From Desulfurobacteriaceae bacterium (lineage in GTDB: Bacteria; Aquificota; Aquificia; Desulfurobacteriales; Desulfurobacteriaceae): a stretch of 64,000 nt of DNA. Below the pieces are notes generated by a model. That model saw only the letters and a program-made list of their open reading frames with translations, searched no databases and had not been told where the DNA came from. Position 1 is the first letter of the stretch, and the number at the start of each line of letters is the position of its first letter. Shown here one piece after another: positions 1 through 64,000 of the stretch. Location of the stretch: positions 34,309 to 98,308 of the forward strand of contig JAMORC010000039.1 in assembly GCA_027063785.1 (NCBI GenBank), written 5' to 3'. Position numbers and translations under genes: made by a program.

Positions 1-1
1 G

Positions 2-832
2 GGAATCGATGACTTCCCCGACACGCTTTTTTACTTACCTCCGCCTGTTAAGGGATTTGTCGGGTCGGACTTTCTTGCCAACGTGATTACCCTCGAGGAA
101 AGCAGTTTTAAAAACTTTGCCGTTGCAGACCTCGGAACAAACGCAGAAATCGGCTTCTGCACCGACCGTCAGCTCGCCACTTCCGTTCCGGCAGGACCTG
201 CCTTTGAGGGAGTGGGGCTTTTTTCCGGCATGAGGGCCGTTGAGGGAGCAATCCACAAAGTCTTCTTTGACGGCAGGGACTTCAAGTTCCTTACGATAGG
301 CGGTAAAAAACCTTCCGGTATATGCGCAAGCGGTTACTTTGACCTGATCTACCTTCTCAAGAGCTTCAAAGTCCTCAACAGAGAAGGAACTTTCCTGTCA
401 CAGCTTCCACCGCTGATTGAAGCAAAAATCAAAGATATTAACGGCGAAAAGGCGTTTGTCCTTTACGATGACGGCGAAATCCTGATTGCTCTTACCCAGA
501 GCGACATCAGGAAATTCCTCCTGGCAAAGGCAGCTGTTTACGGCGCCTTGTCGGTTTTACTCGAAAAGGCGGGAAAACCGGAAAGGCTTTTCTTTTCGGG
601 AGCCTTCGGCACCCACCTTGATAGGAGAAGTATAGAAGGAGTAAAGCTGATTCCGGACGACCTCCCGAATCCCGAACCTGCCGGAAACCTTGCCGTAAGG
701 GGAGCTTCCCTTCTACTCGGCAGTAAAAAACTCAAAGAAAAGGTTAAACTGATAAAAGAAAGCTTCGACGTAGAAGAACTGGCCTTGAGTAAACTATTTG
801 AGGAAAAGTACCTGGAGGGAATGGAACTTTGA
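2..832 (+). CDS. ASKHA-domain corrinoid-activation (RACo-like) protein, C-terminal part
   Basis: The frame is open from base 2, so the true start lies left of the window; the GTG at 83 is internal. About 276 residues are visible. They match the C-terminal ASKHA ATPase domain (DUF4445) of reductive activators of corrinoid proteins: a phosphate-1 type motif DLGTNAEIG at about residue 45, the segment GLFSGMRAVEGAI, and FFSGAFGTHLD near the end. In the family an N-terminal [2Fe-2S] domain passes electrons to the Co(II) corrinoid protein at the expense of ATP; that part is outside the window. The stop overlaps the next gene by four bases (TTGA), indicating an operon. Such proteins usually go with Wood-Ljungdahl or methyltransferase systems, which is notable given cooS at 19512-21476. 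Confidence 0.72.
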   Translation, partial: GIDDFPDTLFYLPPPVKGFVGSDFLANVITLEESSFKNFAVADLGTNAEIGFCTDRQLATSVPAGPAFEGVGLFSGMRAVEGAIHKVFFDGRDFKFLTIGGKKPSGICASGYFDLIYLLKSFKVLNREGTFLSQLPPLIEAKIKDINGEKAFVLYDDGEILIALTQSDIRKFLLAKAAVYGALSVLLEKAGKPERLFFSGAFGTHLDRRSIEGVKLIPDDLPNPEPAGNLAVRGASLLLGSKKLKEKVKLIKESFDVEELALSKLFEEKYLEGMEL

Positions 833-1089
833 AAAAATTGATAAAAGGCAGAAACCTCCTCTACAGGGTAAACCCCAAGGATATAGCCTTCATTAATGCT
901 ATCTTTGAGTGGTACCACGAAGTCGGAACCGTCAGGACAAGAAATCCAAAAGAAGGGTTAATCGAAATCTGGGTAGCTCCGGATTTCTACGAAGATGCCC
1001 TAAAGGCGGTAGACTACCTGGTCAGCGGCGGTTTTGTTGAGAGGATGGAGTTCGTAAAGGAGGTTGGCGACGACTGGTGGAGGGAATAA
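829..1089 (+). CDS. DUF4911-family small protein
   Basis: An 86-residue protein with a TTG start that overlaps the stop of the preceding RACo-like gene. The sequence pattern (RVNPKDIAFINAIFEWY, then VRTRNPKEGLIEIWVAP) resembles the short DUF4911 family, whose function is unknown. No signal peptide or membrane segment is visible; it looks like a small alpha/beta cytoplasmic protein ending in acidic and Trp residues. Coupled translation with the upstream gene suggests related function, but nothing in the protein itself points to a reaction. Confidence 0.62.
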   Translation: MKKLIKGRNLLYRVNPKDIAFINAIFEWYHEVGTVRTRNPKEGLIEIWVAPDFYEDALKAVDYLVSGGFVERMEFVKEVGDDWWRE

Positions 1090-1121
1090 GCTTTTACTAG
1101 GAAAGTTCGGGAGGTTACGCC

Positions 1122-1523
1122 TTGAGGAGGAGAAGAGGTTTTACACTGATTGAGCTGATGGTCGTAATAGTTATACTGGGGCTTCTTGCAGCCCTCGTCG
1201 CCCCGAAGTTCTTGAAGAGAGGAGAAGAAGCCAAAGTTACGACTACTCAGGTTCAGATGAAAAACATCGAGCAGGCTTTAAAGCTTTACAAGCTCCACAA
1301 CTCGTTCTTTCCAACGACAGACCAGGGACTTAAGGCTCTCGTCGAAAAGCCGGAGACAGAACCAGTCCCGAAGAACTGGAAGGGGCCTTACATGGATAAG
1401 GTGCCGAAGGATGCATGGGGCAACGAGTTCATCTACATATCCGACGGCAAGCACTTTACCCTCATATCCCCGGGCCCCGACGGTGAGGAAGGAACCGAAG
1501 ACGACCTGAAGGTGAATCAGTAA
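1122..1523 (+). CDS. gspG: Type II secretion major pseudopilin GspG
   Basis: A 133-residue protein with a TTG start preceded by GGGAGG. It has the type IV prepilin signature: a short basic leader (MRRRRG), cleavage site G6/F7, glutamate at +5 of the mature protein (E11) and a hydrophobic helix to about residue 28. The C-terminal SPGPDGEEGTEDD segment is the calcium-binding loop characteristic of GspG. It should be cleaved and N-methylated by a prepilin peptidase and polymerise into the periplasmic pseudopilus; no other secretion genes are in the window. The stop codon TAA shares its last base with the ATG of rlmB. Confidence 0.9.
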   Translation: MRRRRGFTLIELMVVIVILGLLAALVAPKFLKRGEEAKVTTTQVQMKNIEQALKLYKLHNSFFPTTDQGLKALVEKPETEPVPKNWKGPYMDKVPKDAWGNEFIYISDGKHFTLISPGPDGEEGTEDDLKVNQ

Positions 1524-2233
1524 TGGTAGTTTACGGCGTTAATCCCGTAGCCGAAGCTGTCAGGGCGGGATATCCCATCCTGAAGGTTTACGTTGACGAG
1601 AGATTCAGGGATCGGGAAAAGATACTTCCTCTCCTGAGGAAAAGGGGCATAAAAGTCGTCAGGGCAGGGAAGAGGAAGCTTACCGAAGTTGCCGGAACCG
1701 AGAAACACCAGGGAATAGTTGCAGTAGTATCTCCGGTCGAACCGAAGCCTTTTGAGGAACTCGTCGAATCCACAATATCAACCGGCGGTTGCCTGCTGTT
1801 CCTCGACAGGATTGAAGATCCCCACAACCTCGGTGCCATATTCCGCTCCGCCGACGCCTTCGGTGCTTCCGGGATTGTCATTCCCAGGGACAGGAGCGTG
1901 ACAGTTACCGATACTGTCGTAAAGGCTTCAACAGGTGCAGTATTTTACGTGCCCTTTTCCATAGTTAACAGCTTTTCGAACGCCTTGAGACAGTTTAAAG
2001 AAGCCGGAGGGTGGCTGATCGGACTCGAAAGTGGCGGAAAATCGATCGGCAGTTACTCCTTTCCCTTTCCCCTCGGTCTCGTTGCAGGTTCGGAAGGAAG
2101 GGGTATATCAAGGAGCACTTTAAAGCAGCTTGACGACACAGTTACGATTGAAATGAAAGGGCACGTAAACTCCCTCAACGTTTCCAACGCCGTTGCAGTT
2201 GCCCTTTACCTGGTTTCGAGACAGAAAACTTGA
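1523..2233 (+). CDS. rlmB: 23S rRNA 2'-O-methyltransferase, TrmH/SpoU family (RlmB-like)
   Basis: A 236-residue SpoU-class (SPOUT knot) methyltransferase. The first ~75 residues form the substrate-binding domain. The catalytic domain carries motif 1 (EDPHNLGAIFRSADAFGA, about 101-118), motif 2 (LVAGSEGRGIS, about 186) and motif 3 (NSLNVSNAVAVALY, about 214) that form the SAM-binding knot. Length and domain order match RlmB, which methylates Gm2251 of 23S rRNA; related TrmH paralogues with other rRNA targets cannot be excluded. It starts one base into the gspG stop codon. Confidence 0.85.
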   Translation: MVVYGVNPVAEAVRAGYPILKVYVDERFRDREKILPLLRKRGIKVVRAGKRKLTEVAGTEKHQGIVAVVSPVEPKPFEELVESTISTGGCLLFLDRIEDPHNLGAIFRSADAFGASGIVIPRDRSVTVTDTVVKASTGAVFYVPFSIVNSFSNALRQFKEAGGWLIGLESGGKSIGSYSFPFPLGLVAGSEGRGISRSTLKQLDDTVTIEMKGHVNSLNVSNAVAVALYLVSRQKT

Positions 2234-2257
2234 CATCGATGCATTATTAACTATTCA
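2230..2257 (+). promoter_or_regulatory. Possible promoter for the RHH/PIN pair
   Basis: TTGACA at 2230-2235, overlapping the rlmB stop codon, is followed after 16 bp by TATTCA (2252-2257), in an AT-rich stretch just upstream of the RHH gene. It suggests that the toxin-antitoxin pair has its own promoter. The -10 match is only moderate. Confidence 0.4.
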
Positions 2258-2285
2258 TAATCTTGATTAAATATTGGAGAGTATG

Positions 2286-2537
2286 ATGAAAAAAGTAAGG
2301 AAAACCATAACTTTATCTCCAAAGGTTGTTAAGACGTTGGAGCTACTCTCAAGAACTTATGGTAAGTCACAAAGTCTTGTTATTGAAGAGCTGATAGAGA
2401 AGGAGTTTGAGGAGTTGAGATTTAAGAAGAGGAAAGAAGCTGTTCAGTGGATAAAGACAAACAGGGAGTCGTTCAGGGGGCTTTTCGGAGACAGGACTTT
2501 TCAGAACCTGAAGGCAGAGAGGGGAAGTGAACTTTAA
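2286..2537 (+). CDS. Ribbon-helix-helix antitoxin (CopG/VapB-like)
   Basis: A small basic protein beginning KKVRKTITLSPKVVKTLELLS, typical of ribbon-helix-helix DNA-binding proteins: a beta strand with alternating basic/hydrophobic residues, then a helix-turn-helix dimer region ending near residue 45. The acidic/basic C-terminal tail probably wraps the toxin. ATG codons at 2283 and 2286 follow GGAGA (2276-2280); the second gives better spacing than the upstream TTG at 2274. The gene overlaps the following PIN-domain gene by 11 bases. It is more AT-rich than its neighbours and appears inserted after rlmB. RHH antitoxins usually repress their own promoter. Confidence 0.8.
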   Translation: MKKVRKTITLSPKVVKTLELLSRTYGKSQSLVIEELIEKEFEELRFKKRKEAVQWIKTNRESFRGLFGDRTFQNLKAERGSEL

Positions 2538-2976
2538 CAAAGTTTTTGTCGATGCCAATGTTATCTTAGACCTCTTTGTGCCGGATAGACCTTTCGCTGA
2601 CCAATCTATTACTGCAATAGAACAACTACTTGATAGGAATGTTCAGCTTTTTACAAGCTGTGATTTGATAACCACCGTTTATTATTTCCTTGCTAAGTTG
2701 GATAGACAAAAGGCTTTTAAATCAATAGAAGCGGTTACCGAAATCTTTGATCTGGTTCCGTTTTCCAACATAGAGTTGATAGAGGCCTTGAGTCTTATGA
2801 GAAAAGATAGAAACTTTATAGATTTAGAGGATACTATTCAGTATGTTCTTGCCAGAAAAGCGGGATGTGACCTTATTATTACAAACGATAAAGCATTTTT
2901 CTCTCCGGACGTTGCGGTTTTAACATCGGAAAAACTACTAGAGGTTTTAAAAGGAGGAAAAGAATGGAAGCACTGA
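2527..2976 (+). CDS. PIN-domain ribonuclease toxin (VapC-like)
   Basis: A 149-residue PIN-domain protein with a GTG start inside the antitoxin gene. Expected acidic metal ligands are visible: D9 in FVDANVILD, the DLEDTIQY motif in the middle, and D in IITNDKAFF towards the C terminus. PIN toxins of this type cleave RNA (tRNA or rRNA in characterised VapCs) when freed from their antitoxin; the target here is unknown. The pairing, the overlap and the AT-rich composition support a mobile type II toxin-antitoxin module. Its stop overlaps the start of the next gene, so that gene may now be cotranscribed with it. Confidence 0.85.
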   Translation: MNFNKVFVDANVILDLFVPDRPFADQSITAIEQLLDRNVQLFTSCDLITTVYYFLAKLDRQKAFKSIEAVTEIFDLVPFSNIELIEALSLMRKDRNFIDLEDTIQYVLARKAGCDLIITNDKAFFSPDVAVLTSEKLLEVLKGGKEWKH

Positions 2977-3365
2977 AAGGCAAGCTCGTCTTTATCCAGA
3001 CGGCAGGAGGCGAAGGAGTAGTTCCAACTTCCGGAATTATCGGCGTCGTTGAAGAGGTTACGCCCGACTACGTAAAGGTAAAAGACGCCGGTGTTTTTGC
3101 TCTACTTCCGACAACAAAAGGCGCTCAGGCGACTATTATGCCCCTTGATCCTACGGCCAACGAACCCGTCGAGGCCCTGATTATGAAAGGACAGATTGTC
3201 TCTATAGTCCCGGTTACGGATAAGTCAAAGCTGAAGGAATTTCACCAGCAGTTTAAGGCAGCCGCCGCCGGGATAGAACTTCCATCCACCGGCGCAATTG
3301 ACCTGTCCAAGATTAAGGAGTTTCCGAAGGGCGGTAAAGGAACGGGAGGTCTCTCAATAACTTGA
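2964..3365 (+). CDS. Unknown conserved-looking 133-residue protein
   Basis: I do not recognise this protein. The ATG at 2964 has a strong AGGAGG site. Residues 1-80 are rich in short hydrophobic strands and glycines (GKLVFIQTAGGEGVV, GVVEEVTPDYVKVKDAG), suggesting a small beta-barrel. The C-terminal third is Lys/Gly-rich and probably flexible (FPKGGKGTGG). There is no signal peptide. It overlaps the PIN gene upstream and, by four bases (TTGA), the histidine kinase downstream, so it may be a partner of the NtrB/NtrC-like pair. Confidence 0.55.
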   Translation: MEALKGKLVFIQTAGGEGVVPTSGIIGVVEEVTPDYVKVKDAGVFALLPTTKGAQATIMPLDPTANEPVEALIMKGQIVSIVPVTDKSKLKEFHQQFKAAAAGIELPSTGAIDLSKIKEFPKGGKGTGGLSIT

Positions 3366-4366
3366 AAGCGGAAGACCTGCTCTTTTCCCACCCCTTCCCC
3401 GTTGTCGTTACCGACGGGGAGGGGAAGATAAAACTGGTAAACCAGAAGTTTGAAGCTCTGGTCAACAGGTCGCAGAAGTATCTGAAGGGGAAATACCTGT
3501 TTTCCCTGCTTGAGGGCGGGGAAAAGCTGAAAAAACACCTGCTTGAAGCCTACAATAAGTCGATAGACGTTTTGGGAGTAAGGTTGGGGGATCGCTACTT
3601 TTCCTTCTCCCCCCTTTACGTCTCGAATAACCTCAAAGGTGTTGTCGTAGTTGTCGAACCTGCAGGAGAACTTTCTTTCGGTGAAGACATACTTCTCCTG
3701 CTTAAGGGACTTTCTCACGAAATCAGAAACCCCTTGGGAGGGATAAAGGGAGCTGCGAAGCTCTTTAAAGAACTCAGTTCTTACGATGAAGAACTTGTTA
3801 ACGTTATGATTGAAGAAATCGAAAGGATAGAGAGACTTCTAAACGACGTTGTAAGGAGCTTCGACTTCTCCTCCCTCTCTTTCAAAAAAGAAAACATCCA
3901 CAGACTTATCCAGCAGGCAGTAGAGCTTTTCAGTTCAAGAATTTCGGAAATGGACATTGAGATTCTCTACCGGTTCGATCCCTCCCTCCCGGAAATCCCG
4001 GTTGATGCCGACAGGCTCCTTCAGGCGCTGATAAACCTCATTAAGAACGCCATCGAAGCAATGGAGGAATGCCCGAGGAGGATTCTGAAATTAGAAACCG
4101 GTTATGCCATTCACCCGTCCGGCTTTATATTTATCAAGGTCTCTGATACCGGGAAAGGCATGGACAGCGAGGAACTTAAGAATTTCTCCCTCCCTTTCTT
4201 CACAACAAAGGAAAAAGGACTGGGACTCGGATCCTTCATAGTGAGGGAAGTAGTAAAGGGACACGGCGGAGAACTTAAAGTCGAAAGCAGAAAAGGAGAA
4301 GGAACTTCCGTTACACTCCTGCTTCCTATGAAGAGGGAAGATGGCAAGGATTCTTGTGGCAGATGA
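3362..4366 (+). CDS. NtrB-like sensor histidine kinase
   Basis: A 334-residue soluble histidine kinase with no membrane segments. A PAS-like sensor domain covers residues 8-98 (FPVVVTDGEGKIKLVNQKF). The H-box LSHEIRNPLGG follows, with phospho-accepting H119. The N box (NLIKNAIEAM) and the G boxes (DTGKGM, GLGLGSFIV) form the HATPase domain. Cytoplasmic PAS-HisKA-HATPase kinases next to NtrC-type regulators are the NtrB class, often responding to nitrogen or redox state. The start is TTG, overlapping the upstream stop; its 3' end overlaps the response-regulator gene by 26 bases. The signal sensed cannot be told from sequence. Confidence 0.85.
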   Translation: MKAEDLLFSHPFPVVVTDGEGKIKLVNQKFEALVNRSQKYLKGKYLFSLLEGGEKLKKHLLEAYNKSIDVLGVRLGDRYFSFSPLYVSNNLKGVVVVVEPAGELSFGEDILLLLKGLSHEIRNPLGGIKGAAKLFKELSSYDEELVNVMIEEIERIERLLNDVVRSFDFSSLSFKKENIHRLIQQAVELFSSRISEMDIEILYRFDPSLPEIPVDADRLLQALINLIKNAIEAMEECPRRILKLETGYAIHPSGFIFIKVSDTGKGMDSEELKNFSLPFFTTKEKGLGLGSFIVREVVKGHGGELKVESRKGEGTSVTLLLPMKREDGKDSCGR

Positions 4367-5711
4367 CGAAAAGAGCATAAGGGTTGTCCTGAAGCGATAC
4401 CTCGAATCAAGGGGACATGAGGTAGTCGAGGCTTCTGACGGCATTGAGGCCTTAAGAATCCTGAAGGAAGAAGAAATTGATGTAGCCTTCGTAGACATAA
4501 GAATGCCGGGGAAAAGCGGACTTGACGTCCTTAAAGAGATCAGAGACGTCCCGATAGTCATACTTACGGCCTACGGGACTATGGACTACACGGTCAAGGC
4601 AATGGAACTCGGAGCGGTTGAATACATAACCAAGCCTTTCTTATTTGAAGAGGTAAGCGCAATCCTTGAGAAGCTCCTTTCGGAGAGAAAAAAGGACGGA
4701 AGCGGGAATGAGGTCGAGGACGGACTTGAGATAGTAGGTTCGAGCCGAAAGATGCAGGAAGTATTTAAGGTAGTGGGAAGGGTTGCGAGAAGCTCTATAA
4801 CTGTTCTAATCACGGGAGAAAGCGGAACAGGTAAGGAAGTCATTGCAAGAGCCATTCACAGGTATTCTAACCGGAAAAACGCACCGTTCGTTGCCGTTAA
4901 CTGCGCAGCACTCCCTCCGAATCTCCTTGAAGCAGAACTTTTCGGCTATGAGAAAGGAGCTTTCACGGGAGCAATCTCAAGGAAAACCGGGCTCTTCGAA
5001 CAGGCCAGCGGCGGCACGCTTTTCCTCGATGAAATCGGAGAACTTCCGCCGGAGCTTCAAGCAAAGCTCCTGAGAGTCCTCCAGGAAAAGGAAATCAGGA
5101 GAATAGGCGGAACACGCCCCGTTAAGGTCGACTTCAGGCTAATAGCGGCAACAAACAGGGACCTTGAAACAGAAGTCAAAAAGGGAAGGTTCAGGGAGGA
5201 TCTTTACTTCAGGCTCAACGTTGTCAGGATCGAACTTCCTCCCCTCAGGGAAAGAAAGGAAGACATTATCCCCCTTGCTCACCACTTTATAAGAAAGTTC
5301 TCAAAGGAGTTTAAGCTCCCGCCAAAAGAACTGACCAATAGGGCCGTTGAATTCCTGCTCCACTACCACTTCCCGGGAAACGTCAGGGAGCTTGAAAACA
5401 TGATACTCCGCGCTATGATCCTATCCAGGGTTAATTTTATCGACGCAGAAGACCTAAAGCCGGACTGCAAACAGACGGCACCCTCCTTTGAGGAAGCCAT
5501 AAAAAACTTCGTTGTTGAAATATTCTCCGTAGAACAGAAGGAGAAGAACAACCTTTACGATCTGATAATTAAAAGTGCGGAAAAGATCCTCATATCGGAA
5601 GTCCTCAAGTTTTGCAACTTCAATCAAGTTAAGGCTGCCAGAGTCCTAGGAATCCACAGGAACACACTGAGAAAAAAAATAAAAGAACTGGGGATAGAGC
5701 TAAACTGTTGA
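4341..5711 (+). CDS. NtrC-family sigma-54-dependent response regulator
   Basis: A 456-residue protein with receiver, AAA+ and Fis-type HTH domains. The receiver phosphorylation site is D52 (VDIRMPGKSG). The AAA+ domain has Walker A GESGTGKE (159-166), the sigma-54 contact loop GAFTGA (206-211) and Walker B GGTLFLDEIGELP. The HTH lies at about 425-452. It should activate sigma-54 promoters when phosphorylated by the overlapping kinase gene. I found no clear -24/-12 promoter in this window. Its TGA stop lies inside the palindrome at 5708-5721, upstream of the selenoprotein candidate. Confidence 0.93.
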   Translation: MARILVADDEKSIRVVLKRYLESRGHEVVEASDGIEALRILKEEEIDVAFVDIRMPGKSGLDVLKEIRDVPIVILTAYGTMDYTVKAMELGAVEYITKPFLFEEVSAILEKLLSERKKDGSGNEVEDGLEIVGSSRKMQEVFKVVGRVARSSITVLITGESGTGKEVIARAIHRYSNRKNAPFVAVNCAALPPNLLEAELFGYEKGAFTGAISRKTGLFEQASGGTLFLDEIGELPPELQAKLLRVLQEKEIRRIGGTRPVKVDFRLIAATNRDLETEVKKGRFREDLYFRLNVVRIELPPLRERKEDIIPLAHHFIRKFSKEFKLPPKELTNRAVEFLLHYHFPGNVRELENMILRAMILSRVNFIDAEDLKPDCKQTAPSFEEAIKNFVVEIFSVEQKEKNNLYDLIIKSAEKILISEVLKFCNFNQVKAARVLGIHRNTLRKKIKELGIELNC

Positions 5712-5721
5712 CGCAGGTCAA
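5708..5721. promoter_or_regulatory. Crp/Fnr-type operator TTGAC-N4-GTCAA upstream of the Sec-ferredoxin
   Basis: A perfect 14-bp inverted repeat, TTGAC GCAG GTCAA, overlapping the stop codon of the ntrC-like gene. It has the FNR/DNR architecture (TTGAY-N4-RTCAA) and is identical in both half-sites to the site at 21537-21550 between cooS and the NifX-like gene. TATAAT at 5755-5760 is a likely -10 element; the operator centre would lie roughly 50-60 bp upstream of the transcription start, compatible with class I activation. The likely ligand is the Crp/Fnr protein encoded at 18501-19145. Confidence 0.65.
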
Positions 5722-5754
5722 TTCATTTGATTATCGATATAGGTTAAAGTTTAC

Positions 5755-5760
5755 TATAAT
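5755..5760 (+). promoter_or_regulatory. -10 element for the Sec-ferredoxin gene
   Basis: A consensus TATAAT, 32 bp before the ATG at 5792. The best -35-like hexamer, TTGATT at 5727-5732, is 22 bp upstream, too far for an unaided promoter, which fits activation by the factor binding at 5708-5721. Confidence 0.5.
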
Positions 5761-5791
5761 ATAACAACTACAAGATGCTAAAGGATTCATT

Positions 5792-6403
5792 ATGAAACCT
5801 AACTTAAGGAAGGTTAAACGACAAGTAATCCTTCACCAGGACGGAACACCTTACGTTCCCCAGTATCCCGGTGGCATAAATACCCTGAAATGCACAGGAT
5901 GCGGCGAGTGTGCTGAGATCTGTCCTCAAGGGTGTATAGAAATCCAAGAAGTTGACGGTCGGAATGTTGCCGTCCTCACAAAGCTTGAACTCTGTATAGG
6001 CGACGGATTCTGCAAAATAGTTTGTCCCGAAGACGCTTTCCTCTGAGGTATTAACTGTTCCTCCGGTCCGGAGGAAATCGAAGTAAACGAAGACGAACTC
6101 CTCTCCGACAATGAGGGAAACTACGCATACCTAACGCTGGGAGGATTCCTCTACACCCCCAGTTACCTTGAAAAAATTGATCATAACAAGTGCAAAAACT
6201 GCGAAAGGTGTCTGGAGCTTTGCGAAACGAGGGGAATAGACAAAGATGGAAAAGTAATCCCGGAATTTCCCGAAATATGCAACGGTTGCGGTCACTGCGT
6301 AAACATCTGTCCTGCAAAGAGCATTAACGCAAAGCCGATACCTCTGGAAGAGATGAAAAGAAGGGTTAGAAAAAAAAAGAAAACCTCTAACTACAACTTT
6401 TAA
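5792..6403 (+). CDS. Four-cluster ferredoxin with predicted selenocysteine (UGA at 6044)
   Basis: Read through the TGA at 6044-6046 this is one 203-residue polyferredoxin with Sec at position 85. The first half has C34-C37-C40-C44 and a second set C68-x2-D71-x2-C74-x3-C78, where Asp replaces one Cys as in some archaeal ferredoxins. The second half has C134/137/140/144 and C163/166/169/173 and a Lys-rich tail. U85 forms a U-x3-C pair with C89. The same frame continues without another stop for 118 codons, and a SECIS-like hairpin follows the UGA at the expected distance (see 6044-6076). A naive annotation would give an 84-residue truncated ferredoxin. It is monocistronic, with an FNR-type operator upstream, and its 3' end overlaps the convergent gene by 17 bases. 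A four-cluster ferredoxin of this size resembles the CooF type of CO dehydrogenase partner, but that role is inference. Confidence 0.82.
6044..6076 (+). promoter_or_regulatory. Bacterial SECIS element (UGA plus hairpin)
   Basis: The in-frame UGA (6044-6046) is followed by a perfect 7-bp stem, TTCCTCC (6058-6064) with GGAGGAA (6070-6076), closing a GGUCC loop (6065-6069). In Escherichia coli fdhF the SelB-binding apical loop carries GGUC, and its first G is base 22 counting the U of UGA as 1; here the loop G is also base 22. A weaker lower stem (6054-6056 with 6082-6084) is possible. The loop identity and exact spacing are what SelB requires for selenocysteine insertion. selA, selB, selC and selD are not in this window. 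Confidence 0.8.
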
Positions 6404-7262
6404 GCCTCAGATTGAGGAACTTAATTACCTCTTCAACATTCAGTCGCCTTTTCAGCAGTCCCTTTAACCTCAGAAGGTTAACCGGCTCTTCCGGTTTTAT
6501 CGTTAACCTCACACACTTAGGAGTTTTGAGAAAGTCAACTAAACCTCTACCGACCCTTTCAAGCAAAACAGGTTTTTCCCTCATACCGCTCTCAACAAGC
6601 CTGATAAGTTCTTCCTTTACTTTTTTAACATCAGCTTTTTCCTGCCTGGCCGTGTAGCTTATAAATCCTTCCACCAAACCTTTGTCTTTATAAAGCACTA
6701 CGCACTCTTTCAGGTGAAGTTTTTTAAGAAGACCGTCCAGCGTTATCCTGCCTTCCATAAACCTTTTAAGGGATGCCTTATCCCCCAACAGCTCAAAGGA
6801 ACCGGCCAGTTTTCCCATTTTATAGACGCTGAGCCCGAAAACGCCAGAGATACGATTTTCTCCTATCGTATACTCAGCCTTCAGAGAAAAAGGAAGACCT
6901 GAAAGGTCAATGCCGAGATTTGAAAGCAACGGCTTGAGGGCCGGAACTTTAAGGATAGCTCCCTCAATCTCTAACCGAAGGAAAGAAGGTAGCTCCTTTT
7001 TCCTCAAGGTAAAAGGCAGTTTCAGAGAAACCCTCTGAGCTTCGAAGCGAAAATCTTCAGAAAAGAGCGTCAAATCGGAAAACGTTACCTCATTCTTATA
7101 AAGATTGTAATCGGGGCCTCTGTAAATAACGGATACGGGCAGTTTACTGACACGCTTCCTTACCTTTTCCCTTATAACGTTAGTTGCATAAGCTTCCACT
7201 GCCAGGTAGCTGAAAACTACAGCAGTTATGAAGAGAAAGAGAGCAAGGAGCGCCCTCTTCAC
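6387..7262 (-). CDS. Membrane-anchored protein of unknown function
   Basis: A 291-residue protein with an N-terminal hydrophobic segment (residues 3-22, ALLALFLFITAVVFSYLAVE) that is probably an uncleaved anchor or signal peptide. The rest is beta-rich with alternating hydrophobic residues (VIYRGPDYNLYKNEVTFSDLTLF), reminiscent of periplasmic AsmA/LPS-transport-like folds, though no specific family is recognisable. A Lys/Arg-rich C-terminal region follows. It lies two bases after hemE on the same strand and is probably cotranscribed with it. Confidence 0.6.
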   Translation of the reverse strand: MKRALLALFLFITAVVFSYLAVEAYATNVIREKVRKRVSKLPVSVIYRGPDYNLYKNEVTFSDLTLFSEDFRFEAQRVSLKLPFTLRKKELPSFLRLEIEGAILKVPALKPLLSNLGIDLSGLPFSLKAEYTIGENRISGVFGLSVYKMGKLAGSFELLGDKASLKRFMEGRITLDGLLKKLHLKECVVLYKDKGLVEGFISYTARQEKADVKKVKEELIRLVESGMREKPVLLERVGRGLVDFLKTPKCVRLTIKPEEPVNLLRLKGLLKRRLNVEEVIKFLNLRLKSCS

Positions 7263-7264
7263 CG

Positions 7265-8311
7265 TTAGCCCCTAAGCTCCCTGCTTATTCTGTGAACTGT
7301 TTCAACGAGAAACCTTGCCTTTTTCGGATCGGTTTGCGGCAATATCCCGTGGCCGAGGTTGAAGATGTGTCCCCTTGCCTTTAAGCCCTCTTTAAGAATC
7401 TTCCTGACCTTTTCTTCTATCGTCCTCTCATCGGCAAAGAGGGCTACAGGGTCGAGGTTACCCTGAATGGACTTGTCTATCCTCTCCAGGGCAAACGGGA
7501 TTTCAGTCTTCCAATCAAGCCCTATAACGTCAACCCTCAGCCTGTTGTTCACCTCCAGGAGGTGTTGGGCATTGACGCCGAAGTGAATTATCGGCGTCTC
7601 GGGATGCCTCTTCTTCAGCTCATTAACAATTCTTTTCGTATAGGGAAAGGCATACTTTTCATAGTCTTCCCTCGACAGAACTCCCATCCAGGAGTCGAAT
7701 ATCTGAACGAGATCGGCTCCCGCCTCAATCTGTGCCGAGAGATACTCTGTAACCGTTTCGGAGAGTTTCGTCATCAGTGAATCCCAAAGCTCCTTATCGT
7801 TCCACATTACCGACTTCGCAGCTATGTAGTTTTTAGAACTCCCCCCCTCAAGTATGTAGCTTGCAAGGGTAAAGGGAGCGCCGGAAAAGCCGATTAAAGG
7901 TCTGTCTACCAGTCTCTCCTTTATTATCCTTATCGTTTCAAGGACGTAAGAAAGGTCCTCCTTCGGGTCTGGAACTTTCAGCACTTCGACATCCCTGAAA
8001 TTTCTTACAGGAGGAGTCAGAACCGGACCTTTCCCCTCCACAAATTCCACCTTTATTCCCATCTTCTCAACGGGAACGAGTATATCGGAAAAGAGTATGG
8101 CCGCATCGACCCCTATTTCCTCAATCGGTATGAGGGTTACCTCCGCCGCAAGCTCCGGATTCCTGCAAAGGTTCATAAAACTCCCGGCCTTTTCTCTAAT
8201 TTTCCTGTACCTTTCCGAATACCTGCCGGCCTGCCTCATTATCCAGACAGGCGTGTAGTCGGTTTCTTCCCCTCTGGCAGCTTTCAGTATGGGATGATTC
8301 TTTAGTTCCAT
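7265..8311 (-). CDS. hemE: Uroporphyrinogen decarboxylase HemE
   Basis: A 348-residue enzyme converting uroporphyrinogen III to coproporphyrinogen III in the cytoplasm, a branch step of haem synthesis. The family signature TPVWIMRQAGRY with its substrate-binding arginines is near residue 20, followed by the catalytic aspartate motif AILFSDILVP and the second signature GFSGAPFTLASYILEG. Length is normal. The ATG follows a GGAGGAGAGA ribosome-binding site. A TATAAT sequence at 8341-8346 on the minus strand lies between it and the TnpB element, so it probably has its own promoter. Confidence 0.95.
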   Translation of the reverse strand: MELKNHPILKAARGEETDYTPVWIMRQAGRYSERYRKIREKAGSFMNLCRNPELAAEVTLIPIEEIGVDAAILFSDILVPVEKMGIKVEFVEGKGPVLTPPVRNFRDVEVLKVPDPKEDLSYVLETIRIIKERLVDRPLIGFSGAPFTLASYILEGGSSKNYIAAKSVMWNDKELWDSLMTKLSETVTEYLSAQIEAGADLVQIFDSWMGVLSREDYEKYAFPYTKRIVNELKKRHPETPIIHFGVNAQHLLEVNNRLRVDVIGLDWKTEIPFALERIDKSIQGNLDPVALFADERTIEEKVRKILKEGLKARGHIFNLGHGILPQTDPKKARFLVETVHRISRELRG

Positions 8312-8340
8312 TCTCTCCTCCGGTTAGAAGCTGTGGAGCC

Positions 8341-8346
8341 ATTATA
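8341..8346 (-). promoter_or_regulatory. -10 element upstream of hemE
   Basis: On the minus strand this reads TATAAT, 30 bases before the hemE ATG. No good -35 hexamer is visible at 16-18 bp, so the assignment is tentative. It would let hemE be expressed independently of the mobile element just upstream. Confidence 0.4.
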
Positions 8347-8407
8347 CTATCCGGAATCGGAAAGTTCCCTTCGAATAAGCAAACGGACACGCCACGTGTG
8401 ACTTCCT

Positions 8408-8427
8408 CCCCCGACTAAAGTCGGGGG
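8408..8427. repeat. Right-end subterminal hairpin of the TnpB element
   Basis: A near-perfect palindrome with a 9-bp stem and an AA centre. It overlaps the last codons and the stop of tnpB. In IS200/IS605 elements such hairpins are recognised by TnpA and also form the 3' part of the guide (omega) RNA used by TnpB. Confidence 0.7.
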
Positions 8428-9680
8428 CTTCCCGCTTCATCGTGGGATAAACCCCACTCCACGGGCGTTACTTTCCCGCAGTCCACGGGTAGGGTTTTTA
8501 GGAGTTTTCCTTCTCCTTTAAGCTTCTCTATCGCTATCCTCAGTATGTTCCTCGCTGAATTAACGTCTCTGTCTATCTCTTTACCGCAACTCTGACACTT
8601 AAAGGTTCTCTCTGATAGAAAAACTTTCTGTCTATGCCCACAAAAGGAGCAAGTTTGGGTAGTAGGTTCGTATCTATCTACAAAGACCACAGGAATAAGG
8701 GTCGCAAGGGTTCTCAGCCTTGCAGTTATTCCCCCTATTCCCGTGTTTTGTATCTGTTTACCGAAATATCCCTCTTTCCAGCTCTTGATGTTGTCGTTCT
8801 GAACTACTATGAGAGAGAATCTTTTGAGGTAGCTTACTGCTTTATTGAGGGTGTCTTTTCGCTTGTTGTTGATGTATTCCCACTCTCTCCTAATTAGCTG
8901 TTTTATCTTCCAGTAGTTCTTACTCCCCTTCTGTTTTCTGGAAAGGGATTTTTGCAGTCTCTTTAGTCTTTTAGTCTCAGGTATATACCAGCTGAATTTC
9001 TCTCCGCTTGACAGAGTTAGCTGGTGCTTTATCCCTAAGTCTATACCTATCGGTTCTTTTAATCGCCTTTCTCTAATTTCCTTTAAAACTTCTTCTTTTG
9101 GAAGGTAGCAGACTACGTGCAGGTAGTATCCGGAGGGTTTCTTAATAAGCTGTGCTTCTGCAAGTTCTGCGTTTTTCGGTATTTGGTGGAGACCTAAGAC
9201 TCTAAATCTCTTCTTTATCCCCTGTATCTTTACTTTATTCTTGTCTCCTAAAATCTTGTAGGTTATTCCGTATTGTTTTAACGGTATGCTTCTAACTTCG
9301 CTCTTAAATGAGAGCTTCCCTACCTTGATTCCTTTTTCCTTTGCTCTTTTGAGGGAGAGAAGATTTCCCTTTATCCTTTCTACTATTCCTTGCCTCATCT
9401 GGGAGGAGAGTTGTTTTATTTCTCTCCTTTTAAACCCCTCTGGTGTTTTGATTTCTACTTCTTTGAGTTTCCAAGTATCTCTGTTCAACCTGTTTTCTAC
9501 ATCTGCAATTATGTAGTTGTATAGCCACTTTGCCTCAAGGAATAATCTGCCTAATACTTCTCTGTCTTTTTCTGATAGATTCTGGAGCTTGAGCTGATAG
9601 ACTCGGGGAACCTGAATTTTTCTTTTTTCCCTCGTCTGCTTTAAGGTGTTTCTTATCTTTTCAGCTTTAACCCGTCCCAT
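8415..9680 (-). CDS. tnpB: TnpB, RNA-guided endonuclease of IS200/IS605 (OrfB)
   Basis: A 421-residue TnpB. The N-terminal helical and beta-barrel region is followed by a split RuvC domain with D214 (GIDLGIKHQ), an acidic residue D296 in the second block (VVQNDNIKSW, the Q-x-D/E variant seen in one IS1341-like subgroup) and D372 (DRDVNSARNIL). The zinc finger C344/C347/C362/C365 is intact. All catalytic positions are present, so the nuclease may be active. TnpB uses a guide RNA from the element's right end to cut target DNA and favour retention of the element. Confidence 0.92.
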   Translation of the reverse strand: MGRVKAEKIRNTLKQTREKRKIQVPRVYQLKLQNLSEKDREVLGRLFLEAKWLYNYIIADVENRLNRDTWKLKEVEIKTPEGFKRREIKQLSSQMRQGIVERIKGNLLSLKRAKEKGIKVGKLSFKSEVRSIPLKQYGITYKILGDKNKVKIQGIKKRFRVLGLHQIPKNAELAEAQLIKKPSGYYLHVVCYLPKEEVLKEIRERRLKEPIGIDLGIKHQLTLSSGEKFSWYIPETKRLKRLQKSLSRKQKGSKNYWKIKQLIRREWEYINNKRKDTLNKAVSYLKRFSLIVVQNDNIKSWKEGYFGKQIQNTGIGGITARLRTLATLIPVVFVDRYEPTTQTCSFCGHRQKVFLSERTFKCQSCGKEIDRDVNSARNILRIAIEKLKGEGKLLKTLPVDCGKVTPVEWGLSHDEAGSPRL

Positions 9681-9714
9681 AGCTTACAATCTATCACGAC
9701 AGTTGTTGAGTGCA

Positions 9715-9757
9715 ACGGCTTACGCCGTGTGCTGAATCTCTCCTTTGAAAAGGAGAG
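9715..9757. repeat. Left-end hairpins of the TnpB element
   Basis: Two adjacent hairpins lie upstream of tnpB. ACGGC/GCCGT (9715-9719 with 9724-9728) has a four-base loop. CTCTCCTTT/AAAGGAGAG (9738-9746 with 9749-9757) has a two-base centre and is flanked by a GTGCT/AGCAC pair (9729-9733, 9762-9766). Their position matches the left-end imperfect palindromes of IS200/IS605 elements. Confidence 0.6.
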
Positions 9758-9789
9758 CGTTAGCACGCAAATTTTCGTAAAAACCTGCC

Positions 9790-10830
9790 CTACGCGGAAA
9801 GCTTTTCCTTCGTCCTCAGCATACCGCAGGCGGCAGAAATGTCCTGTCCCCTCGACTCTCTTATGAAGGCGGCAATGTTGTGATCCCAGAGAACTTTCTG
9901 AAATGCCTCTATCTTTTCCCTTGGAGTCGGTTCAAAGGAAGAACCGGGATAAGGGTTGAAGGGAATCAAGTTCACTTTTACGGGAATTCCCCTTACAAGC
10001 CCAACGAGCCTGCGGGCGTCCTCCAGGGAATCGTTAACGTCCTTGAGCATAACGTATTCAATCATTATTCTCCTTACGTTATCGGCCGGGTACCTCCTCA
10101 AAGCCCTAAATATCTCGCCTATCGGGTACTTCCTGTTTAATGGAACAATTTTCTCCCTGACCTCATCGGTCGTGGCGTGGAGCGACACGGCAAGCTTAAC
10201 CCGGTTCAGCTCTCTGGCCATCCTCTCTATTCCGGGAACTATTCCGACGGTAGAGATGGTTATTTTCCTCTTTGAAAGGTCTAGCATGTCCCTATGGGTC
10301 ATTATCTCAACGGCTTTCTTGACGTTATCGAAGTTAAGAAGCGGCTCCCCCATACCCATAAAGACAACGTTAGAAATCCTCCTTTCCTCTCCAACGTCCC
10401 TCTGAACTTGAATATACTGGTCTACGATCTCAGCAGGCGTCAGGCTCCTGGTGAAGCCGTCCTTTGCCGTAAGGCAAAACTTACAGCCCGCCGGGCAGCC
10501 CACTTGTGTCGACACGCAAAGGGTATTCCATCCCTTTTCCGGTATAAAGACGGACTCTATCCTGTTGCCGTCGGGAAGTTCAAAGAGGTACTTCCTTGTT
10601 CCGTCGGCAGACTCTTCGACCTTTACCGTTTTTAAAACATCTATGGCAGCTTTCTCGGAAAGCAGCTTCCTTGTCGCCTTTGATATGTTCGTCATCGAGT
10701 CAAAATCTGAAACGCGCTTCTTATAAATCCACTGGGCAATCTGCTTAGCCCTATAGGGTTCAAGTCCAATTGAAGTAACAAAATCCTTAAGCTCCTCAAG
10801 GTTAAGGTCTTTCAGAACAACTCTATCCAT
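9790..10830 (-). CDS. rlmN: Radical-SAM 23S rRNA/tRNA adenine C2-methyltransferase RlmN
   Basis: A 346-residue radical-SAM enzyme that methylates C2 of A2503 in 23S rRNA and A37 of some tRNAs. The [4Fe-4S] motif is C112-x3-C116-x2-C119 (CPAGCKFCLTAKDGF). The C-terminal cysteine in ISAACGML and an upstream cysteine are the pair used for the covalent intermediate. The GMGEPLLN SAM-binding motif is present. Its ATG overlaps the stop of a 35-residue membrane-protein gene upstream. Confidence 0.95.
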   Translation of the reverse strand: MDRVVLKDLNLEELKDFVTSIGLEPYRAKQIAQWIYKKRVSDFDSMTNISKATRKLLSEKAAIDVLKTVKVEESADGTRKYLFELPDGNRIESVFIPEKGWNTLCVSTQVGCPAGCKFCLTAKDGFTRSLTPAEIVDQYIQVQRDVGEERRISNVVFMGMGEPLLNFDNVKKAVEIMTHRDMLDLSKRKITISTVGIVPGIERMARELNRVKLAVSLHATTDEVREKIVPLNRKYPIGEIFRALRRYPADNVRRIMIEYVMLKDVNDSLEDARRLVGLVRGIPVKVNLIPFNPYPGSSFEPTPREKIEAFQKVLWDHNIAAFIRESRGQDISAACGMLRTKEKLSA

Positions 10831-10930
10831 GGCGCTTCCTCTTTATCGTCTTAAAGATGCCGTAAGCCGTAGAACCGACAAAAACAACGGTAATGAAAAG
10901 GGCAAGGAGAAAGCTAATCGTTCCCGTCAA
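10823..10930 (-). CDS. Small single-pass membrane protein (35 residues)
   Basis: A short ORF between the Trm112-like gene and rlmN. It starts with TTG inside the end of the upstream gene and its TAG overlaps the rlmN start by eight bases. The product has one hydrophobic segment ([20 protein letters not shown]) followed by a basic tail (KTIKRKRHG), as expected for a single-span inner-membrane microprotein with the tail in the cytoplasm. Tight packing on both sides supports it being real; the function is unknown. Confidence 0.55.
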
Positions 10931-11090
10931 GCTCTTCAGCCTCCTCCACAAGCATAACCGGTATATCTTCAACTATCGGATAGGCAAGCCTGCACTTGTG
11001 GCAGATAAGCTTCTGTTCCTTTTCCCTGTATTCGAGATCCCCTTTACACTTGGGACAGACCAAAAGCTTTAAAAGCTCCTCGTTGATCAT
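10914..11090 (-). CDS. Trm112/YcaR-family zinc-ribbon protein
   Basis: A 58-residue protein with two cysteine pairs: CPKC near the N terminus and CHKC about 20 residues later, then [17 protein letters not shown], which is the standard ending of the Trm112/YcaR (UPF0434) family. In eukaryotes and archaea Trm112 activates methyltransferases; the bacterial homologues are poorly defined. Here it heads an operon with the rRNA methyltransferase gene rlmN, which is suggestive. The ATG at 11090 is preceded by GGAGGTCGGG. Confidence 0.85.
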
Positions 11091-11112
11091 CCCGACCTCC
11101 GCAGGGTTCGCC

Positions 11113-11141
11113 TTGACACCTTAAAACATAAGGTATATTTT
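11113..11141 (+). promoter_or_regulatory. Promoter of the Ser-Lys-Ser tRNA cluster
   Basis: A consensus TTGACA (11113-11118) and TATTTT (11136-11141) are 17 bp apart, ending 16 bases before tRNA-Ser. The strength and position are typical of a stable-RNA promoter. Confidence 0.75.
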
Positions 11142-11156
11142 TCCTTTACGCAACGC

Positions 11157-11251
11157 GGAGGGGTGGCCGAGTCTGGCTGAAGGCGGGTGACTTGAAATCA
11201 CCTGAGGGCCTAACCAGCCCTCCGGGGGTTCAAATCCCTCCCCCTCCGCCA
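11157..11251 (+). tRNA. tRNA-Ser (anticodon TGA)
   Basis: The acceptor GGAGGGG (11157-11163) pairs with CCCCTCC (11241-11247), followed by G and encoded CCA. The anticodon loop CTTGAAA gives TGA. A long variable arm (GGGCCTAACCAGCCC region) is characteristic of class II tRNA-Ser. Confidence 0.97.
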
Positions 11252-11256
11252 TAAGT

Positions 11257-11332
<76 letters not shown>

Positions 11333-11339
11333 CTTTTAA

Positions 11340-11435
<96 letters not shown>

Positions 11436-11542
11436 CTCCGTTCAAATCTTCCTCAGCACCTTTCCTTCCGCTCCCACCGGCAAAGTGCACTTTCATATAA
11501 TTGCTTTTGAGCTTTCAAGAAATTCCGCATAAGGAGTGGAAA

Positions 11543-12868
11543 ATGAAAATTGTTAACCTGCGGAAAGAGAACTGGGAAAAGGATCCGGAACTATTAAGAA
11601 TAAAAAACAGGGGGCAGGGACTTGAGAGCAAGTATGCTTCGGCGGTTCTTGAAATCCTCGAAAACGTAAAGAACTACGGAGACAATGCCGTCTTTTCTTA
11701 CGCCAGAAAATTTGACAGAGTGGAGCTTAATCCCCAAAACGTGAAAGTTTCAGAAGAGGAGATAGAAGAAGCTTTCCGAAAAGCCGACCAAGATGTCGTT
11801 GAAGCAATCAAAACCGCAGTAGAGAGAGTCAAGAAGTTCCACGAGCACCAGAAGGAAAACTCATTTTTCGTTACAGAACCGGGGATCATCCTGGGGCAGA
11901 AGGTTGTTCCCCTTGAAAGCGTGGCAATCTACGTTCCGGGAGGAAAGGCCTCCTACCCTTCTTCCGTTGTCATGAATGCCGTTCCGGCTAAGGTTGCAGG
12001 GGTCGAAAAGGTTGTAATGATAACACCGGCCATCGGTTCCCTTGAAGTAAACCCCTATTCACTGATAGCGGCGAAGCTCTCGGGAGTTGACGAGATATAC
12101 AGGGTCGGAGGCGCTCACGGAGTAGCCGCCGTAGCTTACGGAACCGAAACCTTCCCGAAGGTGGACAAAATAGTCGGCCCTGGAAACATCTACGTCGCAC
12201 TGGCAAAGAAGTTCCTCTTCGGAACTGTTGACATCGACATGGTCGCAGGACCCAGTGAAATCCTCGTCATTGCCGATGAAACTGCCAATCCCGACTGGGT
12301 TGCCACCGACCTCCTTTCCCAGGCCGAACACGACGAGCTGGCCGGAGCATTCCTGGTTACCCACAGGGAGGAAATCGCAGAAGCCGTTGTCAAGGCAGTC
12401 AAGAACAAGCTCAAGAACTTAAAAAGAAAGGAAATTGCCGAAAAATCGATAGAAAACTTCGGAACGGTTTTCCTAACGAGGGACGTTTACCACTCCTGCG
12501 AGGTGGCAAACGCCGTAGCACCGGAACACTTGGAGGTTGCAACAAAGGAACCTTTCGCCCTTCTTGATCTCATAAAGCACGCAGGGGCTATATTCCTCGG
12601 CCACCACACCTGCGAGTCTCTCGGAGACTACGTTCTCGGCCCCAACCACGTCCTCCCGACCGGGGGAAGCGCCAGGTTTTTCTCTCCCTTAGGGGTCTAC
12701 GACTTCGTGAAGCGTTCCTCGGTGCTTTACGTTAACCAAGAAGGTTTTAAGAGAGTCGGAAAGGCCGCAAGGAAGCTTGCCGAGTGCGAAGGACTCGAAG
12801 CCCACGGGCTTGCAGTAGAAGTAAGGGAGAGAATTCCGATATCCGTCAAAGTAGAGGAGAAAGCTTAA
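11543..12868 (+). CDS. hisD: Histidinol dehydrogenase HisD
   Basis: A 441-residue zinc enzyme oxidising L-histidinol to L-histidine with two NAD+. Recognisable family segments are VAIYVPGGKASYPSSV, GPGNIYVALAKK, DMVAGPSEILVIAD, the SQAEHDELA zinc/catalytic segment with its histidine, and PTGGSARFFSPLGV. The start chosen is the ATG at 11543 preceded by AAGGAGTGG. A TATAAT at 11496-11501 upstream may be its -10. It heads a long plus-strand run; no other his genes are nearby. Confidence 0.95.
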   Translation: MKIVNLRKENWEKDPELLRIKNRGQGLESKYASAVLEILENVKNYGDNAVFSYARKFDRVELNPQNVKVSEEEIEEAFRKADQDVVEAIKTAVERVKKFHEHQKENSFFVTEPGIILGQKVVPLESVAIYVPGGKASYPSSVVMNAVPAKVAGVEKVVMITPAIGSLEVNPYSLIAAKLSGVDEIYRVGGAHGVAAVAYGTETFPKVDKIVGPGNIYVALAKKFLFGTVDIDMVAGPSEILVIADETANPDWVATDLLSQAEHDELAGAFLVTHREEIAEAVVKAVKNKLKNLKRKEIAEKSIENFGTVFLTRDVYHSCEVANAVAPEHLEVATKEPFALLDLIKHAGAIFLGHHTCESLGDYVLGPNHVLPTGGSARFFSPLGVYDFVKRSSVLYVNQEGFKRVGKAARKLAECEGLEAHGLAVEVRERIPISVKVEEKA

Positions 12869-12885
12869 TCGAAGAAGGGGTAGGA

Positions 12886-13821
12886 ATGGAACACCTTATC
12901 TCTGCAGAGGAGATATCGAGGGAAAGGTTTTACGAGATATACAGGCTTTCCCGAAAGGTAAAAAAGGCCCTTAAGGAAGACAGAAAGAAGTTTTCCGTCC
13001 TCAGGGGCAAGTGCGTCGTTAATCTTTTCTTTGAACCTTCCACGAGAACCCGCTCTTCCTTTGAGAAAGCCGGAAAGTTCCTCTCGGCAGATGTAATAAA
13101 CATAACGGCTTCGGCAAGCAGCCTGAAGAAAGGGGAAAGCCTCATAGACACGCTCAAGAACCTCGACATGATGCACCCCGACGTTATCGTTCTGAGACAC
13201 CCCTGCGAAGGAGCATGTTATACGGTAAAGAGATTCATAAATGCCTCAATAGTAAACGCAGGGGACGGAAGGCACCAGCACCCCACTCAGGCCCTCCTCG
13301 ATGCCGTTACCCTTACAGAATACTTCGAAAATTTAGAAGGAAAGAAAATTGCAATAATCGGTGATATTGTAAACAGCCGGGTTGCAAGGTCTGACGCCAT
13401 ACTCTTTAAAACCTTGGGTGCAGAAGTTTTCGTTTACGGACCTTCTCCCTACATGCCCCGCTTCCCCGAAGCTATCGGGGTTAAAAAACTTTCTTCCTTT
13501 GAGGAAGTTGCCGAAATATCCGACGCCGTCGTACTGCTGAGAATCCAGCTCGAGAGACAAAACGCAAGGAAAACATTCCCTTCACTGAGGGAATACGCAG
13601 AGCTTTACGGGATGAACAAGAAAAGGCTCTCGATGCTGAAAAAGGATGCAGTCGTTCTCCACCCTGGTCCGTTCAACAGGGGAGTGGAGCTGAACAATGA
13701 TGTTGTTATGTCCGAAAAGTCACTGATTTTCAACCAGGTAGAGACAGGCCTTGCCGTGAGGATGGTAGTCCTTTCACTCCTCTGCAGGAGGAAAGAAAGG
13801 TTAGAGGAGGAAGTTCAATGA
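12886..13821 (+). CDS. pyrB: Aspartate carbamoyltransferase catalytic subunit PyrB
   Basis: A 311-residue transcarbamylase condensing carbamoyl phosphate and aspartate. The carbamoyl phosphate loop FEPSTRTRSSFE and the DGRHQHPTQALLD motif are intact. The ATG at 12886 matches the family length; longer in-frame starts inside hisD are unlikely. No regulatory PyrI is visible. It overlaps the cytochrome gene by four bases (ATGA), and pyrC follows that gene, so pyrB, the cytochrome and pyrC form one translationally coupled unit. Confidence 0.94.
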   Translation: MEHLISAEEISRERFYEIYRLSRKVKKALKEDRKKFSVLRGKCVVNLFFEPSTRTRSSFEKAGKFLSADVINITASASSLKKGESLIDTLKNLDMMHPDVIVLRHPCEGACYTVKRFINASIVNAGDGRHQHPTQALLDAVTLTEYFENLEGKKIAIIGDIVNSRVARSDAILFKTLGAEVFVYGPSPYMPRFPEAIGVKKLSSFEEVAEISDAVVLLRIQLERQNARKTFPSLREYAELYGMNKKRLSMLKKDAVVLHPGPFNRGVELNNDVVMSEKSLIFNQVETGLAVRMVVLSLLCRRKERLEEEVQ

Positions 13822-14156
13822 GAAAAACGTTTATCCTCTTAGTGCCGCTTATATCCGGACTTTTTATCTACAGCTGTTTCAAAGGAGGCGTCCTAAATAG
13901 GGATCTCGTTTTTAAAAACGACAACGGGAACGTTGTTTTCAGCCACGTTTACCACGTAAAAGTTAAGAAACAACACTGTTCTTACTGCCACCCGAAGATC
14001 TTTAAAAAGAAATTCGGTGCCGACAAGTTTACTATGAAGGATATCTGGAACGGCAAGTACTGCGGTGTATGCCACAACGGAAGCAGGGCTTTTGACGCGA
14101 AAAATCCGAGGAATTGCATCAAGTGCCACAAGCCAAAAAGCGGAGAGAAGCAATGA
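13818..14156 (+). CDS. Triheme c-type cytochrome (c7-like)
   Basis: A 112-residue exported protein. An N-terminal hydrophobic segment (residues 4-19) ends in YSC20, which may be a lipobox, though Tyr at -2 is unusual. Three CxxCH haem sites are present: C54-x2-CH58, C82-x2-CH86 and C100-x2-CH104. Additional histidines H43, H46 and H53 could be the sixth ligands, giving bis-His haems as in cytochrome c7. It would act in periplasmic electron transfer. Its start overlaps pyrB and its stop overlaps pyrC, an unexpected place for a cytochrome. Haem attachment would need the CcsA/ResB genes at 53950-56282. Confidence 0.87.
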   Translation: MRKTFILLVPLISGLFIYSCFKGGVLNRDLVFKNDNGNVVFSHVYHVKVKKQHCSYCHPKIFKKKFGADKFTMKDIWNGKYCGVCHNGSRAFDAKNPRNCIKCHKPKSGEKQ

Positions 14157-15436
14157 GAAGACTTCTCATAAAGGGAGGCTTTGTCGTTGACCCATCCCAG
14201 GGGATTGAGAAAGTCTGCGACATCCTGATAGAAGGTGGAAAAGTAATAAAGGTAGAAGAGGGAATTCCTAATACGGAGGCTTCAGAAGTCATCGACGCTT
14301 CCGGACTTATCGTCTCTCCCGGATTTATCGACCTTCACTCTCACCTGAGGGATCCCGGACAGGAATGGAAGGAGGATATCGAAAGCGGCTCTGCAGCGGC
14401 CGTTGCAGGAGGAATAACGTCCGTCTGCTGCATGGCAAACACCGACCCCGTTAACGACAACCCAACGGTAACCAGGTACATCATTGAAAAAGCGGAAAAG
14501 GTCGGACTCTGCGACGTCTTTCCGGTAGGTGCAATAACAAAAGGACTAAAGGGAGAGGAACTTGCCGAAATCGGTCTTATGGTAAAGGCGGGAATCGTTG
14601 CCATATCCGACGACGGAGAAACGCCGAGGGATTCAAAAATTTTGAGAAATGCTATGGACTACGCCAGAAGTCTTGGAATTCCCGTTTTCACCCACTCCGA
14701 GGACAAGAGCCTATCCGCCGGAGGACACGTAAACGAGGGAATCGTATCGACAAAATTGGGAATTCCCGGTATGCCGTCCGAAGCAGAAGATATCGGAACG
14801 ATGAGAGACATACTGATAGCAGGACTGACCGGAGCCCACATCCACGTCTGCCATGTATCAAGCAAAGGAGCTTTATCAATAATAGAGTGGGCAAAGAAAA
14901 AGGGCATAAACGTCACATGTGAGATAACTCCTCACCACTTCACGCTGACAGAAGAGGCAGTACTCGAGTTTGACACAAACGCGAAGATGTGTCCGCCTCT
15001 AAGGAGCAAGGAGGACGTTGAAGCCTGCAGGAAAGCGTTAGAATCCGGACTTGCAGATGTAATTGCAACCGACCACGCCCCCCACTCCGAAGATGAAAAG
15101 CTCGTAGAGTTCTGTCGGGCACCTTTCGGGATAATAGGCTTTCAAACGCTTCTTCCCCTTTCGTTAGAACTGGTAAGGAAAGGATACTTAACGCTTTCAG
15201 AACTCATAAAAAGACTCTCCACCACTCCGGCAAGGATAATAAGGAAAAAGGACTTAGGGACTCTGAAGCCCGGATCAAAGGCGAACATCACCATTTTTGA
15301 CCCGGAGGAAGAGTACACCCTGACAAGGAACGAGATACGTTCAAAGAGCTTCAACACCCCCTTCCTGGGCAGGAAGTTAAAGGGACGCGTGAAATTTACC
15401 ATATACAGTGGTAAAATTGTTTACAAAAACGTTTAA
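14153..15436 (+). CDS. pyrC: Dihydroorotase PyrC
   Basis: A 427-residue amidohydrolase cyclising carbamoyl aspartate to dihydroorotate. The metal motif DLHSHLRDPGQEWKED, the histidine segments HSEDK and HVSSKGALS, and the DHAPHS motif near residue 316 are those of class I dihydroorotases. The start is the ATG at 14153 overlapping the cytochrome stop (ATGA); an upstream ATG in the cytochrome gene is not needed for family length. In Aquifex the homologous enzyme works in complex with PyrB, which fits the linkage here. Confidence 0.93.
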   Translation: MRRLLIKGGFVVDPSQGIEKVCDILIEGGKVIKVEEGIPNTEASEVIDASGLIVSPGFIDLHSHLRDPGQEWKEDIESGSAAAVAGGITSVCCMANTDPVNDNPTVTRYIIEKAEKVGLCDVFPVGAITKGLKGEELAEIGLMVKAGIVAISDDGETPRDSKILRNAMDYARSLGIPVFTHSEDKSLSAGGHVNEGIVSTKLGIPGMPSEAEDIGTMRDILIAGLTGAHIHVCHVSSKGALSIIEWAKKKGINVTCEITPHHFTLTEEAVLEFDTNAKMCPPLRSKEDVEACRKALESGLADVIATDHAPHSEDEKLVEFCRAPFGIIGFQTLLPLSLELVRKGYLTLSELIKRLSTTPARIIRKKDLGTLKPGSKANITIFDPEEEYTLTRNEIRSKSFNTPFLGRKLKGRVKFTIYSGKIVYKNV

Positions 15437-15448
15437 ACAGGAGAAGTA

Positions 15449-16315
15449 ATGCACCAAGGGCCGACATTCTTCGATATTTTCTGGCTTCTCCTCATTCTTT
15501 TCTCCCTCTGGCCCATCTTCCAGCAGAAAAACCTCGAGTGGGCAAGGCTGAGGCTCATCAGAGAAATCGAAAAGAAGAGGAAATCCCGCGTAATAACGAT
15601 GATTCATCGTCAGGAAAGACTTGCCTTTATGGGATTTCCCCTCGTCAGGTTCATAACCATAGAGGACTCGGAAAGGATCCTAAGGGCCATAAGGATGACC
15701 CCTGACGATATGGCGATCGACCTGATAATACATACCCCCGGAGGCCTCGCCCTTGCAGCAACTCAAATAGCCTCCGCCCTGGCAAAAAGAAAAGCCCCCG
15801 TAAGGGTAATAGTTCCTCACTACGCAATGTCGGGAGGAACCCTCATAGCCCTTGCCGCCGACGAAATAATTATGGACTCCAACGCCGTCCTCGGTCCCCT
15901 CGATCCCCAGCTGGGACAGTTTCCGGCACCGTCAATAGTAAAGGCGGTTAAGGATAAAGTCGGAAAGGGAAGGGAAGTCAAAGATGAAACGCTGATACTC
16001 GCCGACGTTGCTGAGAAAGCCCTGACGCAGATGAAGAACACCATAATCAGAATACTTACTCTAAAAGGCCACGACAGGGAAAAGGCCGAAAGGATCGCCG
16101 ACCTCCTTACCTCCGGTTACTGGACTCACGACTACCCGCTAACGGTTGAAGTCGTCGAAGAACTGGGACTTAAGGTTTCAACAGATGTCCCCAAGGAGGT
16201 TTACGACTTAATGGAGCTTTACTATCAACCCACGGGACAGACCTCGGTGCAGTACATCCCGGTTCCTTACGGGGAGCCTAAAAAGGGAGAAGTACCGGTT
16301 AGAAAACCTCATTAG
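15449..16315 (+). CDS. SDH-family Clp-fold serine protease, membrane-anchored
   Basis: A 288-residue protein with an N-terminal hydrophobic segment (residues 7-24), then a ClpP-fold domain of the SDH/DUF114 family: IIHTPGGLALAATQIA, the nucleophile motif HYAMSGGTLIALAADEI with S128, and VLGPLDPQLGQFPA. It is related to SppA/NfeD-like membrane proteases that degrade membrane peptides. The C-terminal Tyr/Pro-rich tail is probably flexible. It lies 12 bases after pyrC. Confidence 0.83.
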   Translation: MHQGPTFFDIFWLLLILFSLWPIFQQKNLEWARLRLIREIEKKRKSRVITMIHRQERLAFMGFPLVRFITIEDSERILRAIRMTPDDMAIDLIIHTPGGLALAATQIASALAKRKAPVRVIVPHYAMSGGTLIALAADEIIMDSNAVLGPLDPQLGQFPAPSIVKAVKDKVGKGREVKDETLILADVAEKALTQMKNTIIRILTLKGHDREKAERIADLLTSGYWTHDYPLTVEVVEELGLKVSTDVPKEVYDLMELYYQPTGQTSVQYIPVPYGEPKKGEVPVRKPH

Positions 16316-16323
16316 GAGCTGAG

Positions 16324-16815
16324 ATGTTTGAAATAGGCGACAAAGTTGCTTACCCGCCCCACGGAGTGGGAGTTATAGAGGGAAAAGAGGAGCGGGTAAT
16401 AGGGGGAAAAGTAATCGTCTACTACCGCATAAACCTCATCGGCAAGAACATGTCCATACTCGTTCCGGAACCCGGGATTGAAAGCTCCGGCATAAGGCCT
16501 GTCCTTTCGGAAGAAGAAATTGAGGAGATTTTGGAGTATCTCGGAGAAATTCCCAAAAACATAAGCGAGAAGTGGACGGTCAGGCACAGGCTCAACGTAG
16601 ACAGGCTGAAGACAGGAGAGATAAAAGAACTGGCAACCGTGGTGAGGAACCTGTCCTACAGGTCAAAGGAAAAGGAGCTTTCTTACTCGGAAAAGAGAAT
16701 GTTTGAGGAAGCCTTTGCAAGGCTTGCCGAAGAAATAGCTCTATCCCTTGGAGAACCGGTAAAAAAAGTCAAACAAAGGATAAGGAAAATTCTGAAAGAG
16801 GTTAAGGAGAAGTGA
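16324..16815 (+). CDS. CarD/CdnL-family transcription regulator
   Basis: A 163-residue protein. The N-terminal Tudor-like RNA-polymerase-interaction domain is clear (FEIGDKVAYPPHGVGVIEG, then YYRINL and MSILVP). The helical C-terminal domain (residues 70-160) binds upstream promoter DNA in characterised CarD proteins. CarD stabilises open complexes at rRNA and other promoters. Its stop overlaps the GTG of the PIN-TRAM gene, and the order carD, PIN-TRAM, ispD resembles the cluster seen in many Gram-positive bacteria. Confidence 0.92.
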   Translation: MFEIGDKVAYPPHGVGVIEGKEERVIGGKVIVYYRINLIGKNMSILVPEPGIESSGIRPVLSEEEIEEILEYLGEIPKNISEKWTVRHRLNVDRLKTGEIKELATVVRNLSYRSKEKELSYSEKRMFEEAFARLAEEIALSLGEPVKKVKQRIRKILKEVKEK

Positions 16816-17792
16816 TTTCTAAGCTTCTCGGCGGATTCTTCCTCTTCCTCATAGTAATCTCCCTTGTAATTTTCAAACACTACGGCTTCACGCTGACTCA
16901 ATCCCTTATACTGGGAATTTTCATCACGGCCGCCTCTTTTCTGCTTTACCAGTTTGTTATGAGAAGAAAACTTTCAATCAAAGTCCTGCTTCTATTTTCG
17001 GCCGGCTTTTTCCTGGGACTGTACCTGGCAAAGGGAATTACGCTTTCCCTTTACTCGTTTTTCAGCCAGTTTCCTTATCTTCAGGAAATTCTCTTTATAA
17101 CCCTACCTTACCTGTTTGCTTTCCTCGCAGTAGAAATCGGTAAGGACAAACCCCTATCTGACCTCCTAAAAGAGGAAAGTTCGCTGTACTGCACAACAAA
17201 GGTCGTCGACACCAGCGCTCTTATAGACGGAAGAATCTATGAAATCGCCCGGCTGGGATTCATTGAGGGGAAGATCGTAATACCGAGGTTTGTTCTGGAA
17301 GAGCTTCAAACCCTCGCCGACTCTTCCGACCACATGACAAGGACAAAAGGAAAAAAAGGACTAGAAGTAGTATCGAAAATCAGAACCCTTGAAAAGCCGC
17401 CGGTTGAGATATACGAAAGGGATTTCCCCTGGATAAAGGACGTCGACTCAAAACTCATAGAGCTTTCAAGAAAGCTACGGGCAAAGCTCATAACAACGGA
17501 CTACAACCTCAACAAAGTGGCTTCCATAAAGGGAATTGAAATACTCAACATAAACGACCTGGCAAATGCCCTGAAGCCCGTCGTTGCCGTCGGAGAGGAA
17601 CTCGTCATCTTCCTGGTAAAGGAAGGGAAGGAGAAGAACCAGGGCGTGGGCTACCTCGACGACGGGACGATGGTCGTCGTTGACAACGCCAAGCACCTTG
17701 TAGGCCATAAGGTTAAAGTTCTTGTAAACAACGTTCTCCAAACCTCAGCCGGGAAGATAATATTTGCAAGGCTTAAAGAGGTGGTGAAGTGA
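16812..17792 (+). CDS. PIN-TRAM domain integral membrane protein (YacL-like)
   Basis: A 326-residue protein with four predicted membrane segments in the first 110 residues, a PIN nuclease domain (VVDTSALIDGRIYEI with D133 and D139; later LITTDYNLNKVA) and a C-terminal TRAM RNA-binding domain (about 255-320). YacL-type proteins are membrane-bound putative RNases of undefined target. The GTG start overlaps the carD stop, and its own stop overlaps the GTG of ispD. Confidence 0.9.
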   Translation: MISKLLGGFFLFLIVISLVIFKHYGFTLTQSLILGIFITAASFLLYQFVMRRKLSIKVLLLFSAGFFLGLYLAKGITLSLYSFFSQFPYLQEILFITLPYLFAFLAVEIGKDKPLSDLLKEESSLYCTTKVVDTSALIDGRIYEIARLGFIEGKIVIPRFVLEELQTLADSSDHMTRTKGKKGLEVVSKIRTLEKPPVEIYERDFPWIKDVDSKLIELSRKLRAKLITTDYNLNKVASIKGIEILNINDLANALKPVVAVGEELVIFLVKEGKEKNQGVGYLDDGTMVVVDNAKHLVGHKVKVLVNNVLQTSAGKIIFARLKEVVK

Positions 17793-18487
17793 GGGTCGCC
17801 GTTGTACCGGCCGCCGGGCTCGGAAGGCGGTTCGGGGGTAAAAAACAGTTTTTCAAGCTGAAGGGAAAACCCATAGTGGAATATCCTCTTTCACTGTTTG
17901 AGAAAAGCGAACTTATATCGGCCGTGATCCTGGTCCTGCCAAAGGAAAACCTCGAGCTGGGAGAGGAGTTGAAGAGGAAGTTTTCAAAGCTCTATGCAGT
18001 AGTTCCCGGAGGAGAAGAGAGGCAGTCATCGGTCAAAAAGGGACTTGAAGCGGCGAAGGAACTTTCTCCCTCCGAGGTTGTTGTACACGACGGCGTCCGC
18101 CCCATAGTGCCTCCAACCCTGCTAAGGGAGCTGATAATAGCCCTTGCCGACTACGACGTTGACGGAGTAATTCCCGGGATAAAGCCAAAGGAAACCGTGA
18201 AAGAAATAGGCTCCCCCCTTGAGCCGGGAGACCACTTTGTAAAGAGAACACTAAACAGGGATAACCTGATACTTGTCCAAACTCCACAGGTTTTCAGCTT
18301 TCAAACCCTGCTCGAGTGCCACATTAAGGCAGAAAAGGAAGATTTTACGGCAACCGATGACTCGGCACTCCTCGAACATTACGGTTATTCCGTCGTTTCC
18401 ATTCCGGGGGATTACAGGAATATAAAGATAACCACACCAGAAGACGTAAAAATTGCAGAAGTTTTCTTATTAAGCCCAATCCTGTAG
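17789..18487 (+). CDS. ispD: 2-C-methyl-D-erythritol 4-phosphate cytidylyltransferase IspD
   Basis: A 232-residue nucleotidyltransferase of the MEP isoprenoid pathway. The glycine-rich CTP loop AAGLGRRFGGKKQFFKLKGKP, the motif VVHDGVRPIVP and the C-terminal NIKITTPEDVKIAE are diagnostic. The GTG start is coupled to the PIN-TRAM gene by a four-base overlap. IspF is not adjacent. Confidence 0.93.
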   Translation: MRVAVVPAAGLGRRFGGKKQFFKLKGKPIVEYPLSLFEKSELISAVILVLPKENLELGEELKRKFSKLYAVVPGGEERQSSVKKGLEAAKELSPSEVVVHDGVRPIVPPTLLRELIIALADYDVDGVIPGIKPKETVKEIGSPLEPGDHFVKRTLNRDNLILVQTPQVFSFQTLLECHIKAEKEDFTATDDSALLEHYGYSVVSIPGDYRNIKITTPEDVKIAEVFLLSPIL

Positions 18488-18500
18488 TCCGGAGAAAGGA

Positions 18501-19145
18501 ATGGAAGACCTGAGGAAAATCCCTCTACTTTCGGAACTTTCGGAAGATCAACTAAAAAAAGTTCTCTCGATAGCAACGCTTAAGAAATACCCCAAGGGCA
18601 AAGTAATATTCACCCCCTCTCAAAAGGGAGAGTTTTTTTTCATTCTGAAGAAGGGTAAAGTAAAAGTATTCAAAACGGCAAAAGGCAAAGAGCAAATACT
18701 CAAAGTCTTCTCAAAGCCTGCCATTTTTGGAGAAGCCGCAAGCTTTACCGGGAGTTATTTCCCGGCCTGGGCAGAAAGCTTGGAAGAATCCGAAGTTTTG
18801 GTAATTCCCAGAAAAGAGTTTCTCAACCTGCTGAGGGAAGATCCGGAAATAGGAATGAAGCTTCTCGCCGTTATGGCTCAAAGGCTTATGCACCTTACCG
18901 GCGTAATAGAGAACCTTTCTCTAAAAGATGCTCTCTCAAAGGTATCCTCCTACATACTGACGCTATACGGCGAAATGGGAGAGGAAATAACTTTCCGGAC
19001 AAACATTGCAGCTATGGAACTCGGCCTCACAAAGGAAACAGTTTCCCGCATGCTGTCAAAGCTTAAAGAGATGGGAATAATAGAGAAGAATAGGAACTCC
19101 ATAAAAATTAAAGACCTCAAAGCCCTCAAGGAACTTTCAATCTAA
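18501..19145 (+). CDS. Crp/Fnr-family transcription regulator without cysteines
   Basis: A 214-residue regulator: cyclic-nucleotide-binding-type sensor domain (about 7-125), dimerisation helix (about 115-145) and winged HTH. The recognition helix LTKETVSRMLSKLKE contains E179-x2-S182-R183, the FNR-type reading head for TTGA half-sites. There is no cysteine in the protein, so it cannot carry an FNR iron-sulfur cluster; the segment GEAASFTGSYFPAWAES resembles DNR/Nnr-type sensors that bind haem and respond to NO, and a CO-sensing role is also conceivable. It lies just upstream of a convergent YgbA_NO gene and cooS, and TTGAC-N4-GTCAA sites occur at 5708-5721 and 21537-21550. Confidence 0.9.
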   Translation: MEDLRKIPLLSELSEDQLKKVLSIATLKKYPKGKVIFTPSQKGEFFFILKKGKVKVFKTAKGKEQILKVFSKPAIFGEAASFTGSYFPAWAESLEESEVLVIPRKEFLNLLREDPEIGMKLLAVMAQRLMHLTGVIENLSLKDALSKVSSYILTLYGEMGEEITFRTNIAAMELGLTKETVSRMLSKLKEMGIIEKNRNSIKIKDLKALKELSI

Positions 19146-19448
19146 GAACTTTTCCCTAAGTTCGTGAACCAGCCAGCTCAAAGGGCTATAAAGAAAAAGT
19201 CTCGGCCCGCTGAAGCGCATCACCTCTTTAATCCTACTTCTCATCTCAGGAGTGTAGCAGTGAACAGGACACCTCTTACAGGTAGGCTTATCCTCGCCGA
19301 AAGGACAAACTTCAAGCCTTTCGTAAGCATACCTCAGAAGTTTTCGGCACTCGGGACAGAGTTCCCCCTTTTGCACGCCGTGCTTTTTCCAGCAGTAAAT
19401 TTCAAGCATTTTCCTTATTGTTCTTTTTTCCCTTTCCAGCCTGCTCAA
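19137..19448 (-). CDS. YgbA_NO family (nitrous-oxide-stimulated promoter) protein
   Basis: A 103-residue cytoplasmic protein with conserved cysteines in the pattern LCPEC, VCPFG and CKRCPVHCY, typical of the YgbA_NO family, whose E. coli member is induced by nitric oxide and helps recovery from nitrosative stress. The cysteines probably bind a metal or cluster. It overlaps the Crp/Fnr gene tail-to-tail by nine bases and lies downstream of cooS on the same strand, separated by a terminator hairpin. The context suggests a nitrosative or gas-response function. Confidence 0.85.
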   Translation of the reverse strand: MSRLEREKRTIRKMLEIYCWKKHGVQKGELCPECRKLLRYAYERLEVCPFGEDKPTCKRCPVHCYTPEMRSRIKEVMRFSGPRLFLYSPLSWLVHELREKFLD

Positions 19449-19469
19449 AAGACCTCCCCGAAATTAAGA

Positions 19470-19490
19470 AGTCCCCGCCGGGCGGGGACT
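19470..19490 (-). terminator. Terminator downstream of cooS
   Basis: A GC-rich 9-bp hairpin: AGTCCCCGC (19470-19478) pairs with GCGGGGACT (19482-19490). On the minus strand it is followed by TTCTTAATTT, so it could act as an intrinsic terminator after cooS. Confidence 0.7.
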
Positions 19491-19511
19491 AAGGAAGAGA
19501 GGAGTCAAGGA

Positions 19512-21476
19512 TTATATACCAAGAAGCTCTCTCTTCTTCACTATGTGTTCTTCAATACCGTCCGCAGCCTGAACGGGATCATCCCCGACGGCAATCTTTC
19601 CGCCGGTCAGGCCTTCAACCTCTTCGGTAAGTAACTTAACGACTTTATCAGAACCGGTTACCGGAGGAACGGGAGAAACGTGGGTGTAAAGTCCCATGGC
19701 AACGGCAGAAAAACCGTCAATAACGGCCTTCTGTTCCATATACTCTGGTGCAGTAACGGCCACAGGAAGCTGGGAGGGATCAACACCCAGAGCATTGGCA
19801 ATCGCCACGACGGTCATGATAATTCTTCCCGTATCGGTGCAGGTTCCGAAGGAAAGGACAGGAGGAATTCCGAGAGCCTTACAAACCCCGGCAAGCTTCG
19901 GACCCGCGTACTTATCGACAGCCTCAAGAGTCTCAAGTCCGGCTTTCTGAAGACCCGCATTTCCGCAACCGGCACCGATTACAAGGATATCTCTCTTTAT
20001 AAGCTCCTTCGCTATTTGAACTGTCATGCTGTCCTGGGGACCGTTCCCGAGGGAAGTACAGTTAACGAGAGCAACAACTCCCTTAATATCTCCGGATTTA
20101 ATTACTTCAAGAAGCGGGTCAAGGCTTCCGCCGAGGGCGTTAACTATCGCCTCTGCGGAAAATCCGACAATAGCCTTCTGCTTAAACCTGGAAACGTCAG
20201 CCTTCGGAGCGCTCTTTCTCTCCTTAAAGTTTTCGATTGCAAGCTTTATTATCTCCTCGGCTACCTTTGACTCATTCCCCGGCTTGTACTCAAGCCTTAT
20301 TGAACCGGGAACACCTATGATGTTTGAAACGGCTATAAGCTTAAACCTGTACTTATCTGCGTACTCCTTAAGGTTGGCAAGGGAACAGTTCATATCCATA
20401 ACAAAGGCATCGACTGCTCCGGTTGAGAGGAAGTACTCTATCGATATCCAGTTTGAAGTAAGACCGGCAAATACGTCGTCGCACTCAAGTCTTGCCATCA
20501 TCTCCTGACCGGTTTCAATAGAACCAACGATTTTCACCCCTTTAGCACCGGCAGCCCTTGCCATCTCCTGAACTTTCGGGTCTTTAGCCAGCTTAACAAG
20601 GGCCATACCGACAAAAGGTTCGTGTCCGTTGGGCAGGATGTTAACGTAGTCGGGATCGAGAATACCGAAGTCAACCTCGCACTCGTGAGGAGTAGGCGTT
20701 CCGTAAAGGGCATCTTGAATAATCTCAAGGGGAACTAAAGCTCCGAAAGCAGAAGCAACGCCGTTTCTGAGAGCTGCCAGCGCCAGGGTAATGTAGTCCC
20801 CATCGATGTTGGTCATTGAGCGAGTTACGGAATCGACAAGCTCATTCATAGGTCCTTTGGGCATTATGCCGAGCCTTCTGAAAACCTCCTTCCTGCTTTC
20901 AGGAGCCAGTTTCTCAACAAAGATTGACGTATCGTTTTGAGACAAGCTGCTGAGAACCCCCTCCGCTACCTGTTTGGCTTTCTCCTCCAGGGGAAGGGAT
21001 TTATCTACACCGAGAACATCCGCCAGCAGGTCAATCTTCGAGGGATCTTTAATCTCATAAACCGTATTTCCCTTTGCCGTTTCAAGGAGCGTTAAGGCTG
21101 CTTCCCTGCAGTGGTAGGTATAAGCGGAAAGCCCCATATTGGCCTTTATGAGGAAATTCCTCATAACAATACCGTGAGCGTCGATACCGCAAACTCCCCT
21201 GGGGGTTTTCGGAGTTATACGACAAGGGCCCATTGAACAAAGCTGACAGGAAACTCCCTCTTTACAGAACTTACACCTGACCTGTTCCATTGCCCCAAAT
21301 CGATCAGCAACGTTTGAAAGCCCGGCTTCCTTTACCTGTTTGTACATGTAGTTAACGCTTTCGTGGAAACTGGGCATTTTAAGGCCGACGCCTGCCGAAA
21401 GATCCGACTCCGCGCGGAAATTCTGCTGTTCTTTCTTTTCGCTTCCGTTCCCGTCCTTTTTGAAGAATCCAAACAT
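19512..21476 (-). CDS. cooS: Anaerobic Ni-Fe carbon monoxide dehydrogenase catalytic subunit CooS
   Basis: A 654-residue catalytic subunit interconverting CO and CO2. The N-terminal cluster region has C-x2-C-x5-GVSCQLCSMGPC and GVCG, for the B- and D-clusters. C-cluster segments are all visible: NGHEPF with its histidine, MDMNCSLAN, NCTSLGNGP, GAGCGNAGLQ and SFGTCTDTGRI. The ATG at 21476 is preceded by GGAGGAGAAA; longer frames extend only into the regulatory region. No acetyl-CoA synthase, CooC or CooF gene is next to it, so it is a solitary CODH. An FNR-type operator is centred 67 bp upstream of the start. In a reverse-TCA autotroph it could oxidise CO or reduce CO2. Confidence 0.96.
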   Translation of the reverse strand: MFGFFKKDGNGSEKKEQQNFRAESDLSAGVGLKMPSFHESVNYMYKQVKEAGLSNVADRFGAMEQVRCKFCKEGVSCQLCSMGPCRITPKTPRGVCGIDAHGIVMRNFLIKANMGLSAYTYHCREAALTLLETAKGNTVYEIKDPSKIDLLADVLGVDKSLPLEEKAKQVAEGVLSSLSQNDTSIFVEKLAPESRKEVFRRLGIMPKGPMNELVDSVTRSMTNIDGDYITLALAALRNGVASAFGALVPLEIIQDALYGTPTPHECEVDFGILDPDYVNILPNGHEPFVGMALVKLAKDPKVQEMARAAGAKGVKIVGSIETGQEMMARLECDDVFAGLTSNWISIEYFLSTGAVDAFVMDMNCSLANLKEYADKYRFKLIAVSNIIGVPGSIRLEYKPGNESKVAEEIIKLAIENFKERKSAPKADVSRFKQKAIVGFSAEAIVNALGGSLDPLLEVIKSGDIKGVVALVNCTSLGNGPQDSMTVQIAKELIKRDILVIGAGCGNAGLQKAGLETLEAVDKYAGPKLAGVCKALGIPPVLSFGTCTDTGRIIMTVVAIANALGVDPSQLPVAVTAPEYMEQKAVIDGFSAVAMGLYTHVSPVPPVTGSDKVVKLLTEEVEGLTGGKIAVGDDPVQAADGIEEHIVKKRELLGI

Positions 21477-21508
21477 TTTCTCCTCCTGCATCTTGGTTTC
21501 TGATATGA

Positions 21509-21514
21509 ATCCTA
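21509..21514 (-). promoter_or_regulatory. -10 element of cooS
   Basis: On the minus strand this reads TAGGAT, 22 bp after the edge of the operator at 21537-21550. A start about 7 bases further would place the operator centre near -41.5, the class II geometry of FNR/CRP activators. Confidence 0.5.
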
Positions 21515-21536
21515 ACCGGTTTCTTCGGAGAAGGCC

Positions 21537-21550
21537 TTGACCTAAGTCAA
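21537..21550. promoter_or_regulatory. Crp/Fnr-type operator between cooS and the NifX-like gene
   Basis: A perfect inverted repeat TTGAC CTAA GTCAA, midway in the divergent intergenic region. Candidate -10 elements lie 22 bp away towards cooS (TAGGAT, minus) and 21 bp away towards the NifX-like gene (TACAAT, 21572-21577), so one dimer could activate both promoters as a class II activator. The half-sites are identical to those at 5708-5721. Confidence 0.75.
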
Positions 21551-21571
21551 AAACAGGACAATATTTGAATG

Positions 21572-21577
21572 TACAAT
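21572..21577 (+). promoter_or_regulatory. -10 element of the NifX-like gene
   Basis: TACAAT, five of six consensus bases, 21 bp from the operator edge. There is no good -35 hexamer, as expected for an activator-dependent class II promoter. Confidence 0.5.
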
Positions 21578-21610
21578 TTATTGGAGAATTAGAATTAAAT
21601 ACGGAGGTAA

Positions 21611-21988
21611 ATGATGAAGATCGTCGTTCCGGTGCTTGAAACGGAAGTAAAGGGAAAGAAGCTCGTAAACGCCCACTTCGGCAAATCAAAGCACTTTGCC
21701 GTTGTAGATACGGAAACGGGAAACGTTGAGGTAATTGAAAATCCGGGAATTCACCTTCCAAGGAGAAGGGGAATCTACATCGCGGAGATGTTTAAAGAGA
21801 AAGGAGTTCAGGCCGTTCTGGTAAAAGAAATGGGAGCAGGCGCTTTTGATAAGATAAGGAATGTTATGGGAATCAAAGTTTACCTTATTCCCCCGGAAAT
21901 TAAATTCCTGGATGAAGCAGTTGAGGCCTTTAAGGAAATGAAACTCAAAGAGCTTCCAGCCCCAAACGAAGAACCCCACGAGCATTAA
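21611..21988 (+). CDS. NifX/NifB-type dinitrogenase FeMo-cofactor-domain protein
   Basis: A 125-residue protein with the DiNase_FeMo-co fold: KIVVPVLETE, then NAHFGKSKHFAVVD, and AEMFKEKGVQAVLVKEMGAGAFDKI. Stand-alone members bind metal clusters or act as cofactor carriers; no nitrogenase genes are nearby. The usual start could be the ATG at 21611 or the one at 21614; GGAGG precedes both. It is transcribed divergently from cooS and shares its operator, which hints at a role in metal-centre assembly or sensing for CODH. Confidence 0.83.
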   Translation: MMKIVVPVLETEVKGKKLVNAHFGKSKHFAVVDTETGNVEVIENPGIHLPRRRGIYIAEMFKEKGVQAVLVKEMGAGAFDKIRNVMGIKVYLIPPEIKFLDEAVEAFKEMKLKELPAPNEEPHEH

Positions 21989-21999
21989 GGGAGGGAACT

Positions 22000-22632
22000 G
22001 TGAAGTGCCACCTCTGCAGTTCTCCGGACTGCTACAGAAAGGAAAAGCGCTGCTACGGAGCGGAAAAGGAAATTGACTCCCTTACGGAATTTGAGCTGAA
22101 ACTCCTGAAAGTCGCCTCCGACATAGAAAGGGAGTTCTACTGCAGGGCTACAAGAGTTCAGGAGCTTATAGAGTTCTGCAGGAGAATGAAGTTCAAGAAA
22201 ATCGGAATTGCGTTCTGCATAGGACTTTTCGAAGAAGCAAGGATTCTGGCGGAGATTTTAGAATCCCACGGACTCAAAGTCTTCTCGGCCGCCTGTAAGG
22301 TCGGAGCGGTTGATAAGGAAGAACTCGGAATTGAGAAAATGAAACCCGAAAGCCCCGAATCCGTCTGCAACCCGATAGGTCAGGCAGAACTTCTCAACAG
22401 GGCGGGAACTGAACTCAACATAATAGTCGGCCTCTGCATAGGACACGATATCCTCTTTCAAATGCACTCGGAAGCTCCGGTAACGACTCTCATAGTGAAG
22501 GACAGAGTCTTGGCCCACAACCCGGCAGGAGCAATCTACTCTAAATACCACAGGAACGCCTTAAAAAAGGCCCCCGAAGGGGGCAGCCTGAGCTGTGAGG
22601 AGGGAGAGATGGAGCATCTGGGAGGGAAATAA
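22000..22632 (+). CDS. DUF1847 cysteine-rich metal-binding protein
   Basis: A 210-residue protein with an N-terminal cysteine-rich segment (C3-x2-C6-x4-C11-x6-C18) and further cysteines in GIAFCIGLFEEAR, SAACKVG, SVCNPIGQA and VGLCIGHD. These are the signatures of DUF1847, found in anaerobes and described only as a putative metal-binding protein. The GTG start lies 11 bases after the NifX-like stop, so the two form an operon divergent from cooS. Confidence 0.8.
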   Translation: MKCHLCSSPDCYRKEKRCYGAEKEIDSLTEFELKLLKVASDIEREFYCRATRVQELIEFCRRMKFKKIGIAFCIGLFEEARILAEILESHGLKVFSAACKVGAVDKEELGIEKMKPESPESVCNPIGQAELLNRAGTELNIIVGLCIGHDILFQMHSEAPVTTLIVKDRVLAHNPAGAIYSKYHRNALKKAPEGGSLSCEEGEMEHLGGK

Positions 22633-22652
22633 TATTCATTTTTTCTCTGATA

Positions 22653-23366
22653 TCAAGGGCAAAGGCTTAAAGTTTTTTTAACCTCAATTTCAAGCTCCTG
22701 AGGATTGAAGCTTAATAAGAAGCCAAAGACACCAACCCCTGAGCGAACGGCCTCTTTAAGTGCTTCAGCAAAGTCCTTATCCCTCTTTTCATTGGCTTTA
22801 ATACAAAAGCAGCTTTTAAAAGCTAAAAAAAGAATAGCAGCGTCAAACCCTCTCTTCTTCGCCTTTACAAGCTCTTCCAGGTGTTTTCTGCCCCTTGCAG
22901 TCGGAGCATCGGGGAAAAGGCACACCCCGCCCTCCACCAGGTTGCAGCCCTTTACCTCCACAAAGAGTTTTCCGTCAACCAAAAAGTCAATCCTGCTACT
23001 TCCAAAAGTTACTTCTCCCTTCACTTCCTTCGGAACAAAACCGAGACAACCGGACTTTATAAGACATCGGGCTATTTTGGAATGGAGAGAGGGCATAAGG
23101 AAAACCCATTCACCGCCGCTCCTGACAGCCGTCAGCTTAAAGTCCAGTTTTCCCCTCGGATTCGGTGAAAGAAGGACAGAAGCTCCGGGGACGAGAAGCT
23201 CCCGAAGCCTTCCGGTATCGGAAAGGTGGGCAGTTACTTCCCTTCCCTCAACTAAAGCCTTCACGGTAAATCTATTCAACCTTTCAACAAAAATACCCTC
23301 AGTAAGGGAAGGGACATCTTCGGCAACCGAAATATTTAAACCCTCACAGGGACTTTTGAACTTCAA
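22653..23366 (-). CDS. sfsA: SfsA family DNA/RNA-binding nuclease-fold protein
   Basis: A 237-residue protein: an N-terminal OB-like domain (AHLSDTGRLRELLVPG) and a PD-(D/E)xK nuclease-like domain (SRIDFLVDG, FVEVKGCNLVEGGVCLFPDAPTARG). SfsA was named for sugar-fermentation stimulation in E. coli, but its biochemical role is unsettled. Its start overlaps the end of the phosphatase gene by 23 bases. Confidence 0.92.
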   Translation of the reverse strand: MKFKSPCEGLNISVAEDVPSLTEGIFVERLNRFTVKALVEGREVTAHLSDTGRLRELLVPGASVLLSPNPRGKLDFKLTAVRSGGEWVFLMPSLHSKIARCLIKSGCLGFVPKEVKGEVTFGSSRIDFLVDGKLFVEVKGCNLVEGGVCLFPDAPTARGRKHLEELVKAKKRGFDAAILFLAFKSCFCIKANEKRDKDFAEALKEAVRSGVGVFGFLLSFNPQELEIEVKKTLSLCP

Positions 23367-23991
23367 AGTCTATTTCCTTACCGAGGTGTCCGGTAGCATT
23401 GGCAACGTGAACGATTACCTTCTTTGTCTCGGGCTCATACTCAAGGACAGTTATCCCGCAGTTTGCCTGCTTAAAAGCCCAGAACTTATTAAGGTCTGTT
23501 TCGAGGAGGTGGCACATAATTACCTTATTGGTAGCGTCGTGACCAACAACAACGATCAAATCCTCACTTTCGTGCTTCCTGACAACCCTTTCAAACGCCT
23601 CTACTGCCCTTTCGTAAACGTCCCTGAGGCTCTCACCACCCGGCATTTTTACCTCAGCGGGCCTCTCTCTCCAGAGCTTCAGAAGCTCAGGGTACTTTTC
23701 CTCAACTTCGGAAGCCAGCATCCCTTCCCACTCTCCGTGATCAATCTCCTTAAAGCCCTCATCGGTTACAACAGTAAGCCCGTGGTGTCTGGCTATCTCC
23801 TCCGCAGTATCCCTGCACCTTTTTAAAGGGCTTGAGTAAACAGCCTTGATCGGAAAATCCTTAAGGGCATTACCTACTTTCTTTGCCTGCTCTTTCCCCT
23901 CCTCATTCAGCGGGATATCCATCTTCCCCTGATACCTGCCTTCAGCGTTCCAGACAGTTTTACCGTGCCTAACAAGTATTACCTTCGGCAT
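23344..23991 (-). CDS. Histidine phosphatase (phosphoglycerate-mutase-like) protein
   Basis: A 215-residue protein of the histidine phosphatase superfamily. The N-terminal RHG motif (LVRHGKTVWN, H9 is the phosphorylated residue), SSPLKRCRDTAEEI, the acid FKEIDHGEWEG and the second histidine VVGHDATNK are all present. In Hydrogenobacter, proteins of this type are cobalamin-independent phosphoserine phosphatases, so serine synthesis is a good candidate role; CobC-type and GpmB-type activities are alternatives. Confidence 0.87.
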   Translation of the reverse strand: MPKVILVRHGKTVWNAEGRYQGKMDIPLNEEGKEQAKKVGNALKDFPIKAVYSSPLKRCRDTAEEIARHHGLTVVTDEGFKEIDHGEWEGMLASEVEEKYPELLKLWRERPAEVKMPGGESLRDVYERAVEAFERVVRKHESEDLIVVVGHDATNKVIMCHLLETDLNKFWAFKQANCGITVLEYEPETKKVIVHVANATGHLGKEIDFEVQKSL

Positions 23992-24041
23992 CTCCTTCTC
24001 CTTACTCGAATTTGAATTGGGAATTATAAACCGGTCAAATT

Positions 24042-24070
24042 TTTACATTTTTTTTACAAGTTAGTAAAAT
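24042..24070 (+). promoter_or_regulatory. Promoter of the GltD-like gene
   Basis: TTTACA (24042-24047) and TAAAAT (24065-24070), separated by 17 bp, in an AT-rich intergenic region 40 bases before the ATG at 24110. Confidence 0.6.
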
Positions 24071-24109
24071 TCTTTTTTCAAGAAACGCCAGCAAATAGGA
24101 GGAACTCCA

Positions 24110-25543
24110 ATGAAAAGGAAGCTCGACAGGTGGATGGACAGAATGCCGATGCCGATACTTCCCGCCGAAGTCAGGAAAAGGGTGTTTAATGAGTACGTAC
24201 TCGGCTACGGCCACACTGCCGCCAAAGACGAGTCCATAAGGTGTCTTCTATGTAAGACTCCCACCTGCATGGACTCCTGCCCCGTTAACAGCAGAATTCC
24301 CGAGTGGATTGAGTCAATCCAGAAGGAATCAGTAATTGAAGGCTACAAGGTACTGAGAGAGAGGAACCCCTTTAGCTCTGTCTGCGGTAGAGTATGCCCT
24401 CAGGAAAGGCTCTGCGAAAGCACCTGCATTCTCCTCAGGAAAAAGGATGGAGAATCCGTTGCTATCGGAGGATTGGAAAGGTTTATAGCCGACAACATCA
24501 GGATGTCGGGCATTGACTGGAAGGACGAAAAGGAATTTGAGGATACCGGGAAAAAGGTTGCAGTCATCGGAGGAGGGCCGGCAGGTCTCGCGGCTGCTTA
24601 CTTCTTAGCAAGAAAAGGGCATAAGGTTACGGTTTTTGAAGCTCTTCCCTACCTCGGCGGAGTTATGAGGTACGGCATTCCGGAGCCGAGGCTTCCCAGG
24701 GAAGCACTGGATTGGGATATAAACCTTATCGTTAACCTCGGCGTAGACGTAAAGACAAATACAGTTGTCGGAGAAGACATCTCAATAGAACAGATAATGA
24801 AAATGTACGATGCAGTATTCATCGCAGTCGGCTCCGGAAGAGGCAAGAAAATGAACATACCCGGAGCCGATCTGAAAGGCTGTTACACGGCAATAGGCTT
24901 CCTCATGAAGATAAACACGGGGGAAGTCCACCCCCTCCTTGCCCCCGACAGGGACGTTGAGATGCCCCAGAACAAGAAAATCGTCGTAGTAGGCGGCGGT
25001 TTCACCGCCGTTGACTGTGCACTCGTTGCAGTAAGGCTTGGAAACGAGGTTGAGATTGTTTACAGAAGGACAAAGGACTCCTCCTCTGCAAGGGAGGATG
25101 AGTGGGAAATGCTCGAGGAGGAAGGTGTAAAGATAAACTGGCTCACACAGCCAGTAGAAGTGATAGGGGATGAGGAAGGAAAAGTCAAAGGAATAAAGTG
25201 CGTGAAGATGAAATTGATACCGCAAGAAGGGAGAAGACCCAAGGTAGAGCCGATTTCCGATTCCGAGTTCGTTATACCCTGTGACATTGTGGTCTTTGCC
25301 GTAGGCCAGGGAGATAATCCCGTTGCTTACAAAGAACTTGAAGGCTTAAAGATTGACAAGTGGAATAATCTCTCAACCGTTGACGAGGAGTTCAGAACAA
25401 ACATTGAAGGAGTTTGGGCCGGCGGTGACGTCGTAAACGGCGGCGACCTCGTAGTAACAGCAATAAGGCATGCCCAGATCGCCGCCCGATCAATCCACAA
25501 ATACCTGATGACCGGCAGGTGGGAGTACAAGGGGGAAAAGTAA
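24110..25543 (+). CDS. GltD-like NAD(P)-dependent FAD/Fe-S oxidoreductase
   Basis: A 477-residue flavoprotein of the glutamate synthase small-subunit family. The N-terminal cysteines CLLCKTPTCMDSCP and [16 protein letters not shown] bind two [4Fe-4S] clusters. The FAD-binding motif VIGGGPAGLAAAYFLARKG and the NAD(P)-binding motif VVGGGFTAVDCALVAVRLG follow, with GVWAGGDVVNGGD near the end. It is monocistronic with its own promoter and terminator. It could be the missing small subunit for the GltB at 44649-48980; a second paralogue is at 34227-35630. Confidence 0.88.
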   Translation: MKRKLDRWMDRMPMPILPAEVRKRVFNEYVLGYGHTAAKDESIRCLLCKTPTCMDSCPVNSRIPEWIESIQKESVIEGYKVLRERNPFSSVCGRVCPQERLCESTCILLRKKDGESVAIGGLERFIADNIRMSGIDWKDEKEFEDTGKKVAVIGGGPAGLAAAYFLARKGHKVTVFEALPYLGGVMRYGIPEPRLPREALDWDINLIVNLGVDVKTNTVVGEDISIEQIMKMYDAVFIAVGSGRGKKMNIPGADLKGCYTAIGFLMKINTGEVHPLLAPDRDVEMPQNKKIVVVGGGFTAVDCALVAVRLGNEVEIVYRRTKDSSSAREDEWEMLEEEGVKINWLTQPVEVIGDEEGKVKGIKCVKMKLIPQEGRRPKVEPISDSEFVIPCDIVVFAVGQGDNPVAYKELEGLKIDKWNNLSTVDEEFRTNIEGVWAGGDVVNGGDLVVTAIRHAQIAARSIHKYLMTGRWEYKGEK

Positions 25544-25547
25544 CCTC

Positions 25548-25567
25548 GGGGCCTGTGCCCCTTTTTT
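25548..25567 (+). terminator. Intrinsic terminator after the GltD-like gene
   Basis: A GGGGC/GCCCC stem (25548-25552 with 25557-25561) with a CTGT loop, followed by six T residues (25562-25567). The following stretch to 25674 holds no recognisable gene. Confidence 0.9.
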
Positions 25568-25674
25568 CTCATTTATTGTGCGCAAAAACTAAATACAAAG
25601 TTTTCCCTTGAAAACTGCGGAACCGTATCAGGAGCTACTGAGGTGTCCACCATGTAGTGAACTCCAACAACCTA

Positions 25675-25703
25675 TTGACATACAGCAACCGACTCCCTAT
25701 ATT
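25675..25703 (+). promoter_or_regulatory. Promoter of the Phe-Leu tRNA pair
   Basis: Consensus TTGACA (25675-25680), a 17-bp spacer and TATATT (25698-25703), just upstream of tRNA-Phe. Confidence 0.8.
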
Positions 25704-25714
25704 TTTCCTTGCAT

Positions 25715-25790
<76 letters not shown>

Positions 25791-25826
25791 TTTTTTTATT
25801 CCCGCCAAAAAAAATCCAAATTAGAA

Positions 25827-25913
25827 GCCCGGGTGGCGGAATTGGCAGACGCACGGGACTTAAAATCCCGGGGCCGCAAGGCCGTGCGGGTTCGATTCCC
25901 GCCCCGGGCACCA
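25827..25913 (+). tRNA. tRNA-Leu (anticodon TAA)
   Basis: An 87-nt class II tRNA with acceptor GCCCGGG/CCCGGGC, anticodon loop CTTAAAA, a long variable arm (GGGCCGCAAGGCCGT region) and encoded CCA. Confidence 0.97.
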
Positions 25914-26028
25914 ATGGCATCCGAATTCTCCAAGCTTGACACAGCCATAAAAAGAAACATTCCCTCAATTACCAACCGCCCAAAAAGAAAAAATAAAAGC
26001 CTTTCTTCACCTCAAAGATTGTTCCATT

Positions 26029-26057
26029 TTGCCACGCTTTAGGTCACTAATTAAATT
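26029..26057 (+). promoter_or_regulatory. Possible promoter for the hslVU run
   Basis: TTGCCA (26029-26034) and TAAATT (26052-26057), 17 bp apart, upstream of the small membrane protein gene that precedes hslV. Between the tRNA-Leu and this point no gene is visible. Confidence 0.5.
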
Positions 26058-26092
26058 ATTAGAATCCCCAAACAGTACCGGGAGGATCAACC

Positions 26093-26344
26093 TTGGAAAC
26101 TTTGGTAACCGTCATCATAGCAACTTTCTTTCTTAACCTTCCCTTCGGATGGCTTAGGGAAGGCGTAAGGAAATTCTCACCAATGTGGTTTCTCTACGTT
26201 CACTTCCCCATACCTTTCATAATCGCCATGAGGATAGGACTCGGGATTCCCTGGAAATTTGCACCGCTCCTCATCTTGGTAGCAGTCTTCGGACAGTTCA
26301 TCGGGGCAAGAATCAGGCGCAGACAGCTTCAGCTGGAGGGATAA
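26093..26344 (+). CDS. Small membrane protein (DUF2798-like topology), function unknown
   Basis: An 83-residue protein with a TTG start preceded by GGGAGG. Two hydrophobic segments ([18 protein letters not shown] and a second pair around [15 protein letters not shown] and [16 protein letters not shown]) suggest two or three membrane helices and a basic C terminus ([11 protein letters not shown]). No specific family is assigned with confidence. It overlaps the hslV start by one base, so it is probably the first gene of the hslVU operon. Confidence 0.6.
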
Positions 26345-26877
26345 TGGAATTCCGCGGAACGACAATATGTGCCGTACTCAAGGACGGCAGGGTTGCTATG
26401 GCCGGAGACGGGCAGGTCACCCTCGGAAACACCGTTTTTAAAAACGGGGCAAGAAAAGTAAGGAAGATATACGGAGGCAGAGTTCTGGCAGGGTTCGCCG
26501 GCTCCGTTGCCGACGCTTTTGCCCTCCTCGAAAGGTTTGAAGACAAGCTTCAAAGCTTCAGCGGTAACTTACTAAAATCAGCAGTAGAACTTGCAAAGGA
26601 CTGGAGAACCGACAGGGTGCTGAGAAGGCTTGAGGCCATGCTCTTAGTTGCAGATAAGTCAAAGATACTTCTCATTTCGGGTAACGGAGATGTAATAGAA
26701 CCCGACATTCCGGTTATGGCAATAGGCTCCGGCGGAGCTTATGCCCAGGCAGCAGCAACGGCACTTTACCAGAACACCGACCTTCCGGCAGAGGAAATTG
26801 CCAGAAAATCGCTTGAAATAGCCGGAAACATATGTATCTACACAAATACCAACATCATTGTTGAAGTTCTCGATTAG
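26344..26877 (+). CDS. hslV: HslV peptidase subunit of HslUV protease
   Basis: A 177-residue proteasome-like peptidase. After a five-residue propeptide (MEFRG) the catalytic N-terminal threonine begins [23 protein letters not shown], followed by [17 protein letters not shown] and [14 protein letters not shown]. It forms hexamer rings docked to HslU. The ATG at 26344 is chosen because it puts the active-site Thr next to the N terminus; longer upstream frames would bury it. Confidence 0.96.
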
Positions 26878-26885
26878 GGGGCAGA

Positions 26886-28319
26886 ATGCTGAAGCGTTTT
26901 TTCGGCAGCAACGGGAAAAAGGAAAGGCCGGGAAGTGAGAAATTCCTTACCCCGAAAGAAATAGTAAAAGAGCTTGACAAGTACGTTGTTGGGCAGCATG
27001 AGGCAAAGAAAGCCGTCGCAATAGCCCTGAGGAACAGGTGGAGGAGGCAGAAACTTCCCCCCGAAATGAGGGACGAAGTTGCCCCCAAAAACATAATAAT
27101 GATCGGACCGACCGGCGTGGGGAAAACAGAAATAGCAAGGAGACTGGCTAAGTTAGTCAAAGCCCCCTTCATAAAGGTAGAAGCAACGAAGTTTACAGAA
27201 GTCGGCTACGTCGGAAGGGATGTTGAATCAATAATACGGGATCTCGTCGAGTTTGCCGTTAACATGGTAAAGGAAGAAAAGATTGCGGAAGTTGAGGAGA
27301 GAGCCAGGGAGCTTGCCTACGAAAGGCTTGCGGAAATTATGGTTCCGGAGCCGGGGCCTCAACAGCAGTCCATCCAGAGCCTCTTTGACGTATTCCTTCC
27401 ATCCCCTAAAGCCCCGCAGCAAGAAGATCGGGAGAAGCTGAAAAGCAGGTTAAGGGACGAGAGAAACAGGATAAAGGAAAAGCTCAAAGCGGGGGAGCTT
27501 GACGAGGAGGTAGTTGAAATAGCCGTAACCGTGGAAACACCCGGCATCAACGTCGTCGGCATCGGTGCCGATATGTCAAACATACAGGATATTCTCTCCT
27601 CCATCCTTCCCAAGCCCAGGAAGCTGAGGAAAATGAAGGTAAAGGAAGCCCTCAGGTACTTGACTCAAGAGGAAGCACAAAAGCTCATAGACATGGACGA
27701 AGTGATAAGGGAGGCCATTGACAGGGTTGAAAACCAGGGAATCGTATTTATTGATGAAATAGATAAAGTCGCTGCAAGGAGCGGCGGGAAAGGTCCGGAC
27801 GTTTCAAGAGAAGGAGTTCAGAGAGATCTCCTTCCGATAGTCGAAGGAAGCAAGGTTTCAACGAAGTACGGCCTTGTCAGAACAGACCACATACTTTTCA
27901 TAGCAGCCGGTGCCTTCCACATAGCAAAACCCTCCGATCTCCTTCCCGAGCTTCAAGGTCGCTTCCCAATAAGGGTTGAGCTTAAACCTCTCACCAAAGA
28001 AGACTTCATCAGGATCCTGACGGAACCGAAAAACGCCCTTACAAAGCAGTACAAAGCCCTACTCGAAACGGAGGGAGTTGAAATCGAGTTTACACCCGAC
28101 GGGATAGAGGAAATCGCGAGGATAGCGGAAGAAGCAAACTCAAAAGCAGAAAACATAGGAGCAAGGCGCCTCCACACCGTAATGGAAAAACTGCTTGAGG
28201 AAATATCCTTCAATGCTCCCGAAATGAAAGGAGAGAGGGTAGTAATAGACAGGGAATACGTAAGGAGTAAACTGGAAGGCATAATAGAGGATGAGGATCT
28301 CACGAGGTACATACTGTGA
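26886..28319 (+). CDS. hslU: HslU ATPase subunit of HslUV protease
   Basis: A 477-residue AAA+ unfoldase. [28 protein letters not shown] at the N terminus, Walker [13 protein letters not shown], the pore-motif region GYVGRDVES, the I domain (about 110-240), Walker [11 protein letters not shown] and the C-terminal EDLTRYIL that activates HslV are all present. Spacing from hslV is eight bases. Confidence 0.97.
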
Positions 28320-29350
28320 GAACCGAAAGGATAGCGAGCAAAATTAAGGCCTTTGGAGCAGACTGCTACATCACTTTAGACCAAAGTGAACGGCTCTACC
28401 TGACAAACTTCTCCTCCTCTTTCGGAATTGTTATCGTAACATCGAAGGGAGAAGGGATATTCATCACGGACGGCAGGTACATCGAGAGAGCAAAGGAAGA
28501 AGTTAAAGGTTTCAGGTTGGTACAGTGGAAAGGATGGGATAACCTGCTTTCTCTCTTGAAAGAGGAAAAGATCGAGTCGGCGGTAATCGACCCGGACAGA
28601 ATCAAATTGTCAACCTACCAGAAACTAAAGGAAAGCATAGAGATCAAAAGCTATCAGGGATTTCTCTCTGAGTTCAGATCAGTCAAGGAAGAAGAAGAAA
28701 TCGTTAGAATTGCCAGGGCAGTCCAAACGGCAGAACTTGCCCTGAAAAGCGTCCTTCACCTTTTAAAGCCCGGAATAACCGAACTGGAGTTCAGGAGGGA
28801 ATTAATTTCAGCCTTTTTCAAGCTGGGCGGGGAAGGGGAAGCTTTCCCGACGATAGTTGCATCGGGCAAAGGATCTGCCGTTCCACACTGGGAAACTTCA
28901 AACAAAGAAATAAAGGACGGAGAAGTTGTAATCGTTGACTTCGGAACACGCTATAAAGGTTATGTGTCGGACATAACGAGAACGTTTCTCGTCGGAAAAG
29001 TACCGGAAAAAATCAGGGAGATTTACGAAGTTGTAAGGGAAGCTCAGGAACTCGGGGTAAAAGAATTAAAGGAAGGAAAGTCCTGCAGGGAAGTGGACTT
29101 GGCAGTACGGAAGTTTATAGAATCCAAGAACTTCGGGGAATTTTTCGTTCACTCTACCGGTCACGGAATAGGACTGGAAGTTCATGAAGCTCCTACCCTC
29201 TCTAAAAATTCCAATGAGATCCTGAGAAAAAACAACGTGGTAACGGTTGAACCCGGAATATATTTACCCGGCCTCGGAGGAGTCAGAATAGAAGATGACT
29301 GTTTAGTAACCGAAAGCGGCAGCTTCAGATTATCGGAACTTCCACGGTAG
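28316..29350 (+). CDS. M24-family aminopeptidase (Xaa-Pro peptidase-like)
   Basis: A 344-residue protein with an N-terminal creatinase-like domain and a pita-bread metallopeptidase domain. Metal ligands are visible in [19 protein letters not shown] (two Asp), [13 protein letters not shown] (His) and the final glutamates in [10 protein letters not shown] and [10 protein letters not shown]. It should remove N-terminal residues preceding proline from peptides. The GTG start overlaps the hslU stop by four bases, so peptides from HslUV could be its substrates. Confidence 0.92.
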
Positions 29351-29355
29351 CATAA

Positions 29356-30480
<1,125 letters not shown>

Positions 30481-30541
30481 ATTTCTCTCCAGATCCAATT
30501 TAAGTTTTCTGCCTTTATCCTTTCTTACACTACAATCCACT

Positions 30542-31507
30542 CTAACTGCGCTCAATACTCCTCTGCCCTCCCTTTAAGTAGTCAAGGATTTTAGAATAAC
30601 CTTTGGGCAGATCTACCGTGAACTCCATCCTTTTCCCGGTTCTGGGATGGTCAAAAGCAAGGTAGTAGGCGCAGAGGGCGTGCATTCCCATTTCATCTAT
30701 TAGTTTTCTAAGCGTTTCGTCCTCAATTCTGCCGGATTTGTAGCCGTATGTTCTATCTCCAAGTAGCGGGTGGCCGAGGTGGGACATATGAACTCTTATC
30801 TGGTGCGTCCTTCCCGTTTCCAGCTTACACCTGATCTCCGACACGTTATGGAGGGGGAACTCCTCAATCACCTCGTAGTTTGTTATTGCCTCTTTCGGGG
30901 AAGTCGTATTGGGGGAAAACTTCTTCCTATCAAACCTGTCCCGCCCGATGGGAACAGTTATCCTGCCCCTCCTCTCCCGCGGGATTCCCATTATTAAAGC
31001 CCTGTAAAACCTTCCAACACTCCGTTTCTTAAACTGCTCAACCAGTGACTGGTGGGCAAGGTCGTTCTTCGCAACCACTATCAGGCCGGCAGTATCCTTA
31101 TCAAGGCGGTGAACTATTCCCGGCCTTACCGTTCCACCGATTCCCTGAAGGTCTTTACAGCGGTAAAGGAGGGCATTTACGAGAGTCCCGGAAAGGTGTC
31201 CGGGTGCCGGGTGAACAACCAAACCGGCCGGCTTATTAACAACGATAACATCGCTATCCTCATAAACTACATCTATTGGTATCTCTTCGGGCTTAAGCTC
31301 AAGCGGTTCCGGTTCAGGAATCTCAAAGGCAATAACCTGTCCTTCCCTCACTTTATAGGAAGGCTTTTTAACTACCTCACCATCAACAGAAATCTCTCCG
31401 TCTTCTATCAAGTGCTTTGCTCTCGAACGGGAAAGCTCCGAAACGGAGGAGATAAATTGATCAAGCCTCTGCCCTGAGTGCTCACTGTCTACTTTATACT
31501 CTGCCAT
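30542..31507 (-). CDS. rluD: Pseudouridine synthase RluD-like
   Basis: A 321-residue RluA/RluD-family enzyme. The N-terminal S4 domain (RLDQFISSVSELSRSRAKHLIEDG) is followed by the catalytic segment RPGIVHRLDKDTAGLIVVAK with the essential aspartate, and RKLETGRTHQIRVH-like substrate segment. It modifies uridines in 23S rRNA helix 69 in characterised members. It is divergent from yacG. Confidence 0.93.
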   Translation of the reverse strand: MAEYKVDSEHSGQRLDQFISSVSELSRSRAKHLIEDGEISVDGEVVKKPSYKVREGQVIAFEIPEPEPLELKPEEIPIDVVYEDSDVIVVNKPAGLVVHPAPGHLSGTLVNALLYRCKDLQGIGGTVRPGIVHRLDKDTAGLIVVAKNDLAHQSLVEQFKKRSVGRFYRALIMGIPRERRGRITVPIGRDRFDRKKFSPNTTSPKEAITNYEVIEEFPLHNVSEIRCKLETGRTHQIRVHMSHLGHPLLGDRTYGYKSGRIEDETLRKLIDEMGMHALCAYYLAFDHPRTGKRMEFTVDLPKGYSKILDYLKGGQRSIERS

Positions 31508-31515
31508 AATCCCGC

Positions 31516-31545
31516 TTGAAATCTATTTTTAAAGCCTGAAATAAT
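31516..31545 (+). promoter_or_regulatory. Possible promoter of yacG-mutS
   Basis: TTGAAA (31516-31521) and AATAAT (31540-31545) are 18 bp apart, in the divergent interval between rluD and yacG. Confidence 0.45.
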
Positions 31546-31702
31546 TTAATCCGGGAGCAAAAGGTGAAAAGGTTAAACTGCCCTAACTGCGGGAAACCCA
31601 CAAAGTGGAAAGGGAATCCCTTCCGCCCTTTCTGTTCGGAAAAGTGCAAGCTGGCCGACCTTTCAAAATGGCTGAACGAAGAGTACAAGGTAGAGGAGGA
31701 AA

Positions 31703-36472
<4,770 letters not shown>

Positions 36473-36509
36473 CCTTTTTCCCCTTTTTAGTTTATATTTT
36501 AATTATAAA

Positions 36510-37793
36510 TTAAACCTTTCCTAAAAATTTTGAATAAGTCTCCTTCGCCTCCTCCACTACCAGGGATCTCTCCCTTTCAATCCTGTCCAAACATTTTTCA
36601 AGAGCTGATAACACAAATCCGTCCACCTCGCCCTTTGAGACAAGTTCCCTTAAAAGGTTTACTGCTTCCCTCGGCTTTAAAGCTTTCTTGTAGGGTCTCT
36701 CTTCCGTTAAAGCCGTATATATGTCAGCAACAGTCATTATCCTCGACCCGAGGGGGATTCTCTCCTTCGTAAGCCCAAAAGGATATCCCCTTCCGTTCAA
36801 CTTCTCATGGTGCAGGGAAGCCCAGCTAAGCACTTCTTCATCAACTCTCATCTCCTTCAGGATCTGATAAGTGTAAAAGACGTGAGACTTCATGATGAAG
36901 AACTCCTCTCGCGTCAGCTTTCCAGGCTTATTCAAAATCTCATCGGGAACTTTCACCTTTCCTATATCGTGTAGGAGCCCGGCTATCTCCATCTTCTCCA
37001 CTCCCTCTTCAGAATAACCCATCTCCCTCGCTATCTCCTTCGCCACCACAGCAACAGTTGAAGAGTGAGAAGCGGTGAAAGGACTCTTAAAGTCTATGAG
37101 GTATGCAAATATCTGAGAAAGATCCCTCGAGTACTCTATCGGAATTTTCTGGGAGAAGTTCTCCATAAGGAAGGATATTTCTCGCTGAAGGTACTCCTGA
37201 TCCGAGTAGGTAAACCAGAATGAGTCCTTGGGATATACTTTCTTAAGGAAAATTTCGGCAACTTTAGGGTTTAACGCTTTCTCAGCCGCCGCCTCTATAA
37301 ATTCGGGTAAGCTTTCCCTCTTCTTTAAAAGCTCAGAGGGAGAGCACAGTGCGTCTTTAAGGTAAACATCAATCCTATCTGCAAAGTAAACAATCTGAGA
37401 CTCCAGCAGTACTTTTTCCTTTAAAGCCTGAAAGTACGGGCTGTGGTGGTACCTAACGACCTTTGCAATCTTTGAAAGGTAGGGGTAGCCTCTAAGTATC
37501 TCGTAGCCTATCTCGGCGTGGATCTGAACCAGCTTCCTCGTCTCGCTCCTGAGGGAAGGGAAGTGTTCCTCTACAAACATGTAACCCTGTTTGTCGTAGA
37601 AAAGCCCTATATCGTGCAGGAGTCCGGAAAGCAAAAGGTCATAGAGGAAACGGTTGTCAAATGTTATCGCCTCCCCGATAAGGTAAGACAGGTACGCAAC
37701 TCTCAGGTTATGTCCCGCAAGGCTGTCGTTAACAGCCTTTGAGGCAAAGGAAAAGGAAGTTATGAAGTCAGAGAGGTTAAAGTAGGAGTTCAT
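36510..37793 (-). CDS. Tandem HD / HD-GYP phosphohydrolase-type signalling protein
   Basis: A 427-residue soluble protein with two HD domains. The N-terminal half has LLLSGLLHDIGLFYD and VVRYHHSPY. The C-terminal half is a full HD-GYP domain with IAGLLHDIGKVKVP, IMKSH, and ASLHHEKLNGRGYPFGL. HD-GYP enzymes hydrolyse cyclic di-GMP; the first HD may be a regulatory copy. No sensor or membrane domain is attached. It is the last gene of the minus run starting at leuD. Confidence 0.87.
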   Translation of the reverse strand: MNSYFNLSDFITSFSFASKAVNDSLAGHNLRVAYLSYLIGEAITFDNRFLYDLLLSGLLHDIGLFYDKQGYMFVEEHFPSLRSETRKLVQIHAEIGYEILRGYPYLSKIAKVVRYHHSPYFQALKEKVLLESQIVYFADRIDVYLKDALCSPSELLKKRESLPEFIEAAAEKALNPKVAEIFLKKVYPKDSFWFTYSDQEYLQREISFLMENFSQKIPIEYSRDLSQIFAYLIDFKSPFTASHSSTVAVVAKEIAREMGYSEEGVEKMEIAGLLHDIGKVKVPDEILNKPGKLTREEFFIMKSHVFYTYQILKEMRVDEEVLSWASLHHEKLNGRGYPFGLTKERIPLGSRIMTVADIYTALTEERPYKKALKPREAVNLLRELVSKGEVDGFVLSALEKCLDRIERERSLVVEEAKETYSKFLGKV

Positions 37794-37803
37794 ACTATCC
37801 CCT

Positions 37804-38814
37804 TTATCTCAAAACCTCCAGCGGATTGATGTGGTAGGTGCGCCCCTTGTAAACCTTACTGATATCAAAGTAAATCCCGCTCCTCCCCCAATCTCCCGAA
37901 GTTCCGGCGGTCCCGATAACCTCTCCGCGCTTTACAATCTGATTGGGTCTAACGAAAATCTTATCCAAGTTGCTGTAAACAGTTCTATAACCCTCCGGAT
38001 GCTGGATTATCACGAGGTTTCCGAAGGCTTTAAGCATCTTATCGTTCCTTCCGGCAAACTTAACTATCCCCGTCTCTGCCGCCCTTACCGGCTCGCCCAT
38101 TTTACTCAGAATGAATATACCCGGATACCCCTTTTCCCTCACAGTCGGATCCACCCTTCCGTCCAAAGGAAAGTGAAACTGTACCGGCCTGTTAAGCTTC
38201 AGGACGTCTTTGTACCCGATGAGTATCTTCAACTTCTGACCGGGCCTTATCACGTAGGGCTTTTTAAGGTGATTGTCCCTTATTATTCTCCTTGCAGAAA
38301 CCTTGAAACGCTTTGCTATCTTTAAGATAGAATCGCCTTTTCTAACCCTGTAATACTTATAAACCGGAACTTTGGTAAGACCGTTAGGTACAAAGACTTT
38401 TTTACTCTTCGGATTATATTTTGAGGACTTTAAGGAATTTCTGTCTTTTAACGGCACTTTCAACCTTTGACCGACGTAAATTACAGAACCCTTCAGGTGA
38501 TTGATTCTTTTAAGCTCCTTAACAGAAACCCCGAACTTTTTGGCTATTTTTTTAAGTGAATCCCCTTTTTTTACTTTGTAAATGATGTATTTACGGTTTG
38601 ACCTTTCGGACTTTACCGGAATCCTAAGCTTTTGACCGACGTAAATTCTTGAACCTTTAAGTCCGCTAGCTCTCTTTATCTCCGCCACGGAAACGCCAAA
38701 TTTTTTAGATATTTTCAGCAGGGAATCCCCTCTTTTTACCCTATAAATAACATCAGCGTAAGAGGAAATTGACAGAAGAAGGCAGAGGCTAATAAAGGAT
38801 AACAAAATCTTCAT
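37804..38814 (-). CDS. LysM-LytM (M23-fold) protein with degenerate active site
   Basis: A 336-residue exported protein: signal peptide (residues 1-20), three LysM peptidoglycan-binding repeats (about 22-67, 76-121 and 155-200; each begins YxVKKGDS-like), then a LytM/M23 domain (about 225-330). The usual zinc ligands are missing: the H-x3-D position reads YPGIF and the H-x-H position reads YSN. It is therefore probably not a peptidase but an amidase activator of the NlpD/EnvC type, acting at the septum or cell wall. It overlaps the acylphosphatase gene by 26 bases. Confidence 0.85.
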   Translation of the reverse strand: MKILLSFISLCLLLSISSYADVIYRVKRGDSLLKISKKFGVSVAEIKRASGLKGSRIYVGQKLRIPVKSERSNRKYIIYKVKKGDSLKKIAKKFGVSVKELKRINHLKGSVIYVGQRLKVPLKDRNSLKSSKYNPKSKKVFVPNGLTKVPVYKYYRVRKGDSILKIAKRFKVSARRIIRDNHLKKPYVIRPGQKLKILIGYKDVLKLNRPVQFHFPLDGRVDPTVREKGYPGIFILSKMGEPVRAAETGIVKFAGRNDKMLKAFGNLVIIQHPEGYRTVYSNLDKIFVRPNQIVKRGEVIGTAGTSGDWGRSGIYFDISKVYKGRTYHINPLEVLR

Positions 38815-39067
38815 ATTTACTCTCCGGCTCTGAAAAACTGTACTCTATGCCGTCAACCCTTGCAAAGTAAGGCCCTTCCTTCAGGTAGTCGAGAAGCCTG
38901 ATAAGGTCTTCCTCCCTTCCCACGGCGTAAACCTCCACCCTGCCGTCGGGGAGGTTTCTCACAAACCCGGTAAGCCCGAGATCCCTGGCCTTCCTCTTCG
39001 TAAATGCCCTGTACCCGACGCCCTGAACTCTCCCGGAGACGAAAGCGTGTAAAGCCTTTACGGCCAT
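38789..39067 (-). CDS. acyP: Acylphosphatase
   Basis: A 92-residue acylphosphatase. The phosphate loop VSGRVQGVGYRAFTKRKA with the catalytic arginine and the downstream asparagine in GFVRNLPDGRVEVYA are intact. It hydrolyses acyl phosphates such as carbamoyl or acetyl phosphate; small stable versions are common in thermophiles. It overlaps both neighbours. Confidence 0.95.
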   Translation of the reverse strand: MAVKALHAFVSGRVQGVGYRAFTKRKARDLGLTGFVRNLPDGRVEVYAVGREEDLIRLLDYLKEGPYFARVDGIEYSFSEPESKYEDFVILY

Positions 39068-39807
39068 AGCTTCTCCCTCTCCAGAACCTCTAAGGTTACC
39101 TCGTATCCCTGGCGGTAGAAATCCTCTACGGAAGAAAAGTCAAAGGGATTTCCGGTCAGACGGTGGTTAACAATGATATCACAATACCTATAGCGCCCCT
39201 CCTGATTTTCAAGGACTCCGGCAAGGGAAACCCTAAAAGAGACGTCAAAAAGGGAATCCGGAGAGAACTTCCGGGACAGCACATTAACGTTTGAGCATAT
39301 GTTAACGCTAACTCCGTAGGCCTTCGGAAGCTCTGCCGGAAGGCAGTTTCTGACCCCTCCGTCAAAGTAGTAGTTCCTACCGACCTTCCGGGGAGAAAAA
39401 AGCGGCGGAATGGAACAGGAGGCCGTAACGATGTCAACAGCCCTTCCCCGGGAAGGAAACTCCACTTTCAGCGTTTCGAGGTTAACGACGGAAGCTCTGA
39501 AAGGTATCTTTAACTCGGAGATATCCACTTCCCCCACAAGATCCAAAAGGGCAGAGTGAAGGCCATCAAGGGAAAAGAAAGCCCCCCTCAAACTGGGTTT
39601 TACCAGCTTTTTCCAGGAATACTCTCGGGACAAATTCAGGATTTCTTCCGGCCCGTAGCCGGCCGCGTAGAGAAGCCCGACAACGGCTCCGGCGCTTGAA
39701 CCGGCAATAAACGAGGGCGACAGTCCTTTATACTCTAAAGCAGACAGGAAACCGCAGTGGGCGACTCCCTTTAAGAAGCCGCCCGAAAGGGTAACGCCTA
39801 TTTTCAT
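39058..39807 (-). CDS. Patatin-like phospholipase (RssA-like)
   Basis: A 249-residue patatin-fold hydrolase. The oxyanion loop SGGFLKGVAHCGFL, the nucleophile elbow GSSAG with S38 and the catalytic aspartate motif YYFDGGVRN are present. It is soluble, with no signal peptide, and probably hydrolyses lipid acyl esters. It lies directly after the MBL-fold gene. Confidence 0.9.
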   Translation of the reverse strand: MKIGVTLSGGFLKGVAHCGFLSALEYKGLSPSFIAGSSAGAVVGLLYAAGYGPEEILNLSREYSWKKLVKPSLRGAFFSLDGLHSALLDLVGEVDISELKIPFRASVVNLETLKVEFPSRGRAVDIVTASCSIPPLFSPRKVGRNYYFDGGVRNCLPAELPKAYGVSVNICSNVNVLSRKFSPDSLFDVSFRVSLAGVLENQEGRYRYCDIIVNHRLTGNPFDFSSVEDFYRQGYEVTLEVLEREKLWP

Positions 39808-40500
39808 CTAAAACTCGATCTCATCTCCGGGATTGAGAAGCTGAACGTTAACTCCCCTCGCCTCGGCAAGGGCTTTAAACTCCTCGGGCTCAGCCTCTAT
39901 TACGGGCCACGTCTTAAAGTGCATCGGAATGGCCACCTGAGGTCTAATCATCTCTGCGGCAATCGCGGCATCCCTCACGTCCATCGTAAAGTTACCGCCG
40001 ATCGGGAGGAGGGCAATGAAAATATCCTCGTACCTTCCCAGAAGCTCCATGTCGGCAATAAGTCCCGTATCCCCTGCGTGATAAATACTCTTTCCTTCCA
40101 CTTCAACGATAATCCCGCAGGGCGAACCGAGGGTTACTACCCTGTCCTCCTCTATAACGGAGCTTCCGTGGGCCGCGGGAACGAGCTTAACCCTCCCGAA
40201 GGGAAACTTATAGCTTCCGCCTATATGCATTGCGTGAACGCTGTTAACACCTTTCAAGTTACAGTACTGGCAGACCTCAAATATAGAAACAACCGTAGCA
40301 CCGGTTCTCTTGGCAATCTCTACGGCATCTCCTAAGTGATCCCCGTGACCGTGCGTAACGAAGATGTAGTTAAGGTCATCGAAGTTCTCCGGCTTTGCAA
40401 CGTTCCAGGGATTGCCGGTAAGAAACGGGTCAATAAGCGCCTTTATCCCCTCACCTTCCAAGTAAAAGGCGGAATGTCCGAGGTACCAAAGCTTCGCCAT
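39808..40500 (-). CDS. UPF0173 metallo-beta-lactamase-fold hydrolase
   Basis: A 230-residue MBL-fold protein of the UPF0173 family. The metal motif THGHGDHLGDAVEI, the later HAGDTGLIADM and the C-terminal PMHFKTWPVIE supply the two-metal site. The substrate is not known. The stop is adjacent to the start of the patatin gene. Confidence 0.92.
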   Translation of the reverse strand: MAKLWYLGHSAFYLEGEGIKALIDPFLTGNPWNVAKPENFDDLNYIFVTHGHGDHLGDAVEIAKRTGATVVSIFEVCQYCNLKGVNSVHAMHIGGSYKFPFGRVKLVPAAHGSSVIEEDRVVTLGSPCGIIVEVEGKSIYHAGDTGLIADMELLGRYEDIFIALLPIGGNFTMDVRDAAIAAEMIRPQVAIPMHFKTWPVIEAEPEEFKALAEARGVNVQLLNPGDEIEF

Positions 40501-40510
40501 CTCACCCTCC

Positions 40511-40870
40511 TCAAAGCGCTTTCAGGATCTCCCTCATTTTTGCTCCCACTTTAAACCTTGTCCTGCCGTAAAGGGGAGATCGCTTGGAAAGAACAACCAG
40601 GTAAGTATCGTTTACCAGCGGATAGATCAGAAGAACGAAGTTCTTGGAAAAGAGGACAAGTTCTTTAAGCTCATCCCCTTCTACGGATTCTTCCTTAAAG
40701 AACTCACTTATCCTTACGACAGGTCCCACAAGGTGAACGGCAAGCTCTTCGGCATCGATGGGTAATATTTCTTTGTCGTACCTGTATACAATTATTCCTT
40801 CTTCATCAACAATCAGAAGGGAATCAACCTCCGGAACTTCATCAGCAATTTTCTTTAAAAGCTCCTCCAT
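40511..40870 (-). CDS. Roadblock/LC7-domain protein
   Basis: A 119-residue single-domain protein with the Roadblock/LC7 (MglB-like) pattern: VDSLLIVDEEGIIVYRYD, a long central helix and the strand LVVLSKRSPLYGRTRFKVGA. Such proteins regulate or scaffold small GTPases in bacteria; no MglA-type GTPase is in the window. It sits between asd and the MBL gene in a mostly metabolic run. Confidence 0.75.
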   Translation of the reverse strand: MEELLKKIADEVPEVDSLLIVDEEGIIVYRYDKEILPIDAEELAVHLVGPVVRISEFFKEESVEGDELKELVLFSKNFVLLIYPLVNDTYLVVLSKRSPLYGRTRFKVGAKMREILKAL

Positions 40871-40878
40871 CTCTCCCC

Positions 40879-41895
40879 CTAAACGAGTCCTTTTTCAACC
40901 AGAAGTTCTGCAATTTGAACGGCGTTAAGCGCCGCCCCCTTCCTCAAATTATCTCCCACAATCCACAGGTTAAGTCCGTTTTCTATTGTATCATCTCTCC
41001 TGATTCTCCCCACAAGGACTTCGTCCTTTCCGGCAACATCAATAGGAGTCGGGTAGACAAGGTTCTCAAAATCGTCAACAACCTCAACGCCCGGAGCTTC
41101 CTCCAAAGCCTTTCTTGCCTCCTCAACCGATATAGGCCTTTCAAACTCCAGGTTAACAGCCTCTGAGTGGCCGATAAAGACCGGAACCCTTACGCACGTA
41201 GGCGAGACCTTTATCGAATCATCGTGCATTATCTTCTTCGTCTCGTTGACCATTTTAAGTTCTTCCCTCGTGTAACCGCCATCGAAGAACTTATCTATGT
41301 GGGGGACGCAGTTAAAGGCAATCTGCTTGGGAATCTTCTTCGGAGGCGGAACCGGCCTTCCCTCAAGCACCGCCCTCGTCTGCTCTTTAAGCTCTTCTAT
41401 TGCTGCAGCTCCCGCTCCGGAAACAGCCTGATAAGTAGCTACCACAACCCTCCTGATCCTGGCTACATCGTGAAGTGGTTTAAGAACAACGACCATCTGA
41501 ATGGTTGAACAGTTGGGATTGGCTATTATCCCCTTGTGCCACTCAACGTCCTCCGGATTAACTTCCGGGACAACCAGCGGAACGTCCGGTTCCATCCTGA
41601 AGGCGGAGCTGTTGTCTATTACTACGGCTCCCCTTTTTACCGCTTCGGGGGCAAACTGCTTGCTTCTTTCTCCGCCGGCCGAAAAGAGAGCGATATCTAT
41701 CCCCTCAAAACTTTCGGGCTTCAACTCCTCAACCGTAACCTCTTCTCCCCTAAACTTCATCTTCTTCCCGGCAGAACGGCTCGAGGCCAGGAGCTTTATC
41801 TCGGACACAGGAAAATTTCTCTGTTCCAGAGTCTTTACCATTTCCCGTCCTACAGCTCCCGTTGCACCGACGACAGCTACCCTGTATCCCTTCAT
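40879..41895 (-). CDS. asd: Aspartate-semialdehyde dehydrogenase
   Basis: A 338-residue enzyme reducing aspartyl phosphate to the semialdehyde, for lysine, threonine and methionine. The NADP loop GATGAVGREM, the catalytic cysteine motif NPNCSTIQ and the active-site histidine region RVPVFIGHSEA are present. It is in the leuD-leuB-asd run; aspartate kinase is elsewhere at 49049. Confidence 0.96.
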   Translation of the reverse strand: MKGYRVAVVGATGAVGREMVKTLEQRNFPVSEIKLLASSRSAGKKMKFRGEEVTVEELKPESFEGIDIALFSAGGERSKQFAPEAVKRGAVVIDNSSAFRMEPDVPLVVPEVNPEDVEWHKGIIANPNCSTIQMVVVLKPLHDVARIRRVVVATYQAVSGAGAAAIEELKEQTRAVLEGRPVPPPKKIPKQIAFNCVPHIDKFFDGGYTREELKMVNETKKIMHDDSIKVSPTCVRVPVFIGHSEAVNLEFERPISVEEARKALEEAPGVEVVDDFENLVYPTPIDVAGKDEVLVGRIRRDDTIENGLNLWIVGDNLRKGAALNAVQIAELLVEKGLV

Positions 41896-41903
41896 CTTTC
41901 CCC

Positions 41904-42983
41904 CTAAATCGACTTAAGTTCTTCGGCTATCAGGTCTCCCATCTCCTCGGTTGAAACAAGTTTACATCCTTCGGAATAGATATCCTTAGTCCTATAACCC
42001 TTTGCAAGGACGCTCCTCACGGCCTTATCTATGGCCTCCTCAACTTCCGGCATATCAAAGGAGTAAGTAAACATCATACCGGCAGAGTTAATCGTCGCAA
42101 TCGGGTTTGCAACGTTCTGTCCCGCAATATCAGGAGCAGAACCGTGTATAGGTTCGTAAAGGCCGATCTCTCCACCTATCGACGCCGACGGCAGCATTCC
42201 GAGAGAACCGGTAAGCATTGCACAGGCATCAGAAAGTATATCTCCGAACATGTTTGTTGTAACTATGACATCAAACTGTTTAGGCCACCTGATTATCTGC
42301 ATTGCCGCGTTATCAACGTACATGTGGTTAAGCTCAACGTCTTCATACTCTTTGTGAACCCTCTCTACAACCTCCCTCCACAGCACCGTTGCTTCTAAAA
42401 CATTTGCCTTGTCAACGCTGGTCACCTTTTTACTTCTCTTCCTCGCAACTTCAAAGGCAACCCTTGCAATTCTCTCAACTTCATGTTCGTAGTACCTGAG
42501 GGTGTTTATTCCGACCCTCTCGTCACCGTCAACGAAGATTCCCTTCGGAATGCCGAAGTAGATACCGCTCGTAAGCTCCCTTATTACCATTATGTCAACG
42601 CCCTTAATTACTTCGGGCTTCAAAGTTGAGGCATCTATCAGCTCGTCGTAGAGCTTCGCAGGCCTTAAGTTTGCAAAAGCGTTTAACAGCTTCCTCATTC
42701 CGAGTAAAGCCCTTTCAGGCCTTATCTCAAACGGAAGGTTATCCCACTTCGGACCCCCAACCGCTCCGAGAAGAACAGCGTCTGAGGAAAGGATTACTTC
42801 CTTAGTCTCCTCCGGGAAGGGAACTCCCGTCTCATCGATTGCAGCACCACCTATCAAGGCATACTTGTAGTTAAGCTTAAAGCCGAACTTCTCGGCTGCA
42901 GCGTCCATTACCTTAACCGCCTGCTTTACTATCTCGGGACCTATCCCGTCCCCCGGCAAAACTGCAACGGTAAATTCCCTCAT
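41904..42983 (-). CDS. leuB: 3-isopropylmalate dehydrogenase LeuB
   Basis: A 359-residue beta-decarboxylating dehydrogenase. The segments [30 protein letters not shown] substrate loop ([18 protein letters not shown]), [16 protein letters not shown] metal site and [18 protein letters not shown] cofactor site are diagnostic. It may also act on the citramalate branch product (erythro-3-methylmalate) for isoleucine, given cimA at 50276. Confidence 0.95.
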
Positions 42984-42991
42984 CTCACCTC

Positions 42992-43495
42992 CTACTTAAG
43001 TCCCAACTTTTGCTTTGCATACTCCATAAGACCGCCTGCCTCCATAATCCTCCTGATATCGGCAGGTATCGGATTGGCCTTATACTCCTTTCCCTTCGTT
43101 ACGTTCCTGATAACTCCGGTTTCGGGGTTAATCTCAACAACGTCACCTTCCTCTATACCTTCTACTGCTTCCGGAGACTCAAAAATCGGAAGACCGATGT
43201 TTATGGCATTTCTGTAGAAAATTCTCGCAAAGGATTTCGCAATTACGGCACTCACCCCTGCCGCTTTAATTGCTATGGGAGCATGCTCCCTGGAAGAACC
43301 ACAGCCGAAGTTCTTTCCGGCAACGATTACATCCCCTTCTCTAACTTTTTTCGGAAACTCGGGATCGGCATCCTCCATAACGTGCTTTGCCAGCTCCTTA
43401 GGATCCGAAGTATTCAGGTACCTTGCCGGAATGATTTCATCGGTATTGATGTCATCTCCGAACTTAAAAGCCCTTCCCCTCAAAACTTCTGACAT
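42992..43495 (-). CDS. leuD: 3-isopropylmalate dehydratase small subunit LeuD
   Basis: A 167-residue aconitase swivel-domain subunit. [26 protein letters not shown] and the C-terminal [21 protein letters not shown] are typical. Its partner LeuC is not in the window. The start lies behind TTTTAGGAGG, part of which can pair in a hairpin (43507-43526), which could modulate translation. Confidence 0.94.
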
Positions 43496-43506
43496 TCTTG
43501 TCCTCC

Positions 43507-43526
43507 TAAAACCTTTATTTTAGGGG
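43507..43526 (-). promoter_or_regulatory. Hairpin overlapping the leuD ribosome-binding site
   Basis: On the minus strand CCTAAAA and TTTTAGG form a 7-bp stem with a six-base loop. The second arm runs into the AGGAGG site of leuD, so pairing could partly mask it. It could also simply be a weak hairpin in the leader. Confidence 0.35.
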
Positions 43527-43545
43527 CGAAATTTATGCTTTGTGT

Positions 43546-43574
43546 ATTGTAATTGGAAAGGAAGGAGTTGTGAA
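43546..43574 (-). promoter_or_regulatory. Promoter of the leuD operon
   Basis: On the minus strand TTCACA (43574-43569) and TACAAT (43551-43546) are 17 bp apart, about 50 bases before the leuD ATG. Confidence 0.6.
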
Positions 43575-43599
43575 GGCGGGAAAGCTTGGAGGGTTAAAG

Positions 43600-43676
43600 T
43601 GGAGCGGGCGACGGGATTCGAACCCGCGACCCTCAGCTTGGAAGGCTGATGCTCTAGCCAGCTGAGCTACGCCCGC
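43600..43676 (-). tRNA. tRNA-Gly (anticodon TCC)
   Basis: A 77-nt minus-strand cloverleaf with acceptor GCGGGCG/CGCCCGC, anticodon loop CTTCCAA, T arm GCGGG/CCCGT and encoded CCA. It is the last of four minus-strand tRNAs. Confidence 0.96.
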
Positions 43677-43680
43677 TCTT

Positions 43681-43757
43681 TGGTTGCGGGGGCGGGATTT
43701 GAACCCGCGACCTCCGGGTTATGAGCCCGGCGAGCTACCGGACTGCTCTACCCCGCG
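43681..43757 (-). tRNA. Initiator tRNA-fMet (anticodon CAT)
   Basis: A 77-nt cloverleaf with anticodon loop CTCATAA, three G-C pairs in the lower anticodon stem and a C1/A72 mismatch at the acceptor end (5' CGCGGGG, 3' CCCCGCA), both hallmarks of the initiator. CCA is encoded. Confidence 0.93.
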
Positions 43758-43761
43758 TCAG

Positions 43762-43847
43762 TGGTGGAGGGGGCAGGATTCGAACCTGCGTAGGCGTAAG
43801 CCGGCGGATTTACAGTCCGCTGCCTTTGACCACTCGGCCACCCCTCC
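43762..43847 (-). tRNA. tRNA-Tyr (anticodon GTA)
   Basis: An 86-nt class II tRNA with acceptor GGAGGGG/CCCCTCC, anticodon loop CTGTAAA, a long variable arm and encoded CCA. Confidence 0.96.
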
Positions 43848-43852
43848 ACTTC

Positions 43853-43929
43853 TGGTGCCGGCTGAGGGAGTCGAACCCCCGACCTGGTGATTACAAGTCA
43901 CCCGCTCTAGCCAGCTGAGCTAAGCCGGC
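43853..43929 (-). tRNA. tRNA-Thr (anticodon TGT)
   Basis: A 77-nt cloverleaf with acceptor GCCGGCT/AGCCGGC, anticodon loop CTTGTAA and encoded CCA. It is the promoter-proximal tRNA of the cluster. Confidence 0.96.
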
Positions 43930-43948
43930 TCCATCGTGGACGGTGAAT

Positions 43949-43976
43949 AATATAGGTTCGCCTGTTTTACTGTCAA
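43949..43976 (-). promoter_or_regulatory. Promoter of the Thr-Tyr-fMet-Gly tRNA cluster
   Basis: On the minus strand TTGACA (43976-43971) and TATATT (43954-43949) are 16 bp apart, just upstream of tRNA-Thr. Confidence 0.75.
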
Positions 43977-43986
43977 GTGGTGTTTA

Positions 43987-43992
43987 TATAAT
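43987..43992 (+). promoter_or_regulatory. -10 element of the phosphoesterase-like gene
   Basis: TATAAT, 28 bases before the ATG at 44021. The -35 region is weak. Confidence 0.4.
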
Positions 43993-44020
43993 TTCGCGCC
44001 AAAAAGGTCGAGAGGTGGGT

Positions 44021-44605
44021 ATGGAAATTCTCATAACGGGGCCTTTAAAGGGAAACGTTGAAAGGCTGAAAGGACTGGTAGAGGTTTCAAACCCCGAAAT
44101 CGTGATAGTAATAGGACCTCTGGAGCTTGAAGAACCCCTCAAGCTGGGCAGAACGTGGCTTTATACGAGGGGAGCCGGAGACGACCTAAAACTGCTTTCA
44201 AGAAGCGACGGCATCGATGTAATGTCAAGGCTTTTTAAAACAAAGGAGGGAATCTCCTTTGCCGGAATAAGCGGAATCTACCATCCCTCAACCGCCAGGT
44301 TTACAAGGCAGGAGTGGATAAAGGCGAAGGGAAAGCTAGACAGGAGGAAACAAAACTACATTTTCCGGGAAGACATAGAAAACCTGATAGCCCTTTTCCT
44401 GAGATCAGGGCTGAGCCGGATTGACTTCCTCGTTATATCCGACATCCCGACAAGGCCGGTCTTTGAAAAAGTGCTTCAGATAACAAGGCCGAAAACCGTC
44501 TTTTATCCCGCTGCTACCTACACAAAAGAAAAGGTCGGGGATACAACGTTTGTCGGACTCGAAGAGATATCCTCTCAAAAAGGAAAATACATACTGAGGG
44601 TTTGA
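44021..44605 (+). CDS. Degenerate calcineurin-fold (lariat-debranching-like) phosphoesterase
   Basis: A 194-residue protein beginning MEILITGPLKGNVERLKGLV. Its layout parallels the metallophosphoesterase domain of the Dbr1 type: the N-terminal strand-loop (normally D/G-x-HG, here GPLKGN), a second strand (normally CGDF, here VIGPLEL), the GNHE position (here RGAGDD), then FAGISGIYHPSTARF, very like the Dbr1 GGLSGIY segment, and FLVISDIPT where Dbr1 has a LSHDWP motif. The metal-binding His/Asp/Asn residues are mostly lost, so it is probably not a metal-dependent phosphatase. The ATG at 44021 after GAGGTG is preferred over upstream starts. The assignment is by pattern and is tentative. Confidence 0.5.
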   Translation: MEILITGPLKGNVERLKGLVEVSNPEIVIVIGPLELEEPLKLGRTWLYTRGAGDDLKLLSRSDGIDVMSRLFKTKEGISFAGISGIYHPSTARFTRQEWIKAKGKLDRRKQNYIFREDIENLIALFLRSGLSRIDFLVISDIPTRPVFEKVLQITRPKTVFYPAATYTKEKVGDTTFVGLEEISSQKGKYILRV

Positions 44606-44648
44606 TAGAATTGATTCTCATTAAAGAAACCGAAGACAAGGAGAGACA

Positions 44649-47600
44649 ATGAGAAAACATAAAGAATCGTGCGGTGTCGGATTTATTGCAAACATAAACG
44701 GAAAAAGAAGCCACTCAATAATAGAGAATGCCCTAAAGGCCGTCTCAAACCTGACTCACAGGGGCGCCGCCCTGGCCGACGGCAGAACAGGAGACGGCTC
44801 CGGAATCCTGTTCCAGATACCCCACAATTTCTTCATCTCCGAAGCCAGGAAAATATCACCGGATTTTAAAGCAAAAGAGGTAGCAGTCGGCTTTTTCTTC
44901 CTTAAAGGAGAAGTAGAAAAAGCCTTAACGCTTATTGAAAGGGAAGTAAAAGAAGTTTACGGCTCTGCCGTATTCAGGGAAGTTCCCGTCGACAGAAATC
45001 AGTGCGGAGAAATAGCAAGGAAATCAATGCCGGCGTTTTTCCAGGTAATAGCTCCCGCAAAGGGTAATCGGATAGAGACTTACCTTTTAAGAAGAAGGCT
45101 TGAGAAAGAACTTAAGGCCGTAAACAAAGAGAACTATGTCGTCTCATTCTCCGAAGAACTCGTGGCCTACAAAGGTATGCTCCTTGCTCCGGACTTAAAG
45201 AAATTCTACCTCGACCTTCAAAATGAAGAACTTTCCTCATCAATTGCCCTATTTCACCAGCGCTATTCAACAAACACAAATCCGGAATGGAGACTTGCCC
45301 AACCTTTAAGGTTAATAGCCCACAACGGAGAAATTAACACCATAACGGCAAACAGGAACTTTATAAGATCAATAGAACCGATACTCTCTCACGAGAAGTT
45401 CGGGGAAAGGATTAGGGAAGTTCTGCCCTTAGTAGAGTTTGACGAAAGCGACTCAGCCTCCCTTGACAAGGTTTTCGAGCTTATGGTCGTTGCCGGAATA
45501 GACCCTGCCCTGGCGATAAACATCCTCATACCTCCGGCATACGAGCTTCTCGACGAACTTACAGACGAAGTAAGGGCGTTCTTTACCTACGCCTCCCTCC
45601 TGATGAAGCCTTGGGACGGCCCGGCCGCAGTCGCCTTTACGGACGGAGTCGTTGTGGGAGGGAAACTCGACAGGAACGGCCTGAGGCCGGCAAGGTTTAC
45701 CGTAACCGAAGACGGAGAGGTAATCTTCGGAAGCGAAGTGGGAATGATCGAAATCGATGAGAAGAAGGTCACCGAATTCGGAAGGCTAATGCCGGGAGAG
45801 ACAATAGTTATCAACACAGCCGAAGGAAGAATCGAGAAGAACCGGGAAATCCTTGAGAGAATAGCATCAACTTTAAACGTTGAAAGAGAAGTAAGGAGAA
45901 AGATTTTCAGACTTAAGGGGCTTAACGGAGAACCCGGCATAAGCGGCGATTTAAACAGGGAACTTGTGAAGTTCTGCTACTCGACGGAAGACCTCGAAGA
46001 AGTCGTTGAATACATGGCAGAAATGGGGAAAGAACCGGTGTTCTCAATGGGGGATGATACTCCCATTCCGAATTTATTAGACAGACCTTACCTCCTTTTC
46101 AGGCACTTCAAACAAAAATTTGCCCAGGTAACAAACCCGCCCATCGACCCCATAAGGGAAAAGGCCGTAATGAGCCTGAAGCTGAAGCTCGGGGCAAAGG
46201 TTAACTTCCTTTCCCTTTCGGGACACTTGAGGAGAAGGATAGAGATAGATTCTCCCCTGCTGACCCCATCAGAAATTGAGGAGATAAGAAAGACATCCTT
46301 CGTTAACGTCAAGACATTCAAGATGGAATTCAAGGAATCCCTCAAGTCTGGGCTGAAGGAACTTTTTGAGTCGGTAAAAAAGGCTATACTGGAGGGAAAC
46401 GTCGAAATAGTGATACTCTCAGACAAAAACGTAAAGTTTCCCATTCCGTCCCTCCTTGCAGTCTCGGGACTTTGTGCCTTCCTTGAGAGAGAAAAACTCC
46501 TGCACAGAGTCTCACTAATCGTAGAAACAGGAGAGGCAAGGGATACGCATCAGGTCGCAGCCCTCATCGCCTTCGGCGCATCGGGAGTTCATCCTTACCT
46601 CGTTTTTGAGTACCTGAAAAACAGGGAAATAGACCTCAACATGGACTACCGCGAGCTTGAACGGAACTACAAGGAGGCAATAAACGCCGGCCTGCTGAAG
46701 ATAATGTCAAAAATGGGAATCTCTGTAATCTCGTCTTACCACAGATCCTGCCTTTTTGACGTTATCGGCATCTCGGAAGAGGTCACCAAGAAGTACTTCC
46801 CCCACGTTGAAAGCCCCGTAGGGGGGATCGGACTGGAGGAAATTGAAAGGGTCGTCAGGGAAAGGGTCAGGCTGTCCGAAGAGAACCCCGAACCTCAACA
46901 CTCGGGAGAGCTTAAGTTCAGGCCGGGCGGAATCCACCACTCGTGGAGTCCCGACGTTGTCAGGGGAATTTTCAAGGCCGCCAGGAGCGGGAGTTACGAG
47001 GATTTCAAAAAGGTGGTAGAGGCAGTAGAGAAAAGACCCACCTACATAAGAGACCTCCTGAAAATAGAGTCCGACAGGGATCCCATTCCCCTCTCCGAAG
47101 TCGAGCCGGTAGAGTCGATCGTTAAGAGGCTGATGGTACCCGGCATGTCAATCGGTGCCCTATCAAAGGTAGCCCACGAGGTAATAGCAGAAGCCATGAA
47201 CATCCTCGGAAGCAAAAGCTGTTCAGGGGAAGGGGGAGAGGATCCGGAGAGGTACGGAACAATCAGGAACAGCAAGATAAAACAGGTGGCATCCGGGCGA
47301 TTCGGCGTCACTCCGGCTTACTTGGCGTCAGCCGAGGAAATTGAGATTAAAATAGCCCAGGGAGCAAAACCCGGAGAGGGAGGACACCTGCCGGGGCACA
47401 AGGTTACTCCCTACATAGCCTCCCTAAGGTTCTCCGTTCCCGGCGTCGCACTTATCTCGCCTCCTCCCCACCACGACATCTACTCCATAGAGGACCTAGC
47501 CCAGCTAATATACGACCTGAAGCTCTCAAACCCCAAGGCCAGGATTGCCGTAAAACTCGTTGCCGAAACCGGTGTGGGAACGGTTGCCTGCGGGGTGGCC

Positions 47601-48980
47601 AAGGCAAAGGCAGATATCATCCAGGTCAGCGGAGCAAGCGGGGGTACCGGAGCTTCCCCGCTATCCTCAATAAAAGGAGCCGGCCTTCCCTGGGAAATAG
47701 GTTTGAGCGAGACTCAAAGGGAGCTTATCGAGAACGGGCTCAGGGAAAACGTCACTCTGAGGGTTGACGGCGGGTTTAAAGTCGGAAGGGACGTTGTTAT
47801 AGCAGCCCTCATGGGGGCAGAGGAGTTCGGTTTCGGAACTGCTGCCATGATAGCCGAAGGCTGCATCATGGACAGGGACTGCCACACCAACAGGTGTCCC
47901 GTCGGGATAGCAACGCAGGACGAAAGGAGAATCGAGAAGTTCAGGGGAGCAGTCGAAACCGTTGTCAACTATTTCAAGCTCGTTGCCGAAGACGTAAGAA
48001 GAATCCTTGCCCAAATGGGTTACAGGAGCTTGGATGAGATAATCGGCCGCTACGACCTTCTGAGGGAGAACGAAGACCTCAAAAATCGATTCCCGCTGGC
48101 AAAGGGACTTAACCTGAAAAAGCTACTAAACGCTCCCGTCCACAAGCTAAAGAGAAAAGAGCCTCCCTACAACCCCATCTCATCCCCGCTAAATGAAAGG
48201 ATAGTAAAGGACGTCCTTCCCTACATCAAAGAAGGGGAAAAGGTATTCAGGGAATATGAAATCAGAAACACCGACAGGAGTATTGGGGCTTCCCTTGCCT
48301 ACCATATAGCCGAGCTGTTCGGAAACGAAGGACTTCCTACAAACCTTGTCCACCTGAGGTTCAGAGGAGTTGCTGGACAGAGCTTCGGAGCCTTCCTTCC
48401 CTCCGGAGTTACAGCGGAAGTCATAGGAGAAGCCAACGACTACGTCGGAAAGGGACTCGGGGGCGGAACGATAGTTCTCCGCTTCCCCGATGAATTTAAG
48501 GGGAATCCAACCGAAAACGTCATAGCCGGAAACACCCTCCTCTACGGAGCAACGGGGGGAGCCTTGTTCGCCTCCGGAGTTGTCGGAGAAAGGTTTGCAG
48601 TCAGAAACAGCGGCGCCGTAGCCGTAGTAGAGGGAGCCGGCCAGCACGCCTGCGAGTACATGGTAAGGGGAATCGTCGTCGTCATAGGGAAAGTGGGAAA
48701 GAACTTCGGAGCAGGTATGACGGGAGGAACGGCCTTTGTCCTGGACAGGGATATCGAGGAAAAGATTAACAGGGACTACGTTGAAGTCAGGAAGCTCAAC
48801 GATCAGGATTACGACGTCCTAAAATCTTTACTGTCAAAGCACTACAAGTTCACGAGAAGCCAGACCGCCGCAATGGTACTTGAAAATCGATTTCTCCTCG
48901 AGTCCTTCCGGAAGGTGGTACCGTTGGGCGTAAGGGAAATTGAGCTAAAGGTTTCCGGTTACGACAAGCTGCCCGATTAG
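44649..48980 (+). CDS. gltB: Glutamate synthase large subunit GltB
   Basis: A 1443-residue full-length GltB. After a seven-residue propeptide (MRKHKES) the class II glutaminase begins with nucleophile C8 (CGVGFIANI). The central domain, the FMN/Fe-S synthase domain (GEGGEDPERYG, SGGTGASPLSS, DRDCHTNRCPVGIATQ for the [3Fe-4S] cluster) and the C-terminal GXGXG beta-helix follow. It makes glutamate from glutamine and 2-oxoglutarate. No small subunit is adjacent; candidates are at 24110 and 34227. The upstream interval has a single imperfect FNR-like motif. Confidence 0.96.
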   Translation: MRKHKESCGVGFIANINGKRSHSIIENALKAVSNLTHRGAALADGRTGDGSGILFQIPHNFFISEARKISPDFKAKEVAVGFFFLKGEVEKALTLIEREVKEVYGSAVFREVPVDRNQCGEIARKSMPAFFQVIAPAKGNRIETYLLRRRLEKELKAVNKENYVVSFSEELVAYKGMLLAPDLKKFYLDLQNEELSSSIALFHQRYSTNTNPEWRLAQPLRLIAHNGEINTITANRNFIRSIEPILSHEKFGERIREVLPLVEFDESDSASLDKVFELMVVAGIDPALAINILIPPAYELLDELTDEVRAFFTYASLLMKPWDGPAAVAFTDGVVVGGKLDRNGLRPARFTVTEDGEVIFGSEVGMIEIDEKKVTEFGRLMPGETIVINTAEGRIEKNREILERIASTLNVEREVRRKIFRLKGLNGEPGISGDLNRELVKFCYSTEDLEEVVEYMAEMGKEPVFSMGDDTPIPNLLDRPYLLFRHFKQKFAQVTNPPIDPIREKAVMSLKLKLGAKVNFLSLSGHLRRRIEIDSPLLTPSEIEEIRKTSFVNVKTFKMEFKESLKSGLKELFESVKKAILEGNVEIVILSDKNVKFPIPSLLAVSGLCAFLEREKLLHRVSLIVETGEARDTHQVAALIAFGASGVHPYLVFEYLKNREIDLNMDYRELERNYKEAINAGLLKIMSKMGISVISSYHRSCLFDVIGISEEVTKKYFPHVESPVGGIGLEEIERVVRERVRLSEENPEPQHSGELKFRPGGIHHSWSPDVVRGIFKAARSGSYEDFKKVVEAVEKRPTYIRDLLKIESDRDPIPLSEVEPVESIVKRLMVPGMSIGALSKVAHEVIAEAMNILGSKSCSGEGGEDPERYGTIRNSKIKQVASGRFGVTPAYLASAEEIEIKIAQGAKPGEGGHLPGHKVTPYIASLRFSVPGVALISPPPHHDIYSIEDLAQLIYDLKLSNPKARIAVKLVAETGVGTVACGVAKAKADIIQVSGASGGTGASPLSSIKGAGLPWEIGLSETQRELIENGLRENVTLRVDGGFKVGRDVVIAALMGAEEFGFGTAAMIAEGCIMDRDCHTNRCPVGIATQDERRIEKFRGAVETVVNYFKLVAEDVRRILAQMGYRSLDEIIGRYDLLRENEDLKNRFPLAKGLNLKKLLNAPVHKLKRKEPPYNPISSPLNERIVKDVLPYIKEGEKVFREYEIRNTDRSIGASLAYHIAELFGNEGLPTNLVHLRFRGVAGQSFGAFLPSGVTAEVIGEANDYVGKGLGGGTIVLRFPDEFKGNPTENVIAGNTLLYGATGGALFASGVVGERFAVRNSGAVAVVEGAGQHACEYMVRGIVVVIGKVGKNFGAGMTGGTAFVLDRDIEEKINRDYVEVRKLNDQDYDVLKSLLSKHYKFTRSQTAAMVLENRFLLESFRKVVPLGVREIELKVSGYDKLPD

Positions 48981-48988
48981 AAGTTCTG

Positions 48989-49017
48989 TTGTTTAACACC
49001 GCAGCTGAAAATATAAT
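48989..49017 (+). promoter_or_regulatory. Promoter of lysC-cimA
   Basis: TTGTTT (48989-48994) and consensus TATAAT (49012-49017) are 17 bp apart, 32 bases before the lysC ATG. Confidence 0.65.
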
Positions 49018-49048
49018 TTTTCCTTAACATTCAAGCGGAGGAAGTTTA

Positions 49049-50275
49049 ATGGCGCTCGTTGTCCAGAAGTTCGGTGGTACTTCTATGGGCTCAATTGACA
49101 GGATAAGGGAACACGTTGCAAAGAAAGTTCTTATGGAAAAGGAAAAAGGCAACGATGTCGTCGTTGTTGTCTCGGCAATGGCCGGAGAAACCGATAGGCT
49201 GATTAACCTGGTGAAAGAGATAACCGAAGAGCCCAACGAAAGGGACATGGACTTCGTCGTCTCAACCGGAGAGCAGGTCTCGGCCGGACTTTTATCGATA
49301 GTCCTTAATCACATGGGATTCCCTGCCGTTGCCCTTACGGGCTGGCAGGCGGGCATAAAGACCGACTCCGCTTTTACAAAGGCGAGGATACTGAACATAG
49401 AAACGGAAAGGATAAGAAAACATTTAAAAGAAGGGAAAATCGTTGTAGTTACAGGATTTCAGGGAATAACCGAAGAAGACGAAATAACCACGTTGGGAAG
49501 GGGTGGATCCGATACATCGGCCGTAGCGCTTGCCGCAGCCCTAAAGGCAGACAGGTGCGATATCTACACCGACGTTGACGGGGTTTACACGGCAGACCCG
49601 AGAATAGTTCCCGAAGCGAGGAGAATTCCCGTCCTATCCTACGAGGAGATGCTGGAGCTTGCCTCCTTAGGGGCAAAAGTTCTCCAAATCCGCTCGGTAG
49701 AATTTGCAATGAAGTACGGAGTACCGCTCAGGGTGAGGAGCACCTTCTCCGAAGACGAGGGAACCCTTATAAAGGAGGAAGATGAGACGATGGAAAGGGT
49801 TATTGTAAGGGGAATTGCCCACAACAAGAACGAAGCAAGGATAACAGTCGAGAGGGTTCCCGATAAGCCGGGAATCGCAGCGAAGCTCTTCGATGCCCTT
49901 GCAGAGGCAAACATCCCCGTTGACATGATAGTCCAAAACGTATCCGTCGACGGATATACCGACATTTCCTTCACGGTCGAAAAGAATGACGCTTCAAAAG
50001 CAGAAAGGATAACAAGACAGGTAGCAGAGGAGATAGGTGCAAGGGGAGTTATAAGGGACGACAAAATAGCAAAAGTCTCCATTGTAGGACTCGGAATGAG
50101 GAGTCACGCCGGCGTTGCCGGAAAAGTTTTCGAAACACTGGCAAAGTACGGCATCAACATAATAATGATCTCCACTTCCGAAATTAAGATATCCTGCATA
50201 ATCGACGAAAAGTTCACCGAGCTTGCAGTAAGGGTTCTCCACGAAGCCTTCGGACTCGATAAGGGAGAGCAGTAG
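49049..50275 (+). CDS. lysC: Aspartate kinase LysC
   Basis: A 408-residue aspartokinase. The kinase domain opens with [11 protein letters not shown] and has [18 protein letters not shown]; two ACT domains follow (about 265-405), where lysine or threonine feedback normally acts. It phosphorylates aspartate at the entry of the Lys/Thr/Met pathway. The stop codon is directly followed by the cimA ATG. Confidence 0.96.
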
Positions 50276-51886
50276 ATGGTTTACATATACGACACAACGC
50301 TTCGGGACGGAGCGCAGACGAGGGGAGTCTCCTTTTCCCTGGAGGATAAGCTAAGAATAACCCAGGCCCTTGACGACCTCGGAGTTCACTACATAGAGGG
50401 GGGCTGGCCCGGCTCAAACCCCAAAGACCTTGCTTACTTTGAACTTGTCAGGGGTCTTGACCTTAAAAATTCAAAAATCGTTGCCTTCAGCTCGACAAGG
50501 AGAAAGGGCACGAAAGTAGAAGAAGATCCCAACATTCAGCAACTCATAAGAACAGAAGTCCCCGCCGTTACCGTTTTCGGAAAGTCCTGGGATCTCCATG
50601 TAACCCAGGGACTCGGGATAAGCCTTGAAGAGAACTTAGAACTTATATACGACACGATTTACTACCTGAAAAAATACTTTGACGAAGTCTTCTTTGATGC
50701 CGAGCACTTCTTCGACGGCTACAAGAACAATCCCGAGTATGCCCTAAAAACGCTGCAGGTTGCAGAAGAGGCGGGAACTGACTGCCTGGTTCTGTGCGAC
50801 ACGAACGGCGGAACCCTCTGGTACGAGACTGAGGAAATAATAGACGCCGTAAAGGAGAAGGTGAAAGCTCCCCTCGGAATTCACGCCCACAACGACTCCG
50901 ACATGGCGGTCGTTAACTCACTAATAGCAGTCAGAAAAGGAGCAGTTCAGGTACAGGGGACGATAAACGGGCTCGGCGAGAGAACGGGCAACGCCAACCT
51001 CTGCTCGATAATTCCCAACCTCGTTCTGAAGATGGGCATCGAGGCCATTCCGAAGGAAAACTTGAAGAAGCTCTACTCCGTCTCGAGGCTCGTCTCCGAA
51101 CTTTCAAATAGATCGCATCCGATCAACCTTCCCTACGTCGGGGAAAATGCCTTTGCCCACAAGGCGGGAGTGCACGTCTCTGCGGTTGAGAAAAACCCGA
51201 AGCTTTACGAACACGTTGAGCCGGAACTGGTCGGCAACAGAAGGAAAATAATGGTCTCGGAGCTTTCCGGCCGGAGTAACATAGTCTCAAAGGCAAAAGA
51301 ACTGGGCATAGAGCTTGAAAAAGGTTCGCCGGAAGTTAAGAGAGTCCTCGAGAAGATAAAGGATCTTGAAGCTCAGGGTTACCACTTTGAGGGAGCCGAG
51401 GCATCTTTCGAGCTGTTGCTAAAAGAAACCCTCGGCCTGACAAAGAAGTATTTTGAACTCAAAGGGTTCAGAGTAATAACAGAAAAACGCTCGGAAAACG
51501 AAGAGGCCTACGCAGAAGCAACGATAAAGGTCGAAATCCCGGAAGAAGTGGCAAAGGAGAAAGGGATACTGGACAGGTTTGAACACACGGCCGCCGAGGG
51601 AAGGGGGCCTGTAGAAGCTCTGGACAAGGCGCTGAGAAAAGCCCTCGAGAAGTTTTACCCGGCAATAAAGGAAGTAAAACTTACTGATTATAAAGTGAGG
51701 ATACTGAACGAAGCAGCCGGAACCGAGGCTTCCCCGAGAGTGCTGATAGAATCCACCGACGGCAGGAAGAAGTGGGGAACTGTCGGAGTTTCCCCCAACA
51801 TTATAGAAGCCTCATGGCTTGCACTGGCCGATGCCTTCAAGTATAAACTAATGAAAGACGATGAAGAGAGGAAGGAAGATGAATAA
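50276..51886 (+). CDS. cimA: (R)-Citramalate synthase CimA
   Basis: A 536-residue enzyme of the isopropylmalate/citramalate synthase family. The motif [22 protein letters not shown] and [17 protein letters not shown] are typical of the CimA branch, and the C-terminal LeuA-type allosteric domain (about 410-530) is present. It condenses pyruvate and acetyl-CoA to start a threonine-independent isoleucine route, consistent with an acetyl-CoA-rich autotroph. The 3' end overlaps the next gene. Confidence 0.92.
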
Positions 51887-52403
51887 CGATTCGAGAATTT
51901 TAGGGGGAGTGGGTGCTCTCTTTATCGCTCTGAACTTCCTCCCTTACGTGGGAGCACTTCTTTCCATTGCGGGAGTCATGTTTATCCTTGTTTCCGTTAA
52001 GAAACTGGCAGAGGAGTTCAAAGAACCGGAACTTACATCCCTGTTCATAAAGGGAATCCTCATATCCATCATAGGCAGCATATTGGGCGGGGCCGTATTA
52101 TCGGCCGGGGCCGTTCCCCTCGCTGCGGGAGGAGGCAATGGAATCTCGTGTATAGCCCTGATAGGGCTGGGATCAATCATAATTTGGATTGCAAATATTT
52201 TCGGGATGAAATTCCTGAAAGAACTCTTTATAAGGATAGGCGAGCTTACGAATAACGACTTATTTATCTGGGCGGGGAAGCTCTTTTACTGGGGCGCTAT
52301 GGCAACAATAATCCTAATCGGCATCATCGTAATATGGGCGGGATGGGTAGTCCTATCCATTGCCTACTTCACAACTCCAGTAAAGGTACAGATAGATAGT
52401 TGA
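51879..52403 (+). CDS. DUF996 integral membrane protein
   Basis: A 174-residue membrane protein with about four hydrophobic segments: [60 protein letters not shown] and [20 protein letters not shown]. This arrangement matches DUF996, of unknown function. The ATG at 51879 with GGAAG is the best start; it overlaps the cimA stop by eight bases and the channel gene downstream by four, so it is linked to the potassium channel. Confidence 0.75.
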
Positions 52404-53932
52404 GAAAAGTTCCATCCTTTCTAAAGGAAAATTTAAGGAGAAAGGCCCTCAGCAGGGTAAAGAGAGTCAAGATATGGCTTTACAACTTGCTGGAAAGCGA
52501 TACCGGGCCTTACAGGCTTCTCTACGACATTTTTGCCCTCTTCATCGTCGTTACCTCTTCAATTCCCGTCATCATAGAGCTTTGGATTAAGTTTCCACTG
52601 CCTCCCGATTTACACAAATTCTTCAACGTCTATGAGGAAATTGCCCTCTACTATTTCGTAATTGAATACCTCCTGAGGCTCTGGGTCATTTCCGACTTCA
52701 GTGACGACTTTAAAGAGGCGTTGGGCGAAACGGGGTCAATCCTAAAAGCCACTCTAAGGGCTATAAAACCCAAACTTCAGTGGATGGTAAAACCCTACTC
52801 CGTTATTGACCTGCTGGCCATACTGCCCGTCCTAAGGCCATTTAGAACTCTAAGACTTTTAAGGCTCCTGCGAATCCTGAAAATCTTCAGGTACACGTAT
52901 GCCCTTAGAAGCCTTGTTATGGCAGTTAAGGAAGAAGCTCCCATAATATCCTTCATTCTCATCACCCTCGTCCTATGGATTGTAACCATCTCCGTAGTGG
53001 TTTATATCTACGAGTACAACGCAGGTAACAGTGCCTTCCACTCGGTATTTGAAGCCCTCTACTGGGGGATAGTCACAATATCAACCGTCGGTTACGGCGA
53101 CATTACTCCGGTCACAAGGGAAGGGAAGTTCCTCGCTTCCCTGCTCATAAGCGGAGGAATCGTCCTCGTATCTGCCCTTACCGCAACCTTTTCGGCAACG
53201 CTCATAAACAGAATGAACATACTTAAGGGGGAAGGGTTGAAGCTGAATAACTTAAAAGACCACCTTGTAATCTGCGGATGGAGCGAGAGCGGAGAAGAGC
53301 TTGTAGAGGAAATAATCTCTAAAGGTCTCGACAAGGAAAAGCCGATAGTCCTCGTAACGGAGTACGACAGGGAAGAACTCGGAGTAGAACTCAGCAAGTA
53401 CATTCTTTACAAAAAGGGAGACTTTACGAAAGAAGAAGTTCTCCTTGACGTTTCTGTCCCAAAAGCTTCGGAAGTCATAATACTCGGAGAGAGGATCAAA
53501 GCCCTATCCGACAGGAACGTTGATGCAAGAACCGCCCTCACAGCAATGCTCGTTAAGACAATGAACCCCAGGGCTAAGATATACACAGAAGTTCTCCACG
53601 ATGAGAATGCAGAAGTTTTTGAAAAAAGGCTCGGCGTCGATGCCGTATTCATATACGGAAAGGTAATAGGCAGACTCCTGTTTTCAAGTATCGTAACCCC
53701 CGGAGTTGAAAAATTAATAGAGACCCTTCTTTTGAAAGAGGGGCTCGTAAAGAAAGTTAAGGTAGGGGAACTGGGAAGCTTTGAGAAGTTCTCCGAACTG
53801 ATAAGTTACCTCAGGGAGTATTCCTGCCTTCCCATCGCAGTTGAGAGGGAGGGAGAAGTTATAGTAAATCCTCCGGACACCTTTAAAGTCAGTAAGGAAG
53901 ACTACGTCTTTGTAGTTATTTCAAAAAGTTAA
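52400..53932 (+). CDS. Voltage-gated-type potassium channel with RCK/TrkA-N domain
   Basis: A 510-residue 6-TM channel. S4 is an unbroken voltage-sensor pattern with basic residues every third position (R146, R149, R152, R155, R158, K161, R164). The pore carries the K+ filter TVGYGD (229-234). The cytoplasmic part begins HLVICGWSESGEELVEE, a TrkA-N/RCK nucleotide-binding domain, and ends in a TrkA-C-like region. It resembles KvAP-type voltage-gated channels fused to an RCK gating ring. The TTG start overlaps the DUF996 stop by four bases. Confidence 0.9.
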   Translation: MRKVPSFLKENLRRKALSRVKRVKIWLYNLLESDTGPYRLLYDIFALFIVVTSSIPVIIELWIKFPLPPDLHKFFNVYEEIALYYFVIEYLLRLWVISDFSDDFKEALGETGSILKATLRAIKPKLQWMVKPYSVIDLLAILPVLRPFRTLRLLRLLRILKIFRYTYALRSLVMAVKEEAPIISFILITLVLWIVTISVVVYIYEYNAGNSAFHSVFEALYWGIVTISTVGYGDITPVTREGKFLASLLISGGIVLVSALTATFSATLINRMNILKGEGLKLNNLKDHLVICGWSESGEELVEEIISKGLDKEKPIVLVTEYDREELGVELSKYILYKKGDFTKEEVLLDVSVPKASEVIILGERIKALSDRNVDARTALTAMLVKTMNPRAKIYTEVLHDENAEVFEKRLGVDAVFIYGKVIGRLLFSSIVTPGVEKLIETLLLKEGLVKKVKVGELGSFEKFSELISYLREYSCLPIAVEREGEVIVNPPDTFKVSKEDYVFVVISKS

Positions 53933-53951
53933 GCCCCAAAGGGGCTTAACT
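53927..53951. terminator. Bidirectional hairpin between the channel gene and ccsA
   Basis: A perfect inverted repeat with 11-bp arms (53927-53937 and 53941-53951) and an AAA loop. It spans the stop codons of both convergent genes. There is no strong T-run on either side, so it may act as a weak or Rho-assisted terminator, or protect both mRNA 3' ends. Confidence 0.65.
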
Positions 53952-54957
53952 ACTGAGCGTAACTGTGAAGCCCGGGAATGATTAAGTTAACTCCGTAGTA
54001 AGTGAAGATAACGCTGAGAAAGCCGATAATAGTGAAGTAAGCTAAAGGCTTGCCGGAAAGTCCCTTAATGTACCTGGCATGAAGGTAAGCCGCGTAAACG
54101 AGCCAGGTGATAAGCGACCAGGTCTCCTTGGGGTCCCACGACCAGTAGCCGCCCCAGGCGTACTTCGCCCATACGGCTCCGAGAATAATTCCTATCGTCA
54201 GGAAAACAAAGCCGACCGCAACGGACTGATACATTATTTGCTCCATGGCCTCTACTGAAGGGAGAATGTTGATAATTCCGGTTCTCTTAAGTAAGTAAAG
54301 AAATCCGCAAAAGAGAAGCGCTACCCCGGCAGAAACGGCAAGGAAGAACAAGACGTTTTCCCTGTAGGCCGAATAGATGATAAAGAAAAAGATAAACCAC
54401 GTCGTAACAAACACCACAGCCCAATCCTTAGCCGTCGTGTCGTCCCTTCTTGCAAAGTAGGCATAAGCCACTCCCGCACTAACCGCCGCAGCAGCATAAC
54501 CGATGAAAGTCGTAACCACGTGAAAGAGGAGCCAGTTACTTTGAAGGGCGGGAACGAGTGGCTGAGCTTCCGGGTTAAACCCCAAAATCTGGGTTGAAAG
54601 CTCACCTATGAGGGCAAGGGGAAGGATAAACATTCCGAAAGCCTTATTCTTATACTTCCTCTCAAACAGGAGGTAAATCAGTACGGCAGTCCAACCAAAA
54701 AGCATGAGGGATTCGTACATGTTAGTAAATGGAGCGTACTTGTAAAAAGCCATCCAATCCGAAACCATATTGATTTTTGCTTTCTCCATTCCCCTAACGA
54801 TAAAAGCGGCTCCCTGGATGAAAATTCCCAGCCAAGCCGCAGCCGTAGCCAGTTTGGACGACCAGGAGCTTTTGGAGAAGGTGTAGATAGTATAGAAGAG
54901 AAAGGCAAAGAAGAAAGCCACCATCCCCGCGTTAAAGAGTGATACCGAATTAACCAT
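53950..54957 (-). CDS. ccsA: Cytochrome c assembly protein CcsA/ResC
   Basis: A 335-residue multi-pass membrane protein with the tryptophan-rich haem-handling motif WGGYWSWDPKETWSLITWL and flanking histidines (FHVVTTFIGY, LHARYIKG). It works with ResB in system II haem delivery and attachment to apocytochromes outside the membrane. It follows resB at two bases. The triheme cytochrome at 13818-14156 would be a client. Confidence 0.93.
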   Translation of the reverse strand: MVNSVSLFNAGMVAFFFAFLFYTIYTFSKSSWSSKLATAAAWLGIFIQGAAFIVRGMEKAKINMVSDWMAFYKYAPFTNMYESLMLFGWTAVLIYLLFERKYKNKAFGMFILPLALIGELSTQILGFNPEAQPLVPALQSNWLLFHVVTTFIGYAAAAVSAGVAYAYFARRDDTTAKDWAVVFVTTWFIFFFIIYSAYRENVLFFLAVSAGVALLFCGFLYLLKRTGIINILPSVEAMEQIMYQSVAVGFVFLTIGIILGAVWAKYAWGGYWSWDPKETWSLITWLVYAAYLHARYIKGLSGKPLAYFTIIGFLSVIFTYYGVNLIIPGLHSYAQ

Positions 54958-54959
54958 AA

Positions 54960-56282
54960 CTAATCCTCCTTAGGGGTATTGTTGCAGTATGAAGACTTAA
55001 CGACCCCTAAGACCTCTTCCAGCTCTCTCGCCAGTCCTTCTGTTCCCTTGTTCGTAAGACCGCCGATAACAAGTCTCGTTTTCCCTTCTCCCCTCTTCTC
55101 AAGCCTTGCCCAAACCCTCCTGTGGGGAATGAAGAAAGCAACGATAAGCCCCAGTATCAAAACCGTACTTCCGACCCAGACTATCCACGTCCCGGGGTCT
55201 TTCGAAACTTGAAGCCCGGTGTAGAAAGTGGGTTTGACATCGACAACTGCAAAGTAGATGTCCGTTCCGGGCACCTGATAGGAGATAAAAGGCTTAATCC
55301 CGTAAGTTTTTATCTGATCCCCCTCAATCAGGTCTATACCTATCGTCATCGTTCTGCCGTCAATACTTATAACTCTCAGGTAAACGCCCTCCCCGACCTT
55401 TATAGGCTGTCCGAAGGCAACGGGAATAACTTCCTCTCCCCTCGGACTTTTCAGCTTTATAAACGCCTCTCCCTGTCCGTAACTGGCCTGGTAGAAGTAT
55501 ATGCCCTTATACTTCAAGGGATCGTTAACCCTTATCTCCTTTCTCAGAACTTCTCTACCGTTCTCTATGACGGAAAGGTCGGAAATGTAAGCCTTGGGCA
55601 TCCCCGAAGGGTAAAAATCAATCGTAAACTTGTTGCACTTTACGTAGAAAGGCAGCTGAATGACCTTAGGACCGCTGAAGAAACTCACCAGGTTGCTCAT
55701 GGTCCCTTCGGATAAGTTCATGTACCCCCTGAAACCGAAAATAGCCGTTACAAGTCCGCCTATCAGGACGATAAGAACACCGAGGTGAACGATGTAAACC
55801 CCGAAACGGGCAAACACGTTCTTATCACCGAAAACGTGAACTTCTTCCGTACCTTCCTTTGACACTTCAGTCTTATAACGCTTTTCCCTTAAGGCCTCAA
55901 CAACTTTTCTCTTTACTTCCTCAAGCTGTGCAGAAAAAGTTATGGAGTGGTAAACCCTCAAGCTCTTTTCATAGCCGGAGGGGAGCGTTTTTCGAGGCTC
56001 CATGGCCACTTTCCATATCTTCGGGAGCCTCTTTATCGAACAGACTATCAGGTTAACCGCCAAGAGCGTCAGGAGGAGAATGTACCACCAGGAGTGGTAA
56101 ACGTCGGTAAAGCCAAGGAACTTGAAAATCTTATAAGTTGTTTCACCGTACTCCCTCAGGTATTTCTCCGGATCCTGCTGCTGCTCGATTATCGTTCCGA
56201 TGATTGAGGTAACCGCAAGGGTAAGGAGAAGGAAGATGGCAAGCTTAACGGAGCTGAAGAAGTCGTACAGTTTCCTAAACAT
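54960..56282 (-). CDS. resB: Cytochrome c assembly protein ResB/CcsB
   Basis: A 440-residue ResB-family membrane protein. It starts with the membrane helix region LYDFFSSVKLAIFLLLTLAVTS, followed by the family pattern GTIIEQ, further transmembrane spans around residues 65-80 and 165-185, a large periplasmic domain and a last span (about 388-405). With CcsA it forms the system II haem lyase. Confidence 0.9.
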   Translation of the reverse strand: MFRKLYDFFSSVKLAIFLLLTLAVTSIIGTIIEQQQDPEKYLREYGETTYKIFKFLGFTDVYHSWWYILLLTLLAVNLIVCSIKRLPKIWKVAMEPRKTLPSGYEKSLRVYHSITFSAQLEEVKRKVVEALREKRYKTEVSKEGTEEVHVFGDKNVFARFGVYIVHLGVLIVLIGGLVTAIFGFRGYMNLSEGTMSNLVSFFSGPKVIQLPFYVKCNKFTIDFYPSGMPKAYISDLSVIENGREVLRKEIRVNDPLKYKGIYFYQASYGQGEAFIKLKSPRGEEVIPVAFGQPIKVGEGVYLRVISIDGRTMTIGIDLIEGDQIKTYGIKPFISYQVPGTDIYFAVVDVKPTFYTGLQVSKDPGTWIVWVGSTVLILGLIVAFFIPHRRVWARLEKRGEGKTRLVIGGLTNKGTEGLARELEEVLGVVKSSYCNNTPKED

Positions 56283-56330
56283 TAGGACCTCGCTGTCTGT
56301 GTTATCGCACGTTCTTGTCCCTTAATTAAA

Positions 56331-57452
56331 TCAGAGGGCTTTTGAGAAGTCAACGATCTCAAAAGTTAAACCGTCTCTAAGGAGGAGTGAGAAGGGATCA
56401 GCAGTTCCCCTTTCCCTAATCCCGGTAAAAATAGCTTTCTTGCCGTAATTCTTAATTCCGAGAACTTCAGCTCCACCGGAAGTTATCGTGTAGAACAGGT
56501 CTTTTACCGAAAATTTCCCTTCTAACGAATAGTAGAGGAGCTTCAACTCCTCCACAACAGAAAGATCAACGTTGCTGGAAAGTCCGTCCGTCCCGAGGGC
56601 AAGCTTCGGGTAGCCGATAATATTTTCCACCTTCGGAAAACCCGCTTTCAGGTGAAGGTTGCTCCTGGGACAAAGAACTATTGAAACTCCTGCCTCGAGG
56701 AGCTGTTCCAGCTCTCTCTCGTTGAGGTTGGTGCAGTGAACGGCTATCATGTTCTCCGAAACGGCCCCGGCTTTTTTAAGGTAATCTACAGCTCCTTCGG
56801 CACATACCCTTTCGTAGCGCTTCCTCCCGATAGCAGGATAGACTTCCTCCTCAAATCGGTTCTTTTCACACCGGGAAAACTTCACTTCCTCAAAGGTTTC
56901 GGCAAGGTGGACTTGAAACCGATATCCCCTTCTTCTCGCATCTTCTGCAATTTTCTTTACGGCTTCAAAGGAAACAGAGTAAATGGAGTGAACGGAAAGG
57001 GGAGGGTCAAGCTCTTCGGGATTAACCTCCTTCCCGATAAACTCCAGAAATACCTTAAACCTGCTGTTCTTCAACAGCTTCCTTGAAATCCCGAAAGAAG
57101 AAATATCCCCGGCGTAAACAACACCGAACCGTTCGAGTTCCCCGATCCCCCTCTTAACGGCCTCCTCAATCTCCTGCTCGGTAAACGTTCTCCTTTTCCC
57201 GATTATCCAGAAAAGCCAGTCAAAGAAATCCCTGAAGGAATCGGGATTGAAGAAAAGGTTGCTCAGCTCCAGATGGGTATGGGCGTTAACAAAGGGAGGA
57301 TAGAGAACTCCGGGATACTCCTCTACTGCAAGGTTTTCTGGAGGAGCTTCTAAAATCTCACTAACTTCCCCTCCTTCAACGATTACAAACGGCCGGTAAA
57401 AAGCCCTGCCGTCGGGAGTTACGAGCCACTCAGCTCTTACCGCCTTCTTCAT
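56331..57452 (-). CDS. Amidohydrolase, probable aminodeoxyfutalosine/adenosine deaminase type (MqnX-like)
   Basis: A 373-residue metal-dependent hydrolase of the ATZ/TRZ-MqnX group. Metal ligands appear in VNAHTHLELS, QVHLAETFEE, AVHCTNL and LGTDGLSSN. The short length and composition fit the aminodeoxyfutalosine deaminase of the futalosine menaquinone pathway used by many Aquificota and Campylobacterota; related deaminases are possible. It overlaps the start of the nucleotidyltransferase gene by 23 bases. Confidence 0.7.
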   Translation of the reverse strand: MKKAVRAEWLVTPDGRAFYRPFVIVEGGEVSEILEAPPENLAVEEYPGVLYPPFVNAHTHLELSNLFFNPDSFRDFFDWLFWIIGKRRTFTEQEIEEAVKRGIGELERFGVVYAGDISSFGISRKLLKNSRFKVFLEFIGKEVNPEELDPPLSVHSIYSVSFEAVKKIAEDARRRGYRFQVHLAETFEEVKFSRCEKNRFEEEVYPAIGRKRYERVCAEGAVDYLKKAGAVSENMIAVHCTNLNERELEQLLEAGVSIVLCPRSNLHLKAGFPKVENIIGYPKLALGTDGLSSNVDLSVVEELKLLYYSLEGKFSVKDLFYTITSGGAEVLGIKNYGKKAIFTGIRERGTADPFSLLLRDGLTFEIVDFSKAL

Positions 57453-58869
57453 AGCTGTATCCCTTTACAAATTTTACGGCCTCCTCCCGGCTTCTTACCT
57501 TACCCGTTACCTGAAGCTCCAAAAGCTTCTCTTTAATCCTGCCGACGAGAGGACCGGCCTCAATTCCCTTTATCTCCATAATCTCCTTTCCGGAAAGTAA
57601 AGGTTTCAGGTTCTCCATCCTCTCCCGGTAAAAAGCAACGACCTGCTTAACGAAGGAAACAAAGTCCCTTACGCCTTTCCTCATCTCGTCCGAGGTTGCG
57701 GAAAAGTCGGCAATCGAAAGGAGAAGCGTATGGAAAGCGTAGTCACCACAGCTCCTTAAAAACCTGTAAACAGCCCTGTCCGTCAGCCTTCCCTTCAGGT
57801 AAAGGTCGTAAAGGAAGAAAGGCCTTAAGTGATTCCGTATAACAACCTCGGCAAGCCTTGCCGCCCTTTTCCCGAAGGAGAGCCTGAGAAAAGCTTCCCG
57901 GGCAATCTCTGCACCGACTTTATCGTGACCGTAAAAGGTAAGCTTCCCTTCAACCTCCTTTACCGTTAAGGGCTTACCTACATCGTGGTAGAGGGCTACA
58001 AACTTTAAGCACCGGCCTTCGGTAAATCCCCTAAACAACTCCCTACTAAGCACCCCGGAATAATCCCCCAAGACTTCCTCAGAGGAAGGCAAGACCTCCC
58101 TTTCCAAGTACTCAACACACTTCAACGTGTGCTCCTTCAGGTCAAACTGGTGAAGCCCAGAAGGAGGAATTTCCTCAATTCCCTTAAGCTCCTTAAAAAC
58201 CTCAAAGAGAGCGCCCGACAAGTCCATATCCCTTAAGCAGAGGTAAAAGCTATTTTCCTTTGACATTTTCAGAAGCTCTTCCCTGATTCTCTCCACCGGG
58301 GAGGAAGGAAGAAGCTTAGAGGCTTCCCTTGCCAGATCAAGGAACGAAGGAGCGTAATGAAAGTCAAGGCTCACTTTTATCCTGATTCCCCTGAGAACTC
58401 TCACAGGATCAGCCTTCAACGCCTCATCAGTTACCGGCCTGACAATTCCCTTCTGGAGATCTTCAAAACCTCCCGAAGGATCTATGATTTCCACATCGTC
58501 GTTAAAGGGAAGGAAAAGCTCCCTTACATCAAAGGCCATGGCATTTATCGTAAAGTCCCTCTTTAATAGGTCTTCTTCTATGCTCTTCCCTTCCATTGCC
58601 GAGATGTCAAGCCTGAACCCGGGCAGGAAAAAGGAAAAAACGGGCTTCTCCCTTTCCATCTTTACCGGATTTGTGTTTAATTCTTTAGATATGCAGGAGG
58701 ATACTTTTTCAGGATTAAAGGGGAGTGTGATGTCAAGGTCAACTTCTTCTTTTCTGATACCGAGGAGGCGGTCCCTTATAAATCCGCCGACCACGAAACC
58801 CTCGGGAAGGCAGTGCGAAATCCTTTCAAGCTTCGGGTGGTAAAAGGTAAGCTTATGCACCCTCTTCAA
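57430..58869 (-). CDS. CCA-adding-type tRNA nucleotidyltransferase / poly(A) polymerase with HD domain
   Basis: A 479-residue class II nucleotidyltransferase. The head domain has FVVGGFIRDRLLG and the catalytic VDLDIT pair, then RDFTINAMAFD and the nucleotide-recognition DPVRVLRGIRIKV. An HD domain follows (FVALYHDVGKPL, YGHDKVG). In Aquificota, CC-adding and A-adding activities can be split between two enzymes, so the exact reaction is uncertain. It is divergent from the LolD-like gene with only 22 bases between. Confidence 0.86.
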   Translation of the reverse strand: MKRVHKLTFYHPKLERISHCLPEGFVVGGFIRDRLLGIRKEEVDLDITLPFNPEKVSSCISKELNTNPVKMEREKPVFSFFLPGFRLDISAMEGKSIEEDLLKRDFTINAMAFDVRELFLPFNDDVEIIDPSGGFEDLQKGIVRPVTDEALKADPVRVLRGIRIKVSLDFHYAPSFLDLAREASKLLPSSPVERIREELLKMSKENSFYLCLRDMDLSGALFEVFKELKGIEEIPPSGLHQFDLKEHTLKCVEYLEREVLPSSEEVLGDYSGVLSRELFRGFTEGRCLKFVALYHDVGKPLTVKEVEGKLTFYGHDKVGAEIAREAFLRLSFGKRAARLAEVVIRNHLRPFFLYDLYLKGRLTDRAVYRFLRSCGDYAFHTLLLSIADFSATSDEMRKGVRDFVSFVKQVVAFYRERMENLKPLLSGKEIMEIKGIEAGPLVGRIKEKLLELQVTGKVRSREEAVKFVKGYSYEEGGKS

Positions 58870-58891
58870 GGCAAACTCCGCGGAGTCTGAG

Positions 58892-59575
58892 ATGGAAACA
58901 ATTATAAAGGCTGAAAACCTTGTAAAGATCTACGAAACGGAAAGCGACAGGGTAGAGGCCTTAAGGGGAGTAAACATCGAGCTGAAAGAAGGGGAGTTTT
59001 CCCTCCTCATGGGAGCTTCCGGCTCGGGCAAGTCAACCCTGCTCCACATCCTCGGAACGTTAGACAAGCCCACCTCCGGGAAGGTTTTCTTTAGGGGGAA
59101 AGACCTCTTCGCACTCTCGGAAAGGGAACTTTCAAGGTTCAGAAACCAAAAGGTGGGATTTGTCTTTCAGTTTCACTACCTGATTAACGAGCTTACAGTC
59201 CTCGAAAACGTCATGGTGCCCCTCCTAATCGGCGGGAAGAAAAAGGAAGAAGCAGAAGAAAGGGCAAAAGAGCTGTTGAAATCTGTAGGGCTCGGGCATA
59301 GATTATCTCACAGACCGTTTGAGATTTCCGGAGGAGAGAAGCAGAGAGTCGCAGTAGCAAGAGCTTTGGTGAACAGCCCCGAAATCGTCTTGGCAGATGA
59401 ACCCACTGGAAACCTCGACTCCAGAACCGCCCACGCCGTCATCTCATTGATGAAGGAACTGAACCGGGAGCTTGGCACGACCTTCCTCATAGCGACCCAC
59501 AATGCGGAGCTGGAAAGTTACGCTGACGGCATATACTTTATTAAGGATGGTCTCATAGTCGATAAAACCCAATAG
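58892..59575 (+). CDS. lolD: LolD-family ABC transporter ATPase
   Basis: A 227-residue ATPase with Walker [11 protein letters not shown]-loop [18 protein letters not shown], signature [14 protein letters not shown] and Walker [13 protein letters not shown]. The LolD/MacB/FtsE class is indicated by the LINELT region. No LolCE permease is adjacent, so its membrane partner is encoded elsewhere. Confidence 0.86.
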
Positions 59576-59586
59576 AAGGAGTCTGT

Positions 59587-62052
59587 ATGTTTGAAAGGTT
59601 TACCACAAAAGCAAGGCAGATAATCATCAACGCCAAAGAGCAGGCGGTAGCCCTTCACTGCGAAAAGCTGGGCACCGAACATATCCTGCTTGCACTTCTC
59701 AAGAACGATGAAATTACAAACCAGATTCTCTCAAGGTACAACATCTCCAAGGCAAGAATTCAGGAGATTATCATATCCCAAGTCCAGCCCGTTCCTTACG
59801 AAGTTGACGTAAACACCATAACCTTCTCTACCGAAGCCAGAAGAGTCCTCGAACACGCCCTTGAGGAATCCAAAATCCTCGGCCACGCCAGCGTCGGGCC
59901 CGAACACCTTTTCATAGCCCTCGCCAAGGAAAGGCTGGGACTTGCCGGAAGAATACTGAGGAGCTACGGCCTCGACCACTACACCTTGAGAAGGGAGGTA
60001 TCGAGCCTCCTCAAGGGCATAGCCAGGGAGAGGAAGTCGAGCAGGAAGTCCAGCACTCCGAACCTCGACAAGTTCGGAAGGGATTTAACGAAGCTGGCAG
60101 AAGAGGGTAAGCTCGACCCGGTAATCGGAAGGGATAAGGAGATAGAAAGGGTAACCCACATCCTCGCAAGGCGGAGGAAGAACAACCCCGTCCTGATAGG
60201 AGAACCGGGAGTCGGTAAAACCGCAATCGTCGAAGGACTGGCCATAAGGATAGCAAAAGGGGAAGTTCCCGAAAAGCTCAAGAACAAGAGGATAGTCTCC
60301 CTCGACATGGCCTCCCTCATTGCCGGGACTAAGTACAGGGGGCAGTTCGAGGAAAGGCTGAAAGCCATAGTTAAGGAACTCGAAAATAACGACGACGTTA
60401 TCCTCTTTATCGACGAGATTCACACCCTCGTCGGCGCCGGAGCCGCAGAGGGGTCTATGGACGCTTCGAACATCCTCAAGCCTTCCCTTTCAAGGGGCGA
60501 GATTCAGGTAATAGGGGCAACCACGATTGACGAGTACAGGAAGTACATAGAGAAGGACGGCGCCCTGGAAAGGAGATTCCAGCCCGTAATGGTGGAAGAA
60601 CCTTCCATCGAAGACACGATAGAAATCCTAAAGGGACTCAGGGAAAGGTTTGAGGAATTCCACAACGTCATAATAACCGACGAGGCAATAGAGAGGGCTG
60701 TCAAGCTCTCTGTCCGCTACATAAACGACAGGAAACTTCCCGACAAGGCGATAGACATTATCGACGAAGCAGGAGCAAAAGCACAGCTTCAGTCCACGAA
60801 AAAGGATGAAAAGCTCAAGGCCTTAGAAAAAGAGATTGAGAAAGTAAGGGCTATGAAAGAAGAAGCCCTCGCAATGGCGGAGTACGAAAGAGCCCACTAC
60901 TACAAACAGCAGGAGATAAAGCTCCTTGCGGAGCTTGAGGAAATGAAAAGAGAGCAACAGCTCAAGAAGAAGGAAGAAAAAGTAGTTATTGACGAGACAA
61001 AGGTTGAGGAGATCGTTGCACTCTGGACGGGGATTCCCGTTCAGCAGCTCCACGAGAAGGAGGCCGAGAAGCTCTTAAAGCTCGAAGAGGAACTTCACAA
61101 ACGAGTCGTCGGCCAGGAGGAAGCTGTAAAGGCTGTTGCAAAGGCCATAAAACGCTCAAGGCTCGGAATAAGGTCTAACGCCAACAGACCCATAGGCTCG
61201 TTCCTCTTCCTCGGACCCACGGGAGTCGGCAAGACGGAACTTGCCAAAGCCCTCGCCGAGTACCTCTTCGGCGACGAGAAGGCAATGGTCAGAATAGACA
61301 TGTCCGAATACATGGAAAAGCACACCGTCTCCAGGCTCATCGGTGCACCTCCGGGATACGTCGGTTACGAGGAAGGGGGACAGCTGACAGAAGCCGTAAG
61401 GCGCAGGCCATACACGGTAATACTCCTCGACGAAATCGAAAAGGCACACCCCGACGTCCTCAACATACTCCTCCAGATAATGGAGGACGGAAGGCTTACC
61501 GACGGGCTGGGAAGGACGGTATCCTTTACCAACACAATCCTGATAATGACCTCGAACCTCGGAGCGAAACACCTCCTCTCGTCCCAGAAAGGAATGGGAT
61601 TCGAAGTTGAAGACGGCAAAGAAGAGGAGCGTTCCTTCGAAAGGATGAAGTCCTTTGTCCTCGACGAGGTCAAGAAGTTCTTCAAGCCGGAGTTCATAAA
61701 CAGGCTCGACGGAATAATTGTCTTCCATCCGCTCACCAAAGAGCACGTAAGGGAAATAGTCCTCAAGCAGGTTGAGAAGCTCAACGAGGAACTGAAGGAA
61801 AAAGGGCTGAAAGTTCACGTAACAAAAAGGTTTGTCGACTACGTCGTCGAAAGGGAGTTCAAGAAAGAATACGGTGCAAGAACCATAAGGAGAGCCATAC
61901 AGACCCTTATCGAGGACAGGCTAACCGACGAACTCCTGATGGGACGCTTCACCGAGGGTGGAGACGTCCTCTTTGACGTAACGCCCAAGGGGCGCATCTC
62001 CGTCAGGGAGAAGAAGAGCAAGAAGAAGAAGGAAACGACCGGAGTCAATTAA
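59587..62052 (+). CDS. clpC: Clp protease ATPase subunit ClpC
   Basis: An 821-residue Hsp100 protein. The N-terminal double Clp-N repeats ([19 protein letters not shown], and [16 protein letters not shown]) are followed by AAA module 1 ([15 protein letters not shown]), a UVR-containing middle domain (about 405-450) and AAA module 2 ([41 protein letters not shown]). The middle domain marks ClpC rather than ClpB. It has a Lys-rich C-terminal tail. ClpP is not nearby. Confidence 0.95.
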
Positions 62053-62771
62053 TGAGGCGCTTTAAGGTTGACAAAGTCAGGGGAGGCGTGGCCTACCTGC
62101 GGGGGCAGGAGGCCCGTCACGCCCTTAAAGTCCTCAGGCTGAGGAAAGGAGATGAGATATTTATATTTGACGGAGAGGGCAGAGAGTACCTGGCCGTCAT
62201 CGACGCGGCATCTCCCACCTCAGTAAAACTTAAAGTCGTTGAGGAAATAAACGTCAACAGGGACAGCCCTCTCCACTCCACTCTTTTTATGGGAATTACC
62301 AACAAACTCCAGAAGTTTGAACTGGCAGTTCAGAAAGCAACGGAACTCGGGGTAACCGAAATTGTGCCGGTTATCTGCCAGCGCTCCTCGACAGCTCATA
62401 ACGTAAAAAACTGGGAAGGAAAGCTGAAGCGCTGGAAGGAAATTATCATAAACGCCGCCAAGCAGTGCGGAAGAAACATCCTTCCTCAGCTGATGGAACC
62501 CGTTAAGCTTCCGGAAATCGAAAGCAACTCCGACCTTTCTTTCGTTCTCTGGGAAAAAGGAGGAAAGTCCTTTAAGGATTTCGCCGATTACTCGGCCTCT
62601 TCCGTCTCATTCCTCGTAGGCCCCGAGGGAGGACTCGACAGGGAAGAGATAAACATTTTGGTCGAAAAGGGATTTAAGCCGATATATCTGGGGAAAAGGA
62701 TACTTCGGGCAGAGACTGCCGCAATCGCCGGAATGACCTTAATTCAGTACATCTGGGGAGACCTTTGCTGA
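62052..62771 (+). CDS. rsmE: 16S rRNA m3U1498 methyltransferase RsmE
   Basis: A 239-residue SPOUT methyltransferase. The N-terminal PUA-like segment [19 protein letters not shown] and the SAM knot motifs [14 protein letters not shown] and [20 protein letters not shown] are diagnostic. Its first base is the last base of the clpC stop. Confidence 0.95.
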
Positions 62772-63313
62772 AAGAACTCCTATCCAAAGAGTTTAAAGGC
62801 ACAACCCTGAAAGTAATGCTCGGGGACATAACGGAGGAGGAAACGGAAGCCGTAGTCAATGCGGCCAACAGCTCCCTCAAACACGGCGGAGGAGTTGCCG
62901 GCGCAATAGTAAAAAGGGGAGGAAAGGTCATTCAGGAAGAGAGCGACAGGATAGTAGCGGAAAGGGGGAGAGTGCCGGCGGGAAGCGCGGTTTACACCTC
63001 TGCCGGAAAGCTAAAAGCGAAGTACGTTATCCACGCCGTCGGACCGATTTGGGGAGAAGGAGACGAAGAACGGAAGCTGAGAAGCGCCGTGAGGTCTTCA
63101 CTGAAACTGGCAGACAAGCTGAAGCTGAAATCAATAGCCCTGCCGGCAATCAGTACGGGGATCTTCGGCTACCCGAAGGAAGAAGGGGTGAGGGTTATCG
63201 TCGACGAAGTCCTCCGCTACTTAAAAGAGAACCCTAAAACCAGCTTGAAAGAAATACACTTCACAAGCATCGACGAGAGGACTGCCGAGCTCTTTGCCTC
63301 AGCTCTTTCTTAA
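62765..63313 (+). CDS. Macrodomain (ADP-ribose-binding) protein
   Basis: A 182-residue protein with a TTG start overlapping rsmE. The macrodomain signature is [20 protein letters not shown], then [13 protein letters not shown] and [15 protein letters not shown]. Such proteins bind or hydrolyse ADP-ribose and O-acetyl-ADP-ribose and can remove ADP-ribose from acidic residues. It is the last gene of the clpC run. Confidence 0.93.
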
Positions 63314-63317
63314 TGAG

Positions 63318-63358
63318 AAGGAAACTTTACTAAAGAAGTTTCCTTCCAAAAAGGAAAC
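63318..63358 (+). terminator. Terminator-like region with two overlapping hairpins
   Basis: AAGGAAACTT (63318-63327) pairs with AAGTTTCCTT (63336-63345), a 10-bp stem. The second arm can instead pair with AAGGAAAC at 63351-63358. The two structures are mutually exclusive, as in attenuators, but its place after the last gene suggests a simple terminator. Confidence 0.55.
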
Positions 63359-63371
63359 CCGAACTTCTGTT

Positions 63372-63879
63372 TTAAGCTACTTTTCTTTCCGTTTTCGACC
63401 CTCTTCGTAAAATTAAAATTGTCAGGATAGATAAACCGATTAAAAGAATATTACTAATACCTCCTGATACTTTTGAACTCGAAACCTGGCATCCGCCTAC
63501 ACCGCCACCTCCGCCGCTTTTGACATCTCTCTCAGCCAACGTTATGGGATCGTATATCACGCCAACTGCTCCATCTTCATCAAACTCCCCATTGTCCTCA
63601 ATAGACAAAGAGAGTCTGTTTCCAATAACAGTAACAGAGCCCGTTATATCAATACCATTTTTAAATACACGAATACCACTTGGTAATGGCCTATCAAACA
63701 CAAAAGTTACTTTTAATACACTTGAATTAGGTACTTAAGGACTTATACCCAGGTATAGTTTCGGGCTTTGCTGAACTGAAGTAATCAACTACACCGGAAC
63801 TCGATTCCAGTGTAACACCCGAAGAAATATTATCATCATAAATAGAAATAGATCGCTTCGACTTAAAGATTAGTGGAAT
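63372..63879 (-). pseudogene. Broken surface protein: choice-of-anchor domain plus C-terminal sorting signal
   Basis: Two frames on the minus strand together give the end of a secreted protein. Bases 63879 to about 63727 encode a strand-rich segment ending GYKSLST and a stop; the next frame from about 63734 encodes VPNSSVLKVTFVFDRPLPSG, the LSLSIEDNGEFDEDGAVGVIYDP segment typical of choice-of-anchor-U type domains, then a Gly-rich linker with a single Cys (GGGGGVGGC), a hydrophobic helix and RRGSK. The ending resembles GG-C-TM-Arg sorting signals of anchor-processed proteins. A frameshift near 63730 and an IS at 63880 break the gene. Composition is AT-rich and unlike the neighbours. Confidence 0.65.
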
Positions 63880-64000
63880 GCCCCCCAAATTTTGGACACT
63901 CTGAACACATAAAATTGAACGCAAGGGGGCAGAGATGAAGAAGAGATTTACCATCGACCAGATTGTCCGCATCCTTGCAGAAGCAGAACTACCCGGCTCA
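63880..64000 (+). mobile_element. Left end of an IS3-family insertion sequence (continues past the window)
   Basis: The terminal inverted repeat appears to begin TGCCCCCCAAATTTTGGACA at 63880, similar to IS3-family ends that start TG. An orfA reading frame starts 55 bases inside. The element is inserted into the surface-protein gene. Confidence 0.75.
63935..64000 (+). CDS. IS3-family transposase OrfA, N-terminal fragment
   Basis: The first 22 codons (MKKRFTIDQIVRILAEAE...) match the start of the HTH OrfA protein of IS3/IS911-type elements. The ATG follows GGGGGCAGAG. The rest of orfA and orfB lie outside the window. Confidence 0.82.
   Translation, partial: MKKRFTIDQIVRILAEAELPGS

Follow-up and report, generated by a model that had tools for sequence, protein, structure and literature searches.

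In Table 1 of PMC13188914, the part of that paper drawn on here, the entries related to the gene described below are NF005503 (UxxC), HgcB (GVGU), HdrA (CxxU) and an Fe-S oxidoreductase (UGH). HgcB, the ferredoxin of mercury methylation, is a small dicluster ferredoxin with a selenocysteine (Sec) form, and FwdF and other polyferredoxins (PDB 5t5m and related) are built from tandem dicluster units. A regulatory precedent is found in the HcpR regulons, where, in the excerpted text of PMC1274295, HcpR1 boxes of the form TTGACnnnnGTCAA stand before hcp and the ferredoxin-like gene frdX, and the regulators lack the FNR Cys motif. The excerpted text of PMC9311411 describes CooS-V as marked by a Cys295-to-Glu exchange, with an Fe/S/O hybrid cluster and no CO activity, and the CooS-V of Carboxydothermus as only a slow hydroxylamine reductase that showed no NO reduction. 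The enzyme of T. ammonificans has been taken for a type V CO dehydrogenase with a possible place in an acetyl-CoA pathway and was reported with the conserved residues for a NiFeS cluster, in a text whose excerpt leaves the nitrite-to-ammonium step open (PMC5441870).

Here, we describe a gene from a Desulfurobacteriaceae bacterium that carries an in-frame TGA at codon 85 and that we call the Sec-ferredoxin gene. It lies in a 64,000-nucleotide stretch (positions 34,309-98,308) of contig JAMORC010000039.1 (assembly GCA_027063785.1), the whole of which is referred to as the window. Judged from sequence, the product is likely a two-part ferredoxin, predicted to be a four-cluster iron-sulfur protein; UGA85 is very probably decoded as Sec; and the protein probably represents an undescribed selenoprotein family.

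Features of the Sec-ferredoxin and cooS loci, in window coordinates.
Feature	Position	Strand	Remarks
Conserved 133-aa protein before the kinase	2964..3365	+	without Pfam or NCBIfam match
PAS histidine kinase (AtoS/ZraS/NtrB-like)	3362..4366	+	
NtrC-like sigma-54 response regulator, directly upstream of Sec-ferredoxin	4341..5711	+	Pfam, NCBIfam
Crp/Fnr-type box TTGACgcagGTCAA before Sec-ferredoxin	5708..5721	.	shares bases with the upstream stop codon
Sec-ferredoxin gene	5792..6403	+	203 codons with TGA85 read as Sec, then TAA
Predicted Sec codon, in-frame TGA, codon 85	6044..6046	+	TGA in 19/19 copies
7-bp hairpin with GGUCC loop, predicted SECIS	6058..6076	+	S90, S91 and E94 most constrained of 118 columns
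Crp/Fnr-family regulator, proposed to bind both boxes	18501..19145	+	0 Cys; Pfam
YgbA_NO family protein between cooS and the regulator	19137..19448	-	PF11756; 21/22 loci
cooS, CooS-V type, proposed electron acceptor	19512..21476	-	Glu for Cys295
Second perfect box (60 bases to the cooS start codon)	21537..21550	.	flanked by cooS and its divergent neighbor
NifX/Nitro_FeMo-Co-like protein, divergent from cooS, same box	21611..21988	+	PF02579; 19/22 loci

Build of the predicted product

The reading frame runs as the sequence-only reading had set it out, with ATG and 83 further codons before the TGA and 118 codons from there to TAA. That reading had also counted four cluster motifs, and this part of it stands in modified form. 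Three motifs are classical, one in the first half (C34-C44) and two 3′ of the UGA, where the C-x2-C-x2-C-x3-C pattern is intact as claimed (C134/137/140/144 and C163/166/169/173); the second motif before the UGA has Asp71 in place of its second Cys in all 19 copies known to us from related genomes (C68-x2-D71-x2-C74-x3-C78). The proposed U-x3-C pair of U85 and C89 is kept in every copy. Pfam Fer4 (PF00037) matches three stretches of the product with 68.0 bits against a cut-off of 21.1, and by eye the alignment makes the halves resemble copies of one dicluster unit, with the Sec ending the first. Each half would bind a pair of Fe-S clusters, with Asp71 standing in for a Cys at one of the four; Asp-ligated clusters occur in other ferredoxins. 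Sec85 and Cys89 may form a redox-active selenosulfide beside the Asp71 cluster, or, alternatively, one of the two may ligate the open iron of that cluster.

An AlphaFold model from 61 sequences (pLDDT 88.7, pTM 0.83), which replaced a first model from 19 sequences (pLDDT 61.5), has FwdF and related polyferredoxins as its best Foldseek match (E 2.2e-7), and the best Z that VIA-align returned for the Sec-ferredoxin model was a middling 5.8. The TM-score to FwdF is 0.26, with an rmsd of 22.5 over the whole model, which indicates that the local units match and their arrangement does not; FwdF, moreover, contains no Sec, and the NCBIfam FwdF model gives 36 bits against 375. HgcB differs in having a single dicluster unit and its Sec in GVGU, and the Sec-ferredoxin scores 39.4 against a cut-off of 99 for its model (NF040864). 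The Nif-specific ferredoxin III (TIGR02936) aligns with the first half, residues 14-83, at 63.6 bits, below its cut-off of 80.55; RnfB (TIGR01944) reaches 32.5 of 68.7, and no PF04060 domain was found in the Sec-ferredoxin at E 0.001. A Nif ferredoxin was considered and rejected, as nifH was not found in any of the 18 genomes carrying the gene at E 1e-30. Among the 22 genomes of the family, nifH was over cut-off only in two members of genus g7 (G016 and G019), both without the Sec-ferredoxin.

NF005503 is alike in combining a predicted Sec with an iron-sulfur protein that has ferredoxin-like parts, and is distinguished by its motif, UxxC as opposed to U-x3-C (PMC13188914, Table 1). At E 0.001, 55 NCBIfam models matched the Sec-ferredoxin; the best 25 of them were all under their cut-offs, and NF005503 was outside these 25. 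The missing PF04060 match is a further difference between the Sec-ferredoxin and NF005503. The earlier suggestion that the protein is undescribed agrees with Table 1 of PMC13188914, in which none of 119 families and subfamilies has such a build, and no recognisable description of the Sec-ferredoxin family stood among the best matches in the open-access PMC selenoprotein literature.

Codon 85 and the hairpin behind it

The whole frame is present in 18 of the 22 same-family genomes among 61 related genomes compared, and in none of the 39 outside the family, which gave short ferredoxin matches only; a profile search at E 1e-15 across 136 genomes from the phylum recovered the same 18 carriers. Because G013 has two copies, these genomes yield 19. 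A scan of named genomes returned 12 loci, 11 from Thermovibrio, Desulfurobacterium or other Desulfurobacteriaceae and one weak match in Bdellovibrio; several of the 11 coincide with loci of the related-genome set and are not additional copies. The sequence-only reading had named codon 85 of the homologues, Cys or UGA, as the place to look. It is TGA in 19/19 copies and TAA or TAG in none, and all 19 run on past codon 84. The UGA is thus a conserved in-frame codon with coding sequence on both sides, the median dN/dS being 0.081 before it (45 pairs with usable dS) and 0.087 after it (60 of 171 pairs with usable dS). Across the 19 copies the other conserved Cys columns mix TGT and TGC, with a single TGA exception at C48 of the second G013 copy (L047 3576-4154), which therefore has two UGAs; the extra one may be a second Sec, a mark of a decaying copy or a base error.

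Absence of selB or selC had been put forward as an observation that would speak against Sec insertion. The source genome (1.57 Mb, 63 contigs, 98.91% complete) encodes both. Its selC, with anticodon TCA and 83.4 bits, is the one tRNA-Sec over the Rfam cut-off, and SelB (430.6 bits), SelA (638.6) and SelD (372.0) are likewise over cut-off, with SelD carrying an in-frame TGA of its own. In the window itself, tRNA and Rfam scans returned ordinary tRNAs only. Among the 18 carriers, several of which are fragmented drafts, tRNA-Sec was found under stricter filters in 16 (not G017 or G020), SelB over cut-off in 16 (not G018 or G020), SelA in 17 (not G010) and SelD in 17 (not G018).

The hairpin behind the UGA is as first described, with a 7-bp stem (UUCCUCC/GGAGGAA) and a GGUCC loop that opens at base 22, taking the U of UGA as base 1. 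In E. coli fdhF the loop after the UGA is likewise at base 22. The stem starts at base 15 and has 8 bp if G22-C26 pairs too. The predicted SECIS is a hairpin just behind the UGA with a G in its loop. On both strands of the window, a hairpin of 6 bp or more whose RGK loop begins at base 19-23 follows only 4 of 1946 TGA triplets, UGA85 among them, and it follows none of the window's 21 mechanical ORFs of 150 aa or longer that end in TGA; the hairpin after UGA85 is more than chance would give. The GGUC loop recurs, one base closer to the UGA, in the selD hairpins of the source genome (G000) and of G004 and G021. Among 118 codon columns at which a degenerate amino acid is conserved, those with the least synonymous variation relative to expectation are S90 (TCC in 19/19), S91 (TCC in 16/17) and E94 (GAG in 17/17), which form the stem arms, and over the 39 nt behind the UGA 14 of 19 copies out-fold 95% of synonymous recodings. 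The folding energy of the window's own copy is ordinary (z -1.08; 25 of 200 dinucleotide shuffles fold as well); what carries the case for the hairpin is its conservation across genomes rather than energy. Covariation was assessed in the 16 copies of equal length (15 distinct), without G003, G005 and G009, in which the hairpin is one codon nearer the UGA. Paired cells amounted to 90% in register as against 38-68% when slid. Pairs 15-33 and 22-26 (2 of 8) change on both sides, five pairs never vary, pair 15-33 is unpaired in 8 of 15 copies and pair 22-26 in 3, the pair-type count is no higher than in shuffles, and one slid version scores higher for covariation. Covariation this weak adds little; codon choice is the strong signal. 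SelB would deliver Sec-tRNA at this hairpin.

If UGA85 were an ordinary stop, one message would give two proteins, a ferredoxin of 84 residues and another initiated further along. Public databases do list the second half as a separate protein: length and coverage (7 of the 15 read) mark 15 close matches of 103-131 residues as second halves, and the two that are named are annotated as hypothetical in Thermovibrio guaymasensis and as a dicluster protein in Desulfurobacterium thermolithotrophum. In 11 of 19 copies an in-frame ATG, GTG or TTG that could serve as a start lies 8 or 11 codons past the UGA. The other 8 copies, however, have no such codon between the UGA and the GNYA block, and the residues directly after the UGA are conserved as protein (G86 in 18/19, C89 and S90 in 19/19). 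The stem codons are under selection, and codon 85 is invariably TGA although the frames themselves end in TAA 13 times, in TAG 3 times and in TGA 3 times. We regard two separate proteins as highly improbable. Readthrough with another residue (such as Trp or Cys) outside the Sec pathway is a further rival, and no computation here identifies residue 85 itself. Against it, the genome encodes the Sec pathway, TGA closes 21 of the window's 62 mechanical ORFs of 150 aa or longer, and the hairpin loop matches that of the selD hairpin, so that the chance of such readthrough appears slighter still. Decoding of UGA85 as Sec is the reading that we follow from here on. Cys homologues are usual for selenoproteins, though they are no requirement. 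In a profile search of 5.8 billion proteins, with 7999 candidates scored and first halves falling below the length limit, no close full-length Cys homologue was seen among the 120 listed of 143 matches at E 0.001.

Crp/Fnr-type boxes and the cooS locus

Upstream of the Sec-ferredoxin, the NtrC-like regulator gene is the direct neighbor in 18 of 19 contexts, the remaining one being at a contig end; the PAS kinase is present in 16 of 19 and the 133-aa protein in 15 of 19. Genus g7 (G006, G012, G016 and G019) keeps this two-component block in 4/4 genomes and has the Sec genes, with the Sec-ferredoxin absent. There too the 133-aa protein directly precedes the kinase, and the gene behind the block is, by eye, what we take to be a leuC-like gene. 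In one context (L112 of G004) a block of ~7.2 kb stands twice in tandem, comprising GspG-like, SpoU-like, 133-aa protein, kinase and regulator genes, with the first regulator copy shortened to 241 aa. Window positions 83-832 encode the C-terminal part of a RACo/AcsV-like ASKHA protein (PF14574, 164.7 bits; longer frame in L048), whose gene is present in 9 of 19 contexts, and an ORF at 8415-9680 on the minus strand, presumably TnpB-like by eye, has a GC-rich inverted repeat near its end.

The Sec-ferredoxin gene is separated from the two-component block by an AT-rich gap and a Crp/Fnr-type box. The box pattern before Sec-ferredoxin genes is TTGAY-N4-RTCAA; among the 18 copies for which 140 nt of upstream sequence are available (G011 has only 71 nt and was left out), it is perfect in 10, has one mismatch in 2 and two or three in 6, compared with a perfect box in 0.4% of 5400 background windows. 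The upstream stop codon often overlaps the first half-site, which makes that half-site cheaper. The window contains only two perfect boxes, before the Sec-ferredoxin and before cooS, the two genes being 13 kb apart. Genome-wide, there is no excess of perfect boxes over a reversed control (8/7 in this genome and 12/9, 6/1, 10/7, 5/5 and 7/14 in five others), and delineation of a regulon by a genome-wide box scan was rejected, perfect boxes being about as frequent as in the control. Of the 8 in this genome, five fall in ORFs of 108-596 aa and one, placed by coordinates, inside selD, the remaining two being those of the Sec-ferredoxin and cooS. Other intergenic boxes (L142, L148, L150) occur in single genomes only.

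Of the 20 same-family loci in which the start of cooS was located, 18 have a perfect box no more than 220 nt from the gene; in G016 and G019 one lies at ~390 nt. Crp/Fnr and YgbA_NO genes are at most 1.5 kb from cooS in 21 of 22 loci. The Crp/Fnr regulator of the window, the copy in which the lack of Cys was read, combines this lack with TTGAC-N4-GTCAA boxes and proximity to a prismane-family gene, and no NCBIfam model is over cut-off for it. The cooS product has the CO dehydrogenase scaffold (TIGR01702, 789.2 bits) and the active-site motif GSIETGQE, with Glu for Cys295. The same motif is present in 21/21 same-family loci in which it was found, as against GSLCTGQE in 5/5 loci from other families; the active-site motif was read in 28 of 30 cooS loci, leaving out L182 and L183 (further G009 pieces), and was not matched in L174 and L181 (second CODH of G001). 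By bit score the window's enzyme is closest to 7b7q (684.5, the next being 419.4), which, from its GSIESGQE, we infer to be the CooS-V of Carboxydothermus. A true Hcp was found in none of the 22 same-family genomes at E 1e-60. The presence of Glu295 in what has been called the type V CO dehydrogenase of the Desulfurobacteriaceae argues against a CO enzyme and a role in the acetyl-CoA pathway. The idea that the Sec-ferredoxin is a CooF-like partner of a CO dehydrogenase was dropped, since the enzyme carries Glu295.

Proposed role and significance

The boxes before cooS and the Sec-ferredoxin mirror those of hcp and frdX in the HcpR regulons and point to the Sec-ferredoxin as a likely electron donor to CooS-V. 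The FrdX and Hcp pair under HcpR likewise consists of a prismane-family enzyme and a ferredoxin-like protein with TTGAC-N4-GTCAA boxes, and both systems have a Crp/Fnr regulator without the FNR Cys motif, as far as the excerpt of PMC1274295 describes them. The systems differ in that the enzyme here is CooS-V, not Hcp, that the ferredoxin carries a predicted Sec, and that its gene stands apart from that of the enzyme; the parallel seen with FrdX is a regulatory one. We propose that, under nitrosative conditions, both genes would be controlled by the Cys-free Crp/Fnr regulator in the manner of HcpR. The Sec-ferredoxin, taking the place of FrdX, would then donate electrons to CooS-V, taking that of Hcp, and the pair would reduce hydroxylamine or a related nitrogen oxide, as is thought for Hcp and FrdX. 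On balance, a Sec-ferredoxin with UGA85 read as Sec that carries electrons to CooS-V seems the better supposition, and once Sec insertion is granted, the partnership is somewhat more probable again.

Sec may also be inserted into a protein with a different task, one that serves the two-component system as its output or redox partner or that acts as a general carrier (for hydrogenase, nitrate reductase or carbon fixation). Such a role would suit the position of the NtrC-like regulator gene directly upstream in nearly every context and the fact that the box and cooS are common to only part of the genomes. Genus g7 bears on the matter from both sides. It has cooS and the regulator without the Sec-ferredoxin, so CooS-V does not depend on this protein everywhere, which argues against an obligatory pair, and one would expect a dedicated partner to have been retained there. 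At the same time, all four g7 genomes keep the two-component block in place without the ferredoxin, which, like the box and AT-rich gap that set the gene off from the block, speaks against a tie to the two-component system, and a nitrogenase-related function is disfavored by the absence of nifH from 18/18 carriers. We hold a role of this other kind to be less likely than electron transfer to CooS-V, though worth bearing in mind. The fullest version of the CooS-V proposal, in which Sec at the open, Asp-bearing cluster and CooS-V together make up the missing hydroxylamine-to-ammonium step of nitrate ammonification in the Desulfurobacteriaceae, under an HcpR-like switch and in a Sec-only family, is speculative and, taken as a whole, unlikely.

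If the assignment of UGA85 holds, it adds a selenoprotein family that public annotation splits in two and that searches based on Cys homologues would miss, because no Cys homologue was found. It would also mean that a simple electron carrier has Sec beside one of its Fe-S clusters. For the Desulfurobacteriaceae, the Sec-ferredoxin offers a candidate electron donor for CooS-V in a metabolism whose nitrite-to-ammonium step is stated to be unresolved in the excerpted text of PMC5441870.
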